Positions 1 to 64,000 of a stretch of 64,000 nt of DNA are shown here, piece after piece (within the stretch, counting starts at the first letter, position 1; every line of letters starts with the position of its first letter). The position numbers and the translations under genes were made by a program. Below the pieces are notes generated by a model. That model was not told the DNA's origin and searched no databases. It saw nothing but the letters and a program-made list of their open reading frames with translations. This DNA comes from Actinomortierella ambigua (lineage: Eukaryota; Mortierellomycota; Mortierellomycetes; Mortierellales; Mortierellaceae), in the NCBI GenBank assembly GCA_016098155.1, contig JAAAJB010000010.1, positions 63,429 through 127,428 on the forward strand. Direction: 5' to 3'.

Positions 1-2
1 CG

Positions 3-3000
3 CTCTCTTCAAAGGCACAAGCTATCGAGCGCGATTTCTACAATGCCCGAGCCAAGGCAAACTACGCTGCATTCTCTGAGCTGGCTCGTCGCTATGTCAA
101 GCACAACAAGGAGGGCGTTGGTATGGCTCCTTTCTTTACTCACCCCCTGTCTCCACCACCACCACCACCACCATCTGCAGTCCCGACACTTTTTCTGCTT
201 TGGAAGAATGCATGACTGACTTGCTGTCATCGCCATTCTTTTCTGTCTTGGGCGTCAGGACTGCACTAAATAATGAGAGCAGATGTCTCTTTACGAGGAC
301 ACCAGTGTCAGGACAGGCAGCGATGAACGTGAAAAAAGGGATGCAGCACATGGGTGTCAGCAAACTAGGCATGGACCCGTGAACAGGGGACACATCATGC
401 TAGCTGACAGGCCTGATGACCCATCTCGGGCTTCGGCCTCTCCTCTAAATGGGGTTCACACTCTTTAGTTTTCTTTCCTTGTCCTTTTGTCTAAGAATAA
501 CCCCGTAGTGAAGTTCGCCTTTGTATTGCTGCTCACTCTTTTTTTTTCACTCACTTTCTCTCCAACCTGTAGTATTTGCTCAGACTGCATTGCTGGAGCA
601 GGCTGTTGGCGAAGCCGAGCAGGCTGTCCGTAAGGCTCAAGGATGGTCGTTTTTGCCTTCGCTGGACGATACACCCGAGATGATCGCTCAGCCCCCTGCG
701 ATCCGCCCAGAGTCCATCCAAGAAGCTGTTGATAACCTTGAGCGTGTTGTTACTCGTGGATCAGAAGAGCTGCAAGAGGTAGAGTTTTTTGTTGTTGGGA
801 GGGAAAGGAAGAGTGATAGCGTGCGAAGGGAAGGAGAGGATCGCTCTGTCGAACACGCCTTTCTTCACGAAAAGAACAGACGTTTATGTTTTATCGCATT
901 GCGAGTGGGAAAACTAATACCTTCCCCTTCTATTTCTCTCTCTCTCTCACTCTTTTAGTACGCAGGAATTGTTCTTGCCAGAGCAGCTATTGCCACCAAT
1001 GCACCCGACCGCCTCCAGCGTGTTGCCCACTATCTTCGCAACATCCAGTTGCCACCTGCCAAGATCCCTACAGGACACAACTTTGCACTTGTTGCTTGTG
1101 GACTGACAGTGAAGGGCTTGGCATTGGAAGACGAGGGCAAGCTGCCGGAAGCCATTGTATGCTATGACAATGTCTCGTTGATGGTCCAGGCAGCTCCTAC
1201 GGAGAAGTGCGAGGAGCTTGCTGTCTGGACAGAGCAGGCACTTTATCGTGCCAGTTTGCTCAAATTGCGACAGGGGTAAGAAGAGGAAGAAGAAGAAACA
1301 AGGACGCGATGTCTGTATGGTGGTTTGCAAGATATGTGATTAACGGGTGCCTGAAATTTCCGTCTATTTTTTTTTTTTTAAGTGTGGAGTTTAATGGGGG
1401 ACTAAAATTTTGTGATATTTTTTTTTTTTTTTTTTTTTTTTTTGACAAATCACATCAAATCAGTGATCAACTGGCTGCCATCCGCTCTTTCCGTGCCTAC
1501 CATAACCAGGCATTGCTTTGGCCCAACTCTTTCCCGCTGCCACGTCGTGCCACCATCTATCGCTACTTCACACAGTGCCTCTCAGCATCCTTCAAATCGC
1601 ATACCCAAATCAACGGCGCCAACGGCAGTGTCTCGGCTGTCATCGAGTAAGTCCGCACTCGAGTTTGACTTTTGACAGTTATGGCCCACTGTCTTTTCTC
1701 CAGATAGGCTGCAGAGTACTGACCCTGCTTTCGACTGCGACTCTCTTTCTCACCCTTTCCTTTTTCTTGACAGTGAGCAATCACAATTCTATCCTGCATC
1801 ACTTAGCCTTGAGATTGCGCAGATCCATGCGTACTGGGAGGACGCCTTGTACGCCGTCACCCCCTTCCCACGCGCCACCGAGAAGAACTGGCGTGTCCTG
1901 AATATGATTGAGCAGATTGTGAATGACCGCAAATTGTTTGGTGGCGGGAACGATGCCGACAAGAGAGCCCTTGTCGAGGTAAGAATGTTGCTTCAGGTCA
2001 CAGCTTTTTACATTAAGCTTCTGATGTGATACAACTTTTTATTTTTGTTAACAACATATATTTGGTTTTGCTCTTGCTGTATCTCTTTTTTTAGACCATC
2101 TATCGTGCATCCCAAAAGACCTTCCAGTCTCCCAGGATATTGCGGTTCTTGTTCTTTTCATTGGTCGATATGGGTCAATACGACGAAGCTGTCTTGTCAC
2201 TGAAGGCATACCTGGACCTTGTGGAGATCAATCAGCGGGTCAAGGAAGGAGCATCGGACGAGATTTTTTCGGACGAGCAACGGCTTCGTCTTGATGTTGA
2301 GTCGGAGCACGATATTGTTTCTGTCATGGTGGCTGGCTCACGCCTGTACAGCAAAGATCTCCAGCAACCGGACGAGGCCCTCGAGTGTGCTAAGAAGGCC
2401 CTCGAGACTATTCAGAAACACCTCCATTCCCAAGATGCCAAGTCTCTACTCAGCCAGGCTTTCCTGTACCAGGGTATCGCATATGGTCTGCAAGCCGCCA
2501 AAGGTACCCTCGCACTGCCATATTTTTTTTTGAAATGCTCGACAAAGACGGTACCTCCTGCGTCTTTATTTACCATGCTACTTTATTTTATGGAAAACCC
2601 CTTCCCCTACCACCCTTTTCCTCTATAGCCCATGAGCCAGATCATCGCCCACAGCTGTATGCAAAGTCCTTGGAATCACTGGACAAGGCGATTGAGATTT
2701 TGCCACTGTCGTTTGAAAACCACTACGCGCGCGCGGTGCAGCTGGCGGAGACGCGTGAGATCCCAGCAGCGCTTGTGGCCGTGAAGCAAGCGTTGGGTTT
2801 AAATGCATCGCATGTGCCCTCGTGGCATCTGTTAGTGCTGCTGTTGTCGGCACAGAAGGACCACAATAAGGCGCTGGAGCTGTGTGGGGTCGGGCTCAAG
2901 GAGTCGGACTGGGACAAGCCCGAGACGGATGGGTTGGTGGCGTCTCAATTGGAAGGCGAAGAGTACCTGGCGTTGCGTATCACACAGGCCATGTTGCACG

Positions 3001-4019
3001 ACCAAGTGTATGGTGCCGAGGCGGCGTTGGAGCTCCACGAGGCGCTATTCCATCTGTACACAAAGATCTTTGCGCCAGAGCCATCGTCCCTGGGCGAGAG
3101 TCTGTATGACATTCAGAATATTCGACAGCAACAACAGCAGCAATTCCAGATGGACCAAAGCGAAATCGAACTCGGCTCGACACTGACAGTGCCAACTACA
3201 GCGGGCGGCGGTGGTGGGCGTCGCCGGGCAGGTAGCATTCTGAGCGTGCGTAGCCGAAACGGAGGTTCGGAGGTTGGCTTAAACTCGAACGGCACTGGCA
3301 CGGGCGCAGCGGGATCTGTGACGAACAACACACTGGATGTGCCCAAGGCCAACTATGCGTCCTCCATCACGTCGTCGATTGGCTCGACGGGCTCGAAGGG
3401 CCGGCGGTCGGGTCGGTCAAACACGGTCGGGTCAGCATCAGCCGTCGCGGCTGGAGGTGGTGGAGCGGTTGGATTGGGACGCTCACCGCTCGGTCTGCTG
3501 CCGACGGTGCCTCGCGAGACGACCAAGGCGATCCAGCGCCGAGCACGGGCCAAGAAGGTGTTGGTGACACTGTGGCTGTTATCGGCGGCGACGTTCCGTC
3601 GGCTGGGCAAGATGCAGGATGCGCTAAAGGCAACAGAAGAAGCAGAGCGCACGGATGCGTCGAACCCCGATGTGTGGTACCAGTTGGGGCTTTTGCATAC
3701 CGCACAGGGGGATAGCGAGACGGCGTCCGTGTCGTTCTCCAAGGCGCTGGCGTTGGCGCCATACCACCCGGCGTGTCTGGCACGGTTGGGATGCAGTTAT
3801 CTGGATGCGGGCAGTCTGGATATGGCGGAGGGTGTGTTGGAGACGACGACGCGTGGCCAGGGCTGGGACTCGGCCGAGGCTTGGTATTACCTGGGCAAGG
3901 TGTTTGAAGGCTCGGACCGCTTGGTCCGCGCCAAGGAGTGCTTGTGGTACGCACTCGACTTGGAACGGTCTCGCCCTGTGCGAGCTTTTACGGAGGCTGT
4001 CTCGCGTATCGCTGCTTGA
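3..4019 (+). CDS. YPP1: YPP1/TTC7-like TPR protein (PI4-kinase complex scaffold), 5' truncated
   Basis: Known role of the family: Ypp1/TTC7 bridges the PI4-kinase Stt4/PI4KA to the membrane anchor Efr3 and so supports plasma-membrane PI4P synthesis. Exons read here: <3-120, 573-778, 959-1275, 1464-1646, 1774-1978, 2095-2503, 2629-4019. All junctions are GT-AG and in phase, giving 942 residues in the window; the amino terminus lies before base 1. The TPR helices begin around KANYAAFSELARRYV, and the last 170 residues form a TPR block (DVWYQLGLLHTAQGD, AWYYLGKVFEGSDRLVRAKE) closely matching the TTC7 C-terminus, including the final LE(R)S-P-V-AFTE element. A low-complexity Gln/Gly/Ser insert near 3120-3480 looks like a disordered loop. 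I am fairly sure of the family and less sure of the exact small-exon borders. Confidence 0.85.
1340..1443 (+). repeat. Imperfect tandem duplication ending in poly-T, inside a YPP1 intron
   Basis: Bases 1340-1367 and 1391-1418 align over 28 positions with about 19 identities. Each is followed by a poly-T run (1367-1379 and 1418-1443). The pattern resembles the degraded duplicate beside the N gap at 22561, so an assembly artefact is as likely as a real duplication. Confidence 0.6.
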
Positions 4020-4063
4020 AGACAGATGGAACAAACATTGGAAGTATAAAATAAAAAAATCCT

Positions 4064-4069
4064 AATAAA
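4064..4069 (+). terminator. Poly(A) signal of the YPP1-like gene
   Basis: A canonical AATAAA lies 45 bases after the stop codon, in an A-rich 3' region. Confidence 0.6.
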
Positions 4070-4126
4070 AAACGCGGAGTACTTACAGTGCTATGGTAGC
4101 CTTTTTTTTTTTTTTTTTTTTTTTTT

Positions 4127-4136
4127 NNNNNNNNNN
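4127..4136. other. Scaffold gap (10 N) after a poly-T run
   Basis: Ten Ns directly follow a run of about 26 T. It is a sequencing or assembly gap of nominal size, so distances across it are unreliable. Confidence 0.95.
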
Positions 4137-5158
4137 TGGTTTGCATGGTTGCTCTTGGAAAGGGGGAGGGGAGGTCTCACTGTGCCCTTGTACGCGTACC
4201 ACCTTGCATCTTTCTCCCACCCTTCTATTACGAAGTCGATATATCCGCTGCTATCTTTTTCCCGAAGTGCGAAGAGCAGGAAACTGTTGCCAGTGGATTT
4301 CCGAGCACCCCATTCTCACGGGACCCAAACCTTGATGATTGTGGTTGTGTGACAACAGATATCAATTTGTGAGGGAACAAGATGAGAATGTTGAGGGAGA
4401 GAGTAGGGGAAAATACGCATGATGAAGCACACTATGTGGATGCAATCCTGCAACCGAGGGAGGGCCATGGACAAAGGTACCATGGACATGAAAGATGCTG
4501 CTTTTCAGTCTTTACCCACCCACGAACACCTCCACCTTCCACCTTCCACCTGATGAGCTCATTTAAAATGGATGTGGGGAACGGAGCCAAAACAGCGCAC
4601 AGGGAAGAGAGATTGAATGTCCGCTTGGTGAGCTGCACACACCCTGGGATTCATTTTTTGTCCAGGTGGTCCAAGCTGAAGGCATAGTGGTCTCTCCGTA
4701 TCTTTGATACTCAATGCCGTTGATGGATGATATCCCCTGATCTCATCCATTGTGGACGACAGTGGGCAGATGTAACTTGAGAGAAAGGGGGAGGGAGGGA
4801 GGGGAGGACGAGGATACAGCGCGGGGGAGGTGGGGTTACTTTGTTACTTAGCGCGGCTCGTGTTGTTTGCTCAACTGGTCACCTGGCCATAGTCTGCCCC
4901 CACATACACCAGTGAAAGTGCAAAGAGCACTTATTGAAAGGAAAGAAAGGGACAGGAGGTACAGAGTACAAACGAATAGAACGGACCGAGTGGGAAAGAT
5001 TTGCATCCATCCAACCACCCACGCCCACCTCATTAGAGATAGAAAGAGAGAGAGACAGTGAAAGGGGGAGGGAACTGTGCGCCACTTCCACAGGGGATAC
5101 AATCGGTCCTCTTCTCCGGCGTTTGACCGTGTTCTCATCATGCCCCAACAGTAAGCCG
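4137..5158. other. Intergenic, no gene recognised
   Basis: About 1 kb between the YPP1-like gene and the NDUFA4-like gene. Open frames are short and without recognisable domains. A purine-rich stretch near 4785-4830 is the only notable composition bias. Confidence 0.5.
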
Positions 5159-5167
5159 TATAAAAAA
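5159..5167 (+). promoter_or_regulatory. TATA-like element of the NDUFA4-like gene
   Basis: TATAAAAAA lies 134 bases before the start codon at 5293 and is followed by a pyrimidine-rich leader. Its position and sequence fit a core promoter; function is inferred. Confidence 0.5.
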
Positions 5168-5292
5168 GGAGAGTGTTTTCCATTTCTCTCTTTTCTTCTT
5201 TCCTACCATCCAACCAACACACCTCCCTTCTTTTCTTTGTCTTCCACTCTCATCCCAACTTACAGGCTACCACACTCACTCAACAACTCACC

Positions 5293-5830
5293 ATGGCCGG
5301 TATTGTTCACCTCGTCAAGACCAACCCTGCGCTGGCACCCCTGTTCATCTTTGGTGGCTCGGGAGTCGTTGGCGGTATTGCGTACGTGTACAATCTCTTG
5401 AACTCTTTGACTTCAAGCTCCACTGTCATTCTCTCTCTCTCTCTCCCTCGCTCACACACACACACATACACTTTTTCCTGATGTTGTCTTTACTTGCTGT
5501 ATACACAACGAAGCGTCGTTTCTCTTTTCTGAACCCCCCTCCCTGCTACCTCTATGGCTCTTCGTTCCTATCGCGCTGTCACGACACTTCTATACACAGT
5601 TTGAAACCGCCGCAGGAGTCACTAACAATCCACCTCTCTTTTCTCTCGTTTCCTAAAACAGATATATGGGACACTGCCTTCGAAGCAACCCTGATGTGAT
5701 TATTGCCAAGACCAAGCCCGAGAAGCCATGGGAGCGTATCCAGCCTCACGAGAACGTCAAGCTGTGGTCGCCCAACAAGGAGTTTTGGGATAACCGCAAG
5801 GCCAACGCAGCAGTTCCGGACCGCGAGTAG
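5293..5830 (+). CDS. NDUFA4/MLRQ-like small mitochondrial respiratory subunit
   Basis: Exons 5293-5381 and 5662-5830, joined in phase across a GTACGT...AAACAG intron, encode 85 residues (animal NDUFA4 has about 81). The protein runs MAGIVHLVKTNPALAPLFIF, then one predicted membrane helix rich in Gly/Val/Ile, then RSNPDVIIAKTKPEKPWERI and a charged C-terminus with KLWSPNKEFWDNRK. This layout, the NPDV motif and the PW pair match NDUFA4. The family was first assigned to complex I and is now regarded as a cytochrome c oxidase component in animals; its location should be the mitochondrial inner membrane. The intron removes a non-homologous stretch exactly, leaving the helix-NPDV spacing the same as in NDUFA4, which supports the splice choice. 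Confidence 0.85.
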
Positions 5831-6757
5831 TTTTGTGTTCCTCTCCATTCCAGTCCCTCTGGACCACCTGCGTCAGCAAAGACAAAGACAGCGTGCCAAG
5901 TTGGAGAAAGGACGACGACAGAAAGAGAAAGGATTTTGTGTGAGGTGGGCACGGAAGACCCTCTTTTCCTTGGCCCCTCTAATGCCCCACTCTCTTATTC
6001 GTTCAAGCGTGCTTCCTTTCTTTTACTCTTGACTCTGAAGGCGCCTCACCTATCACACCCCACTCTTCTCGACCGCAACCAAAAGAAACCACCACCCCCT
6101 CCTGCCTTCTCTTTTTTGTGTATATAGTCTCTTACAAAACGATTAAAAAAGACAAGGAGGTTGCAAAGTGGAATAGACCTACATCGATCGGAGTTTGACA
6201 CTGAAACCCACGCGTCCATTATTCGCGTCTACAAAAGAGCACAATGTGCTGCCAACCCGCATCGAGTTTGTATTAGATGAGAAAAAAACGATTGTTGCGA
6301 TGGAATTGACAATCACCTCAATCTCCTCATCATGGTGAAATGATTCGGCTTTGAGATGAAGCATTTGTTTGGTTCACTCTCTTCCCCTCAATTTGCGTTG
6401 TATAGACAGGATGGTCAAATAACAACGGTGGCGAACCAAAAACTGGTGCTAGGAGCTTCGAGAGTGCACCCCACGGTTCTCGCCTTGGTTGACATCCTTG
6501 ACTTTGTCAGTCAGCACATAGCAAGGGGGACCAAGCACCCATGATACTCAGAACAGCCATAATCGGTCCCTTCAGGAAAACGACACAGCGATCGTCTCGT
6601 TCTCCTTAAAAGGCACGAGCACTTCGACAAGATTCAGTCGTGTCTAAAATGTTTTACAACAGCTCCCCCCCAATATAGCATGTGTGGGAGTTTGCGTGAA
6701 CCACCTAGCCAGGAGCTTGATGAAGGTGTTCGGTCCCAATAGAGAAGGCGCCAGTAT
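5831..6757. other. Intergenic, nothing recognised
   Basis: This holds the 3' flank of the NDUFA4-like gene and then AT-richer sequence with only short frames. I see no conserved domain or RNA gene in it. Confidence 0.5.
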
Positions 6758-7435
6758 CTAGCCCATTAAATGCACGCCAAACGAGATGACTTTAGCCTGA
6801 CCGCGACATGTGTTTACGTCTTGATCAATGAGGGCTCGTTTGTTATTCACTAGCTTGAAGTCTGAAGTACATCCATCATCTGAGTATCCAGTCTCTTTAT
6901 TGTGTTCGTTGACAATCTCGCTGTAACCCATAAAAGCGATGGCGAACCTCGACATCCCAGGTGCCCACAAGAATGAGCTCCTCAGCCGACATGTTCGAAG
7001 TAGACTTTGTTGCTTGTGTAGCCGCCGGATCAAATAGGTTATTGAAGGTTGGGGGACGGGCTGTACTCGTCGAGGAACCCATGTCGAAGCGGCCCTATCT
7101 CAACTTGTGAACCCCCCTACACTTGCCATGCAATTCATTTTCAGTCCCAAGGTACGTCAATTCTTCTCACTCTACAGCTGACACTCATACGCTCGTCTTT
7201 GGTTCCCCTTCTTGCTATTGCTATCCATCCTCTTTCTTGAGCTCTCAATAGGCGCATTTGATGTTTTCACTCCAAAATGCCCCGTTGACATCTTTGCATT
7301 GGCTCTCTGACGAGAGGAACAGCTATGTTTGCTGCGACGGCCAATAGTAGAGTGACTCCCACCGCCACCACAATAGTCATCAAAGCGATGCTGGAGGAAC
7401 GCATGCGCTACCAACATGTCCTTCATAATCTTCAA
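6758..7435 (-). pseudogene. Possible multi-exon gene or remnant with one hydrophobic segment
   Basis: Reading the minus strand from 7435 down, one frame from about 7403 encodes a strongly hydrophobic helix (IALMTIVVAVGVTLLLAVAA) followed by a stop. Lower down, a frame starting at 7082 (MGSSTSTARPPTFNN) and an overlapping frame from 7033 to 6758 share coding-like composition. I could not find splice sites joining them into one protein, and no family is recognised. It may be an eroded gene or a membrane-protein gene whose structure I failed to resolve. Low confidence. Confidence 0.2.
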
Positions 7436-7704
7436 GATGCAGCGTTATTTAGTTTAACTTATTTTTATTCCAAGACCTGTGCATTTTGCTCTGAACGTGT
7501 TCGACAGTGATCGTTCCAGACAGACGGTCAAGGGGGAGGCGAGGGTAACCGAGGTCAACGAACCAGTAGAGTGCATCAACCAGCAGTGCTGCCTCTCCAC
7601 ACGCACACGGAGGGAAGGATGCACACTCTGTAACAGAAACGTAAACGCATTGCGATCGACAGAAGCCACTGACACGAACTTGTTTTTATTTCACTGTTGT
7701 GGGT

Positions 7705-8075
7705 TTAGCAGCCGTACTTCATGCAGCAGCCGGAATAGCCACACTGTGCGGGGCCACCATACTGGAGGCAGTAGTCACTCCACAAGCAGCATCCTGTGGC
7801 ACCGCACCACTGACCACTCTTGGCGTACTGGCAACAGTATCGACGACCGGTCAAAGTAGACCCATCTATGGAATGGACAAAAATCAGAAAGTTGAGAGAA
7901 AGAAAGTTAACATCACACGAAACCTTTACTCACAATCGAAGCCAATAGATAATAAAGGTAAAGAAATGAAGTCTTTACGTTCGGCGGCCTCAGCACCCTC
8001 AGGAGCCGTGGGAGCAGCCTGGATAGTGACGAGGGAGGCGACAGCAGCGAAAGCGATGGCAAGGTTCAACTTCAT
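7705..8075 (-). CDS. Small secreted cysteine-rich protein (85 aa)
   Basis: Exons (minus strand) 8075-7979 and 7865-7705, joined by a GTAAAG...CATAG intron, give 85 residues. The first 20 form a classical signal peptide (MKLNLAIAFAAVASLVTIQA), followed by an acidic spacer. The mature end has ten cysteines with paired CC groups. It contains two copies of a module: CGATGCCLWSDYC and CGYSGCCMKYGC, i.e. C-G-x-x-G-C-C-x(3-4)-C. Tyr, Gly and Trp are also enriched. Such small secreted cysteine-rich proteins act in fungi as effectors, antimicrobial peptides or wall components; I recognise no named family, so the function is unknown. A TATA-like box lies 83 bases upstream, supporting expression. The paired CC and C-terminal Cys suggest a compact disulfide fold. 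Confidence 0.8.
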
Positions 8076-8157
8076 TATGGTAAATGTGAATTACAGGAAG
8101 CAGGAGGGCGAGAAGAATGGGGGTTTATCAATGTCATGGGAAGGAGATAGGGTCATA

Positions 8158-8163
8158 CTTATA
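8158..8163 (-). promoter_or_regulatory. TATA-like box of the secreted Cys-rich gene
   Basis: TATAAG on the minus strand lies 83 bases before the start codon at 8075, within a short leader. Core-promoter function is inferred from position. Confidence 0.5.
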
Positions 8164-8199
8164 CAGGATCGGAGACGGCGAGGTTCGTATTTTTTTTCC

Positions 8200-8475
8200 T
8201 CAATCTCGATCAATACGATGGATGCCTGGCACTACATAGTTCCGGCCACTAAACACTGACGCGCCGCACTCACTCAGGCGGCCCCTCCATTCCGGCAGAA
8301 CAAAGTAGCCTAGAACAAAGTGAGGACTAAAGAAGTAGGGATAAATGCAGTCGAAGGTGTTCCGACGCAAATAACAAAAGGCGAGATCTGACGTTTGACC
8401 TCCCGTTTGGGAGCACAGGTTACAACAGTCTATGTAACAGCTCCTGTAGCCGCATCCGCAAATGTGTCCACCCAC
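8200..8475 (-). other. Cysteine-rich open frame upstream of the secreted protein gene
   Basis: A 91-residue minus-strand frame contains nine cysteines, clustered early (GHICGCGYRSCYIDCCNLCS), with Tyr and Gly enrichment reminiscent of the neighbouring secreted protein. No signal peptide is encoded in the frame itself, and I found no convincing upstream exon. It could be the last exon of a second small secreted protein, a decayed paralog, or chance. No function is assigned. Confidence 0.25.
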
Positions 8476-8784
8476 TCAAAGGCAATGAAGGAGCTGGTAG
8501 CACAATCACGCTTTATCAGCAGGTTGTGATCGATAATTAGACAACAGCTAACCTCTCTGGACGCTGGCAATCTCCTTATCGAAAGTTCAATTCGTCAACA
8601 AAACGACGGCGTGTGTGTGTTTTTTGGAGGTCATTTTTTTTCCTGCGCAGAAGTGGGCAGAGCATATCCTCAAATCCTAGATGTCATCCACGTCAACGGC
8701 GATTGAGAAATTTTTGAAAGTGAGAGGGGATGACAACAATGTCATCACAGAATCCACTTTCACATTTCGGATTCCTCGCTCATT

Positions 8785-11178
8785 ATGACCCATCTGGTAA
8801 GCATTATTCTCATCTCATTCCCTTATCCACTACTTTTTTTCCTGCTAGATGTGAGTAGATACTTCCCCGTTGACCCTAGTACACACCTCTTAAAAAATGT
8901 AAAGTTAGGGGATTGGCCGCAGCAAAATGCCCATACCACCAACCACCATGAATCTGAGAACCTCGACACAATAGCTCAGGCCGCTGTGCTAGCAAGAGAT
9001 CTTGTAGACTCGGATATCCAGTGCGCCATCAAAGAGAACCTGCGTTGCGCCTATTACTGGCACCAAAACGCCATGCACCGCGGCCCATCCAGGTGCCAAC
9101 ACCAAGACGACCCAATTGCTCATCTACCCAAAGACGTTGCCCAGGCTGTGCTCCGGTTTCGTGAGGTGGCTGAGCAGGCGTACGCCAATGCCCGGGCCAA
9201 GATGGCACTGAAAGAAAAGGCGGAAGACGCATATAGAGCTTGCAAGGCTGTCTATCAATTGCATATCGAAGCGCACTACACTCTGGGGACGATTCATCGA
9301 CAAGGCGATTCAAGACACATCCATTTAGATCTCACCAAAGCCGTAGCTTGGTTCCGCAACGCCGCACAACGGCTCCAAGCGCAAGCACAGCCCGATCTCA
9401 GCCAATCTCTTGCAGGCGGTCAAGGCATGATCGAGAAAGCTACCAAAGTCGCAAAGTCGAGTCATGGCCAGGAGCTCCACAGAGATGTCTCGACAACAGA
9501 GCCCCTTTGCATGTGTGACAATCGTGTGCCCCTGACCCTGCCGTGGGACGATGTTGAGACGGTTCGCCTATGGAGGTCATCCGCCCAACAAGGAGACATG
9601 AATGCCCAGTTCGGCCAAGGGGTGTTATGCCGCCTCGGCCAAGGAGGGTTCGGACAGGACGATCGCCTGGCAGCTTGGTGGTGGTGGAAAGCGGCTGACC
9701 AAGGCCATGCCGCAGCTCAGTACCTTTTAGCCGGGATGTACAAGGCAGGACTTGGTGGACTCGAGCGCAGCGAGCACAGGTCCGTTTCCTGGTATCGTCA
9801 GGCTGCCAAGCAAGGCCATGCCATGGCATTGAACATGCTGGCCACTATGACCGAAAATGGTCAAGGAGGGCTCGAGAGGGACCCTGTCCAGGCTGTCCAG
9901 TGGTACCGTCAAGCTGCTGAGCATGGGCTGGTGCAAGCGCAGAACAACCTTGGAAGAATGTACGAGTACGGCCGAGGGGTCAAAAAGCCAAGCCATGCAG
10001 AAGCCATGCATTGGTATTTCCAGGCGGCTCAGCAAGGGGATAGGCACGCTCAGTTCAGTCTCGGGCGGCTTTATCAGGAAGGGTTGGGCGTCGAGGAAAG
10101 CAATGTCGATGCCGTGGGTTGGTACCGGAAGGCGGCAGAGTCAGGATGCGGAGAGGCACAGGTCAACCTTGGAAGGATGTACCAGCACGGGAAAGGAGGG
10201 CTTGAGCAGAATGCTGAGGTGGCCATGCATTGGTTTCGCATGGCTGCGGACCAAGGACTTGCCATCGCCCAGTTCAACTTGGGCATCATGTTCCAGCACG
10301 GTCGAGGGGTGAGCGAGACGAGTGACGTTGAGGCAGTGGTATGGTATCGTAAGGCTGCTCTTCAAGGCTTTGCCCCAGCGCAAAACAATCTAGGATGGAT
10401 GTACCAACATGGCCGAGGCGTGGGGCAAGATGATATCCAAGCCACGATCTGGTACCGTCGAGCCGCCGAGCAAAGCCATGGGACGGCCCAGCCCAAACTT
10501 GGGTGGATGTACGAGTATGGACGCGGTGTCGAACAAAACTACCGGACAGCCGTTACGTGGTATCAGAAAGCCGCTGTCGCCGCTGTCTATCCACATGTTG
10601 GAAGCGCTCAGACGCGGCTTGGGTTGGCATACTTACTCGGAAGAGGTGTAGATGAACAGAGCAACACCAAGGCCCTGGAGTGGTTCGGTGTGGCTGCCAA
10701 GAACGGACATGCCGAAGGTCAGTTCAACTATGGGTGGATGTTAGGGAAAGGTCTGGGCGCGGTCCAAAGAGACGAACAAGAAGGCTTTCAATGGATTCTC
10801 AAGAGTGCCGAGCAAGGATTGGAATTGGCATTATTCATTACTGGATCGCTCTACGAGTTGGGGGTGGGAGTCGAACAGAGCGATGAACATGCGGCGGCTT
10901 GGTTCCGCAAGGCGGCTGAGCAGGGCGATGCCGATGCCGAATTACATCTCTTGGGCATGCGGAACAGAGGTCCACAGACTTCAAAAGGCAAAACCAACCC
11001 CGTCTATCAGCTCCTTGAAGCAGCAGAGCAAAGAGACGCGGCTGCAGCCTACAACCTAGGAACTTTTGAGACGGGCATCGGGGGTGTTTCAGCAGATCGT
11101 CGTGTGGCATCATTGTGGTACGGTCGAGCAGCAGATAGAGGGCATTCCCGATCCAAAGTACGGGCCTTCTACGCATGA
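8785..11178 (+). CDS. Sel1-like repeat (SLR) protein, 797 aa
   Basis: A single uninterrupted frame. The N-terminus carries a hydrophobic stretch (residues about 4-23, LVSIILISFPYPLLFFLLDV) that may be a signal anchor. An alpha-helical region with weaker repeats follows to about residue 250. Then come about 14-15 Sel1-like repeats of 36-38 residues, for example AVQWYRQAAEHGLVQAQNNL and GRMYEYGRGV, with the consensus A-x-x-W-Y-R-x-A-A-x-x-G-x-x-x-A-Q-x-x-L-G-x-M-Y-x-x-G-x-G. The Sel1/TPR superhelix is a protein-binding scaffold (Hrd3 and chitin-synthase activators such as Chs4/Skt5 are fungal examples), but this protein has neither the C-terminal CaaX box of Chs4 nor the Hrd3 layout, so its partner is unknown. 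The start is uncertain because the first ATG overlaps an intron-like GTAAGC...CTAG segment. Confidence 0.8.
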   Translation: MTHLVSIILISFPYPLLFFLLDVSRYFPVDPSTHLLKNVKLGDWPQQNAHTTNHHESENLDTIAQAAVLARDLVDSDIQCAIKENLRCAYYWHQNAMHRGPSRCQHQDDPIAHLPKDVAQAVLRFREVAEQAYANARAKMALKEKAEDAYRACKAVYQLHIEAHYTLGTIHRQGDSRHIHLDLTKAVAWFRNAAQRLQAQAQPDLSQSLAGGQGMIEKATKVAKSSHGQELHRDVSTTEPLCMCDNRVPLTLPWDDVETVRLWRSSAQQGDMNAQFGQGVLCRLGQGGFGQDDRLAAWWWWKAADQGHAAAQYLLAGMYKAGLGGLERSEHRSVSWYRQAAKQGHAMALNMLATMTENGQGGLERDPVQAVQWYRQAAEHGLVQAQNNLGRMYEYGRGVKKPSHAEAMHWYFQAAQQGDRHAQFSLGRLYQEGLGVEESNVDAVGWYRKAAESGCGEAQVNLGRMYQHGKGGLEQNAEVAMHWFRMAADQGLAIAQFNLGIMFQHGRGVSETSDVEAVVWYRKAALQGFAPAQNNLGWMYQHGRGVGQDDIQATIWYRRAAEQSHGTAQPKLGWMYEYGRGVEQNYRTAVTWYQKAAVAAVYPHVGSAQTRLGLAYLLGRGVDEQSNTKALEWFGVAAKNGHAEGQFNYGWMLGKGLGAVQRDEQEGFQWILKSAEQGLELALFITGSLYELGVGVEQSDEHAAAWFRKAAEQGDADAELHLLGMRNRGPQTSKGKTNPVYQLLEAAEQRDAAAAYNLGTFETGIGGVSADRRVASLWYGRAADRGHSRSKVRAFYA

Positions 11179-11290
11179 TTGGAATAAATTAGTCTTCTCG
11201 TCTCTATACACGCACTACTGCGTGATCGGAAGCCTGCAAATCTGAAGGAAGTCATACATGTATATGATCCCATCTCAACATTTTCTACGC

Positions 11291-11450
11291 AGGCACAGGT
11301 CAACCTTGGAAGAATGTACCAGCATGGGCAAAAGAGGCTTGAAAAGAATGCTGAGGATGCCATGCATTGGCTTTGCATGGTAGCAGATCAAGGACCTACT
11401 ATTGCCTATGTAGTTTAACCCAAGTACCATGCTCAAACACAGCCCAAGGG
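11291..11450 (+). pseudogene. Decayed duplicate of two Sel1 repeats
   Basis: This stretch is a clear diverged copy of 10153-10310 in the gene just upstream. The copied frame reads AQVNLGRMYQHGQKRLEKNA and then DAMHWLCMVADQG. It stops at an in-frame TAG inside the second repeat, after which similarity continues only at the nucleotide level. It lacks a start and most repeats, so it is a non-functional fragment left by a repeat-driven duplication. Confidence 0.7.
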
Positions 11451-12626
11451 GGTGAAGATGGGTTGCCGTGAACTGAACGAACACACAGTGCTGCACGACT
11501 CGTAGCAATGTGGTTTAAAAAAGGAAACAGTATGTCCATCAGCCCAAGGAGAATCTGTAGTACAATCAGATCCTTGTCATTGTGTTTTATCATCTGGGTA
11601 TGATCGTTCGTTCGTGTGAGTGGTCACCCACGTTCCATTGATTGCATTCTCTCAATGTGTTGTGGAACGATAACGTCGTCGAAGGCTGGATCTCGGCGGG
11701 AAAGCGACGTCCATGCATCTGCTTTTGACACTGACTCCCTCCCTCGACCCCAAGCCAAATCTGCTCCTCCTTTCGAACACCACAGCTTAGCAAGGGAAAG
11801 GACACCCCCCCCTAGTCTCCCTTTCCAAAAACACGTGTTCCAATGATCCATTGTGTCTAGACCCCCCCTCATACAAATGGTTTATTTTATCCTGTTCGGA
11901 GGTGAAGCGTGGGACCGATCACCAACGATACCATGTGTTCATCTTTGATGGGTCGATGATGCTCTGCCTGTGCATGTCATGCCGATCACTCCTGTTGACT
12001 GTGTGACAGGAGGCTATAGGTAGCTTCATTCTGCTGCTGCTGCTGCCAAGCTTCGTGGTTCTTCTCGCGTGGGAGCTAGGTTATTTTTACACTCTTGTTT
12101 TTGAGGTACTGTTTGTCGTGGTTGCAGCATGGCATGGAAAAGGGGAGGGGGGAGAGGGGTAGCAAAGCGGGTGATGCTGCTTACAACCGCGTTAGTCAAT
12201 CACCTTGAGGACAGTGGAGGATGAAGAGGAGGTGGTATTTTGGAGTCCGAGGGTAGAGTGGAGACCCTCGGATGGGTCGCTGGGCATGCGACAGGAGGAG
12301 TCCAACAAGGCCATTGCGAGCATGGGTATGGGTGGAGACATAGGAGAGGGGCTGCAGTGTCATCTCCAGCTTGTTGTGTCACTCAGGAACAACTGTGTTG
12401 TCTGGGCCTAACAGCTCGTTCCTGAGTTCACCCACCCAAACTTTCACACACACAGTCAACCTATCACCTCTCTCTTCGTTCTCTCCCTCTCCTGAAATCC
12501 GCCCACTCAAACTCCACGCTCTCCTTGTTTGTCTTCCTTCGTTCAATTCAACCTTTTCTCTTTTTTCATTCGTTTGCAGCAGTTTCCCCTTTTCACCCCT
12601 CCCTTCCCTCGTTGCTGTTCAGCGCA
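11451..12626. other. Intergenic, no gene recognised
   Basis: About 1.2 kb between the Sel1 remnant and the MARVEL-like gene. It contains a short CTG repeat near 12031-12047 and a pyrimidine-rich leader from about 12460 that probably belongs to the following gene. No convincing coding frame. Confidence 0.5.
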
Positions 12627-15600
12627 ATGTTCAGCAGGATTGCTGCGAGATGCATCCACATTGCAATGCTCACCCTCGCTGCCTCGGTACGACAAAAAAG
12701 GAAGCTTCGTGCTAGAGACGAAGGAAGAAGCACTACCAGGATTTCGTCGCTAGGAGCCTGCCGTTCTTTTAGCTCACTTGCTCACTTTTGTTCATTCTCT
12801 CTTCTCTTGACTTGGCACCATCTAGACGGCGGGGTGCATCTACGCTTACAATTGTATGAAACAAAGCACCAATTGCGATGAACTCGAAGCGAGTTACTGA
12901 ATGGCCTAATGCGATTGCCCGAGAATACTAACGACCGTCTTGCTATTGGTTCACTCTTCTCCCCACCCCTGTTTCTTGTACTTTTGTTTTCCCGCACGAC
13001 CACTGTCCCAACAGTTCTCTCCAAGAGCCACAAGCGCGACAATGGTGATGATGCCAGCTACCAGTGGTTCGACTACTACCAACTCGTATTAGGCAAGTTT
13101 CTTTTTTTTTTATGACCCCCTAATCGTCTTCTAGTCCCCCTCCCCTGGCCGGCACCCTTCTGACCCACCTTACAACTTTATGGCCCTTTTGTTGGTTGCT
13201 CCTGGAGACCAGGAGGAAAGGGAGGGCAAAAGGCACCTGGGTGTCAGTAACAATAGCAGGGAGCATCAGGAGGGCGAGGGGGAGGGGAGCATCGACAAGA
13301 GGGAGGTGAGGAAGAATGATTTCTGCTGCAGCGACTCTGAGCAAACAGCAACAGACTAGACAGAGACGGACAACAAAAAAATATCGGGAGTATCGGCAGA
13401 TTGGTGAGCTCCAGGTACCCTAACCACACATCGGTAGCTCTCGACTGGATTGTGTTCGGATGTTGAGCACCCCACTGCATGGTGTTGCCTGTTGTCTGCA
13501 CGCTACACCGCTGACTTTCCAGCTAGGCGAGGTGTACAGTACAGTACATGGTTTCGTCATGTAGACTCGGAGATGGAATCATGCACGCCCAAACTTGCTC
13601 AAGTCAGGCAACACCCACCCACTTCATGTCTCCAACCTAAATTTGACCATAGCCAACAACCCACCCTTTCAACGATGGCGCAACTTTGTTGTGTTGCACT
13701 GCATTTTACCCAGTACTCCAAAAAAAGAAGATATGATTGGGTTGCACAAAGAGAGGCGTCTGAGCTCGTGTCATCACTTGGCCAGCATGCCTTTCTTCCA
13801 TCACTGTGCCAGATTCTTTTAAAGCCCGCCTTTTTTAATTTTTTTTTACGCGCGTAACTGGAGTCCTAACAATATGGTGTCTATCTTAATAGCTGGATTG
13901 GCGGCGTTTGAGAGTTTCCTATGGATCGTGCAGTCGAGAGTCTACGAGAACGGACGACCAAGCTTACAAGAGATTGTGCTGAGTGTCCTCTTCTCAGCCG
14001 CATATTTGTTTTCAGCCGCTTGGCAGTTTTACCAGGCCTACAAGGATTCGTCGGCGTCGGGGTTCCTCTGCTCAACCCACGGTCATGACGAGCTGGTCGA
14101 CTGTCGTCTGTGGCAGGCGGGACTGGTGGGCAGTGCGACTTGCGGTTTCGCCTTCTTGTTCATTGCCATCCTCTGGACATGTCTCTTCCGTCGACGGCAC
14201 AACATCTCGGAAGATCTGCCGGGAGACCTGACACCGGAAATAACGAGCGAGTATGTCAAGGAAGGAAATAGCGGTGGCTCACGTGAAGATGCAGCCGCCA
14301 TTGCGGCTGAGGCTGAGCGTCGACAGATGCTCCATCGTCAAAAGCAGCAGCAAGATCACCGACAGATGACTCTGCCAAGCCTGGGTCATACCCCGACGCC
14401 ACCTGCCAACCCCGCAATTTACCCTAGTCGCCAAAACACCCAATATGTAATGTATTCTAATGTGTCATGGCCATGTACTGAGCAAATTGTGCGCGCATAT
14501 ATGCGTGTGCAATCTCCCTAACCCATTCCTCTTGGCAGCTGAAACTCCTTTTTGTCTTCACTCGAAGCCGAAGCTAACCCTCACTCACATTCTCATTATT
14601 GATATCTTTTTTTTTATATGGTCCTCATAATCTCTAAAGACTCAGGCCCCGGTTCATCCGCCGACGCGACTCTCGCACGACTCTGTTCATCAAGAAAGCT
14701 ACTACAATCCAAACTACTACGCGACGACTCAGCCCTTCCAGCCGCCTATGACTGCTTACCAGCACCCACATCAGCAGTTTACACCAACGGGATACCCGAA
14801 CGCGCACTTTGGTGGCAACTACGCGTACAATGGCAATACTACGCCCATGACGCAGGACTATGGTCGAAGTGGGACGCCGGTCGGTGGTGGCGGGCACCCA
14901 TACTCGGAGGAGCCTAGCAGTTACTTTAATGCCTCTCAATACTATGCAACGCCCGAGGGCACCCACCCTTATTCTTCGTCTTCGAATGTCGCGGTTGGGT
15001 ATGGAGGCGGAGTAGGCGAAGGAGGAGGAGGAGGAGGAATAGGAGGAGCAAGTGGGGTGGGCGCAGCAGCAAGCACAGCGGGGGCGGCAGCAACAACGGC
15101 GGCGTTGGAGGCAGGCGTAGTAGGCGAAGGTGTGCAGGTGGGTGCAGGCGACGGCAACCTGTCGACGACGGACATCCATGCGCAAGCTCTGGCCCACCGT
15201 GAGTATGCCAACCAGCTCAAACAACAACAGTCGTACCATGAGAACATGGCGGAAGCGCTCAATCGGCATGCCCAGTCACAGCGACAGGGCCTGAATTCAG
15301 GATCGACGGCGCCGGTGTACCCGGCGCCCCCTCACTCTCGAGGATCGCTTGGAGGCTTGTCAGCAGTGGGAGGTGATAATGGTGGTGGCGCAGGAGGAAT
15401 TGTGTCATCGAGGTCCGGGGATGGCAACTATACTGCTAGCCGGCAGAGCACCATGCCCCTGAACCAGGGAGGAGGTCTGGGTCAGGGAGGTAGTCGGACG
15501 AATTTGACGGCGGTGGGTGTGAGTGATGCTGGAAACGGCAACGGCCATGGAGGAGTAGGAGTAGGAGGTATCAACGACCGCTCTCGACCATCGACGCCTG

Positions 15601-15869
15601 GATCGGCACGACCCGTCCATAGCCCGCAGCAGTATCACTCGGGCGACCCGAGCCGGTCGGAGGCCAGCCTAGGGTATGCGGACGATAATCGGTACCGCGA
15701 AGAGTTGCTGGACGAGATCCGCAGACAGCGTCAGGATGAGTTTGAAGGACGGTCGGGAGATGCAGGAAGTAGTGGTGGAGAAGCTGGAGGAGAAGCAGCA
15801 ACAAGGGGCGGGGGACGGCCGCAGGGAATGGGCGTTTCATCCCAGGACTACAAGGTGCCGATAGTGTGA
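12627..15869 (+). CDS. Four-helix MARVEL-like membrane protein with long disordered tail
   Basis: Exons 12627-12686, 12826-12892, 13015-13092, 13893-14446 and 14640-15869 join in phase to 662 residues. Four hydrophobic helices fill the first 220 residues: IHIAMLTLAASTAGCIYAYN, then LVLAGLAAFESFLWIV, EIVLSVLFSAAYLFSAAWQF and a last helix after DCRLWQAGLVGSATCGFAF. The C-x-x-W-x-A start of helix 4 is typical of fungal MARVEL proteins, which organise plasma-membrane domains. The remaining 440 residues are Gly/Ser/Gln/Tyr-rich and look disordered, with a short charged segment near the end. Intron 3 (13093-13892, 800 bases) begins with GCAAGT rather than GT and ends after a CTAAC branch-like site; the frame only works with this GC donor. 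The family call is moderate and the gene structure good. Confidence 0.7.
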
Positions 15870-16243
15870 GCGATTGCTCATGTCGATAAGACGGAAAAAA
15901 AATTGTATCTTGTTTAAATATCTTAATATATTCCTCCCTATTTCGTAATTGTCCTCGATGATGATGGTGCTCCTCATGCAGTGAGGGGATACTCTCAAAT
16001 TTCGTAGGAACATTTCAGCACCGAAACTCTTATAAGCCAGATTTTCTTTTCAGCGTAATTACCTCGTCATTTTGCCGTACCAAAGGGGATAATTCACATG
16101 GAGTGACGATTGATTTTGTAAACTATGAATAGGTAATATGGATGACTATGCTTGCAAATGAGAGGGAGAGAGGGGAATATGGACAATGCGTTGGGGTTTC
16201 TTGATGTTTCAGGCCTTTTAGGATGGGGGTCTATTTTTGCCTC
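15870..16243. other. Convergent intergenic region
   Basis: The 3' flanks of two convergent genes. It is AT-rich after 15900 with a possible AATATA-type end signal; nothing else seen. Confidence 0.5.
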
Positions 16244-18742
16244 TTAGCAGACAGGCACACAGACACTCAGACCACCTTGAGAGGTTTCCTTGTACTTGGC
16301 CTGCATATCGTTGCCCGTCTGGCGCATGGTTTCAATGACTTGATCCAAGGTGACACGGTGATGGCCATCGCCGTTCAGAGCCAGCTGAGCCGCTGTGACA
16401 GCCTTGACGGCACCGAGGGCATTCCGCTCGATGCACGGGATCTGGACAAGACCATCAATGGGGTCACAGGTCAAGCCCAAGTTATGTTCCATGCCAATCT
16501 CGGCCGCGTTCTCGACCTGCTGCACCGTGCCACCCATGACGGCCGCAAAGCCTGCCGAGGCCATCGAGCACGCCACGCCGACCTCACCCTGACATCCCAT
16601 CTCTGCCGCCGAGATCGATGCGCCTCGCTTGTACAACATGCCGATCGCTGCCGTCGTCAACAAAAACTCCATGATGTCCTGTTCGGGGTTGTCGGAGATG
16701 AATTCCAGATAGTACTTGAGCACAGCGGGAATCACACCCGCAGTCACCACGCGTCCACCGGCTGCGTTCTCCTCGTTGACGGCAATCGCATACACGCTCA
16801 AATAATCCAGTGCCGGCAACATCAGGCGCTTGACGGACCGACGTGGGAGCACCCGGTCGATACCACGTTCGGGTTGGCGGGCCAGCGCCCCCGAGTCGTG
16901 GACAGAGTTGGAGTGATGTCCCGAGGCTGCAGAACCCATCGGTGTGGTCGAGTACAGGCCCTTGAGCAACTTTTTGTACAGGCCAGGTGCACGACGACGG
17001 GCCTTTAGGCGTCCAGGCAACATTTCCTCTGTGGAAAGACAGCCGTTCTTGATGGCGTTGTCCATGGTGTTCCAGATGGCAAAGGTCTTCTCGCGAATCT
17101 CGGCCGCAGACCGCCACCGCAGCTCGTTCTCGTAGACGACCTGGGCAATGGTCATGTTCTCGCGCTGGCAGAGTTCCAACAGCTCCTGGGCATTCGTGAA
17201 TGGCAAGGCTGCGGGTGCCAAGTCCTGTTGACGACGGGTCTGTGGGATGACCTTGTTGTTTTTCGTCGTCTGGTCTTGCTCGCCCTTGTAGAACACATTC
17301 TCACCATGGGCAAGCTGGGTCCGCTCGTTGACGACAAAGCCACCGCCGATGGAGAAGTACTCGTTCGTCGCCAGGAGATCGCCTTGGTCATCAAAGGCGC
17401 AGAAGCGCATGCCGTTTGGGTGCTGGGGCAACGACTCGAAATAGTGGAAGACGAGGTCCTTGGCCGGGTCAAACGTGATGCGACGGGTCGAATCCAGCGT
17501 CAGGGCCTTGTTGTCGCTGATGGCCTTGAGTCGCGACTGGATGGTGGTTGTCTCGACCGATTCCGGCGATTCACCCTCCATGCCCATCAGGATCGAGTCT
17601 GGTGTGCCGTGTCCGATGCCCGTCAACGCCAACGAGCCAAAGAGATCGATGCGCAGCGACGCAACCTTGTCCAGTACTTTGTGGTCCTTGAGATCTGTCA
17701 CAAAGATCTTCGCTGCTCGCATGGGCCCTACCGTGTGACTAGCAAAAACATGCAAAAAAAAAAAAAATATGGGTACAAAGAAATGTGGGGGAGAGGCGAG
17801 GTACATCCGCGAGAGAGAGAGAAAAAGAAAAAAGAAGGTTAGTCGAATCAAGCGTGTGGATGCATGGGAAAAATGTTCGCATGGCACCTTAATTATGGCA
17901 GTAGTAGAACGCTTGTTTTTTATGTTGGGGAAAGCGAGGGGTGTGCGTAAAGGGAAAGAAAATGAAGGGGGCGGGGGCAAAGGAGAGAGGAAATGTACGC
18001 TTTGGTTTGGTGTGAGAAGGGCTTCTTTAGTGTGGTGTTTTGGGGGAGGAGTAGTGCCATTGGGGTGGGGGGGGGGGAAGGGGCTTGTTGAGAGCCTTCA
18101 AGATGCTTCTACTCCCGTGTTTCCATGGTTCAAAGAGAGCGAGAGAGAGAGATAGAGAGATAGAGAGAGCGAGAGAGAGAAAGAAGGAAGGGAGGGAGAG
18201 AGAAAGCATGGAAGGAGAAATGTGGTTGCCGTTTGCCAGGGGAGGGGTCTTTTTATAGACACACTGATGCGACCACATATCAAAAAAGCAAGCATTTTTT
18301 ACCTCGAGCTGGGTCCAATGCCAATCGAAAAGAGGTCAAAGGTTGAGACGACAGCATGCTTGGTCTCTTCCTCGGGTGGTGTGCTCTTGCTGGTGGTTTC
18401 CTCAGAGACGGTAGCGGGTACAGGGCTTGTGACCGCGGGATCGGCACAACGTGCTGATGACGAGAAGAAGCTAGTCTGGATCGCCTTGGTCAGGTTCAGG
18501 GTATGATGCTGGGGCAGTGCAACGCGGTGGCGTAGAGCAGCATGGAGTGGAGGGGTGAACCGCAGACGATGAAGATTACTGTAGCTGTTGTTTGGCAGGA
18601 GGCCGTGCAATGCACGCTTCTGGGACGCCGCTACTGATGGTGTGGGTGGGACAGTGCGTGTGAGCGCCTTGGACGTTGTGGCATGGAGCTGCTGCTGGAA
18701 GCTATGTCGAAGGGTAAAGGTAGCGTTGAATGCAGACGACAT
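16244..18742 (-). CDS. L-serine dehydratase, iron-sulfur type, single chain (SdaA-like)
   Basis: Exons (minus) 18742-18303 and 17738-16244 give 644 residues. The enzyme converts L-serine to pyruvate and ammonia using a [4Fe-4S] cluster rather than PLP. The first 130 residues are rich in Ser/Arg/His and lack acidic residues early (MSSAFNATFTLRHSFQQQ), which fits a mitochondrial presequence. The splice junction falls inside the family signature [20 protein letters not shown] and restores it exactly. The C-terminal alpha domain shows AEMGCQGEVGVACSM, then GLTCDPIDGLVQIPCIERNA, and ends in Cys after YKETSQGGLSV. In this family the three internal Cys bind the cluster and the terminal Cys enters the active site. 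Most fungi rely on PLP serine dehydratases, so this bacterial-type enzyme is notable. The 564-base intron holds a GA microsatellite. Confidence 0.92.
18131..18206 (+). repeat. GA-rich microsatellite in the serine dehydratase intron
   Basis: A run of GAGA and GATAGA units within the first intron of the minus-strand serine dehydratase gene (a CT-rich tract on its coding strand). Confidence 0.8.
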
Positions 18743-20417
18743 TGTTGAAATGAGTCGCTCGAGACAAGAAAGAAAAAAGGAGAGGAATGAGAGTTCGACC
18801 GTTGAGGGTTCGAGGAACTCAGTAGAGGGCAGCGGCGTGCGCGGGGATGGAAGGCTGGAAAAGGAGAACAAAGGCCGAGGCTGGATTGAAAAAAAAAAAA
18901 CAAAAAAGAGGAAAGAGGAAAGAGAAGAAGGGATGACGAAGTGGAGAGCAAATAAATGAAGGAGGTGCTTGAGGGTGGAAAAGAATCAGAAACACAGCAA
19001 GGCGAGGAAGGAATAGCGGTGAGAGTGAGTGGGGAGAGGAGAGGAGGGGTGAGGAGGAAGGTGCGAAGGAAAGATGAAAAGAAGGCAAAAAGAAGGAAAC
19101 CAAGAAAAAAAAATATGGAGATCTTGGTGGGGAGGGTATTCTTTTTAAAGAGGCGACTGAAAACGGCCCAAAAAGAAAAAACACACAATAGTAATTAGAG
19201 TGCACTGAAGATCAGAAACAAAGAGTCCGTGGGGAGAAAGGTGGTGCAGCAGAGCAACAGCAAAAAAAGGGTGCCGCACATTCTGCGGGAAAAGAATGAA
19301 GCAGGGGAAAAGGTACGTTTGTGCAGATGGTGTCTAGACGAACAATGCCCTTCTTTCTCCCCTGACCTAACCCCAACGGGGGGAGTGGATGTTCTCGCGA
19401 CAACACCTCCCCTTTCTTCCCAACCCAACAAACAGAGAGAAAGCAACAGGGGTGGAACACCAACTTACTCACGCTGCTGCTGCTACTGTTGTGCTCTGCA
19501 ACAAACAGACATGGGAAAAGCGGCCATGATTTGTCTCTCATTCATACTCCTCTGCCCGTATGGACGCACTGTTCCCGTGGAGCAGAGAGCTCAAATTTAG
19601 AGTTTACATCCACCAATTTTTTTTTTCTTGACTCGGTGATTGGACTCGGTGGAATGGCCGCCCAAAACACACACACACACACACAGTCGAGGTCAGAAAG
19701 GTGGTTCGACAACCCCTTCAAATATATATATTACACGATGATGATTCAAGCCTGCAACTCGACAGAAGAGGAGAACAAATGACACCGGATGCGGGCAGCT
19801 TCTACTCTCCTCCTCCACAGTATCCACTCGCCGAGTCTCCCATTTCTTGCTTTCCCCCCTCCCCTCTCCTTCGGAGAATAGATCCGAAAACGCGCTTTAC
19901 AAACCCACTATTCTCCTCTTCGTCTCCGTCTTTTTAACCTTTCATGGAGGCCCTTTTACGAAAGAGAGGGAAACCTACGAAAGACTGTCAAGCTGTGCTC
20001 AAACCATACCGACGACAGCCACATGGTTCGTGTAGAACGGACGACGTATACCCTTGCGTTGTCTGAGCCCGTAAACGCTTTGGGACGGAAGCAACATGTT
20101 CCATCAAGCGTCGATATGCTTCCAACACTTGAAACCCCAGGAGGCTATCATACTCGCTAGAGAGCGCCTCTGTGGACTAGTACCCGAGAGTATACCACAT
20201 TCGCTTCACATCTCAAGATTGTGTTTTATTCTGCTATACTCTGCCATGTTTTGCGATACATCAATGTTTTTTTTTTGAAGACCAAGTTCGCGACTTGGTG
20301 GCGTCAACCCCATAACAAAATATCACGTTATCCGGACTTTATCATGTCTTCATGAAGCACAGATATCCCCTTTCCGCGTCACCAACATCCAAATCACAAC
20401 ACTCCTTCAGACTCACC
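18743..20417. other. Intergenic, divergent promoter region
   Basis: About 1.7 kb between the divergently transcribed serine dehydratase and NTF2 genes. The first 400 bases are purine-rich (a pyrimidine-rich leader for the dehydratase). Short CA repeats occur near 19665-19685. No gene is recognised. Confidence 0.5.
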
Positions 20418-21345
20418 ATGGACGCCGCTAGCATCGCCACCCAGTTCATCAAGTTCTATTACGACACCTTTGACACTAACCGTGCCGCTTTGGCCGCTCT
20501 CTATGTGAGTACCCCAAGAAGTATCGCCAACGCCCTTGGATTCACATCGAGCAACAGCCATGAATGGAACTCCCTCCTTTCGTGTTGCCATGTGATGCTC
20601 CAGGGGTTTCGTTACATCTATTCGAGATTGTGCCCAGCATCAATACAACTTGATTGAAATCATAAAGCTGATCATAATTCCATCTTCTTATTTGACGAGT
20701 AGCGTCCTACCTCGACGTTGACGTTTGAGGGCAACCAGTTCAATGGCGCCGCGGACATCGATGAGAAGATTAAAGTACGTAATGAATCTTGGTTTGGCAT
20801 CATTGCCAACGAGTCATGAGCATGGTGTGGTTTTGTTGGAGAGCTATATGTGCGGATTGACGGGATTCACTAATGCCTGTTTCTTTCAACCTATTTTTTA
20901 TCATTTCCAGAGCCTTCCATTTGAGAGAATTAAGCACCAGGTTGGCACCCAGGACTTCCAGGTCGGCCCTAACGGGAGCCTGCTGGTCGTCGTGACCGGC
21001 CAGATCTGGGTAAGGAGACAGACAATATGGCGAGGGTGTGAAGGGTGCTGTCACACTCTTTTAATAGGCGTGCAAGGGTATCTGGGTCGCGATGTTACCA
21101 GCACCTGCAAGCCTGGCTACTTCCTTGTGCGGGATGGTTACCTGAGCGAATAACATCTTTGCATCTCCGCTGGTCTTTCAAGCATGCTAACACTTCTACT
21201 TTGCACTGCATCTACACCTCTTCCGTGCCAATAGTTTGATGAGCAACCTGCACCCCAGCTGTTTTCTCAGACCTTCACCCTGATTGCTGAGAACCAAACC
21301 TTCTATGTGCAGAACGATGTCTTCCGCCTGTGCTATGGTGTCTAA
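20418..21345 (+). CDS. NTF2: Nuclear transport factor 2
   Basis: Exons 20418-20504, 20703-20774, 20911-21009 and 21235-21345, all GT-AG and phase 0, encode 122 residues (the family has 120-127). NTF2 carries Ran-GDP into the nucleus and binds FxFG nucleoporins. The protein begins MDAASIATQFIKFYYDTFDT, continues with NRAALAALYRPTSTLTFEG, SLPFERIKHQVGTQDFQ and LLVVVTGQIWFDEQPAPQLF, and ends QNDVFRLCYGV. These align end to end with yeast and animal NTF2, including the Q-TF-L and ND-FRL strands. The start has a good CACC context. A poly(A) signal lies about 115 bases after the stop. Confidence 0.95.
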
Positions 21346-21458
21346 GATTGCTTCGCTCCAGGTCGAGTACATCTCTTCGTGTTCTCACGAGTCAAGGCCG
21401 CTCACAGCACCTGTACCGTCCCAGGTGCTTCACCCCTCCCTCCCCCTTTTTTTTCTAT

Positions 21459-21464
21459 AATAAA
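21459..21464 (+). terminator. Poly(A) signal of NTF2
   Basis: AATAAA after a T-rich stretch, about 115 bases beyond the NTF2 stop and 66 bases before the next gene's start. Confidence 0.6.
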
Positions 21465-21530
21465 GATTTTTGAGTAAGACCAAAAATACACATTTGGATG
21501 AATTTATCTCCAATTGAACTCATTTTTGTC

Positions 21531-23372
21531 ATGTCATTCGATCCAGCTCATCCACCTTGCGAGCCGCTGTCAGGCCAAGACGTCCCATCCTTCGCCTACA
21601 CGACCTTTTCGCGTCGTCTCCCGGCGATCGTAACCAAGATTGTCGATGACGTTTATCGTACCTACCATGCCCTTGATTCCCAAGATCAAGCTACGAGTGA
21701 AAAGGTCAAGGAGGCCAAGAAGATCATCGAGATGATCGCTGGACTACGCTATGAGATGCAGCGCGATAAGCCTTTCCGGTAAGTATACTCAAAAGAAGAA
21801 ACAAAGGAGCGACCAAAGAGCTTGAATCAGTCACTGATTGTTCACCCCCTCCCCCTTTTCAAAAAAAAATAGACCGCTGACAGACAACGATCCTGATGTT
21901 GAGGAATGGAATGCCAACCTGGCAAAGTATTATCCTACTTCGAGTTGGTTCAAGGCCTCGTGGCTTTTTGCAGAGTGCTACCTGTACCGAAGGGTACGTG
22001 AGGCCTTTGCCCTGTCGACCCACTGGCGGGACTATGATCCGTTCTTTGAGCAAAAGCAGAGCGTTTTCAAGTCTTCGCAAAAGGCCGTCCTCGCCATTGC
22101 CACTCGCTTGATGGCGGCGGTGTCCTCTGGGGACGGTGAAGGCACCAAGCGCTCAGCATTGGATATCCTTGTCCAAGGCGGAAGGACTTCGGCAGGAACC
22201 CGCGAGGCGTTTTTGGAGATGGCAGAGATGTGTTTGTGGGGCAATGCCACCGATCTCTCGTTGCTTGTGGAAGCCGACACGGCCAAGCTCGAGCATCTGC
22301 AAAAGAGGATGATTAGTGGAGGCATCAGCAGCAGCAATGGTAACAACAGCTCTCAGCAACAGTCTCCTACGGCTAGCCCCAAAGAGGGCGAACAGAAATC
22401 ATCCACCATCGACAAGGAGACACTAGAGGAATTTGGAACATCGGACAAAATTTTGTCAAATGATCTGGACAAGCTCTGGGATCGTCTTCAGCACATCGAA
22501 CAAGGCCGAGTGGACATTATTCTTGACAATGCTGGTACTCTTTTTTTTTTTTTTTTTTTTNNNNNNNNNNTGCGATTGGAAAGGGGCGGGTGGACCTTTT
22601 TCTGGAAAAAGGGGGGGACCTTTTTTTTTTTTTTTTTTTTTTTTGGCAACTTGCAAAAACAAAAATTGCCACCTTGTGTCAGACACCAGCATTTCGTTTC
22701 GCTGATGACGATGACAACTTTTGGTTTAAACTGCATTTAGGTTTTGAATTGTACGTTGATCTTGTGTTTGCCGACTTTTTGGTGCGAGCTGGCTTCGCCT
22801 CCAAGGTTGTCTTCCACTGCAAGAGCATCCCATGGTTCGTTTCAGATGTGATGCAGAGCGATTTCCACTGGACATTGGAGCAGCTTGTCAAGACCGGTGA
22901 TGACGCCTTTTTCAAGCCCGAGGACTCTCTCGAGCAGCAGGCTCTCCAGGAGCTGGGCCGTCGCTGGCAAACCTATGCCGCTCAGGGTACCTGGATCGTT
23001 CAAGAGAACCCATTCTGGACCTCTTGCTTCGCCTTTTGGCATTTACCAACAGAGCCCTCAGCCAAGGCGCTGTTTGATGACATGGCCAAGGCCGATCTGT
23101 GGGTCTTTAAGGGCGATTTGAACTATCGCAAGCTCGTCTATGACTGCAAGTGGCCGACCACCACACCATTCCTGGAGGCGATTGGCCCACTGGCTTCCAA
23201 GGAACAAGGGCTCAATATGCCAAGCCTGGTCACGTTCCGGACCTGTAAGGCGGATGTTGTCGTTGGGTTGGCCCCTGGCGTTGCCGAACGTGTGCAGGCC
23301 AAATCGCCTGACTGGATGGTTAATGGCGAGTATGCTGTCATCTCGTTCAGCCAAGGAAGTCGCCAGGCTTGA
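21531..23372 (+). CDS. ARMT1/DUF89 damage-control phosphatase
   Basis: Exons 21531-21778, 21873-22534 and 22741-23372 give 513 residues (animal ARMT1 is about 440). DUF89 proteins are metal-dependent phosphatases acting on damaged or side-product sugar phosphates; the ARMT1 branch has also been reported as a carboxyl methyltransferase. The core signatures are present: FAECYLYRRVREAF, the metal-site block VDIILDNAGFELYVDLVFAD (its DNAG is split by intron 2), NPFWTS and VFKGDLNYRKLVYD. A Ser/Asn/Gln-rich insert (around residues 265-300) is extra. Intron 2 contains a 10-N gap at 22561 and a degraded duplicate, but the exons on both sides join perfectly, so the coding sequence is intact. An in-frame ATG at 21498 is a possible earlier start. 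Confidence 0.9.
22561..22570. other. Scaffold gap (10 N) inside the ARMT1 intron
   Basis: Ns follow a poly-T run. The next 50 bases (22571-22620) resemble a degraded copy of the bases before that run, then a second poly-T follows, then unique sequence resumes. See findings. Confidence 0.9.
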
Positions 23373-23462
23373 AGAAATTACCTTCCCCCCCCCCCCCGTT
23401 TCTCTGCTGAGCGAGAGGTATTAGACGACGACTGAATGTAGAGTTTATTCAGTCCTTACAGG

Positions 23463-23468
23463 AATAAA
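23463..23468 (+). terminator. Poly(A) signal of the ARMT1-like gene
   Basis: AATAAA about 90 bases after the stop codon, in the short space before the convergent peptidase gene. Confidence 0.55.
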
Positions 23469-23556
23469 AAGACAAAACTACAGTTTCTAGATAAACACGC
23501 ACAAAAAAAAGGATTTTTATCGTGTTCAAAATATTGTCACCAAAGCATCAGCTATT

Positions 23557-25442
23557 TTAGGGTCTGTCCGGGTTCTCGGCCAAGTGTCCGCTCAAGAGTT
23601 CGTATCCCGTCTCGGTGACGATAACCATGTCCTCCAAACGAATGCCAAACTGTCCTTCGACGTAAACGCCTGGCTCGTTAGTGAAGGTCATGCCCGTCTT
23701 GAGCTCCTCTTTTGTGTTGCCACCGTTCAGGTACGGCGGTTCGTGGCCCTCCAGACCGATGCCATGGCCCAGGCGGTGCGTAAAGTACTCGCCATAGCCT
23801 CCCGCTGCAATGGTCTCGCGAGCACGTTTGTCCAACGACGCTGGCGACACGCCCGGACGCGTGGCGTTCAGGGCAGCCATCTGTGCGCTCTTGACCAAAT
23901 ACCAGATCTTCTCGAGTTTGTCGTTCTTGTCCTGGTCTTGCTTACCTCGACCACGACCCCACCGGGTGTTGGCAGCCCAAAACGTGCGCGTGATGTCCGA
24001 GATATAGCCATGCAAACGTGCACCAGAGTCGATGAGTATCAACATGCCGTCGACCAGTTCCGTGTCGTTGCCGCTGCCGTGTGGAAGGGCCGCGTCAGGT
24101 CCAAAGAGGACCAGGCTACCCCCATGCTGGTAATCCAGCCCTGCCGAGCCGTAGGCGCGTGTGAGTAGCTGCTGCACTTGGGATTCTCGCATCCCGATCC
24201 GGATCTCGGAATGGACGGTCTGGATGACGGCGACTGTTGCTTGGGCGACACAGCGCAGGATCTCGACCTCGTGCGGTGTTTTGCGCTCGCGAAGAAGAGA
24301 GATGGCCTTGGGGGCTATCGAGACGTGTGTCGGGATGGTGATGGTGGTGGTGGTGGTGGCCGTGGGTGTTGTCATTGTTGATGTAAAGTCGTCTGATAGC
24401 TGCTGGGTCAGACCTTGGGCAACAAAGTGTCGCATGTCCGTGTCCAAAAACACTCGGCGCGGGCGATCCTTGGGGGGCTTGTTGTTATCTTGGGCCTCCA
24501 CGGGATGGCTATCCTTGCTTGGCCCTTGGTCATCGGGTCCAGCCCAGGGCGAGTCGAGGACCTCTTGCACAGCCGCATAGGGAGACTCGGCTTCCTCCCA
24601 GGTCTTGATCTCGATGCTTGTACCCGGTGTCAACTTTTGGCGCGCGCGCGTAGCCTCAAATGCTGGTGCCACAACTGTCACCCTGGTGAGTACTTTTTTT
24701 TTCAAGAGCGAAAAGTGAAAATTAGGTTTGTGGGTGAATTGATTGCGACCCATGGAGAACTCATGCAACTCCCTCCATTTTAAAAATTGCCCATGCTGTC
24801 GCTCTCCCGCTTTCTTTCACGCCGGCTCTACCTTGGTTGGTCTCGTCCTTCTTCGCCTGGATGACAAGCAAAAAGGGTCGCTCTGACAACGTCCAGTGAA
24901 TGTCGCTGAGGTGCAATAAGTTGGCACCAGGCTCGGCAATGTAGGCGTCGGCTTGATGTTGGAGCAGCACCTCTGACAAGCGCTTCTGCCGCTCTCCAAA
25001 CTCATGCCCAGATATAGGCTTCACTTTGTCGCAGAATCCTTGTAGGTGTTTGTGGCGTGGTGTTCCTAAACCACCGTTAATGAGTCTACAAGTAGAAAAA
25101 AAAAAGGATGAGAACGAGGGGCGATAAGGAGGATGGTTCTCTGCAGTGAGAAGCAATCTTCAGCCAGCCTCCTAAAAAAAATACCGAGAGAAAACGATGA
25201 AACAGCCCCAAGCAAAGAGGCCGAAAACGACTGCCAGAAGACTATAGCCGATGCATCGCCACTTGAGGCCCTCCTTGGTCCGCACTTGCCCATCGCCTAG
25301 AGAAGGTGAAAAATGTGGTTAAAGACTCATCGCCGCCGGCTTTTCACTTTGTGTCAATGAATGATAAAACTTTACCATTGACTCTGCCAAGTAAGGGCTC
25401 CTGCTCGTTGTGCGTAGTGTCTCGGTTGTTGCCGCGCTCCAT
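23557..25442 (-). CDS. Membrane-anchored M24 metallopeptidase (Xaa-Pro dipeptidase-like)
   Basis: Exons (minus) 25442-25376, 25296-25185, 25085-24832 and 24692-23557 yield 522 residues. The N-terminus is cytosolic-like with an acidic dileucine motif (NEQEPLLGRV), followed by one membrane helix at about 37-59 (CIGYSLLAVVFGLFAWGCFI), so it is a type II membrane protein. The creatinase-like N-domain (ANLLHLSDIHWTLSERPFLL) precedes the pita-bread domain with all expected metal ligands: DSGARLHGYISDITRTFW (two Asp), HRLGHGIGLEGHEPP (His), TNEPGVYVEGQFGIRLED (two Glu). The family cleaves Xaa-Pro peptide bonds using two Mn or similar ions. The ExxxLL motif resembles AP-3 vacuolar sorting signals, so a vacuolar membrane location is inferred. 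The last acceptor follows a poly-A run and was chosen by phase. Confidence 0.88.
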
Positions 25443-25985
25443 GTCTGCTACGTTGGGTGCGCTCTCTCGCGTTGCCATAGCTGATAATCAGGTTGGCAGG
25501 TTGCGAAGGAGAAGGAGAAGTTGAAGGAGATTGAGGAAAGAGAGAAGAGGATGACGATAGCACAAAGGAGGTTAGTTTTAAATGCGCCGTTGTGTGCGTG
25601 GGAGGTAATGTGGGTGTGACAATAACATAACGGGTGTACCACTACCATTCTCTCCAAATGATTTCCAAAACAGGCTTCGATGGGCTTGTTCAAAGCCAAC
25701 AACAACAACAAAAAAAGTTTGACATGCACAAGAGAAGACAGGGCAGGAGTTGAAGTCGTAAAAGTACACGTTGAAAAATGTTCCAACACTTTGTGAAACT
25801 GGGACCCCAAGATACACGTGCTCCAGACCCACCCCACACCGCCTTGATGTATATTCCCAGCGACAAAAAAAACAACAGTGACAGAGTTTGCAGATGATTC
25901 ATGTTTGAAGAATACACGGAAATGGAGATAATAATGGGAGGCTGCTTCTTTTTGATGGTACACGGTGGATTTTTTGATTTTTTTT
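25443..25985. other. Intergenic
   Basis: About 540 bases between two minus-strand genes, serving as the promoter of the M24 peptidase and the 3' flank of the GT2 gene. It contains short CAA repeats near 25700. No gene seen. Confidence 0.5.
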
Positions 25986-28900
25986 CTATACTTCAAATCT
26001 AGCCACTTTGCGCTTTCCTCCCTCGACCGAGATATAACTGGTCATGTTTTCGTAGAGCTCCTCGTAGGAAAAGTCGCGCTTGTAGTCGCGCTTCAGGACC
26101 CCATTCCGGATAAACATTGCATAGATCACAGCAAGATAGCAGACAATAAACCCCACGAGCGAACCCTGGATCATTCGATCCGTGAAGAACGGTTCGTCCC
26201 CGCCAATCGGGATCGGCGACACTTGCGAGTATCGCGCCGGGCGATGAAAGATTCCTAGACCTAGTACAAGCCCCCATGCCACCGGCGCAATGTAGTTTTG
26301 CAGTCGCGTAAAGTTGCGGATCAGGCGAGCGCTAAAAGAAAAAAATAAGTTGCATGAAAAATCAAGTAAACGTCAGTCATTGTGATGGGTGTTTGATGGT
26401 AGGCTGATCGACATAATTAATGATCGAAATAAGATTCTTTACCTTGTACCCCACGAATTATCGTACAGAGTCAGGGCAGCAAAGATTTTGGCGGGAACAT
26501 AACCCATCATGTAGAGGAAGCCATAGATGGTGGTGAACAGAAATTTCTTGTCGCCCGTGACGCGCAGGGCATAGGATGTCTTGAGGAGGCCGACAAAGGC
26601 GATCGAAACGAGCCACCATGAGATCTGGGCGCCCGTACCGAAATAGATGCAGTTGACGAGATTGTAAATCATCATCATGGGATAGATGAGCTGGTACAAC
26701 AGCGCGTAGGTCATCCACGGCGAGTGCAGGTGCATGCAGCCAAGCTGGATCGGGATCTCTCGGAAAAACGACTTTGACCAGCGGGTTTGTTGAGTCACCC
26801 AAGCAATGAAGCGGATCGGCGTGTCCGTGTAACAGATCGCGTAGTGGGTGAACTTGACCTTGTAGCCGTCGCGTAGGACCAGGTTCGTCAGGTGGCGGTC
26901 GTCGCCGTAGGTACACATGACACCGAGGAATGACTGCCGCACCCATTGGTCCATCACATCGGCAATGATCGACATGCGATAGATGCCCAGAGGGCCGGAG
27001 ACACAGTTGACAACCGAGTGGTACGACTGCGCACCTCGCTCAAGATTGAAGGCAAACCAGTACCGCAGCGACGACAGAAAGCTGACCCATGTGCCGGTGT
27101 TATAGATTCGCACATCGCCTGTAGCAGCCCCGATAATGGGTGATTCGGCCAGAGCAAACGCCAACTCTACACACCAGTCGTTTTTTTTTTTTTTGATAGT
27201 GTTCACCCCACGAGGAAAAAAAAAGAAATTCTCAGTCTTCAAGGATGGGTTGGAATCTCGAACTGAACCGTGTCTTTCCCCTCTCCATTTTTCCTCTTCT
27301 ATACTCCCCCCACCCAACCCCCAAATCGATTCCCCCTCCCCTTGCCCTTTTTCACGTCTTTTTCGTCCTAAAATGATCCTCGCTCGCGCCATCCTTTTCC
27401 AAGGTCAGATCCAGGTCTCGAATCTACACTAAAAACCAAATGTGTCACCCCCCCTCCTCCTCCCCTCCACAAACACACGACACCTTCGATGCATGAACTC
27501 AAGTCTTACCTTTACAAACATGAGGATCCAGATAGGTGTCGGAATCCGTGACAACAACCGCCTCAATCCCTTGTTGTAGCAGCGCGCAAAAGCCCGTATA
27601 CATGGCAGATCTTTTGCCACGATGAGGCTGCATGACACAGACGGGGCCCGGATGAGCGGCAATCTGGCGGACAAGGTCCTCGCGATCCTTACTGCTCGGT
27701 TCCCGGTCCATGCACAGGAAATCGGGCCGGATGACGGCCGGGTTATGGCGTGAAAAAACCTTTTGGAAGATTTGGGCCATGTATTCATCCTGGGCCTCGT
27801 TGCCATCGACGACCAGCAAGATGCGCTGGTTCTGTTGGTACCGCATTGCCTTGAGTGACTTTAAACAACCTTCCAACAAAATCGGATCCTCGCGGTACCC
27901 AACTGCCAAGACCCCCGTCGACAATCCAACCCAATGCGGGTCCCGCTGCCGCACCCGTCGATTGACACGTCGGCGGTTGAGTGCTGAAAACGAAATCACG
28001 GCCATAAAATCCAAGGCCATCAACATGCCGTACGTGACCGAAGTTTGCCAGGCTCCTGCCGAGACCTGGACGTGGAAACAGGCCTTGAGGATAACGTACG
28101 GCAGCAGAAAAATACCCATTGTAAACAGGATCCATGCCGTCTTCTTCCACGGCGACACTGGCGCGGCCTTCAGTCCAAAGATCTGTGCCGCGTCCTTGGA
28201 TTTCGCGGCAGTGGCGGCAGCGGCGTTCAACAACGCCGTTTGATGGCGCAGATGATCATAGTCGATCGGTGATGCTTGTACAGACCCATCATAGTAGTAA
28301 TTGTTGTAGTAATAGTTGTTGTTGCTGTAGTAGGCGGTGGATGAGAAAGGGTCGTAGGTGTTGGGTCGAGGTCGCGGCGTCATCGGCGTCATCGGTGTTG
28401 TTGGCGTTTTCAACGCTTGTGTCGCCAAAGCCGGAGACGGCGACGACGGGAATGATCCTAGGTGTGGGTCATACGAAGGGTGGCGCTCATGATGAACGCT
28501 TGGTCGACCAGCCAGAAAGTCGTCGTCGCCGCCGCCGTTGTTGTTGCTGCCTGGGTGATACCCAGCATGGTCGCTCTTGTGGTTCCGCGCATGAGCATTG
28601 GTTTCGATCGAAGGTAGCAGGTGGAACGAAGGTGAGAAATGAGAGGCGTCGGTCGCTGTGGTTGTTGCTGAGGCAGATGCGGAAACGGATAAAGGTGTTC
28701 GGAGCTGTTGCGCCGATGCCGCTGTCGACGAGAAGGTCGGTGGAATGAGATGATCCAAACTCGCTTGAGAAGTATGCCCTATCCGCTGGTGCATCGAGCG
28801 GGCCTTTGCAGTCCCGCTAGTGCTGGTGCTACTGCTGCTGCCGCTGCTGGCCATGGCTGTCCCTCCTCCTCCTCCTCCACCACCACCACCAGCGCCACCA

Positions 28901-29187
28901 CCAGTACCACCACCACCAGTACCGACACTTCGGACAACGCCCCCATTCGTCATCACCGCCACCGCTGCTGCCGCTGCTGCTGCCGCGGCCTTACTGCGAG
29001 CCTCTTGCATTAGTAGCGAATAATCGATGGACATTGACGCTCCATGTCCGTGTCGCTTCATTCCCATACCAATCCCCTGCGTCTTGAACGCAAGGGGGTC
29101 TTTGGAATGGATATCCAGTCGTGGATCTGCATCTTGTAGAGCACGATGGTTTAGCACCGTCGTCTCCTCAGGAGGCTGGGGTGGCAT
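25986..29187 (-). CDS. Hyaluronan-synthase-like processive GT2 glycosyltransferase
   Basis: Exons (minus) 29187-27510, 27166-26443 and 26331-25986 encode 915 residues. The first 340 residues are low complexity (poly-Ala, poly-Gly, Asn/Tyr runs) and probably cytosolic. Two membrane helices follow (about 349-368 and 385-402), then a GT2 domain: LAVGYREDPILLEGCLKSL, VVDGN, VVVTDSDTYLDP (DSD near 548), YGDDRHLT (near 647) and WVTQQTRWSKSFFREI (QxxRW near 685). Four or more C-terminal helices and the element DNSWGTSAR follow. This motif set matches class I hyaluronan synthases, including fungal Cps1 of Cryptococcus, more closely than chitin synthases. It should polymerise a cell-surface glycan at the plasma membrane; the actual polymer cannot be told from sequence. 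An upstream in-frame ATG at 29235 is an alternative start. Confidence 0.88.
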
Positions 29188-32100
29188 AATCGAAAACAAA
29201 ACAGAGGAGAGAAAGGGGGGGTGCGAAGAAGCCACTTGTGTCGGATATCTTCTTCCGGGATACAGCTAATCCGTGGAAGGGCGAACCGGGCTGTCTTTAG
29301 AGCTTGAGTCGGACTGATGGAAGAGGAGGTGGGACGGGGTCTCTCGCGTCAGATTTTCTAGGTTCGATCTAGTAAAAACAAGTGTGTAGGGGGGAGAGGG
29401 AGGGAGGGAGGAGGGGGCGGGTAGAGACGGGGTAGAAAAGACGAGAGAGAGAGAGAGAGAGTGGAGAGAAAGAAAGAGAGACAAGGGATCAGATCAATTG
29501 TTCTTCTCCAGAGAGAACGAAGAAATAGAGAGTAGACAGAATAATGGTAAAGTATCAAAGAGGACGGGAGGAAAGTCGTTCTCTCTTTTCTCTGTAACAC
29601 AGCAAGAAAGTGATGGAGAAAGTATGGTTTGTGGACCACCAGGCTCAAGTAGAAAGACTAGAAAAAAAAAGGAGAGGAAGAATGAAATGATATCCTACTA
29701 GGAATGTAGGCCAGTCATGAATGTTGGCGAAGAGAAAAACACATTGACACAGAGAAGAACATAGACAATTGACATGAGCGATAGAAGGAGAGGGGGGGCG
29801 CAAATGAGGGGAGGGACAAAGAGACGGGGAAAAGGAATCGAAATAAGGGAAAAGTGTAAAAATATTCAAAAGAGAGGTAAAAGTAGGGGGTGAGGCGCTC
29901 AGTTGTAAACGCTCCCAGCCGAGAGTCGTTGTTGTAGCTTGTGTGTTCGGGTTGTGTGGGTTCAATGATCCCTGAGGGCCGCGTGCGTAGGATAAACAAA
30001 CGGTACCAAGCAGGAATGCCAGAGGGTATCTACTGAGCCTGTCCACAAGAGCAGAAGTGATCCGGACGAAGGGGAGGGCTGAAAAGGGAAAGGACGGAAA
30101 CCGGATGGTGGTAGAAGAAAACAAAGGAAATGAAAAAGAATAGGAGCCCACGAGAGTAGACTTCAGTGAACGATGGGCCGGTATGTTAGAGAAATGGGCT
30201 GGATGGGTGACTGGGGCCGGTCGGTTGACACGGAGCAATGTCGTTAACCGCGCCGAGTTATGAGCCGCTATACCCAGAAACTCACTCTAGTCGCTGCTAC
30301 GGACACCCAACGACGACCAACTTTTTTTTCGTTACGAGTCCAAGAATACAACAAAGGTAGAGGGAGAAAAAAAAACAAATATGCCAGAGAAGTGGAAGAA
30401 AGATGCAGAAGGGAATCCAAGAAAGAGACAAGAAGGGAGGGAAAGAGATGGGAATGGCATCCAGCCAGAGAGAGAGAGGAAAGAGAGAGAGGATGTGTGT
30501 ATGTTGAAAGAGAAGGCAGCTAAGGGAGGCACGATGGCGCGGAGAGGTGCAAAAAGGAAAAGAGAATCAGACATTACATCCAGCTAGGATGAATCGACAC
30601 GATGCAAGCCTGAGTGTGTTACGAGAACGAACGAAAGCGCGTGTTGATTATAGCAATCCAATATAATCCTGAGAGATAACAGCGTGAGTTTCTTCGTGCT
30701 CAATGGTGCATGAGACGAGCTACGAATGAAGAGGTGAAGGATGGAGATCAAAAGGAGAGAGCAAGAAAAAGAATAACGGGCAGTGATGTTCACAATATCC
30801 CATCTGCTGGACAGAAAATTCAGAGGAGTGATGGTCCACTTTTCGTGCAACAATTGGTAGGCCAATGAGACCCAATGATGCCCTCTCATCGCCGCATCTC
30901 CAAAAATATCCTACTGGTCCAATCTCCCAAACCTGGTACCATATGCGTTTCATAGTCATGCAATCAAGAACAACGGCACGCCTAAGACCACTACGTGTAC
31001 AGCCCTTCAAACGCCAACAGCGCCGCACACTTGGCAGTCTTGCGTTCCTTCCTTTGATGGTTCGCGCGCCAGAGTTTGTAAAGCGATGATCAGCCCTCCA
31101 TGAAAGGTAAAAATCGAGCAAGCCTGTGACCACAGTGGCACCACATGGGCGCACTGTGGGCTGGAGAAATAGAAGATAGTCCAGAGTCTGCATGCCCATG
31201 CACCACCTCCGTTGACCAGTCATCCACGTCGCCAGTGACTAATCAAGTACGAGTAGGCTTTTGAAAGGAGTACTGAGCATGTTCAAGTGTTCGCGCGTGT
31301 GTGTTGGTCGATGTTGAAGGATGAGAGAGAAGGAGCAAAGTGATGACAGCAACACTAGAGTAGCCAAAGTGTTTACCTTTAGCTTGGCGAGCAAAAGGGG
31401 AGAGAGGGGCAAAAGGCTCAGGAATAGTTGAAAAACTGTGGGGTGAAGACGAGAATTCACTAGGGAAGGCTCCTGGGATAGTAGGGTAATTAGAACAATA
31501 CGAAGATACGAAGAAATACGGACAGATGGCAATGAATATGAGGGACAGCGGAGAATGGGTACAGAGAGAAGGAATCGAAAGACAAAACAAATAAGCAAAA
31601 TGAAGGACAAGAGTGTCACCGCGCACACGAATTGGTTGGCCCGATAATAAAATGTCAGGAAAACATTCATCAGTATGACAGGCGAGAGATGTACTGTACC
31701 TTTTGTAAGAGGAGAACGGAAGGAGGACAAGCAAGAGGAAGAGAAGCAATTCAAGAGTATCGAGTGAGGAATGAAAGTCGGACCAAACTCGGTGGAGGTC
31801 TATGGAAGCATAGACACAGCAGCCATCGGAATGTTGCAGGGTGTGCTGTGAAGCCATGGGCAAATGGGGGCGTGTTCCTTGGTCGTATTCTGTGCAAATG
31901 CAGGTGGAGTAGTGAGATTACCGTGTTGTAGGGTTGGATGGGAATGCCACTTCCTTGTGAACACGGCTTGAGCATGTAGCCACGCATTTCTTTTCTTGCT
32001 GTCCTAAGGACTGGCGAAGCAATCACAAGGGCGACACAAGCCCCGAGGTGCTCAACCCTGGGATAAAGAAAAAAAAAACAAACAGCCATGTCCCTTACCG

Positions 32101-32490
32101 GAAGAAAAAAATATTCATGAAGCTGTGTTTGGTCAAAGTCTTCCGAAACTCAGAAAAGTTGACATGTGGAAAGAGAGCCTTGCGCTGAATCCATGTACTT
32201 CAGGTGGAGGTGGATGAACAGTCCTCCTGTTCATTTATTTGATGTTCCACACCTTGACCCTTGGTCCTATACACTTCTCTCGCAGGGACCCAAAGAGTGA
32301 TTGGGATCGATGGGTATCGCCCTTGTTCTTAGAGCGAAGTGACATTTTGATGCTTAGGAAATTCCTTCCCCCTGTGGCTGGTGCATGTATGCGTGCGCGT
32401 ACAATCTAGAAAGGGGGTGGGGGTGGTAGAGACTGACAGACACATATTCAAACAAACAAAGACAAGATCGAGTGAAAGAAAAGTGTATTT
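29188..32490. other. Long intergenic region, no gene recognised
   Basis: About 3.3 kb upstream of the GT2 gene. 29380-30560 is strongly purine-rich on the plus strand (a CT-rich leader or promoter for the minus-strand gene) with GA microsatellites near 29440-29480 and 30465-30490. The rest has only frames without recognisable domains, such as one on the minus strand at 30720-31223. No RNA gene seen. Confidence 0.5.
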
Positions 32491-33347
32491 CTATGCTTTC
32501 TTACAAATTTCGATCCATCCGTCCTCCAGGAACTTGACCTCAATTTCTTCAAAGCTATTGATGATGGGCGACGCTCCTGCCTCGACAAGATGCTTGTGAT
32601 CCATGGTGCCAGTATTCATGCCGATCACAGCCTTGGCACCAGAAGCAGAGCCAGCACGGATGCCAGCAGGAGCATCCTCAAACACAACACACTCGGAAGG
32701 ATCAACACCCATCGCCTTGGCCGCCTTCAAGTAGCCTTCGGGATTGGGTTTACCAAGGACAATGTCCGAAGCTGAGACGAGGATCGGGGGTGTGGGCAAT
32801 CCTGTCTGGACAAACCGCGTGTTGGCCATGTTTCGACCAGCGCTTGTCACTACGGCCCACTTGTCGCGAGGGATGGATTCGAGCAAAGCACGGGTGCCTG
32901 GGATGATGATCATGCCCTCGGTGCTCTCAGTGACGAGGTCTTCGAGATTTTTGATGTATTCTGGGGACAGCGTTTCGGCGTGGCGCTCTACCGGGGTGAA
33001 CTCGCGTAAGATCTCAAACGAAGGGCGGCCGTGGGAAACTGCAATCAGTTCCTCAAAGACGACGCCATTGGCGTCGCACCACTTCTTCCAGTTGCTTTCG
33101 ACAATGATCGTGGTGTCGATCAGCGTGCCATCCTATTCTCAGACAGAGTGGAGGAGGGGAGAGAGAAGAGAGAAGAGAAAAGAGAGAGCAAAAAAGGGAC
33201 AGACAGCAGGACAGCGGGTCAGGGTCGATCGGAAAATTTCAGTTGCCTCAAAAGCGACAGAGTGGCCAAAGGTATAAAAACGTCCGTCGTTTGTACCATG
33301 TCAAAAAGGAGGCCCTTGCAACGGATAGGGAAGGAGGCTGCCGACAT
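32491..33347 (-). CDS. HAD-family glycerol-phosphate/sugar-phosphate phosphatase (GPP/DOG-like)
   Basis: Exons (minus) 33347-33297 and 33132-32491, phase 0, give 230 residues (yeast Gpp1 has 250). The intron splits the catalytic motif: LLFDM from exon 1 joins DGTLIDTT from exon 2, giving DxDGT with the nucleophile and acid/base Asp. Motif II is the T of WAVVTSAGR, motif III the K of LGKPNPEGYLKAAKAMG, and motif IV is VVFEDAPAGIRAG. The order and helical cap resemble fungal glycerol-1-phosphatase and 2-deoxyglucose-6-phosphatase, which dephosphorylate small phosphates in the cytosol and serve glycerol synthesis in osmotic stress. Substrate cannot be fixed from sequence. Confidence 0.88.
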
Positions 33348-34372
33348 TGTGAATGCTTGAATGTAAATGAATGGGGATGATGGAGAACAAAAAGTGGAGA
33401 TAGTGCCAAACCTTGTGTCATTTTATTGTCTTGCAAGGCCTCACTCTAAACCGCAGCGGTGTGAGTGCCTCCCCTCCCCCCCCCCCCAAAAAAAAAGAGG
33501 GCCGATCATGACTCGCAGCAGCTTTTCCTGAGATGGGAGTGGGCAGACATCTGTACACATTGGTGGTTGCTGTGCTCAAAAGATGACCGAGTCTTGCGCC
33601 TTCGTTCACGCTTCCAAAGCTTGGACACAAATATAACCACTGCTGTACTAGGACACAAACCTTGGGTTGTGTGATCATGTACTGATAACGACGTGCGCAG
33701 TCCACAGGTTGTTCTGCCATCAGTGACCAATGGGCTAGTTATGGTTGGGAGAGGGGGGGGGGAAGTTGATACCATACATGTATGGTGAACCTTGGCACTG
33801 TTGACAGTACACACTCAGTCAGAACTGCAGGTGACATGGGGAAGAGGGAAGAAGGAAGAGGGAGAGGAGGAAATCATGAAAGTCTTGTTGCAGTGAGTTG
33901 GCAACAACAGCCCTGCCAGAGCATGAATGACCTCTGGCGCTAAACTCTAAAATAATAGCTCAACGCGCTAATTCTCTGCAGGCTACAACAACGTCCTTTG
34001 GCAATCCTAAGCGACATTCGTTGCTGCAGACGCCCCTGCCTATGCTGAATGGCCCATAGGGCGCGTTGATTTATGTGTGTGTGTGTGGGGGGGGGGATGA
34101 TCTTACTGCTCTACATTCCGGCAACCACAAATCTTTACTATGGGGCTTCGCAATGTCAGTGCCCGCCCCAAGACCGGACCAACCAATTTGATTCTCTCTT
34201 CCCCATCTATCTCTCTTCCCTTCTTTCATCTTTCTTCTCAATCATCCTTAACTCATTCCTTTGCCTCTCTCGTCTTTGTCTATATTGTTGTCTTGCTCTT
34301 TGAACACATCCAAGTGCTGCTCTTTTTCAGTCTTTGCCTCAGCAACACCTCTCCAGCGAAAAACGGCCGATC
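33348..34372. other. Intergenic, divergent promoter region
   Basis: Between the GPP-like gene and the first wax-synthase-like gene. It contains a TG repeat with a G run (about 34072-34096) and a CT-rich leader from 34190 that may include a 5' UTR intron ending at TTTCAG near 34330. No gene recognised. Confidence 0.5.
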
Positions 34373-35761
34373 ATGGATATGAGCAATCCTCCTATGCACA
34401 ACATTGGATTTGATCCCAACGACCTCCCGCCTCGTTCAAAGCCTTTCCAGTTGTTCTACTTCTCTCCCCAAAGTCTGGAGGGTGTCGTCAACCATCCAGA
34501 TGGTATTTTCCCCGTCTCATTGCCAACAAACACGTACCTCATCATCCATGCCTTAACTGTCCTGTCTCTTTACTTGCTCCTGTGCGTCAAGTACTTTTCA
34601 TGTCGAACCAAACAGCTTTTGGCTCTGCCGATACTTTTGGGGCTGCTAGCCATGCCCATATTTTTCACTGCTTCCAGTCACCTGATTCATCTCATTTGCG
34701 CACTCACCACTTCATGCTATGTAATGCGCTTCATCGACATCTACTACCTCAAGCCATGGACGGGCATTAGGAGTTATTACAATGGCCAGCATTCATCACA
34801 TCAGGTCAGGAGTCAACCAAGTACAGCAGGCTCCGAAAGCAAGGAGGGCGAAGAATGCGAGGAGAGCTCAGATGCGCACGAGTGGCTGATGTGGGACAAG
34901 GAGAGGTTGCGAACGGAGCTCTGGGCCTCCGTGCGGAAGCTACCAAATGTCAGCCACGGTGCTTCAGAGCCCAGAGGCGTGGCCGTGGCGACGATAGTAC
35001 CGTATGCGCTGGTGTATATCATTGTCGGAGACGCTCTACTCCTCAGCATCACGGATGCCCGTATAACTGATTTGGATCGATTGAGTCCAACGGCACGGCA
35101 GATACTGCTGGCCACTGTCGGAGGTGCTACCATAGCCTTGATGATGCTCTATTTCTTTTATCTCATTCTTTTCGGTTGGGTGATTGTGACACGGCAGCAG
35201 ATCATCTATCCATCAGAGTGGACCATGACTAGCCACCGCTTTCCGCTGTTTGCCACTGACCCGGCCGATTTTTGGTCTCAATGGCATACGCTGTTCAAGT
35301 TTGTTTGGGTCGATTTCGCATACTTTCCTCTTCGACGACTCGCTCAGCGCTTCATGGACTCATCCAGGACAGGCTCCAGGGCCCTCTCCAGGGCCCTTGA
35401 GCTCGCTCTCCCTGTCCTCGGTGTCTTCTTCCTGTCCGGTGTCTCGCATGGTTTCTGCATCTGGGCGGCATGGCGGGCACCACCGTCGTCGCAGATGAAC
35501 TATTTTTTGGTTCAAGGGTTGGCCGTGATTGTCACCAAGGGATTTCAACAATCGTCGCCTGGCCGTCGCTGGTCTAGAGTCTACCACTCTCAATCAGAAC
35601 GACGGCGCAAGTGGATCGATCGTGCAGGGATGATAGCCATGGTAGTGTTTCACATTTTAACCGCACCTCCGTTTATCGAACCATATGCCAGGCATGAGGT
35701 GTGGCTTGGGCATCGCTCACGGAGTGTGCTTTGGCACCTTTTTGTAAAGCACTGGGCATAA
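34373..35761 (+). CDS. Wax-synthase-like membrane-bound O-acyltransferase, tandem copy 1
   Basis: An intronless frame of 462 residues. Several hydrophobic helices occur in two blocks: residues about 50-120 (LIIHALTVLSLYLLL, LLALPILLGLLAMPIFFTAS) and 205-275, then a C-terminal block. Between them sit MRFIDIYYLKPWTGIRSYYN and a soluble loop. The catalytic part has HRFPLFATDPADFWSQWHTL followed by VLGVFFLSGVSHGFCIWAAW, with the candidate active-site His near residue 359. This F-W-x-x-W-H plus S-G-x-x-H-G arrangement matches wax synthase (MBOAT_2) proteins, which transfer acyl groups to alcohols or sterol-like acceptors in the ER. The acceptor is unknown. It is closely related to the next gene, sharing the PMH-x-x-x-FDP start. 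I preferred the ATG at 34373 over an upstream in-frame ATG at 34334 because it matches the paralog's N-terminus. Confidence 0.8.
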   Translation: MDMSNPPMHNIGFDPNDLPPRSKPFQLFYFSPQSLEGVVNHPDGIFPVSLPTNTYLIIHALTVLSLYLLLCVKYFSCRTKQLLALPILLGLLAMPIFFTASSHLIHLICALTTSCYVMRFIDIYYLKPWTGIRSYYNGQHSSHQVRSQPSTAGSESKEGEECEESSDAHEWLMWDKERLRTELWASVRKLPNVSHGASEPRGVAVATIVPYALVYIIVGDALLLSITDARITDLDRLSPTARQILLATVGGATIALMMLYFFYLILFGWVIVTRQQIIYPSEWTMTSHRFPLFATDPADFWSQWHTLFKFVWVDFAYFPLRRLAQRFMDSSRTGSRALSRALELALPVLGVFFLSGVSHGFCIWAAWRAPPSSQMNYFLVQGLAVIVTKGFQQSSPGRRWSRVYHSQSERRRKWIDRAGMIAMVVFHILTAPPFIEPYARHEVWLGHRSRSVLWHLFVKHWA

Positions 35762-37088
35762 TCATATCGAGTAAATTAAAGAAGATGCTTCACAAGATGC
35801 CATGCACCATGGAATCAAGCGCAGTTGCTAGGGTTACATCTGAGAGGCGAGTACAATGTAATAGGAGGTGTCTGTGCGCATAAACATGAGACAACACGAG
35901 GATGAAGAGCGCAGAATAAGTACGTAGATCGATGTGTTCCATGCACATCTTGATCCTAAGCTCCATAGGCTGTATTGCTTTGGGTGGAGTGCAGATCGCA
36001 GCGACTAGCATCTTGAACGGTCAGTCCATCTTGTCACATGCCATGACTGCACACTGGATTCCCAGCGACTCGTCGAATCTCCCCATTGACGACAGGAACA
36101 AAATTCATCGTGATCTTCGCCAAAGTCTCCTTACGCCTTTATGCGGTATGTTGGGCCTCATGCAAGCGACACTGGTTATCTCGGTACAGCACTTGTTGCA
36201 GGTTGTCGACTATATTTAATCCATTATTGGCAGGCCAACCAAGTTGATTAGGATAACTGACCTTCTAGTTTTTGAACAAAAAGACGTCCGCAAGATGCTT
36301 TCGGACCTGCTTGATCTAATCGTTTATGAAGTCCCGCATGCCAAGCTTCGCATGCCTTCAGGACGCGTGTGATTCTCACTTGGCATCGTCAACCAGCTCG
36401 TCACACATAGTACTTTCCAGTCCACTAACTAAGTCACCTTGAACAACGCCATCGATCACACAACTGAGCATGTGAAGCTTGATCTTCGAAATAAAACACG
36501 CACAAGAATGTGTCAGGAGAATAAAAAGGTTGTGATAACTATCTGAGAGGGCTGGCTTATATCCAAAGTGGCAAGATATCGTTCTCGTGCGGCCAGCAGT
36601 CGGGTTTTATGGGTATGACCTTGTACAAACTACTGTCACACCCGATATCGAGCCGATCGTGGTCGAATGATTCCATGTTCTCAGAATAAATGGTTGTGAG
36701 CGTGCACGATATGCTTCACAGAGAGTAAGAACTACTTGTGGCTCCGGTAGTCTCCCGAACTACCTATTTTCAGCACGAATGCCGTTTGTGAGTAAACGAA
36801 TGGAATTACGACCTTTGGGATGGGTGGCAACTTTGATGGTGACATGGACACGAGCAAATACTTATTTCCATACCTCATTGCTTTCATGATGTGGATTTGA
36901 ACTGGCGCCCCTCATGGGAGATCCTTTTTGCTGATTTGCTCCATCTGTTTTCGTCCTCTCTTACCCACTCTCTGTCTTTGTTACTCGTTCGCTTCTATTT
37001 GGTTTCTAGTGTCACTCAGTGCGACGTGCCTTTAACTTCATTGTCGCTTCGCTTCACATACCCACGTACACAAACACCAACACAGACC
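35762..37088. other. Spacer between wax-synthase copies 1 and 2
   Basis: About 1.3 kb. A 95-residue plus-strand frame (35932-36219, ending LMQATLVISVQHLLQVVDYI) has hydrophobic segments but no recognisable family; it may be a relic or chance. A TC-rich leader precedes copy 2 from about 36940. A tRNA B-box-like string near 36890 was rejected. Confidence 0.4.
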
Positions 37089-38588
37089 ATGAACACCAGT
37101 AGTCGTCCGATGCACGACCTGTGGTTCGATCCCTATGGCTATCCGCCTTGCTCGGGTTCGTACAAGTCGCGCTTCTTTCCGTCCTGCACCACAGTCGAGC
37201 CCTTCAACCCACTCACTGGCATCTTCATCTCCTGGCCGACAAGTATTTACATGGCTATCCATACAGCAACCACAACGGCTCTCTACCAGCTCCTACTTTC
37301 AAAGCACCTGTCGAGTCGAGCTAAGCAGATAGCTGCACTACCATTGCTGGCCTGGCTACTAGTGATGCCTGTCTTCTTCACGCCGTCCAACCGCCTGTTC
37401 CACCTCATTTCTGCCGTCACGAGCGGCTCCTCGGCGATGCGCTTCATTGATCTCTACTATCTCAAGCCATGGACGGGCATGAGGAGCTACTACAATGGCC
37501 AGCTTTCCGCCTATCGCACCAAATGCGAAAATACCGTCGTTGTTGGGGACAAGAACGAGGATAAGAACGGCAAAGACAGTGATAAGCGTCTCCGTTCCCG
37601 ACTCGCAAGTCCTACGTCCAACACCAGCGGCGCCTCAGATCAGCTACGAGTACCGCATGATTCTGGTCAGCGAATGGAAGCGAGCAAGGGTGTGGCGCTT
37701 GACGAATGGCTCATGTGGGACAAAGAGCGGATGCATATCGAAATGTGGGCTCCTGTTCGGCGGCTAGCGAATGTTGGCAGTGCAAGTGGCGATGCACCTA
37801 CAGCAGGCGACCAAGGGGTTCACTGGACATCGCTCTTGCCCATCTTCTTGATCTATGCTGCCGTGAGTGACATCATTCTATATGTTATCTCAGAAGTCCG
37901 CGTTGCCGTCGTGGAGCGAATGAGCAACATCCAGTACCTCCTGTTCATATGCGCAGGAGGAGGAGTTATTACACTGAACATGCTCTGGTTTTTCTATATT
38001 GTCCTCTTCGCATGGGCCATTCTGACAGGCCAGCGTGTCCGTGCCTCTGAATGGACGATGATTAACCATCGGTTCCCGCTGTTCGCGACCGATCCCTCCG
38101 ACTTTTGGTCGCAGTGGCATACATTGTTCCGATATATTTGGGTCGATCTGGCCTTCTTCCCTATCCGGAGGTTCGCTCAGCTGTATTTAGGCCCACAAAG
38201 AACAGGGTCCAAGGCGATTTCCAAAGCGCTGGAGGGCGCGCTTCCCGTTCTCGGTGTGTTTGTCTTGTCGGCGACCTTGCATGGATATATTGTTTGGTCG
38301 ACATGGCGTCTGTCACCAGTATCTCAGTGGGTCTACTTTATCATCCAAGGACTAGCGGTGGTGGCCACCCGAGGATTTCAGCAGACGAAGCCTGGTCAAC
38401 GTTGGTGTCGATATTATTATGCACGATCCGAGCAAGAGCGCAAGTGGCTCGATCGTGTGGGAATGTTGGCCATGGTGGGATATCACGCTTTGACGGCACC
38501 TATTTTTATTGAACCCTATGTGAGGCACGCATTGTGGCTGGACGTTCGCCCGCGAAGTGTGCTGTGGCTTCTCTTTGGCAAGCTTTGA
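37089..38588 (+). CDS. Wax-synthase-like membrane-bound O-acyltransferase, tandem copy 2
   Basis: Intronless, 499 residues, beginning MNTSSRPMHDLWFDPYGYPP, where the ATG has a good ACC context. It parallels copy 1 along its whole length: MRFIDLYYLKPWTGMRSYYN, EWLMWDKERMHIEMWAPVRR, NHRFPLFATDPSDFWSQWHT and LPVLGVFVLSATLHGYIVW, with the candidate active-site His near residue 398. The variable Asp/Lys/Ser-rich loop after SYYNGQ is longer than in copy 1. Copies 1 and 2 clearly arose by tandem duplication and then diverged; both keep the family motifs, so both are probably functional. The likely site is the ER membrane, as for other MBOAT proteins. The substrate is unknown. Confidence 0.8.
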   Translation: MNTSSRPMHDLWFDPYGYPPCSGSYKSRFFPSCTTVEPFNPLTGIFISWPTSIYMAIHTATTTALYQLLLSKHLSSRAKQIAALPLLAWLLVMPVFFTPSNRLFHLISAVTSGSSAMRFIDLYYLKPWTGMRSYYNGQLSAYRTKCENTVVVGDKNEDKNGKDSDKRLRSRLASPTSNTSGASDQLRVPHDSGQRMEASKGVALDEWLMWDKERMHIEMWAPVRRLANVGSASGDAPTAGDQGVHWTSLLPIFLIYAAVSDIILYVISEVRVAVVERMSNIQYLLFICAGGGVITLNMLWFFYIVLFAWAILTGQRVRASEWTMINHRFPLFATDPSDFWSQWHTLFRYIWVDLAFFPIRRFAQLYLGPQRTGSKAISKALEGALPVLGVFVLSATLHGYIVWSTWRLSPVSQWVYFIIQGLAVVATRGFQQTKPGQRWCRYYYARSEQERKWLDRVGMLAMVGYHALTAPIFIEPYVRHALWLDVRPRSVLWLLFGKL

Positions 38589-40021
38589 GAGAAAGAGAGA
38601 GAAAGAGAGAGAGAGTATGCAGTATTCGCTTTCTTACTATACATGTAGAGAAAATAGAGAGCATCTCGTGGGCCTCGGAAGCCTTCGATGCAATTAAATT
38701 TCCACCCTGGCGCGGGAGAAAGGGCTACCGGTGCACGTGTGCAGCAAACGGACATTGTGCAAACGGGGTGAATTCTTATTCATACAGCTGTTGTGCGCAT
38801 GAAGGGAGGGGAGACAGCATGCAAGTCGACAGAACAAACCCCTCTGCTTCTCGCTTCTCACAATTGATGGAGGAAAAAAGGCGGGGTGGAGTGCTGAGCA
38901 GCATTAGGGTCAGCAGCAGGGTTTCCCCTCTTTCTGATCTCAGCAGAACCAGCGAGCCTCGAGGTTCAAAAAAGGCTTATTTTTGCTTACACATCGTCCA
39001 TAGGGTTTAGCTATCCGACGAGAATCCGGAGAGAGGGGGGATGAGGGGATTACCCAACATGTGGAGACGGCTACATGTTTTTCTTAACTTGGTCAAGACA
39101 CTGCATCGGAGTGATGTGTCCATGCGACCAGAGAGCGACGATGTGGAGAGCAAATAGACACATGTTGCTCAAAGCCAAGACCCCATATATGATATAGGTT
39201 CAAGACTTGACTGAGCCACAGAACTCGGCTCGCTTCGCTCCTTCCTTCCGCGCGGGTGGGAGCCAGAAATTTCTCGCCGTGATGGATTCTTCAGGCACCT
39301 GAATTCTACTACCTGTGGGAAGCCGAGATAGACACAGTTTGGTGAGTGGAGAGTGGCTGTTGATACTGCACACTTATGAAGTCCGACTGTCCTAATCTTG
39401 GACAAACAGACAAACAGACACTATTTTCTCACCCCGCTTGCCTTGGACACGCATTTTTTTTTTTTTTTTTTTTTTTTTGCCTTGACCTTGACCTCAACCA
39501 TCTTGTCCTACAGGAGAAAGGGGTCATGTCAATTGTCTGCAGGAAAAAAAAAGAGTCTTTTCTTGGCAGCGTCGGTGTCAATGGTACCTCGTCTTGCCAA
39601 GACGGGAAAAGATGACCCCAAGAATAAATAAATCAGGTAGGTAGCAGGCCATCATATACCACAAGCAGGGACAAGGATTAGAAGCGTCTACCGACCCGGA
39701 ATGAACTCACAAGCTTTAGACCTGTGCAAAGGCCACCTTTCTATTTTGATGTTTGCCGTGCGAGAGGGCGCTCTCAAAGATATCATTTTGTGATAAAATG
39801 ATTGTTATCACGTATCGAGCACATGTCAGAACCAGGGGGAGGGGGAAATATAAAATGTTCCGCCCGAACCCAAAACTTTTACAACCTTTACTCTCCTCTA
39901 CCCACGCTTTCTTCTGATACCCCTCGTTCCCTTACTCGCCAGCTTTCTCTTCTTCCTCCTGCCTGCCTAACGGCCTTTCCCCTCCCTTCCCCTCCTTGCA
40001 CACCACCACCACAGACTCGCC
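38589..40021. other. Spacer between wax-synthase copies 2 and 3
   Basis: About 1.4 kb. A GA repeat follows the stop of copy 2 (38588-38615), and a poly-T run sits at 39453-39478. No gene is recognised. The promoter of copy 3 lies at the right end. Confidence 0.5.
39849..39855 (+). promoter_or_regulatory. TATA box of wax-synthase copy 3
   Basis: TATAAAA, 167 bases before the start codon at 40022, followed by a CT-rich leader. It is inferred to be the core promoter. Confidence 0.55.
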
Positions 40022-41503
40022 ATGGAGGTGCTAACTCATTCAACAGCGCACGTCCTCAGCACCTTGCGAGATCTTACAAACTCGCAAACCTTGTTCGACA
40101 AGCTACCTCAACAGCTGCCGGTCGCTCCAGTCGATATGGGTCCGCCAAACGTCAACATGATCGTCCTGCCCAACGCCTACTACTTTTCCATCTTTTTCGT
40201 CTTTGGAGGTGGCCTGTATCTCATGTTGTTGACCCCCTTCACCTTGCGCCAAAAGCAGGTTGCTGCAGCACCTCTTATCTTCTTCCTCTTCATCCTGCCT
40301 TTGATATTCACTTCTGATAATGCACCACTCCTTCAACTTACGCATGTGGCTGCCTGCGTCTCGGTCATCATGCGCTCTCTTGACCTCTATTACATCCGGC
40401 CTCTACGTACCGGCAAGGAGCCAACCATGGATTTTGATGACTGGTGGTCCGAGTGCTGGATGCCCTTTCGCAAGGTTCCAATGACCAAGAGGCAATTGCA
40501 GCGGCGTGAGCTTGAGATGACGCAGGAACGCATCCGCCGTGAGAACGAGAAGGAGCAACAACTGCAGCGCCAAAAGGGCAAGGAGGTGACGAAGAAGGAT
40601 GATGGTTCGGACAAGAAGGACGAACAGAGCAGCATCAAGTCGTCGAACAGCGCTCCCCCAAAATCTTCGCCAGCAGACGCTGACGAGAAGCTGACGCGCG
40701 GCAAGCCTGCTCGCCTGTTCTATACGCAACCGATGGACCCCAACCCCAAACATTGGAGCGTCTATTTGCCTCGCTGGATTTTTTATGCTGTCGCCGTTGA
40801 CCTCATCGTCTTTACTGCTTCCTTCTTCACGCCCGAGCAGTTCCAATCCTCGTATCCTGCCACACTCGCCTATCGCTTTGCTGTTGCCGCCATTGTCATT
40901 TTCGATATATCACTTGCCAACTACACGCTGATGATTCTCTGGGCCAGCGTGACGGGTGACCTTGTCCGCGATACTGAATGGACACTAGTCCGCCACAGGT
41001 TCCCTGGTTTTGCCACGTCGCCCGCCGACTTTTGGAAGCAATGGCACCACCTCTTCAAGCAGGTCTGGGTCGATATCGGTGCCAAGCCGACTTTTGAATT
41101 GCTCCGCAAGTACGTGACTCCAAGACTATCCAAGAATGCTCGTCAACGCCAGCTGGCCAAGAACCTAGAGACGGTTCTTCCTGTGATGGGCGTTTTTTTG
41201 ATGTCGGGCCTCTTCCATGAGTACATGATGTATAGCTTGTGGCACGCAACCCCGGGCCCGATGACCATTTTCTTCTTGATGCACGGTGTCGGTACCTTTG
41301 TCTCCAAAGCTCTTGAGAGAACTGTTGGTCAAAAGGTCAAGCTCCCCACCATTGTACTCATTGCCTTAACGTGGGCCTTTAACCTCACAACCTCGTACTG
41401 GTTCATGATACCAATTCTCGAGCACAAGGGCCACTCCGTCCCCATGCACCAGTGCGTGCTCATTCGTGTATACAACCTTCTCCGTGCCCATCACATTTTT
41501 TAA
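40022..41503 (+). CDS. Wax-synthase-like membrane-bound O-acyltransferase, tandem copy 3 (divergent)
   Basis: Intronless, 493 residues, starting in a CGCCATGG context. It keeps the same architecture as the two upstream copies but has diverged far more. N-terminal helices (YFSIFFVFGGGLYLMLLTPF) come first, then MRSLDLYYIRPLRTGKE. A long charged, coiled-coil-like loop (residues about 150-225) precedes more helices and the catalytic segment HRFPGFATSPADFWKQWHHL. This is followed by VLPVMGVFLMSGLFHEYMMY, with His near residue 399. The SGLFHE form is the more typical wax-synthase version, so this may be the ancestral-type copy. Expected location is the ER membrane. The C-terminus ends on a last helix with no tail. 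Confidence 0.82.
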   Translation: MEVLTHSTAHVLSTLRDLTNSQTLFDKLPQQLPVAPVDMGPPNVNMIVLPNAYYFSIFFVFGGGLYLMLLTPFTLRQKQVAAAPLIFFLFILPLIFTSDNAPLLQLTHVAACVSVIMRSLDLYYIRPLRTGKEPTMDFDDWWSECWMPFRKVPMTKRQLQRRELEMTQERIRRENEKEQQLQRQKGKEVTKKDDGSDKKDEQSSIKSSNSAPPKSSPADADEKLTRGKPARLFYTQPMDPNPKHWSVYLPRWIFYAVAVDLIVFTASFFTPEQFQSSYPATLAYRFAVAAIVIFDISLANYTLMILWASVTGDLVRDTEWTLVRHRFPGFATSPADFWKQWHHLFKQVWVDIGAKPTFELLRKYVTPRLSKNARQRQLAKNLETVLPVMGVFLMSGLFHEYMMYSLWHATPGPMTIFFLMHGVGTFVSKALERTVGQKVKLPTIVLIALTWAFNLTTSYWFMIPILEHKGHSVPMHQCVLIRVYNLLRAHHIF

Positions 41504-41728
41504 AATCCCTTGATGACTCTTATACCCTAGCATTTTACGCCTCAAATATGATAATGACCTTGCATTCTATCTATTCTCCACCCTGTACATTCCCCACCCT
41601 CAGTGCTGAGATAGACGCTTATAAAATCAAAAAGTAAATCTCCACATGGTGTCCTGTGTCCTTCCGCTAGTCGCCTCTGAGCTATTTTTCTTTTTAATTA
41701 TTATTCTAATAGTCCGCGGAAGAGTGTA

Positions 41729-43184
41729 TTACAGCTCGTTTCCGACAGTGACCCAATAATCTCGAAGGTTATTCTTGCGTCCAAAAATCTCGAGATAGCG
41801 ACCTTCAGGGACGAGCTCTTCAATCATATCGTACAATTCTTCAGGTTTTTGACTTTGGCCTCGGCGTTCTGAAAAGATGACGTCCGATCCAATGGAGTGG
41901 CGGCAGTTGGGTGGGTCGTTACCCTTCTTACCGACCAGACAGGTCTCTTTGGCGTGTTGCAGGTAGTAACCATGTCCCTTCGCCATGCGTCTGTTAACTG
42001 TTTGCTTGACCCAAGTGATGTCGTCCACGTAGCTATGGATCAACAAAAAGACCGTAGGAAGCGGACAAAATGCCTTCATCTTAGCCTCCATCAATTTGGT
42101 TACAAAAGTGAAATGGCTCCTTTGATGCGCGATGAACCACCCTTACCTGTAGCCCCATTTCCGCATGAGATCGAAAGCCTTTGCGTATTTGTTGTTGATG
42201 ACCCAGATAAAGATAAATCCGTTCGAGCTCAGTTTTGGTATCGGCAGATCCTCGATGCAAATATCAGGAAGTTGTTGATAAGCAATGGCGACCTAGGTGA
42301 TGATCACAGACACCCGCCCATGAAATGATAAAAAGGCCAGATCGAGCGAGATTGTTAGACTGGATTTGTTGATTTTTTTTTTTCGTACACACTGCACGCT
42401 GCAACCAGCACGCCGCGAACCAACTGAATAGAAAAAGAAGAAAAAGGGTATCCTTGGTCGCAAATATTGTCAGATTTTGTGTGTCCGACTTACACCACGA
42501 GTTGGGGCGTGAGTGGCAAGCTGCCATGGTGGATCCATGAGGATGACATCAAACTGACACTCAGCCGACAAGCTCTATGAGAAGTTGCAATAAGCAATAT
42601 GTTCGAGTAAAAAAAAACAACAACATTAATTCCCTTTTCGTTTCATATGTCCTGACATTGAGGCGATCCAGCGACAGCATATGAAGACATACATCCCAGT
42701 CAAAGGTCATGACATTGGCTTTGATCGGGACACACCACTCGGGAGCTTCAAACTCCTCGAGATCCCCATCCTCTTCATCACCAGCATCCTCGCCAGAGCG
42801 CCCTTCCTTTGAGTCCTTGTCGTTTTCGCCGTTCGAAGAGCCAAGCGACTTTTGTTGGATATTCGTTTCCAGTTGTTCAATATCGTGGGCGAGCGCCTCG
42901 AGAGAGTCGATTAGCTCTTTCTCACGCTGCAACAGCTTGGCCAGACGGCCACTGCGAGAGAGTGCTGGGTCGTCGCCATTGCCATTGCCTCCGACCTGGA
43001 TACGGTTGTATCGACGGGTGGTGGCTGTAGTGGTGGTAGCGATGGCAGTAGTTCCTGTTGTGCCGGCATTGTTGGTGGTGGTAGTTGTCTGAATGACGGA
43101 AGAAGACTCGGAGACAAATGGCGACGAGGCACGCGAGTCTGTGTCATTGCCACTGTCCGTCATTACAACGTCGGACAGGGTCAT
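41729..43184 (-). CDS. MT-A70 family adenine methyltransferase, MTA1-like (candidate DNA 6mA writer)
   Basis: Exons (minus) 43184-42693, 42574-42494, 42292-42147 and 42032-41729 encode 340 residues. The first 130 are disordered Ser/Thr/Gly plus a short coiled coil (LLQREKELIDSLEALAHDIE). The catalytic MT-A70 domain has FDVILMDPPWQLATHAPTRG, with DPPW at 178-181 split from its partners by short introns, then GFIFIWVINNKYAKAFDLM and VDDITWVKQTVNRRMAKGHG. It continues with AKETCLVGKKG, SERRGQSQKPEELYDMIEEL and finally YLEIFGRKNNLRDYWVTVGN before the stop. The loop after DPPW and the RRMAKGHG stretch differ from METTL3/METTL14 and resemble MTA1, which in ciliates and early-diverging fungi is associated with 6-methyladenine at ApT in DNA. 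The subfamily call is from memory and moderately sure; methyltransferase function is highly likely. Confidence 0.82.
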
Positions 43185-44752
43185 GGTGGAATGAATGTTG
43201 TTTGGTTGGGTTCTTCCTTTCTTATCTTCCTGAAGGTCCAGGGAAAGAAGCGCGTCTTGTAACTGAATGTTTTGCAGGTGCCCAAAAAAAAGGGGGGTAG
43301 TGACTGCTCTGCTCATCTCTGAAAACACGATGGACACCCCGGAACAATAAATCCGCAAGAGCGACGACAGTCCAGATTTTGCGAAAGCCAACAGCAATCT
43401 GTCCAGAGTAGGCAAGGGTAGGAAGACATCAGCCCTTGCTGGTTGCGCCCTTGATGGGCTGTATGTGTGCTTGTAGTACTACTGCTGAGAGGGTGTATGG
43501 CAGAAAGGAAACCTGGCCATTACAGGTTTGGAAGCGACTGGACAGACGAGGCATTGGCGCTGAGATAGCAAGAAAAAAAAATCAGGTGCAACGTGAGGCT
43601 GAACAGCAAGCGTCGTGTAACGAGTTGCCTCGATACCTCCAGACGAGTCCTTGACTTTTGAAGAGTATACGGTTCAGGGTTGCAGGAGACGCGCACCAGC
43701 TGTAGACGATGCTTCTCAAAAAGATGGAACCAAAGAGTGATAAACAACTGTGCCTGTCGCACAACCCTGCTGTCGACTTTCACACACTTCCTCGCAGGGT
43801 GTAAGAGCTAATGATAGCGAGCATCAACAAGGTGGATAAAAAAAGAAACGCAAGAACGTTCTCCCCTCCTCCCTTTTTAGGGCAGTGCCAAGCCGTGCTG
43901 TGTCAACCAATACACCATTTCCCCAATGTCGCTATTCTTGAGCCCACAACCAGTACCTGAACCCTTGTGATGTATTATTGCCATGTGTTCATGACGTTTG
44001 TGGCCTGGTTCAACCACTCGCTATCGCCATCGACTTGTTTGCGTAGTGACAATATTATTTATTCAGTTGGTTTTCCTGCGCTTACTGGACCCAGTATGTA
44101 CAATACACCTTCTCTTTGACCCTCTTTCCCGCTGCTCTATTTTTTTTTTTTTTTTTTTCTTCCTCCTCTCCCTCCTGCCCCCCCNNNNNNNNNNGGACCC
44201 CGTTTTTTAAATTCCCCCTCCTCTTGCCCCCCCTTCCCCCCTGCTTTTTTTTTTTTTTTTTTTTTTCATCCTGCTGCTACTGCTGGCGCTACTTTCCCAC
44301 TGTACCCCTCTCCTCACCCCCCCCCCACGTCAAGGGTGTTGTCCAGGTGGAGGACAACTGACCCCCTGTGCCAAAAGGACAAAAGGGCAGAGAGAAATAG
44401 AGGAGAGGGGAGCAAGGAGCGAGGGAGCAAGAGAGTAAGAGAGAGCGTGTGTGTATATGTACGGGGAGAATCGTCGCGGCCTTTTTCAAAGCCAAATTGG
44501 CCTGCTGGCCACAATTGATTGAAACACACAGGCAGGAGCGCTAGCCAAGCAGAGGGCGGGTGAGTGAGTGTGGACACAAGAACGAAGAGGTGTTGGTGGA
44601 GGGAAGACAGGGGCGGCACAGGGTTGGGTGAGAGTCGTCCGATGAGGGGAATTCTGAGAAGGAAGCCCGGCCAGCAGGATTTGCAAGGGTTTTGAAGAGA
44701 GGGGCAACAGCCACTCTCCCAAATTCGCTCAATCAGGATAGGACATCTATTG
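43185..44752. other. Intergenic, includes a scaffold gap at 44185-44194
   Basis: About 1.6 kb between divergent genes. Minus-strand frames before the MTA1-like start could extend that protein upstream (in-frame ATGs to 43415), but I see no conserved residues there. The N gap is flanked by two poly-T runs (44140-44158 and 44246-44266) and low-quality-looking C-rich sequence. Confidence 0.5.
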
Positions 44753-44760
44753 TATAAAAG
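44753..44760 (+). promoter_or_regulatory. TATA box of the CYSTM gene
   Basis: TATAAAAG lies 152 bases before the start codon and is followed by a long CT-rich leader. A strong core-promoter match of this kind is typical of highly or inducibly expressed genes. Confidence 0.65.
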
Positions 44761-44911
44761 CGTTTGAGGTACCCCACTCCCTCTCTCCTCTCTCCACTTT
44801 CTTCTCCATCTCCAAACTTCATCTCTCATTCTTCACCGTCCCTCCCTCCCTACTTCACTGCTCAACCACCTCCCTCACTCCCTTCTTCTCTTAACACCTC
44901 TCTAATACACC

Positions 44912-46445
44912 ATGGCTGAGCAAGACAAGGGTTACTACGCCAACCAGCCCCCTTCATACCCCCAGCAGGCCGCCCCCTATGGTCAGCCGGCCTACGGCCA
45001 GCCCGCCTATGGCCAGCCTGCTTATGGCCAGCCTGCCTACCCCCCACCTGCCGGTGGCCAGGCCCAGTCCTACTATGGTGCTCCCCAACCTGGTATGTCT
45101 CTTTAACGAGTTGAAAGAGCGTTCTTGTCTTTTGCACACCACCACCACCACCACCACCACTACATCCTCACCGTCAAAGAGTCGGACGACAACAAGTAGT
45201 CAGGCTGGCTGGTATCCTTTCTATTATTAACAGGTCTTTTTTGTCTGTGGCTGTTGTCGCCATCTAGGTTACCCACCCCAACAGCAATATGGCTCGCCTC
45301 AGCCCCAGGTGATTGTCCAGCAAGTCCCTGCCCAACAGGGAAGCAAGAGCAAGGCAGACGATCTCTGCTTCGGATGGTAATTGATTATCTGTGTTTGTTG
45401 CATCTTTTTTATTGTTGTCCTTCTTCCCGCAAAGAACCATGCTTGGCGTCCACCCGACCTCTTTCAATCATCCACAAACAACGTCTGCCCATGGATGCAA
45501 ATACCGAGAGATCACCCCATTCGACAGTGTGAGCACACCAAATCTCATATGAGCACTTCAGCGCACTCGCACCGGTCTACGTTGTATTATTGCAACAGAT
45601 ATGGAAAGAGAGGGCGGGAGAGAGAAGGAGGGACAGTTGGGTTGAGAGCAGGGTAACGTTGGACCAAAGTGTCTGTTTGCTTTCTACTCCTCCCCCCCCC
45701 TCCCCCCAAACCCAACACCACGCCGTGTCCCACCGCCACACACATACACAAACACACGCACAATACAGCACACTACAGTAGTGGGAAGAGGGGGAGAAAA
45801 AAAAGTATGCCATGCTTTTTTTTTTTCAACCCCTCTCTTCGCTCACCTCCCCCCCCCTTTCCTGCGCTCTTTCTCTATCTCCATGGGGTATGCTACACAG
45901 GCAGTGTGAGATGGCCGCTGCGCCTGGGCTTTCGGATTCAATTTTAGCCCTTGGCGTTTTTGCCTTGTGGAGATAACTTGTTCCAGAACAGGGCCCTATC
46001 ATCCCGCCGTCCGATTTTATATCGCTATTGGAGAGGCGGGGTGAGGAAGAGAGAGAGAGAGATAGAGGGAAGGCGGAGGAGGGCAAGGCAGAAGCAACTC
46101 TTCTTTGGCTCTGCTCTCTCCAACCTCTCCACCCTTGGCTACTGTTGATCACTCTATCCGCCCACTACCTGTCCGTGTCTCTTCAGTCTCGTTCACAATT
46201 TTAGCAGACGGGATGATGGGGGTGGGGTCGGGGAAAAAAAAACAAGTCCCAGGTGGAACGAGATTGTTGTCTCGTTTCTCTGTCTCTCTTCTTCTCCTTT
46301 GGGTTGGCCCCTGAGCGTATTTGTCCCTTTCCCGTCATAGTCTTATGCGCATGTATCCTAATCTGAATGTTTTTTTTGTGCTTGTTTCCCGCTAATTAGT
46401 GCTCTTGGTGCCTGCTTGTGCTGCTGTCTTGACGGATGCTTCTAA
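44912..46445 (+). CDS. CYSTM-type cysteine-rich tail-anchored peptide, 111 aa
   Basis: Exons 44912-45092, 45268-45376 and 46400-46445 join in phase. The N-terminal part is Pro/Gln/Tyr-rich with a tandem pentapeptide AYGQP repeated about five times, then YPPQQQYGSPQPQVIVQQVP. The last residues, KADDLCFGCALGACLCCCLD then GCF, are a CYSTM module: a short Cys-rich tail membrane helix known from fungal and plant stress-tolerance peptides, usually plasma-membrane associated and palmitoylated or redox-active. The final exon codes for only 15 residues yet carries nearly all the Cys, which fixes the splice site despite the 1023-base intron. A strong TATA box upstream suggests high or induced expression. 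Confidence 0.82.
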
Positions 46446-46543
46446 ATGCATTGGGTGACAATACACTTCTCTCTTTCTCTACGATCTCTATCCTTTCTCA
46501 CTCCATTGTTCCCAGAGACCAACCTCTTGTATAGTACACGAAT

Positions 46544-46549
46544 AATAAA
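46544..46549 (+). terminator. Poly(A) signal of the CYSTM gene
   Basis: AATAAA about 100 bases after the stop codon. Confidence 0.55.
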
Positions 46550-46878
46550 ATGGCAAACATAACCCAGCAAGAGATATTTTAAAGCAAGAACGTTCATGCG
46601 GACTTTTTGTGCGGCGGTGTGTGGCCACTGATCAGCCCAACTTTGGCAAGTTCTGTCCATCCACATGGCATATGTGTATAAATATAAAAACGAGGAATGT
46701 GGGTAATATGGGTGGCTGTGCCTACCACTATGCTTTATTGAGGTTGAGTGGGGAGGTCAATGAGATGAAAAAAAAATATTGTATGTACAGATGATCAAAT
46801 TGATTGTAGAAAAAAACTGCCCAGTATGATATGAAAGTATGATCGTCAGTGATTTGTTTTGACCTTTAAGAGCACATG

Positions 46879-46948
46879 ATGTCTGTTGTAGTTGTTGTAG
46901 CTGATATTGAAGTTGTTGTTGTTGTTGTTATTGTTGTAGTTGTTGTAG
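46879..46948 (-). repeat. CAA-type trinucleotide repeat in the F-box gene 3' flank
   Basis: An imperfect GTT/GTA repeat on the plus strand, directly after the stop codon of the minus-strand F-box-like gene, so it probably lies in the 3' UTR. Confidence 0.7.
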
Positions 46949-46950
46949 CC

Positions 46951-48330
46951 TTAGAACTCGGATCCGTCTTCTTCCCAGTGCAAATCAGAACGCTCCATGC
47001 GTTCATGACTGGAGTGCGAATCCTGGCCAGGTTTCTTGCCCTTTGGTTTGGCGCGGATTGATTTGTAGTATGCGCGCTTTTCAATTTTGTTTTGCGTGAC
47101 CGCCTCCCGACCTTGCAGTTCCTCGGGCTCGGGAAGAGGCGCGTTCAGTGTGATGGTCTGGAACTTTGCGACCGGCTTCGCGAGAGGTACGTTTCTAATG
47201 ACAGCGAGAGTGGAGAGAGAAGGGGTGGGAAAGAAGGATGTAGGGGGTGGGGAAAGAAGCAGCCAAGACGGGTCAGTACTTTTGTTTTCTGGTCGGGTTC
47301 CCGTTTTAGCAACGACTAAGGGATGGTGGGATGATTCCTTTGTTGTTTGTTGGAGCAACAACATCCAAAGGTTACGAGGGATTTTTTTTTTCAGGGTTGC
47401 TCTGGGATGGGATAGTTTAGAGTGCCTGGGCCATTTTTACACGCTCCTTGATAAACACCCACTCACAGGCACATGCAAGAGGGTGTCAGAGAGGAGATAA
47501 AAAAAGGAGAGGGGGGATCGACCTCATTCCTCCTTTAGCTTATGGCCTAATGGTGTTTGAGTGTCTGCTGCGGTAGGGCTGACAAATAGCAGTGAGCCAA
47601 AAGAACTTCTCAGTGAGAACACCTACCCGGTAGCAGAGTCTCGCTGTCGACGACTGGCAGGCTTATCCTCCTCAATGCCACGCAAAATGCTGTCAACGTA
47701 GATCTTGCACCAGTTCTTCTTCCGGTCCGAGCGGCGCATGGCCTTGATCTTGTCGACACTGCTATCCTTTTTCTTGACAAGGCGCTTCTGCTGATTAGAC
47801 ATGGGCAGGCCATCATCATCAGCCAAGGACGAGTATCCAGATGAGGAAAACGCCGACGATCCAGAAAATGTTCTGGCCATCTGTACGGCACGATGCTCTT
47901 GTTCGCGCAACTTGGTCAAGAACCACTCGTCTCGCTTGCGAGCCTCGACCTGCTCCTGCTGGACAAGTCGGAACCAAACCTCATTCATCTCCTGGCCCAG
48001 AACGATAAATTCATAAAACTTGCGTGAGAGCTCTGAGAGGACAAGCATTTGGTGCGGCTGAAGCAGTGAGAGGATCATCCGCAGGACGCCGTCAGGTAAA
48101 GTCGAAAAGAGGTCCCGTTTTGCCATCTTCTTAGCCTTGGCGTGGTGACGCAGAAGGGCCTTGGGAAGCTCGACGCCCGCTGCCATGGCTTCTGATAACT
48201 TGCGCTCTTGCTCCTCATCAGATGAGTACTGGTCAGCGCTGTCATGGGATGTGGAATGTTTCCGCTGCCCCGCATAGTCGACCTTCAACGAAATGGTAGT
48301 GGGGTGCACCGAAACTGAGGCTGGAGACAT
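46951..48330 (-). CDS. F-box-like protein
   Basis: Exons (minus) 48330-47627 and 47194-46951 give 315 residues. Around residues 75-115 a putative F-box reads RDLFSTLPDGVLRMILSLLQ then PHQMLVLSELSRKFYEFI, followed by NEVWFRLVQQEQ, the usual F-box end with the W. F-box proteins recruit substrates to SCF ubiquitin ligases through Skp1. The rest is basic and low complexity (KKKDSSVDKIKAMRRSDRKK) with no WD40 or LRR repeats, and the C-terminus is Lys/Pro-rich, so the substrate is unknown. I preferred the ATG at 48330 (ACACC context, TATATAA-like string about 75 bases upstream); an in-frame ATG at 48468 would add 46 Thr/Ser-rich residues. Confidence 0.65.
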
Positions 48331-48546
48331 GGTGTTTTTCTTAGAGTTGCTTATATTTTCCTGTGTTGACTGAGAGCTGTCGTTGTGGTGTTTATATATT
48401 GTGCCGATGCCTGTTGGTGGTGAAGTGGATATTGTTGCTGCTACTGTTGTTGTTGTAATGGAGGGCATAGGGCGTGGGAGGAATGGAGAGAATTGCGGAG
48501 AGGAGTGAAAGAATGCAGAAAAAAAAATGTGCCCAGGTTTGTTTAT

Positions 48547-49728
48547 TTATTGGCCCTGGGACACCAGCCAAGGCTCGACCTGCTCAATGCGCAAAGGTAG
48601 CGTGCTAATTGGAAGTGACCTGTAGTACAATGTCTTGATATGACCTGCAATATTCTCAACGTCTTCCAGACTCGCATCCAGTACTTCCCACCACGGTGGG
48701 TTTGTGGGCAGAGGCACCCCGGCTTCTCGGGCTGCCAACCAAACCACACTACATGCAATTGTTGGCGGCTGATAGCAGATGTATACATTGGTTCGGAGGC
48801 TATTTCAAAGGGGGGGGGGAGGGAATGATGAAAGGTCCAAAACAACCATCATATCAGAAACATCAGTAATAAAAATCATAACAATACATAGTGAGCACAT
48901 ATTTCCCCAACCATTCTGTGAGGAGTCATTCTTTACCCGTCGTTGAGGTATCCCCATGCTCGCTGGGGTATCGTAGGGTGGTCGGTGAGATTGAGGACTT
49001 TGAGATAGTTGACCATGATCCCATATGGCAACTGAACATGCACATTGAACCCGAGTTTTTTCAATATCTGCATCTCGGCAATCACCGCTGCATTCTTCAT
49101 CTCGTAAAACTCATGCCCGTAGAGTGCGAGAGGCTCGATTGTTGGTAATCTTTTAAACGTCTTACACAGATAGTCGACCACATTGACAAGGTCGCGCATT
49201 CTGCAGGGACATTCCTCGACCTTGGCCGCCAGGAAAATGGATCCCATACTAATATCCTGTATCAACATACCCACAGGATGTGATAAATGACGACAGTTGT
49301 GAGTACTATGTTTAACGAATACACATTTCTTTCCCAATCCGAACGGCATGTCCTCTCGATAAACAGTACCCTGACAGCAAACTTTCGAAGAGATGCTTGA
49401 TAAAAGAACCTCTGGAAGAGAATCTGAGCTGTTGCCATGGCCACTTGGGGTCTATGAATTGTTGATACAAACATTCATCGATTAGCGCGGGGATGTTCGC
49501 TCTCTGAGGGACCAGGTCACTCGCCTCTGCTCCACTAGCCCTGTGCAAGTTATGTAGCTATACCTACAGCTTTAGTAGAATGCCGGCGGACTGAATTAGG
49601 TGGCAGCCCATTTGACGCATGTCATCTTCTTGCTGTTCCGTGAATCCATCCTGCATGGAGGGCGTATGCTGCAGCTGCTCCAGTGTCAGCAATGCATTCT
49701 GCAGGGAGAGCTTGGACTCGGCGGCCAT
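48547..49728 (-). CDS. Cyclin L-like transcription/splicing cyclin
   Basis: Exons (minus) 49728-49568, 49451-49370, 49256-48937 and 48799-48547 join in phase to 271 residues. It opens LSLQNALLTLEQLQHTPSMQ then DGFTEQQEDDMRQMGCHLIQ. The first cyclin box contains LKLPQVAMATAQILFQRFFY and MGSIFLAAKVEECPCRMRDL; the second contains AWGYLNDGLRTNVYICYQPP and ACSVVWLAAREAGVPLPTNP. The TPSM, PQVAMAT and LRTNVY-x-x-YQP signatures are those of cyclin L, the partner of CDK11-type kinases in transcription and pre-mRNA splicing in the nucleus. Animal cyclin L has a long Arg/Ser tail; this protein ends soon after the second cyclin box and lacks it. Confidence 0.9.
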
Positions 49729-50497
49729 CGCTGTCGTGTTTCAAAGTGAATACCTCTTTTCTTTTCGCACTCGGGCTTTCCTCCTCTTCTCGCACCAAGT
49801 AAAAAGCAGTCATCTCCTCCATCCACCGACTTCTCGTCCTCTCTCCTCCCGTCCTCCCGTCCTCTCTCTCCTCTTTCTCTTTCCTCTCCTCTCCTCTTCC
49901 CTACCCCCTTTCCCTCGTTGATAGTTGTTTCCTGGCAGGCTCCTAAAATGCGGATCAACAGCTCGCATGAGAGTGGGATACTAATCGGCTGTGACACATA
50001 GACGACGCTTGCTCTCACCAGCACGGGCCTACAGAAAGGCGAAACCCATTGGCACACCATTTCGGTAGAGTTCACAAAATGACGATAATAATATGCGACG
50101 CGTGAGCGAACATGGTGCAGTCTAGCAACGTCATTTGAGCGTGCTGTCTTTAAGCATGTCATGCCGACGTCAAAATGGACTAGCGCGACCGGGCCTATGA
50201 GCACACCGCTGGTTTCAAAAAGAAACATTGAAAATCTCTTTCTGGGACTCCACTCACTCTTCGCACCCTTTTTCTTCTTCCTTTTCACCCTTCTTCCCCC
50301 ATTTACCTCCATTTTCCACTCTTTGATAACATTCTCTTTCTTTTTTGTTTATTCCGATCACCACCCCATTTTGCGTGTCGTTATTCTCCCTCCTCCTTTT
50401 GCAACATTTTTAGGGACATCACTGTTCTTCTCGTACTTTCTCTCTCTCTCTTCTTTCTCACACTTTCCCCGATATCGCACTGCCGTCTTCCAGCAGC
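49729..50497. other. Divergent promoter region
   Basis: About 770 bases between cyclin L (minus) and the amphipathic-helix protein gene (plus). It is very CT-rich at 49780-49920 and again at 50220-50480, the latter being the leader of the plus-strand gene. No gene seen. Confidence 0.5.
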
Positions 50498-53400
50498 ATG
50501 TCCCAAAGGCATACTCAGAGACACGAGGAAGTACGTTTCTTTGCTACATGAGCTTGAGAAACCATGGTTCGGAGAAGAGAAAAATTGTCTGACTTGCAAC
50601 TCTTGTTCGTCCCATTCTCTTTTTTTTTCGGTGAAGGTGCTTCATACGGATTCGCCACCAGCGTCTCCGTCCCCACCCACTTTCAGCGCGCACACAGACT
50701 CATCGTTGAACTCGAATGGTATGATTGACAAGACCGGGCATCGAAAAACCCGCGACGCCAACAGTGTCAGCGGGTCTACTGCACCAGCCATGCAACCGAA
50801 CCAGAGCCGCGAGCGCCGACCGCCAAGCACACACACTGTGGAGCCACCTCCCGTCGCCCATGCGCATGATGTGATCTTGCAAGGTCGAAAGCGCACCTGG
50901 GGTAGCTGGATCTTCCGGCTGACGCTTGTTTGGCTTGGCTACGTCATGCTGTTTGTATGCCCCAACTTGCCCGAGAAGGAGAGCGGCTTGGTCTGCCGTG
51001 GACTACACCGAGTCCAGGAATGGATCTCCCCTCTATCGGACCCCTTGTACAACAAAGTCGACGAAACCTACCGCACTTATGGCGAACCTCTAGTTGACCA
51101 GTATGGTCGTCCTTTGGTCCAGCAAGGTCAGCAATACTATGCTGACTATGCTCAGCCAGCCTTCGAGACTGCCTCCAAGCGGACCAAAGACGCCTATGCC
51201 CAGTACGCCCATCCACATGTCGTGCGCGCCAAGGATGCCATCTACACCGATCAAGTCAAGGGCCATCTGGAGTATGCGCAGACCAACTTCAACGCCTACT
51301 CGAAGCAGGCCCAGGCCAAGGTAGATGAGGCTCGCAAAGCGACGCAGCAGGCTACCGACCATGCGTGGCATTGGCATCACGTGCATGTGCAGCCAACCAT
51401 CAATAAGGTATCCCCGCACGCCAAGGTCGCCTGGGACAGTGCCTCGCTAAGTGCCCACCGCATCTACTCGGGCGCCAGCGAGCTGTACATGAAACATATC
51501 AACCCGTTTGCGGAGCATGCGATGCTCTTGCTGGCCGAGCGTGCTGATCAGTTGTTCGGTTCCCATCTGGTCAAACAGCTGAACAGCAGGAAGAAGAAGC
51601 AAGGACCGATGGACAAGATCTATCAACAGTCGGACAAGATCAAGCACCAGACCGCGGAGCAGGCCAAAGGTCTGAAGGGTTGGTGGCGCAAGAAGACGGC
51701 CGCGGTCCAGCAGGCGACCAGCGACTACGCCGAGAGTGCCCAGAAGATGGCTGGCCAATTCTCTGATTCGATCCAAGAACGCTCTGCCGAGTGGGTAGCT
51801 TCTGTGAAGGGCATGGCCGGTAGTGCCAAGGACGCTGCCGAGCACGTCAAGGAAGAGACGGAGAAGCAGGCCGCCTCGGCCAAGGAAAGCATGGAGGCAG
51901 CCAACAAGGGCGCGCAGGAGAAGGCCAAACAAGTGGTCGATCACGTCAGCGAGGCTGTCTCCCAGACGGTACAAGAGGCCCAGAAGATGGCAACTGATAC
52001 ACTCCACAATGTCGAGCACGCAGCGGGCGAGGCCGGACGGAAGGTGATGGAGAAGGCCCATGACGCGGAGGAGGCCGTCAAGGGCACCTTTAACTCAAAG
52101 ACGGACGAGATCAAGCATATGGCCGGCAAGGCTCAACGGGATGCGCAAGAGGCCGTCGAGGAGGCCCAGAAGCGTGTCGAGCATGCAGCGGAGCAGGTCC
52201 GGAAGCAAGGCTCGGAGACAGTCCATCACGTCAAAGAGAAGGTCGAGAAAACATCGGACCAGCTGAAGCACGACGCCGAAGACCTTCGGGCCAAGGCCAC
52301 AGACACTCTCAAGGATGCGCATGCCCAGGCAGCGAAGAAGGCGGGCGAGACGGCGCAGCACGTTCGAGAGAAGTCCAATGAGGCCAAGGAGAATGTCCAG
52401 CACAAGTACGAGGATATCAAGGGCGCTGCCTCGGAGCAACGCCACAATGTCGAGAAGCAGGTGAAGAAAGCTCAGGAGGCTGCTCAAGACCATGCCAAGG
52501 ACGCGAAGGAGCGCTTCGAGGAGATGTTCTCGTACGGCAAGGACACGGCTGAGCAGTTTGTCATGGACGCCACCAGAGCTAAAGATCAGGCGATCAAGGA
52601 CACGACGAAGAAGCTAGGAAACGCCAAAGAGAACGCAGCGACCTCGCTGAAGGCGTTGCTGGCCGGCATCGAGGCGACCTTTGGTCACTTCCGTACGCTT
52701 GAGGATAACGTGACCAAGGACGTGTGGGACAGGCTGCTTTCGGCGATCGAGGAGCACAAGACTAAGGTCATGAAGGGCGTCAAGGATGTTGAGGAGACGA
52801 ATGCCAAGACATACCGTGAATTTGAGGATTTCATCAAGAAGTGGTCAACAGACGCCTCGGGCACCGTTGAGGATCGTTTGCTCCAACTGCGCCAGCAAGC
52901 CGACAAGGTCGTTGTCGAGATCGGACACCGCACCGCGAAGAAGCAGCAAGAGGGACAGGGCAAGATCGAGACGCTGACTCACAATGTCGAGACGTATGCG
53001 AATGGCCTGCGCGACTTTTTGTTGGATCGGCTGGCGGCGGCGAAGGAGACGGCGCAGGTGGAGTTCAACATCTTTAAGGATACGAGCAGCCGCAAGGACA
53101 AGGTGACTGCCGAGAACAAGTTGCTCAGTTTGGAGAAGCAGGGCCGCAAGAAGGTCGAGGATGCTGGTGCAGATGTCTCCAAGAAGGCCCATCAGTTGCT
53201 CGAGGAAGTGCAGAAGCTTTGGGACGTCTCGGGACAGCAGACCAAGGATTTGACTCAGAAGGTGCGGACGCAATCGCTCAAGGCTGGTGAACAGGCCAAG
53301 AAGGCGAGTGAGCAGGCCAAGAAGGCTGGTGAGCAGGCCAAGAAGGCTGCGGCGGGCGCGGGAGAGTCGGTGAAGAACAAGGCCAAGGAGGCGACTAACA

Positions 53401-53678
53401 AGGTCGAATCGGTCGTTGAGGATGCGACTCAGAAGAAGAAGCAGCCTACCAAAAAAGAAGCCATCAAGGGCAAGGTCGAAGAGGCTTCTGAGAAAATGCA
53501 GTTCACTGTGAAGGAGGCGGCTGGGCGTGTCCAGGAGAACGTCAAGAAGGTATTGACCCCTGGCGAGAACGATTCCTCGCAAAAGAGCGACCCGTCCTAC
53601 TTCGACAACGTTCAAGAGCCAAATGTGAAGGTGGCCTATGAGGAGCCAAGGTCGGGACATCGCCACCAACGCCACTAA
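50498..53678 (+). CDS. LEA/apolipoprotein-like amphipathic-helix protein with one membrane anchor, 1024 aa
   Basis: Exons 50498-50530 and 50637-53678. After about 95 disordered residues there is one hydrophobic helix (about 100-118, FRLTLVWLGYVMLFV). A Tyr/Gln-rich stretch follows with recurring Y-A-Q/H-P units (YADYAQPAFETASKRTKDAY). From about residue 340 to 980 comes a continuous Ala/Lys/Glu/Gln-rich helix with an 11-residue-like periodicity (AKDAAEHVKEETEKQAASAK and AGEQAKKASEQAKKAGEQAK). This looks like group 3 LEA proteins, perilipin/apolipoprotein helices and basidiomycete apolipoprotein-like proteins. These coat membranes or lipid droplets or protect them in drying. Membrane anchoring near the start implies the long helix lies along or tethers between membranes. 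No catalytic motif. The start was chosen because MSQRHTQRHEE joins in phase; an unspliced ATG at 50541 is possible. Confidence 0.75.
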
Positions 53679-53828
53679 TCAACAAATAGCACACAAAAAA
53701 CACGATCAAAATAGATGGTCACATCTTTTCACAAACCATCTCCCCGCACATGTGTAAATAGTTTTTTCAGTTGCAATGAATACGATTTCTATCCAGTGTT
53801 ACAGTACATGTATTTGCATTTTTTTTCT

Positions 53829-56800
53829 CTAGGGTCTGGACTTTGTTGTGCCCACCACTGGCAGCATTGGCTTGAATGACGACGACGAAGAAGATGTGAC
53901 GATAGCCTTGGCAGCAGTGAAGATGGGTGAGCCTGCATCCTCGTCGCTGCCAGTCCACCTGGACTTTCCTTCCGCCACAAGCGAAATGTTGCGCGGTGTT
54001 AGCGCGGGACGTAGCGGGACTACTGATTTCAGACTATTGGAGCCATTGTCGCTGCCGCCGCTGTTGCTACCGCTCCAACTTACGGTACCGCTACTACTGC
54101 CATGGGCGATCGCGCTCAAATTGTCGGTAGAACCTTTGTCCTGGACAGGGATGCTTCTAGGTAGCGGTGGGACAGGTGGGATGATGCCGTCCTTGGTGAA
54201 CGAGACGGCGGTCGTGACAATGGCACTAGAGTCCAAGGAGGCGCGGCGCGAGCGGGAAGAAGCTGACGAAGATCTGCGAACCAAGCAAGGGGACGATGAA
54301 GATGGCGATAATGATGATGATGACGGAGAATGGTGCTCCTCTTGGCTAGCCGATCCCAGTGAAATGCTGGTGTTGGTACGAGGGAAGGAAGGGCGCCCGA
54401 CGACGGTCCCGGCCAGCGACGAACTGACACCGCTGATGGATTGCTGTTGTACCTGATGCTTGGAAAGTCGCTTATTGACTTTCCGTTGAGCATCCGTCTC
54501 GGTCGAACTGGTCGCTGTGAACGAGGACGAAGAGGACGAGTAGTAGAAAGAACTGGCCGCGCCGACGGCCAGGGCGGCCAGCGAAGCTCGCGACCGTGGT
54601 TGAGAGTGCGACCGCGACCGTGGGCCGCTATGTGCTGTGGCGACACGACTGCGGCCACTACGACCCCTTGTGGATGACGACGAACCGACTTGCTGCTCCT
54701 TTCCATCAGGGGATGGAGAATCGCGTGGTGAGTTATTCAGCGAAAGAGAGGAAGGTGTGTAAGGGAAGAGTGCCGGTGAGTTCGGAAGACTTGGTGGAGA
54801 CGTCGGAGGTAGCTTGGGCGATGCTGGTGCCGAGTGCGTCGGAGTGATGTAGGCCGAAGGGATATACTGGAAGACAGGCGATGGGGACGGCACCGGGGAT
54901 CCGTACATCGACAGAGTATTAGAAGGCATGATTGACATGCGACGCTGCCGAGGGGTTGGACATTCCACGCCGTTGCTAGTGCCGTTACTGCTGCTGCTAC
55001 CGATTGTGTTGTCCAGCACCGATGGGGGCATGGTGAGCGATACAAAAGAACCATTGGCGGAAGGCGTCGAAAAGGCCTGTTTAGCGGGACCCAGGAAAGG
55101 CGTCGATGGTGTCGACTTTGAGGTTGATGAACCAGGCATGGGCATATCAGCAGATGGAATGAACGACATGGTTCTGGACTTGAGATTGCCGTAGCTCACG
55201 CTGTTGCGAGGCTTATGGTCTTTAGATTCATGCATGCTGGCGCGGCTGGAACGGGTGGGCACGGCTGAAGTCGACTTGCGGTTCTCTAGTTTTGGGCGAG
55301 TCTGTGGCGCGAGATTGCTTGTGGTAGTTTCCGTCAATTGAACTGGCGACAAGATGAGTGTCTCTACCGAGGCAAACTCTTCGGGGACTTTGGGCCGTTG
55401 CGTGAATGGGACAATGCCTAGATTCTCGAGCTGCTCACTATCGAGCCACCACTGGGAGCCCTTATCGACCCGGGGGGTCGAAGACAGGCCGAGCGGATGA
55501 ACCACCAAACAATCTTCATCCGGCTGCAGTTCATCTGAAACGTAATCGGACGTCGTGGACTTGGAGGACGTGGACGTCGCCGAGCCATCCGAATCCACTG
55601 AAGAGGCCGACCCTACTGAGATTGTCGATACGCGTCGCCTCCGGGCAGCAGGTTGACCCAACTTGGGCTGGGATCGTCTGTCGCCGACTGAGATTTGCCG
55701 TGCAAGATTGAGCGAAAGATAGGTTGCCGGCTCTGAGGTCGATAGTCGCCCTCTGACTGCCACTGTGATCTCAGGATCGTCCAATGCCATCGCCGCGGCG
55801 CGATACTCGGCTGAGGCCCTGGGAGACAAGCTGGTGTCGGCGTCCATGTCTTCATGGGCCGTTCTGAATGTTTTTGCGTCTTCATTATCTTGGTCGTCGT
55901 CCACGTATACAATTTGAATCGGAGGTTGGTGCAACTGCAATTGGAGTTGAGGTGGCCGATCGTAGTCATTGTCGCTCTGGTTGCTCATGTCGGTATCCAG
56001 CTGAGAAGTCTCGTCATCCGTGAGGTCGTTGAAGAAGTAATCGTGCGACCACTGCTTCTCCTTCATGTCGTGTTGATCGCCACCATTGTCGTCATCATGA
56101 TCATCTTTCAGATGCTCCTCCACCACAGCTGCTCCCTCTTCGACCGGTTGGTGATTTTCTCCTTCTTCAGCTGCCTTGGAAGCATCGGCGCGAGGACCAC
56201 CCCACGTTCGCTCGTTGGCAGTCCAGACTCCGTAGACCAGTAGAAACCAGCTAACGATAGGGCCGATGATGAACATGATTGGATACAGCCAAGCCTTTCT
56301 TCGCCCCAGCCAGATGCCGTAGGTGAGCATAAGCATCCAGTTGGTAAGGAAGTAGACACCCAGCAAACTCAACCACACCCATGACATGTTTTGGGTACCT
56401 GTGATGACTGCCACGATGATGAGGTACGCAATCATAGACGTTCTAATTGTATGCAAACAATAAGAAAAAAGTATCATTGGGAGTTAGAGCGGAGGACGCC
56501 GTGGATATGAAATGCTCCGTACCAGTCGAGAGCCAAACATCGCGATTTTTTTAGATAGCAAGCGAATACCCAAACACAATGTTCTGCAGCATGCGGAATG
56601 CCAGGAGAAAGGGATACTTGCGCCACATCAGAGGGTCAGAGAGCAGCGATGACTCGTTGGTGATGAAGCCTAGGAACCATCTCCGTCTTTGCTTGAGCAG
56701 GTTGCGCCACTCCATGACCGGCTCGGTTTTGCAGGTTGCACGATGACAAAACTGGATCATCTTGGGCCGCTTGGCGCCAGCCATGAGCAGATGAGTTAGA

Positions 56801-58129
56801 TAGCGATCCTCGCCGAGATGAGAGCGTCCAAAATCCCACAAGTCCTTGGCATCGCGCTCGGCGAAATACTCGTCAGAACTCTTGAGAAAGGCCGAATATC
56901 TGAACATCGTCAGGGCGCCTGGGAGACAAATGACACCGCCGACAGCCGACTCGATAGCACGGCCAAAGAACTGGCCATGGACATACTCCATATCTTGTAG
57001 CAGAGCAATGAACGACATATTTTGTTTTGTTGTCACGGTAATGACACCTGTCATACCAAGCATGTCTTTGCGTGAACCCGGCTTGAGCTCCATCTCCCAC
57101 ATGAAGTTGCCGAGCGTGGCCGAGTGCAAGAGTATGTCCGAGTCGATGAACAGTACAAAGAGGTGATCTGTCTTTTCTGGGTAGTCCTTGTAGATGGTTC
57201 CGATCAAGGCAAATGTCTTCTTCTGAGTTAGACGCTTGCCACCGTGGGGGAACCGCGACACGGTAATCTGCACGCCACGGTAGTACAGATCAATCACAGG
57301 GGGGTAGTGCTCGCTCTCAGGAACGCCAAGACTGGCAATCAAAGCCAGGTACAACTCCGAGACGGCGTCGTTGTCAAACGATATGAAGATGTGGACGTGC
57401 TCCTTCGGGTACTCGCCATCAATGACTGAGCAGATGGCAACATGAAGGATCTCGGGCAATTCGTTGTAAACAGGCATGACAATAAGCACCTATGGCGTTT
57501 GTGCAACACATGTATCGCATGGTGAATAGGAAGTTGGGGAGGTTAGGGCGCCGTGAGGTGAAGGATGGGACAGGAGAAAATGAAGGTCAGTCAACCCAAG
57601 CTCTATGCTTCTGCTGAGGGCACAGTGTGTCGATCAGCTTAAGGGATCATCACCTTACCCTTGGAAAGCTAGCTGTATCTCGAATGGATTCAAGGCGCTC
57701 CTTCATGTTACTCGGAGCCGTGATAAGCTGCTGAATACTGATGAATGAGGGGACGATGAGCAGGATCAAGACCAGACTAAATGCGACATAGACACTGGCC
57801 TGCCGAAGTCCATCCGGTAACAGGGCATCGCTCTGATAATGAGGGACCGGGACCAAAGACAGCATGCCAAACAGGAAGATGGCTCTCAGCAACCACCACA
57901 AGACCATGATGAATAGGCTAAGGCATCGCTCACCCCACCGCCTGGCCTTTTGGTGCACCTTGATAAATGCGTACGAGACAGCACCTGTAAAGGCAAATAT
58001 CTCAGCAAACGCCATCAGAGCTAGGATGGCGCCGATGGCGACGTATGTAATCTGCGCTGGCGTCCATGGCGGGATTTCCACAGGAAATGTCGATCCCAGA
58101 AAGTCGTGTCCATCTTCAGTCGCGTTCAT
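53829..58129 (-). CDS. Chitin synthase (Chitin_synth_2 type) with a very long Ser-rich C-terminal tail
   Basis: Exons (minus) 58129-57659, 57489-56570 and 56442-53829 give 1334 residues. The first 157 residues contain about three membrane helices (ILALMAFAEIFAFTGAVSYA, VYVAFSLVLILLIVPSF). The GT2 domain follows: LIVMPVYNELPEILHVAICS, SRFPHGGKRLTQKKTFALIG, DSD at about 273, CLPGALTMFRYSAF, GEDRYLTHLL at about 383 and LLKQRRRWFLGFITNE (QRRRW about 424-428). Further helices then TWGGPRAD end the synthase at about 550. The remaining 780 residues are Ser/Thr/Pro-rich with no domain I recognise. The enzyme polymerises UDP-GlcNAc into chitin at the plasma membrane. The second intron's donor (GTATTC) was chosen by phase. 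It is convergent with, and 150 bases from, the amphipathic-helix gene. Confidence 0.88.
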
Positions 58130-61100
58130 GGGAGATGGAAGAAGGAAGATGGTACCAAAAACTTAAAAAATCGGATATGAAGCGCAACACTATATAGGAA
58201 TAATGGATGGGCAAATCTCTTGCAAGACCAAAGTAGCCCTTCTGAGTGAGTGGCACTTTGTGTACAAAAGGTTCGGCAAACTGTTTCGACGTTTGGGGGG
58301 TTGTGGAACGATGAGCCGAGGGAGAAAGTGAAAAGGAAGGCTTGGAGGACGAAGAAATCGATCCAACAAGAGATGTAGTGGGGTTCTCGGGGCAGTGGGG
58401 ATGAGATCGTTGAGAATAAGGGAGTGTCAATGAAGGAACGGGACACTTTTCTCTCCCTGTTGTAGGAAGAAACTGACGAAAAGAGTGAATTATGGGTGGT
58501 AGCGTACAACTCTAGTTCGACTAGAGGAGTAATGGTGGTGGTGTACTGGGGATGAGGGTAGCGATTTGAGGACTTTTTTGTGTTCCTGGTAGAAGAGATA
58601 CCAAAGCAGAGAAAAGCGTTATTAGGAGGGAAAAAAGTGGAGTCAACAGACGAGGAATGTAGTTGACAAAGGAGTAAGAAGCCTTCTCTCCAGTCGAAAC
58701 GAGTCAGTGAGAGTCGGAGAGGAGAATCGATCAGCACGATTGTGCAAAATGGCAGGAGACAACAGCGAAGTGTGAAGAAGTTATCGCAGGGACACAGGGA
58801 TCAGGTTAATATACGACGAGCATAGACGTGGTTTCAAAAATAGAAGCATAGTTACTCTTGCAGTGGATCTCAATGGTGTCGCAGAACAGAGGGAGAGGGG
58901 CGGAGGAGGAAGGAAGAGGCACGCTCTGGTCTTTCGAAGGGGGTGGGTGGGGTGGGGAGAGAAGAATAGGGGGGGGGGTTGCATCGATCAGTCCACACCA
59001 ACGACTGCAATGTGAGAGCGAGTAAGAGCAAGTGCGATAGGCACGACACGCGGCTGCCAACGGTCGAGGTCCAAGGAGTCTGAATACAGTCGCCAAAGAT
59101 CCCACCATGACCTTGCGTTGATAATGCGTGTGGTTAGAACCACAGCCAGAGGGCTAAAAAGAAGACATCGGGTCGGAGAGCCACCCTGTTACCGATGGAA
59201 GCAGAAATAAGTCTGGACTTTCAAGTCAATGGGGAGGGGTTGCGAGGGGGTCGACATTCCAGCTGTTCACTTTCGGAACAGTCTTCGCACTCCAATGGGA
59301 GTGATCGCAATGTTATTCTCAGCGCAGTTTGTGGAAATGTACAGGAACCAGGTACGACCCAGCGCTTAATGGCGGCCAACTCTTTGAAGCATAGAGGGGT
59401 CACAGTCCTGATTAGCTCTATAATAGCAACTCTCCATTGGTACCCCAAAAAACGTCTTGATTTGGTTTGCGGCAGCCATGGAGCAACCATAAATTCAGAG
59501 AAAGGGATCGTGCCAATTTATTATACACACTTTTCTCGGGTGCACCCCAAACTAAGGATGGCCACCATTGTTGAGGGGAGACACACCGACGAGAAAATAC
59601 TTCTTCTGCTCTTCGGATGTTGTAGATGGCGAATGAAAAAAAAGGGAGGAAAGGGGAGGGATGCTTCAAACACCTGTGCGTGGTCCCTGGTCCCCTTTTT
59701 GTTGGATCAAGGGTTGCTCTCCTAGATTGCAAGGGATTTCAACCGCCCTCGCTTTCGCCCTGCACCAAGCTCCTATTTTTTTTATTGCTCTGATGCACCA
59801 GCGAGACTACCAACAGTCTTCCCAGATGAAATGCAACTTCTCATCGTCCTTTTCTTAACCTGACCCTCTGACTTTCCCTCTGCCCCCTCTTTATCCCTTC
59901 TCCTACCTTCTCCACTCTCGCACAACTTGCAGCGGTGGGTTGAATGAAAATCATTACTCCATAATTGCTCAGGAGTTTCTTTGCAACGTGGAGTGGGAGG
60001 GGGTGGAACGTGTATATATGCTACGCATAAAACGGGGGGAGAGGTGAGCAGCCGTTGGCACTTTAATCTTGCCTCAGGAGGGACGCATGGGGTGTCTGTC
60101 CAGACCCCAATTTTCGTGGATAAACACACTTAAGATTTTACGAGGCCGCAGTGAACTGCTCACAAAACTCACAGTGTCCACATTTGCTTGTTGAATCGTA
60201 TAGATCGGGAGAACCAGTTTGGCAAATTCGCATTGTAAAGTACTGTGACAGGTAGCACTTGTATAATCTATTCTCCAGTACTTTTCTAGTTTGGCTTAAG
60301 ATTGCATGTCCATCACGACTCCGATGCCCACCGTCCGTCGTGAAGCCAATTAGAAAAAGGGTGCTGCAGAAAATGGTGTCCACTGAGAGAGCGTACGAGC
60401 AATGACAAGGAAGATACAGCAACTGGCGGTGTTGACCACGTTGCCCGAACCGTCTGCCCCTTCCTTCCCAGTCTGCTCTTTGTCGCTTTCCAACGTTCGC
60501 GCCTCGAGGGGCTCTTGGCCAGAGTTGTAGTTGTGTGGTTCTTCAAGGACGGACCACTTATTCCTTCCCCTGTATGCTGAATGCTGAACGGCTCTGGTTC
60601 TGGGTCCCTATTCACTTTGGAGTAAATATGCAGGCACAGTTGCGCTCGTGAATCCACTCAAGAGCACGTTACCAAAAGAATGTTCTGTCTTCAAGCGTCT
60701 AAAAATGGCATTCGAGACATCGAAGTTCCGCGAGGCTATGGATGTCGACAGCAACTGCTCACCAGGGTGCTGTTCAGTATTTGGGGGTTGCACAAGATTT
60801 GTGCATGCCACAGTAGTGGTGATACCCCCTCTCTTGAGGCTGGAATGTTTATCCTATGGTGGCTTTCGAGCACACAAAGTGCGCAACAAGTAGCATGTAT
60901 TTCTAAACCAAATGCCGTATCATGGATGTAAAGCTGCCGTTTTCTTAAAGATAATCCCACCGGTATCCTTGACCGTTCATTATGGGCTGCCACGTACGTT
61001 CTTTTCACGCCATTCCATCTTCTCGTTCTGATTTACATCGTGGTTAAGTGTCAGTGGGTTGAACTACATAAGGTTGATTGACACTCCAATTATGCATGTC

Positions 61101-62537
61101 ATGCACTGAGAACTTGGTTTCTGAGAATGGTATGTGCTCACCTACTGTACTTCCACCAATGCCAGGTGATACAGTCTTCGTGACCATCTCCAGTGTTCTG
61201 TAATGAACGCCGCCACACTTCGCCAGCGGGTTGCATACAGAGCCCGAGGCCTTACAAAGTAGCTTCGGTTCAGAGCCGCTGTTTCTCGACCATTCCTTTC
61301 CCGTTCGATATCCTTTCCAACTGTACACCGATTTATGCATAGAGTTTGTTCTAATGGGTATTTTTGTTTGGCGGCCTCCATGCTTCCTAACTTCGTACAA
61401 TTCGTCTCTGTAGTCTTTGCACGTGGGTATCGCGAGAGAGACTATCGACACGGCCGAGTGCTTTCTTCGAAGAAAGAAGAAAAAAAGGGTCTCTTCGGGG
61501 TAAATGTTTGTGCCTGATCAAATTTAGATCCTCCCCCTTGGACAAAAAATAAGCCAAGGGGGAAGGGGGTCAAATGATTTTGAGAAGGAGCCTTCTCTGC
61601 ACGGGCACGTAGGGCAACACCGTTTCTTAATACAACTTCCAAAGGCAGGGGCATCTCCACCAGCTCTCCTTGTATAATAATAAAGAGAAAGAGAGAGAGA
61701 GAAAGAGAGAGAGGAAAGGACGCAAGATCGATCTGCCTCAGGGTGGCTATTCGTCTTCGTCTTTTTCAGAAATTTACCAAGCGGGACATCTATTGTTGCG
61801 AAATGCCAGGCCGATTCGGTCTGTTGCTCACCACGGTTTGCCTTCAACCTCCCGTTGGCTGTTGCATGCTCGTGAAATGATTGTACCGATCGTTTTCCCG
61901 CCGCACCCTTCGACGAAAAAATAAAGCAGTGCCGTTGGGTCGGAAGCCCACTTGAGATATCATCACTCTTCGCTGTGGTCGACAGTTCTTCCGTCCGGTG
62001 GGCCTCTTGGTAGTTCCGACTTTGTTTTTGCTGGCCGTACTCTTGGTGGCGAAGTGACGCCCTGCATGCGGGGTAGCTTGGACTCCTACCTGGCAATCCC
62101 TCCTCCTCAAACAAGGGTTCATCTATTTTTTCTCAGTTTTTTTTGAGCGTAGCGTGCCACCCTCATGGACCATTTCGTTTACAAATAAATATCCAACATC
62201 TCCTCCCATTTTTTCCTCACCACCTTCTCTCGCTTCAACCAATCCTTTCTCCTCGTCTTCTCCTCGCCCCTTTCCTTTGTTTGTATCGACTGGCATTTCC
62301 CTGTGGATGACTACACTCTCTTCCGCTTGTCTTTAACTGTCGATTCCCCTTCCAGCACCTCTGCCGTTGCCACTCTCCCCACCCTCCTGACCTCTTCCCT
62401 TTTCGTTCTCCACCCCCCCCCCCCCCCACCCCCCCCCTCCTTTTCCTCTCCCACCCCCCCCCCCCCCGAACTACCACCACTTTCGTATCGCTCTTCACTC
62501 GACTAAACCATCCGTCGATCCTACCCCCATCCTCGCA
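58130..62537. other. 4.4-kb region without a recognised gene
   Basis: Upstream of the chitin synthase (a CT-rich leader on its strand to about 58800) and of the deacetylase-like gene. Frames of 90-200 residues occur (59195-59725 plus; 61524-62114 minus) but none shows conserved motifs or credible splice structure. A GA microsatellite lies at 61684-61714. No tRNA seen. Confidence 0.45.
62410..62467 (+). repeat. Poly-C tract in the leader of the deacetylase-like gene
   Basis: Long C runs interrupted by short CT stretches about 70-130 bases before the start codon, within a CT-rich leader. It could be prone to length errors. Confidence 0.8.
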
Positions 62538-64000
62538 ATGCGCATCTCTAACCTAGTCGCGGCTGGTGTCGGTGTCTGGCTTTCCCTATCAGGTGTTGCC
62601 AAGGCCGATCCCATCGATATTTCCACGCTTGTCGGCCCAACGACAACCACCCCTATTCCTCCCATCGGAAACGGTACCGTTACTGACCCGGCTTCCACGA
62701 GCTACGGCGGAGGTACCACCTCTCGCTTGGCACTCTACGTCCCGGGTAATGTCTACAAGGACTATCCCGGTTGGTTGCCTTTGTACAAGGCACTTGTCAT
62801 TCAGGGTATTCCTGTTCGAGTGACCAAGGACATTTCTGTGGCTACTCAGCATTCCGCAGTCTTGGCCTACCAAGCACTGCAGTCCAAGTACATGGGTCTT
62901 TTGGATGGAATGACCTGGAGTACCTACGTGGCCTCCGGCAAGACCCTCATTGCTGTTGGCTATACCAGCACTGACATGTCTCTCGGCACTACGTTCGGTG
63001 TCACTGTCGACGCAACTACCAACAAAAACTCGCGGCAGGCAATTGTCCTCGCCCAGCCCACCGCCAGTGTCCCCGCTTCGTCCGTCAACAGTCAATTTGA
63101 TTTTACTGTCACGAACGACTACACAATCAACCTGTGGGCCGATACTACGAATAAGGGCTTTGATACTATCGGATACACCCTTAAATCGGGTAGTGGAGCT
63201 ACCGCCCCTGTTGGCTTGGCAGGCTACAGTACCAGCAGTGTAAATTCAAAAGAACGGTCGCGGTCCCTATCCCAGTGCAGGAAGAGCAAACGAGGTCGGC
63301 AATGTAGCTCACCATCCTCTCTTTCTAACACTTCACAGGGCTCAACCGACACGCGCAAAGCCATTACGTTGAAAGCGACCGCAAATGGAGGCAAGGCCAT
63401 CGCCATTGGTATTGATGTTGGTGCTTATGTTGGCCTTTCAAATGGAGGCAAGACGGATGGTATTCCTCGTTCTTACGACGCTCAGGTATGTACCATAGCG
63501 ATGTCAAGTAAAATGTTGCGTTTGTAAGAATTGTGCTATACAAAAACCACGCAGTATCTGAACTAAGCTGGGAATTCCTTCGAATATTTATAGTATGACC
63601 CTGGTTACGATACCTTCTTCCGCCTTATCAAGTCGCTGTATTCCACTGCCACTACGACTGGTCTAGTTACTAATTGGCCAGTGCCAGCCAACAAAGGCGT
63701 TCACTTTTCCTGGACCTACGATATTGATGCTCAGGACTCGTACTCGCTAGCATACGACGTTGCGCTGGATCTGCAGTCGCGCGGTATCAAGGGCACGATT
63801 AACTGGCAGGCGAAGCTAATCCAGGATGCCTATGATATCAACTCGTTTACCGACTACTACCGCAATATCTCTCGCGTCGAAGCCTTGGGCAACATGGAGC
63901 TTGCTTCGCACTCGGTGTCGCACTCGCCCAATCTGCTCACATTCCCCGTTGGCACCGGAACGGAGTTCTTCAACGGCACCGATTTTGAGCAGTCCAACTA
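62538..64000 (+). CDS. Secreted polysaccharide-deacetylase-superfamily protein, 3' truncated by the window
   Basis: Exons 62538-63239, 63339-63485 and 63594->64000, all phase 0, give 418 residues so far. A signal peptide (MRISNLVAAGVGVWLSLSGV, cleavage near AKA-DP) is followed by a Thr/Pro-rich linker. Next is a beta-rich region with an SRLALYVPGNVYKDYPGWLP start, then a barrel-like domain beginning VHFSWTYDIDAQDSYSLAYD. The D-I-D-A motif, the following GTINWQAKL strand and the later MELASHSVSHSPN (H-x-x-x-H-like) fit the NodB/polysaccharide deacetylase fold: an Asp pair and two His for the metal. Such enzymes remove acetyl groups from wall or exopolysaccharides outside the cell; the fungal Agd3 enzyme has a comparable multi-domain plan. 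The substrate is not known and the family assignment is moderate. Confidence 0.65.

Follow-up and report, generated by a model that had tools for sequence, protein, structure and literature searches.

The closest described systems are the MTA1c DNA methyltransferase of Tetrahymena and the Mta1-Mta9-P1 complexes of Mucor lusitanicus and Rhizopus microsporus. In Tetrahymena, MTA1 is described as the catalytic core, and the methyltransferase (MTase) domains of MTA1 and MTA9 are stacked together (PMC9852454). In Mucor, deletion of mta1 or p1 was reported to abolish all symmetric 6mA sites, and an allele in which DPPW was changed to APPW did not rescue growth; symmetric sites make up merely 0.32% of the Mucor 6mA sites despite the presence of Mta1 (PMC11258239). 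The same study places Mortierellomycota among the phyla with 0.8-3.8% 6mA and reports that the PF02384 MetB family is present in Mortierellomycota, with some exceptions. For Rhizopus microsporus, a 2026 review reports that Mta1, Mta9 and P1 interact and that the symmetric ApT mark is essential (PMC13297926). A 2025 survey found robust 6mA patterns, located downstream of transcription starts, in AMT1-encoding species only (PMC12695648). The gene described here is an expected further example of this system, which is known from related fungi and from ciliates and the general biology of which has already been published. A literature search combining Actinomortierella with methylation returned no paper on this gene as judged by title or the start of the abstract, and a search combining Mortierella with 6mA returned nothing beyond PMC11258239.

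The window, that is, the whole stretch of 64,000 nucleotides that was analysed, corresponds to contig C2:63429-127428 of a 33.8 Mb assembly with 846 contigs. The preliminary description had placed an MT-A70 methyltransferase gene in it, and the limits given there proved to be exact for a four-exon gene on the minus strand, with the ATG reading from 43184 and the stop codon finishing at 41729 (Table 1). The three introns of 118, 201 and 114 bases have the donors GTATGT, GTAAGT and GTAAGG and TAG acceptors. The predicted splice model rests on the sequence together with its homologues. The donor of intron 1 was fixed by alignment with 38 homologues, and an alternative donor adds 12 residues, giving a protein of 352 residues. 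The 352-residue model was the query for the PDB and homologue searches and was used in the 38-homologue alignment, while the 340-residue model was used for Pfam, the trees, residue mapping and motif positions. The closest relatives are proteins of Actinomortierella ambigua and A. wolfii, with 86% and 83% identity, respectively, to the 352-residue query among the best 120 of 783 matches, which points to an Actinomortierella or a near relative (Mortierellomycota) as the probable source. The start, MTLSDVVMTDSGND, is common to both Actinomortierella proteins, and in the MTase part 192 of the 195 residues are identical to those of the A. ambigua protein.

Table 1. Positions of the MTA1 gene, of features of its predicted product and of a second MTA9-type gene; positions are those of the window unless a contig is named.
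Feature	Position	Strand	Basis
MTA1 (AMT1-type MT-A70 methyltransferase) gene, 4 exons, 340 aa	41729..43184	-	homologue-corrected splice model
Exon 1: N-terminal part with long helix and acidic linker, beginning of the MTase region	42693..43184	-	splice model
Exon 2, containing DPPW	42494..42574	-	splice model
Exon 3	42147..42292	-	splice model
Exon 4: AKGHG loop and C-terminal SAM-binding part with the stop codon	41729..42032	-	splice model
Predicted N-terminal helix, residues about 77-115	42840..42956	-	orthologue helix 74-112 transferred by alignment
MT-A70 domain, residues 172-339	41735..42553 (introns included)	-	Pfam PF05063, 133 bits, E 1.2e-38
Catalytic motif DPPW, residues 178-181 (Tetrahymena D209-W212)	42524..42535	-	
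MTA1-type post-DPPW loop QLATHAPTRGVAIAYQQL, residues 182-199, split by intron 2	42269..42523	-	
Interface loop NRRMAKGHG, residues 253-261	41969..41995	-	
End motif YLEIFGRKNN, residues 319-328, with SAM-contact R325 and N328	41768..41797	-	
Second MTA9-type MT-A70 gene (locus L075)	C258, 26266 to beyond 28848	-	missed by PF05063 genome scan

The E value of the Pfam MT-A70 match excludes chance similarity. When the PDB was searched with the 352-residue product, Tetrahymena MTA1 scored 240 bits, METTL3 121, METTL14 58, MTA9 33 and the METTL4-type MTL2 25, so that neither METTL3 nor MTL2 is the closest solved relative. The MTL2 of the solved structure is the Arabidopsis protein, a member of the METTL4 group. 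A profile built from 37 fungal homologue sequences gave the same order, with scores of 303, 136, 63, 38 and 27.5. In the MTase part, 110 of 195 residues (56.4%) are identical to Tetrahymena MTA1 and 73 of 179 (40.8%) to METTL3; the identity is 34.0% to METTL14, 31.2% to the METTL4 encoded in the same genome and 26.4% to its own MTA9.

The preliminary description had singled out two loops as differing from METTL3 and METTL14 and resembling MTA1, and both comparisons were borne out. The post-DPPW loop, QLATHAPTRGVAIAYQQL, is identical to that of Tetrahymena MTA1 at 11 of 18 positions, and the NRRMAKGHG loop, when extended to NRRMAKGHGYYLQHAKE, at 13 of 17. The pattern P.RGVA[IV].[YF] was present in 117 of the best 120 of 783 MTA1 homologues and in none of the best 120 of 251 MTA9 homologues, and AKGHG[YF]YLQHAKE was present in 120/120 and 0/120 of the same two sets, respectively. 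Both loops are thus found in Tetrahymena MTA1 and are nearly universal among the MTA1 homologues listed, whereas the RGVA and AKGHG loops are absent from the human METTL3 and METTL14 rows of the alignment. As we read the alignments, the two loops appear to define the MTA1 family. Human METTL3-METTL14 shares with this system the MT-A70 fold and the heterodimer of an active and an inactive subunit; it differs in having half the bit score and in lacking both loops, and neither of its subunits was detected as a separate gene in this genome.

The DPPW and YLEIFGRKNN motifs were retained, as had been claimed, and the residues around the active site were also compared with the Tetrahymena MTA1 structure. 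Seven of the eight SAM contacts of that structure (PMC9852454) are identical in the fungal MTA1, among them Tetrahymena V183, S332, R357, N360, N370 and E371. The exception is D182, described as contacting the SAM adenine (PMC9852454), which is replaced by N157, encoded in exon 1. Among 37 fungal rows, this position is Asn in 34, Asp in two, both from Rhizophagus, and Ser in one, from the chytrid Lobulomyces. Of the three lysines on the MTA1 DNA surface, two are kept (K280 and K289) and K286 is Arg. With DPPW, both loops and most of the SAM contacts in common, the closest solved counterpart is MTA1/AMT1 of Tetrahymena MTA1c (PDB 7yi8, 8xyl and 7f4l).

A catalytic subunit of this kind would be expected to have partners encoded in the same genome, and a search for MTA9, p1 and p2 had been proposed as a check. 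A PF05063 scan of the genome detected three genes: MTA1, a gene on contig C422 and one on C804. The C422 gene has five exons and encodes an MTA9 of 466 residues with a degraded DPPL motif; its best PDB matches were MTA9/AMT7 (87.8 bits), and among the best 120 of 251 matches it has 91% and 83% identity to two Actinomortierella proteins. The C804 gene is a METTL4 homologue, MTL2 (117 bits) being its only PDB match at an E value cut-off of 0.001. A Myb-domain scan gave 77 matches, of which eight places were read, and a P1 gene was found at one of them, on C31. It has seven exons and encodes a Myb-like protein of 230 residues, which falls slightly below the Pfam Myb cut-off (24.1 vs 24.4 bits). 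A 250-residue P1 query, which includes 20 intron-derived residues and was used for the p1 match, the genome search and the homologue list, matched p1 of Tetrahymena MTA1c with 126 bits (E 1.6e-35), and a 24-row profile headed by the 230-residue model matched p1 with 179 bits. The motifs GQQS and RKN..I.N[TS]G were present in all of the best 120 of 229 P1 homologues, which include proteins of Mucor lusitanicus, Phycomyces and Rhizopus microsporus. Thus, MTA9 and P1 were located. For p2, the P1 query matched only the P1 gene in the genome, a weak test made without a p2 query.

The partner set resembles that of Mucor lusitanicus and Rhizopus microsporus, whose MTA9 and P1 relatives are among the matches listed (P0230, P0154, P0347 and P0276). 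Mucor is reported to lack p2 (PMC11258239), and none was seen here by the weak test above. Mucor has MetB, whereas a PF02384 gene of the MetB type was not found in the search of this genome. Genes for P1 and for a degraded MTA9 are shared with Tetrahymena MTA1c, in which p2 is present. Few of the lysines on the DNA surface of the ciliate proteins are conserved in the MTA9 and P1 of this genome. As read from the alignments, one of three is kept in P1 (K44, K46 and K47 against N55, S57 and K58) and neither of two in MTA9, where K371 and K374 lie opposite a gap.

A separate observation concerns the MTA9 homologues of other fungi. Cytidine deaminase Pfam domains were present in nine of the best 120 of 251 MTA9 homologues, from Coemansia and Dipsacomyces (P0212, P0216, P0218, P0224, P0225, P0234, P0235, P0237 and P0239). 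These proteins are either real fusions or the product of a recurrent merging of gene models.

The MTase region is preceded by a long predicted helix. AlphaFold2 modelling of the A. ambigua orthologue with a 37-row alignment gave a mean pLDDT of 64 and a patchy MTase core, with a single confident long helix at residues 74-112, ahead of the MTase domain as in Tetrahymena MTA1. Foldseek comparison of this MTA1 orthologue model (pLDDT 64) returned Tetrahymena MTA1 chains at ranks 1-19 and METTL3 from rank 20, and the model of the MTA9 orthologue (pLDDT 64) had chain A of 7yi8, MTA9, as its top match; low model confidence limits both comparisons. The modelled helix may be the counterpart of the N-terminal helix (NH) of Tetrahymena MTA1. 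It had been suggested in the preliminary description that the N-terminal coiled coil could pair with a catalytically dead partner. In Tetrahymena, however, the helix is described as binding p1 and p2, and MTA1 from which NH was deleted retains MTA9 binding (PMC9852454), the dead partner pairing through the MTase domain. By analogy, the coiled coil of the fungal protein is unlikely to be the element that binds the dead partner.

Phylogeny of the MT-A70 proteins, also proposed as a check on the assignment, separated the alternatives only in part. In a tree of 42 rows, the 16 MTA9 rows split off (100/100), and METTL3, METTL14, METTL4 and Tetrahymena MTA1, all long-branched, joined next to the fungal MTA1 rows. 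Long branches dominate the broad trees, namely those of METTL14 and METTL4 and, in the 42-row tree, that of Tetrahymena MTA9. A 25-row tree was obtained by leaving out the 16 MTA9 rows and P0033, which was dropped because it has an insert that resembles an unspliced intron. In this tree METTL3 and METTL14 were nested within the fungal MTA1 rows (88/83), and one-clade tests rejected none of the groupings of the fungi with Tetrahymena MTA1 (p-AU 0.184), METTL3 (0.145), METTL14 (0.147) or METTL4 (0.185). When seven of the 21 fungal MTA1 rows, held together, were tested with Tetrahymena MTA1, METTL3 and METTL14 (10 rows), the grouping of the fungi with Tetrahymena MTA1 was best and those with METTL3 and METTL14 were rejected (p-AU 0.0166 each); METTL3 and METTL14 are represented by one row each, too few, and this constrained test gives partial support only. 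Replacing METTL14 by two METTL4 rows gave values of 0.494, 0.594 and 0.0903 in the three-way test, with nothing rejected. Because the trees are indecisive, the classification as MTA1 rests on the scores, the loops and the partners.

The scores, loops, catalytic residues and the MTA9 and P1 genes agree with the original proposal of an MTA1-type MT-A70 protein and candidate DNA 6mA writer. Its product is very probably MTA1/AMT1, the catalytic subunit of a DNA methyltransferase of the MTA1c type, a fungal Mta1-Mta9-P1 complex that would make symmetric ApT 6mA. The gene, its family signatures, the catalytic residues, most of the SAM residues and the partner genes were read from the sequence itself; by analogy with Tetrahymena, Mucor and Rhizopus, MTA1 would assemble with MTA9 and P1, and the complex would write symmetric ApT 6mA in DNA. 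Taken together with the survey of AMT1-encoding species, what is described in those three organisms leads us to expect that ApT sites would be methylated symmetrically close to the starts of active genes, a genomic distribution carried over from other species.

The possibility was considered that the protein is instead an mRNA m6A writer ("IME4-like") that acts with MTA9 ("KAR4-like") and replaces a lost METTL3-METTL14 pair. Several MTA1 orthologues among the matches listed are labelled "mRNA m(6)A methyltransferase" in UniRef-derived names. A published survey reports that IME4 and KAR4 are missing from Mucoromycota except Endogonales and treats the IME4-like and KAR4-like groups of early-diverging fungi as m6A writers (PMC10826363); its main text has zero occurrences of "6mA" or "DNA methyl". 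Judging from the gene complement, we infer that these IME4-like and KAR4-like proteins are MTA1 and MTA9. In agreement with that survey, METTL3 and METTL14 were not detected in the present genome: each query matched only the MTA1 and MTA9 genes and no separate METTL3 or METTL14 gene. A YTH-domain gene, coding for a potential reader, is present at C329:28589-29531. However, WTAP, the cofactor expected of an RNA complex, was not detected in the genome search, whereas the genome does encode P1, the DNA-binding partner, and in Mucor it is the DNA mark that is lost on deletion of mta1 (PMC11258239). Moreover, the YTH reader could be supplied with m6A by the product of a METTL16-type gene on C448, possibly the one m6A writer that is left. 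An mRNA-directed function is therefore considered very unlikely, and the "mRNA m(6)A methyltransferase" labels of the MTA1 group are better read as denoting probable DNA writers.

It is also scarcely probable that the protein, although of MTA1 ancestry, adds little or nothing to 6mA in this species, as in low-6mA lineages. The 6mA level does differ strongly among related early-diverging fungi, but Mortierellomycota are grouped with the high-6mA phyla (both PMC11258239), the catalytic motif is intact and the near identity of the MTase part to the A. ambigua protein suggests strong constraint. A METTL4/DAMT-1-type enzyme is extremely unlikely: METTL4 belongs to the same Pfam family, and the Fusarium literature uses the name MTA1 for a METTL4 homologue (PMC10826363), but the match of the window gene to solved MTL2 is just 25 bits and the METTL4 homologue of this genome is a different gene, that on C804.

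The absences of METTL3, METTL14, WTAP and MetB are provisional, because the assembly is fragmented, the genome searches were made in six frames, exon by exon, and the PF05063 scan missed one divergent MT-A70 member. The analysis nevertheless shows that an Actinomortierella-type genome carries the Mta1-Mta9-P1 gene set while those four were not detected in it, so that RNA m6A and asymmetric 6mA could be expected to interfere little with work on its symmetric 6mA. Other genes related to methylation were a cytosine DNA methylase on C556, with a weak match on C235, and AlkB-type genes on C157 and C558, with a match below the cut-off on C691.

The divergent member that the scan missed is a second MTA9-type gene on C258, which was found with the MTA9 query (40% identity over residues 320-465). 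It was read across four introns and has an intact ADPPW and an MTA9-like C-terminus; the start of the model is not fixed, the first exon reaching the edge of the analysed stretch. A 598-residue part of the protein matched Pfam MT-A70 with 26 bits (cut-off 23.9) and, in the PDB, chain B of 8xyl (67 bits) ahead of MTA9/AMT7 (58.7 bits). Entries sharing this chain name it MTA9-B in their PDB titles, presumably AMT6. Beyond DPPW, the alignment shows a protein without the MTA1 loops. In a two-sequence comparison, the N-terminal part aligned with an ORF on C181 (34.5% over 84 residues, E 4e-14), which itself has a Myb match with an E value of 9.2e-8; Pfam listed no Myb domain in the 598-residue part.

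One conceivable origin of the C258 gene, an old AMT6/AMT7 duplication common to this fungus and ciliates, is disfavoured, the two Tetrahymena rows grouping together. With nine fungal MTA9 rows, the alternatives to this grouping were rejected (p-AU 0.0029 and 0.0024), a provisional result since the ciliate sequences are partial. On this result the C258 gene looks, provisionally, like a separate duplication. Two KAR4-like copies have been published for some Mortierellales (PMC10826363), so a second MTA9-type copy as such is not new; DPPW or Myb-like features of the second copy were not seen in the description given in that paper. It is conceivable, though rather doubtful, that two alternative writer complexes form around the single MTA1, one with MTA9 and P1 and the other with the C258 protein, which would bring an intact DPPW and a Myb-like region of its own at the N-terminus. 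If true, this fungus would have an independently evolved equivalent of the division of labour between AMT7 and AMT6 in 6mA maintenance in Tetrahymena.

Elsewhere in the window, ARAGORN found no tRNA, and Rfam gave no match at the gathering threshold. Open frames with recognizable domains include one on the plus strand with 11 Sel1 repeat matches (8734-11178), one on the minus strand carrying both the alpha and the beta domain of serine dehydratase (16244-18097) and another on the minus strand with a chitin-synthase-type glycosyltransferase match (56551-57489). Adjoining MTA1 are three plus-strand MBOAT_2 (membrane-bound O-acyltransferase) genes at 34304-35761, 36843-38588 and 39971-41503, the middle one scoring slightly under the Pfam cut-off.
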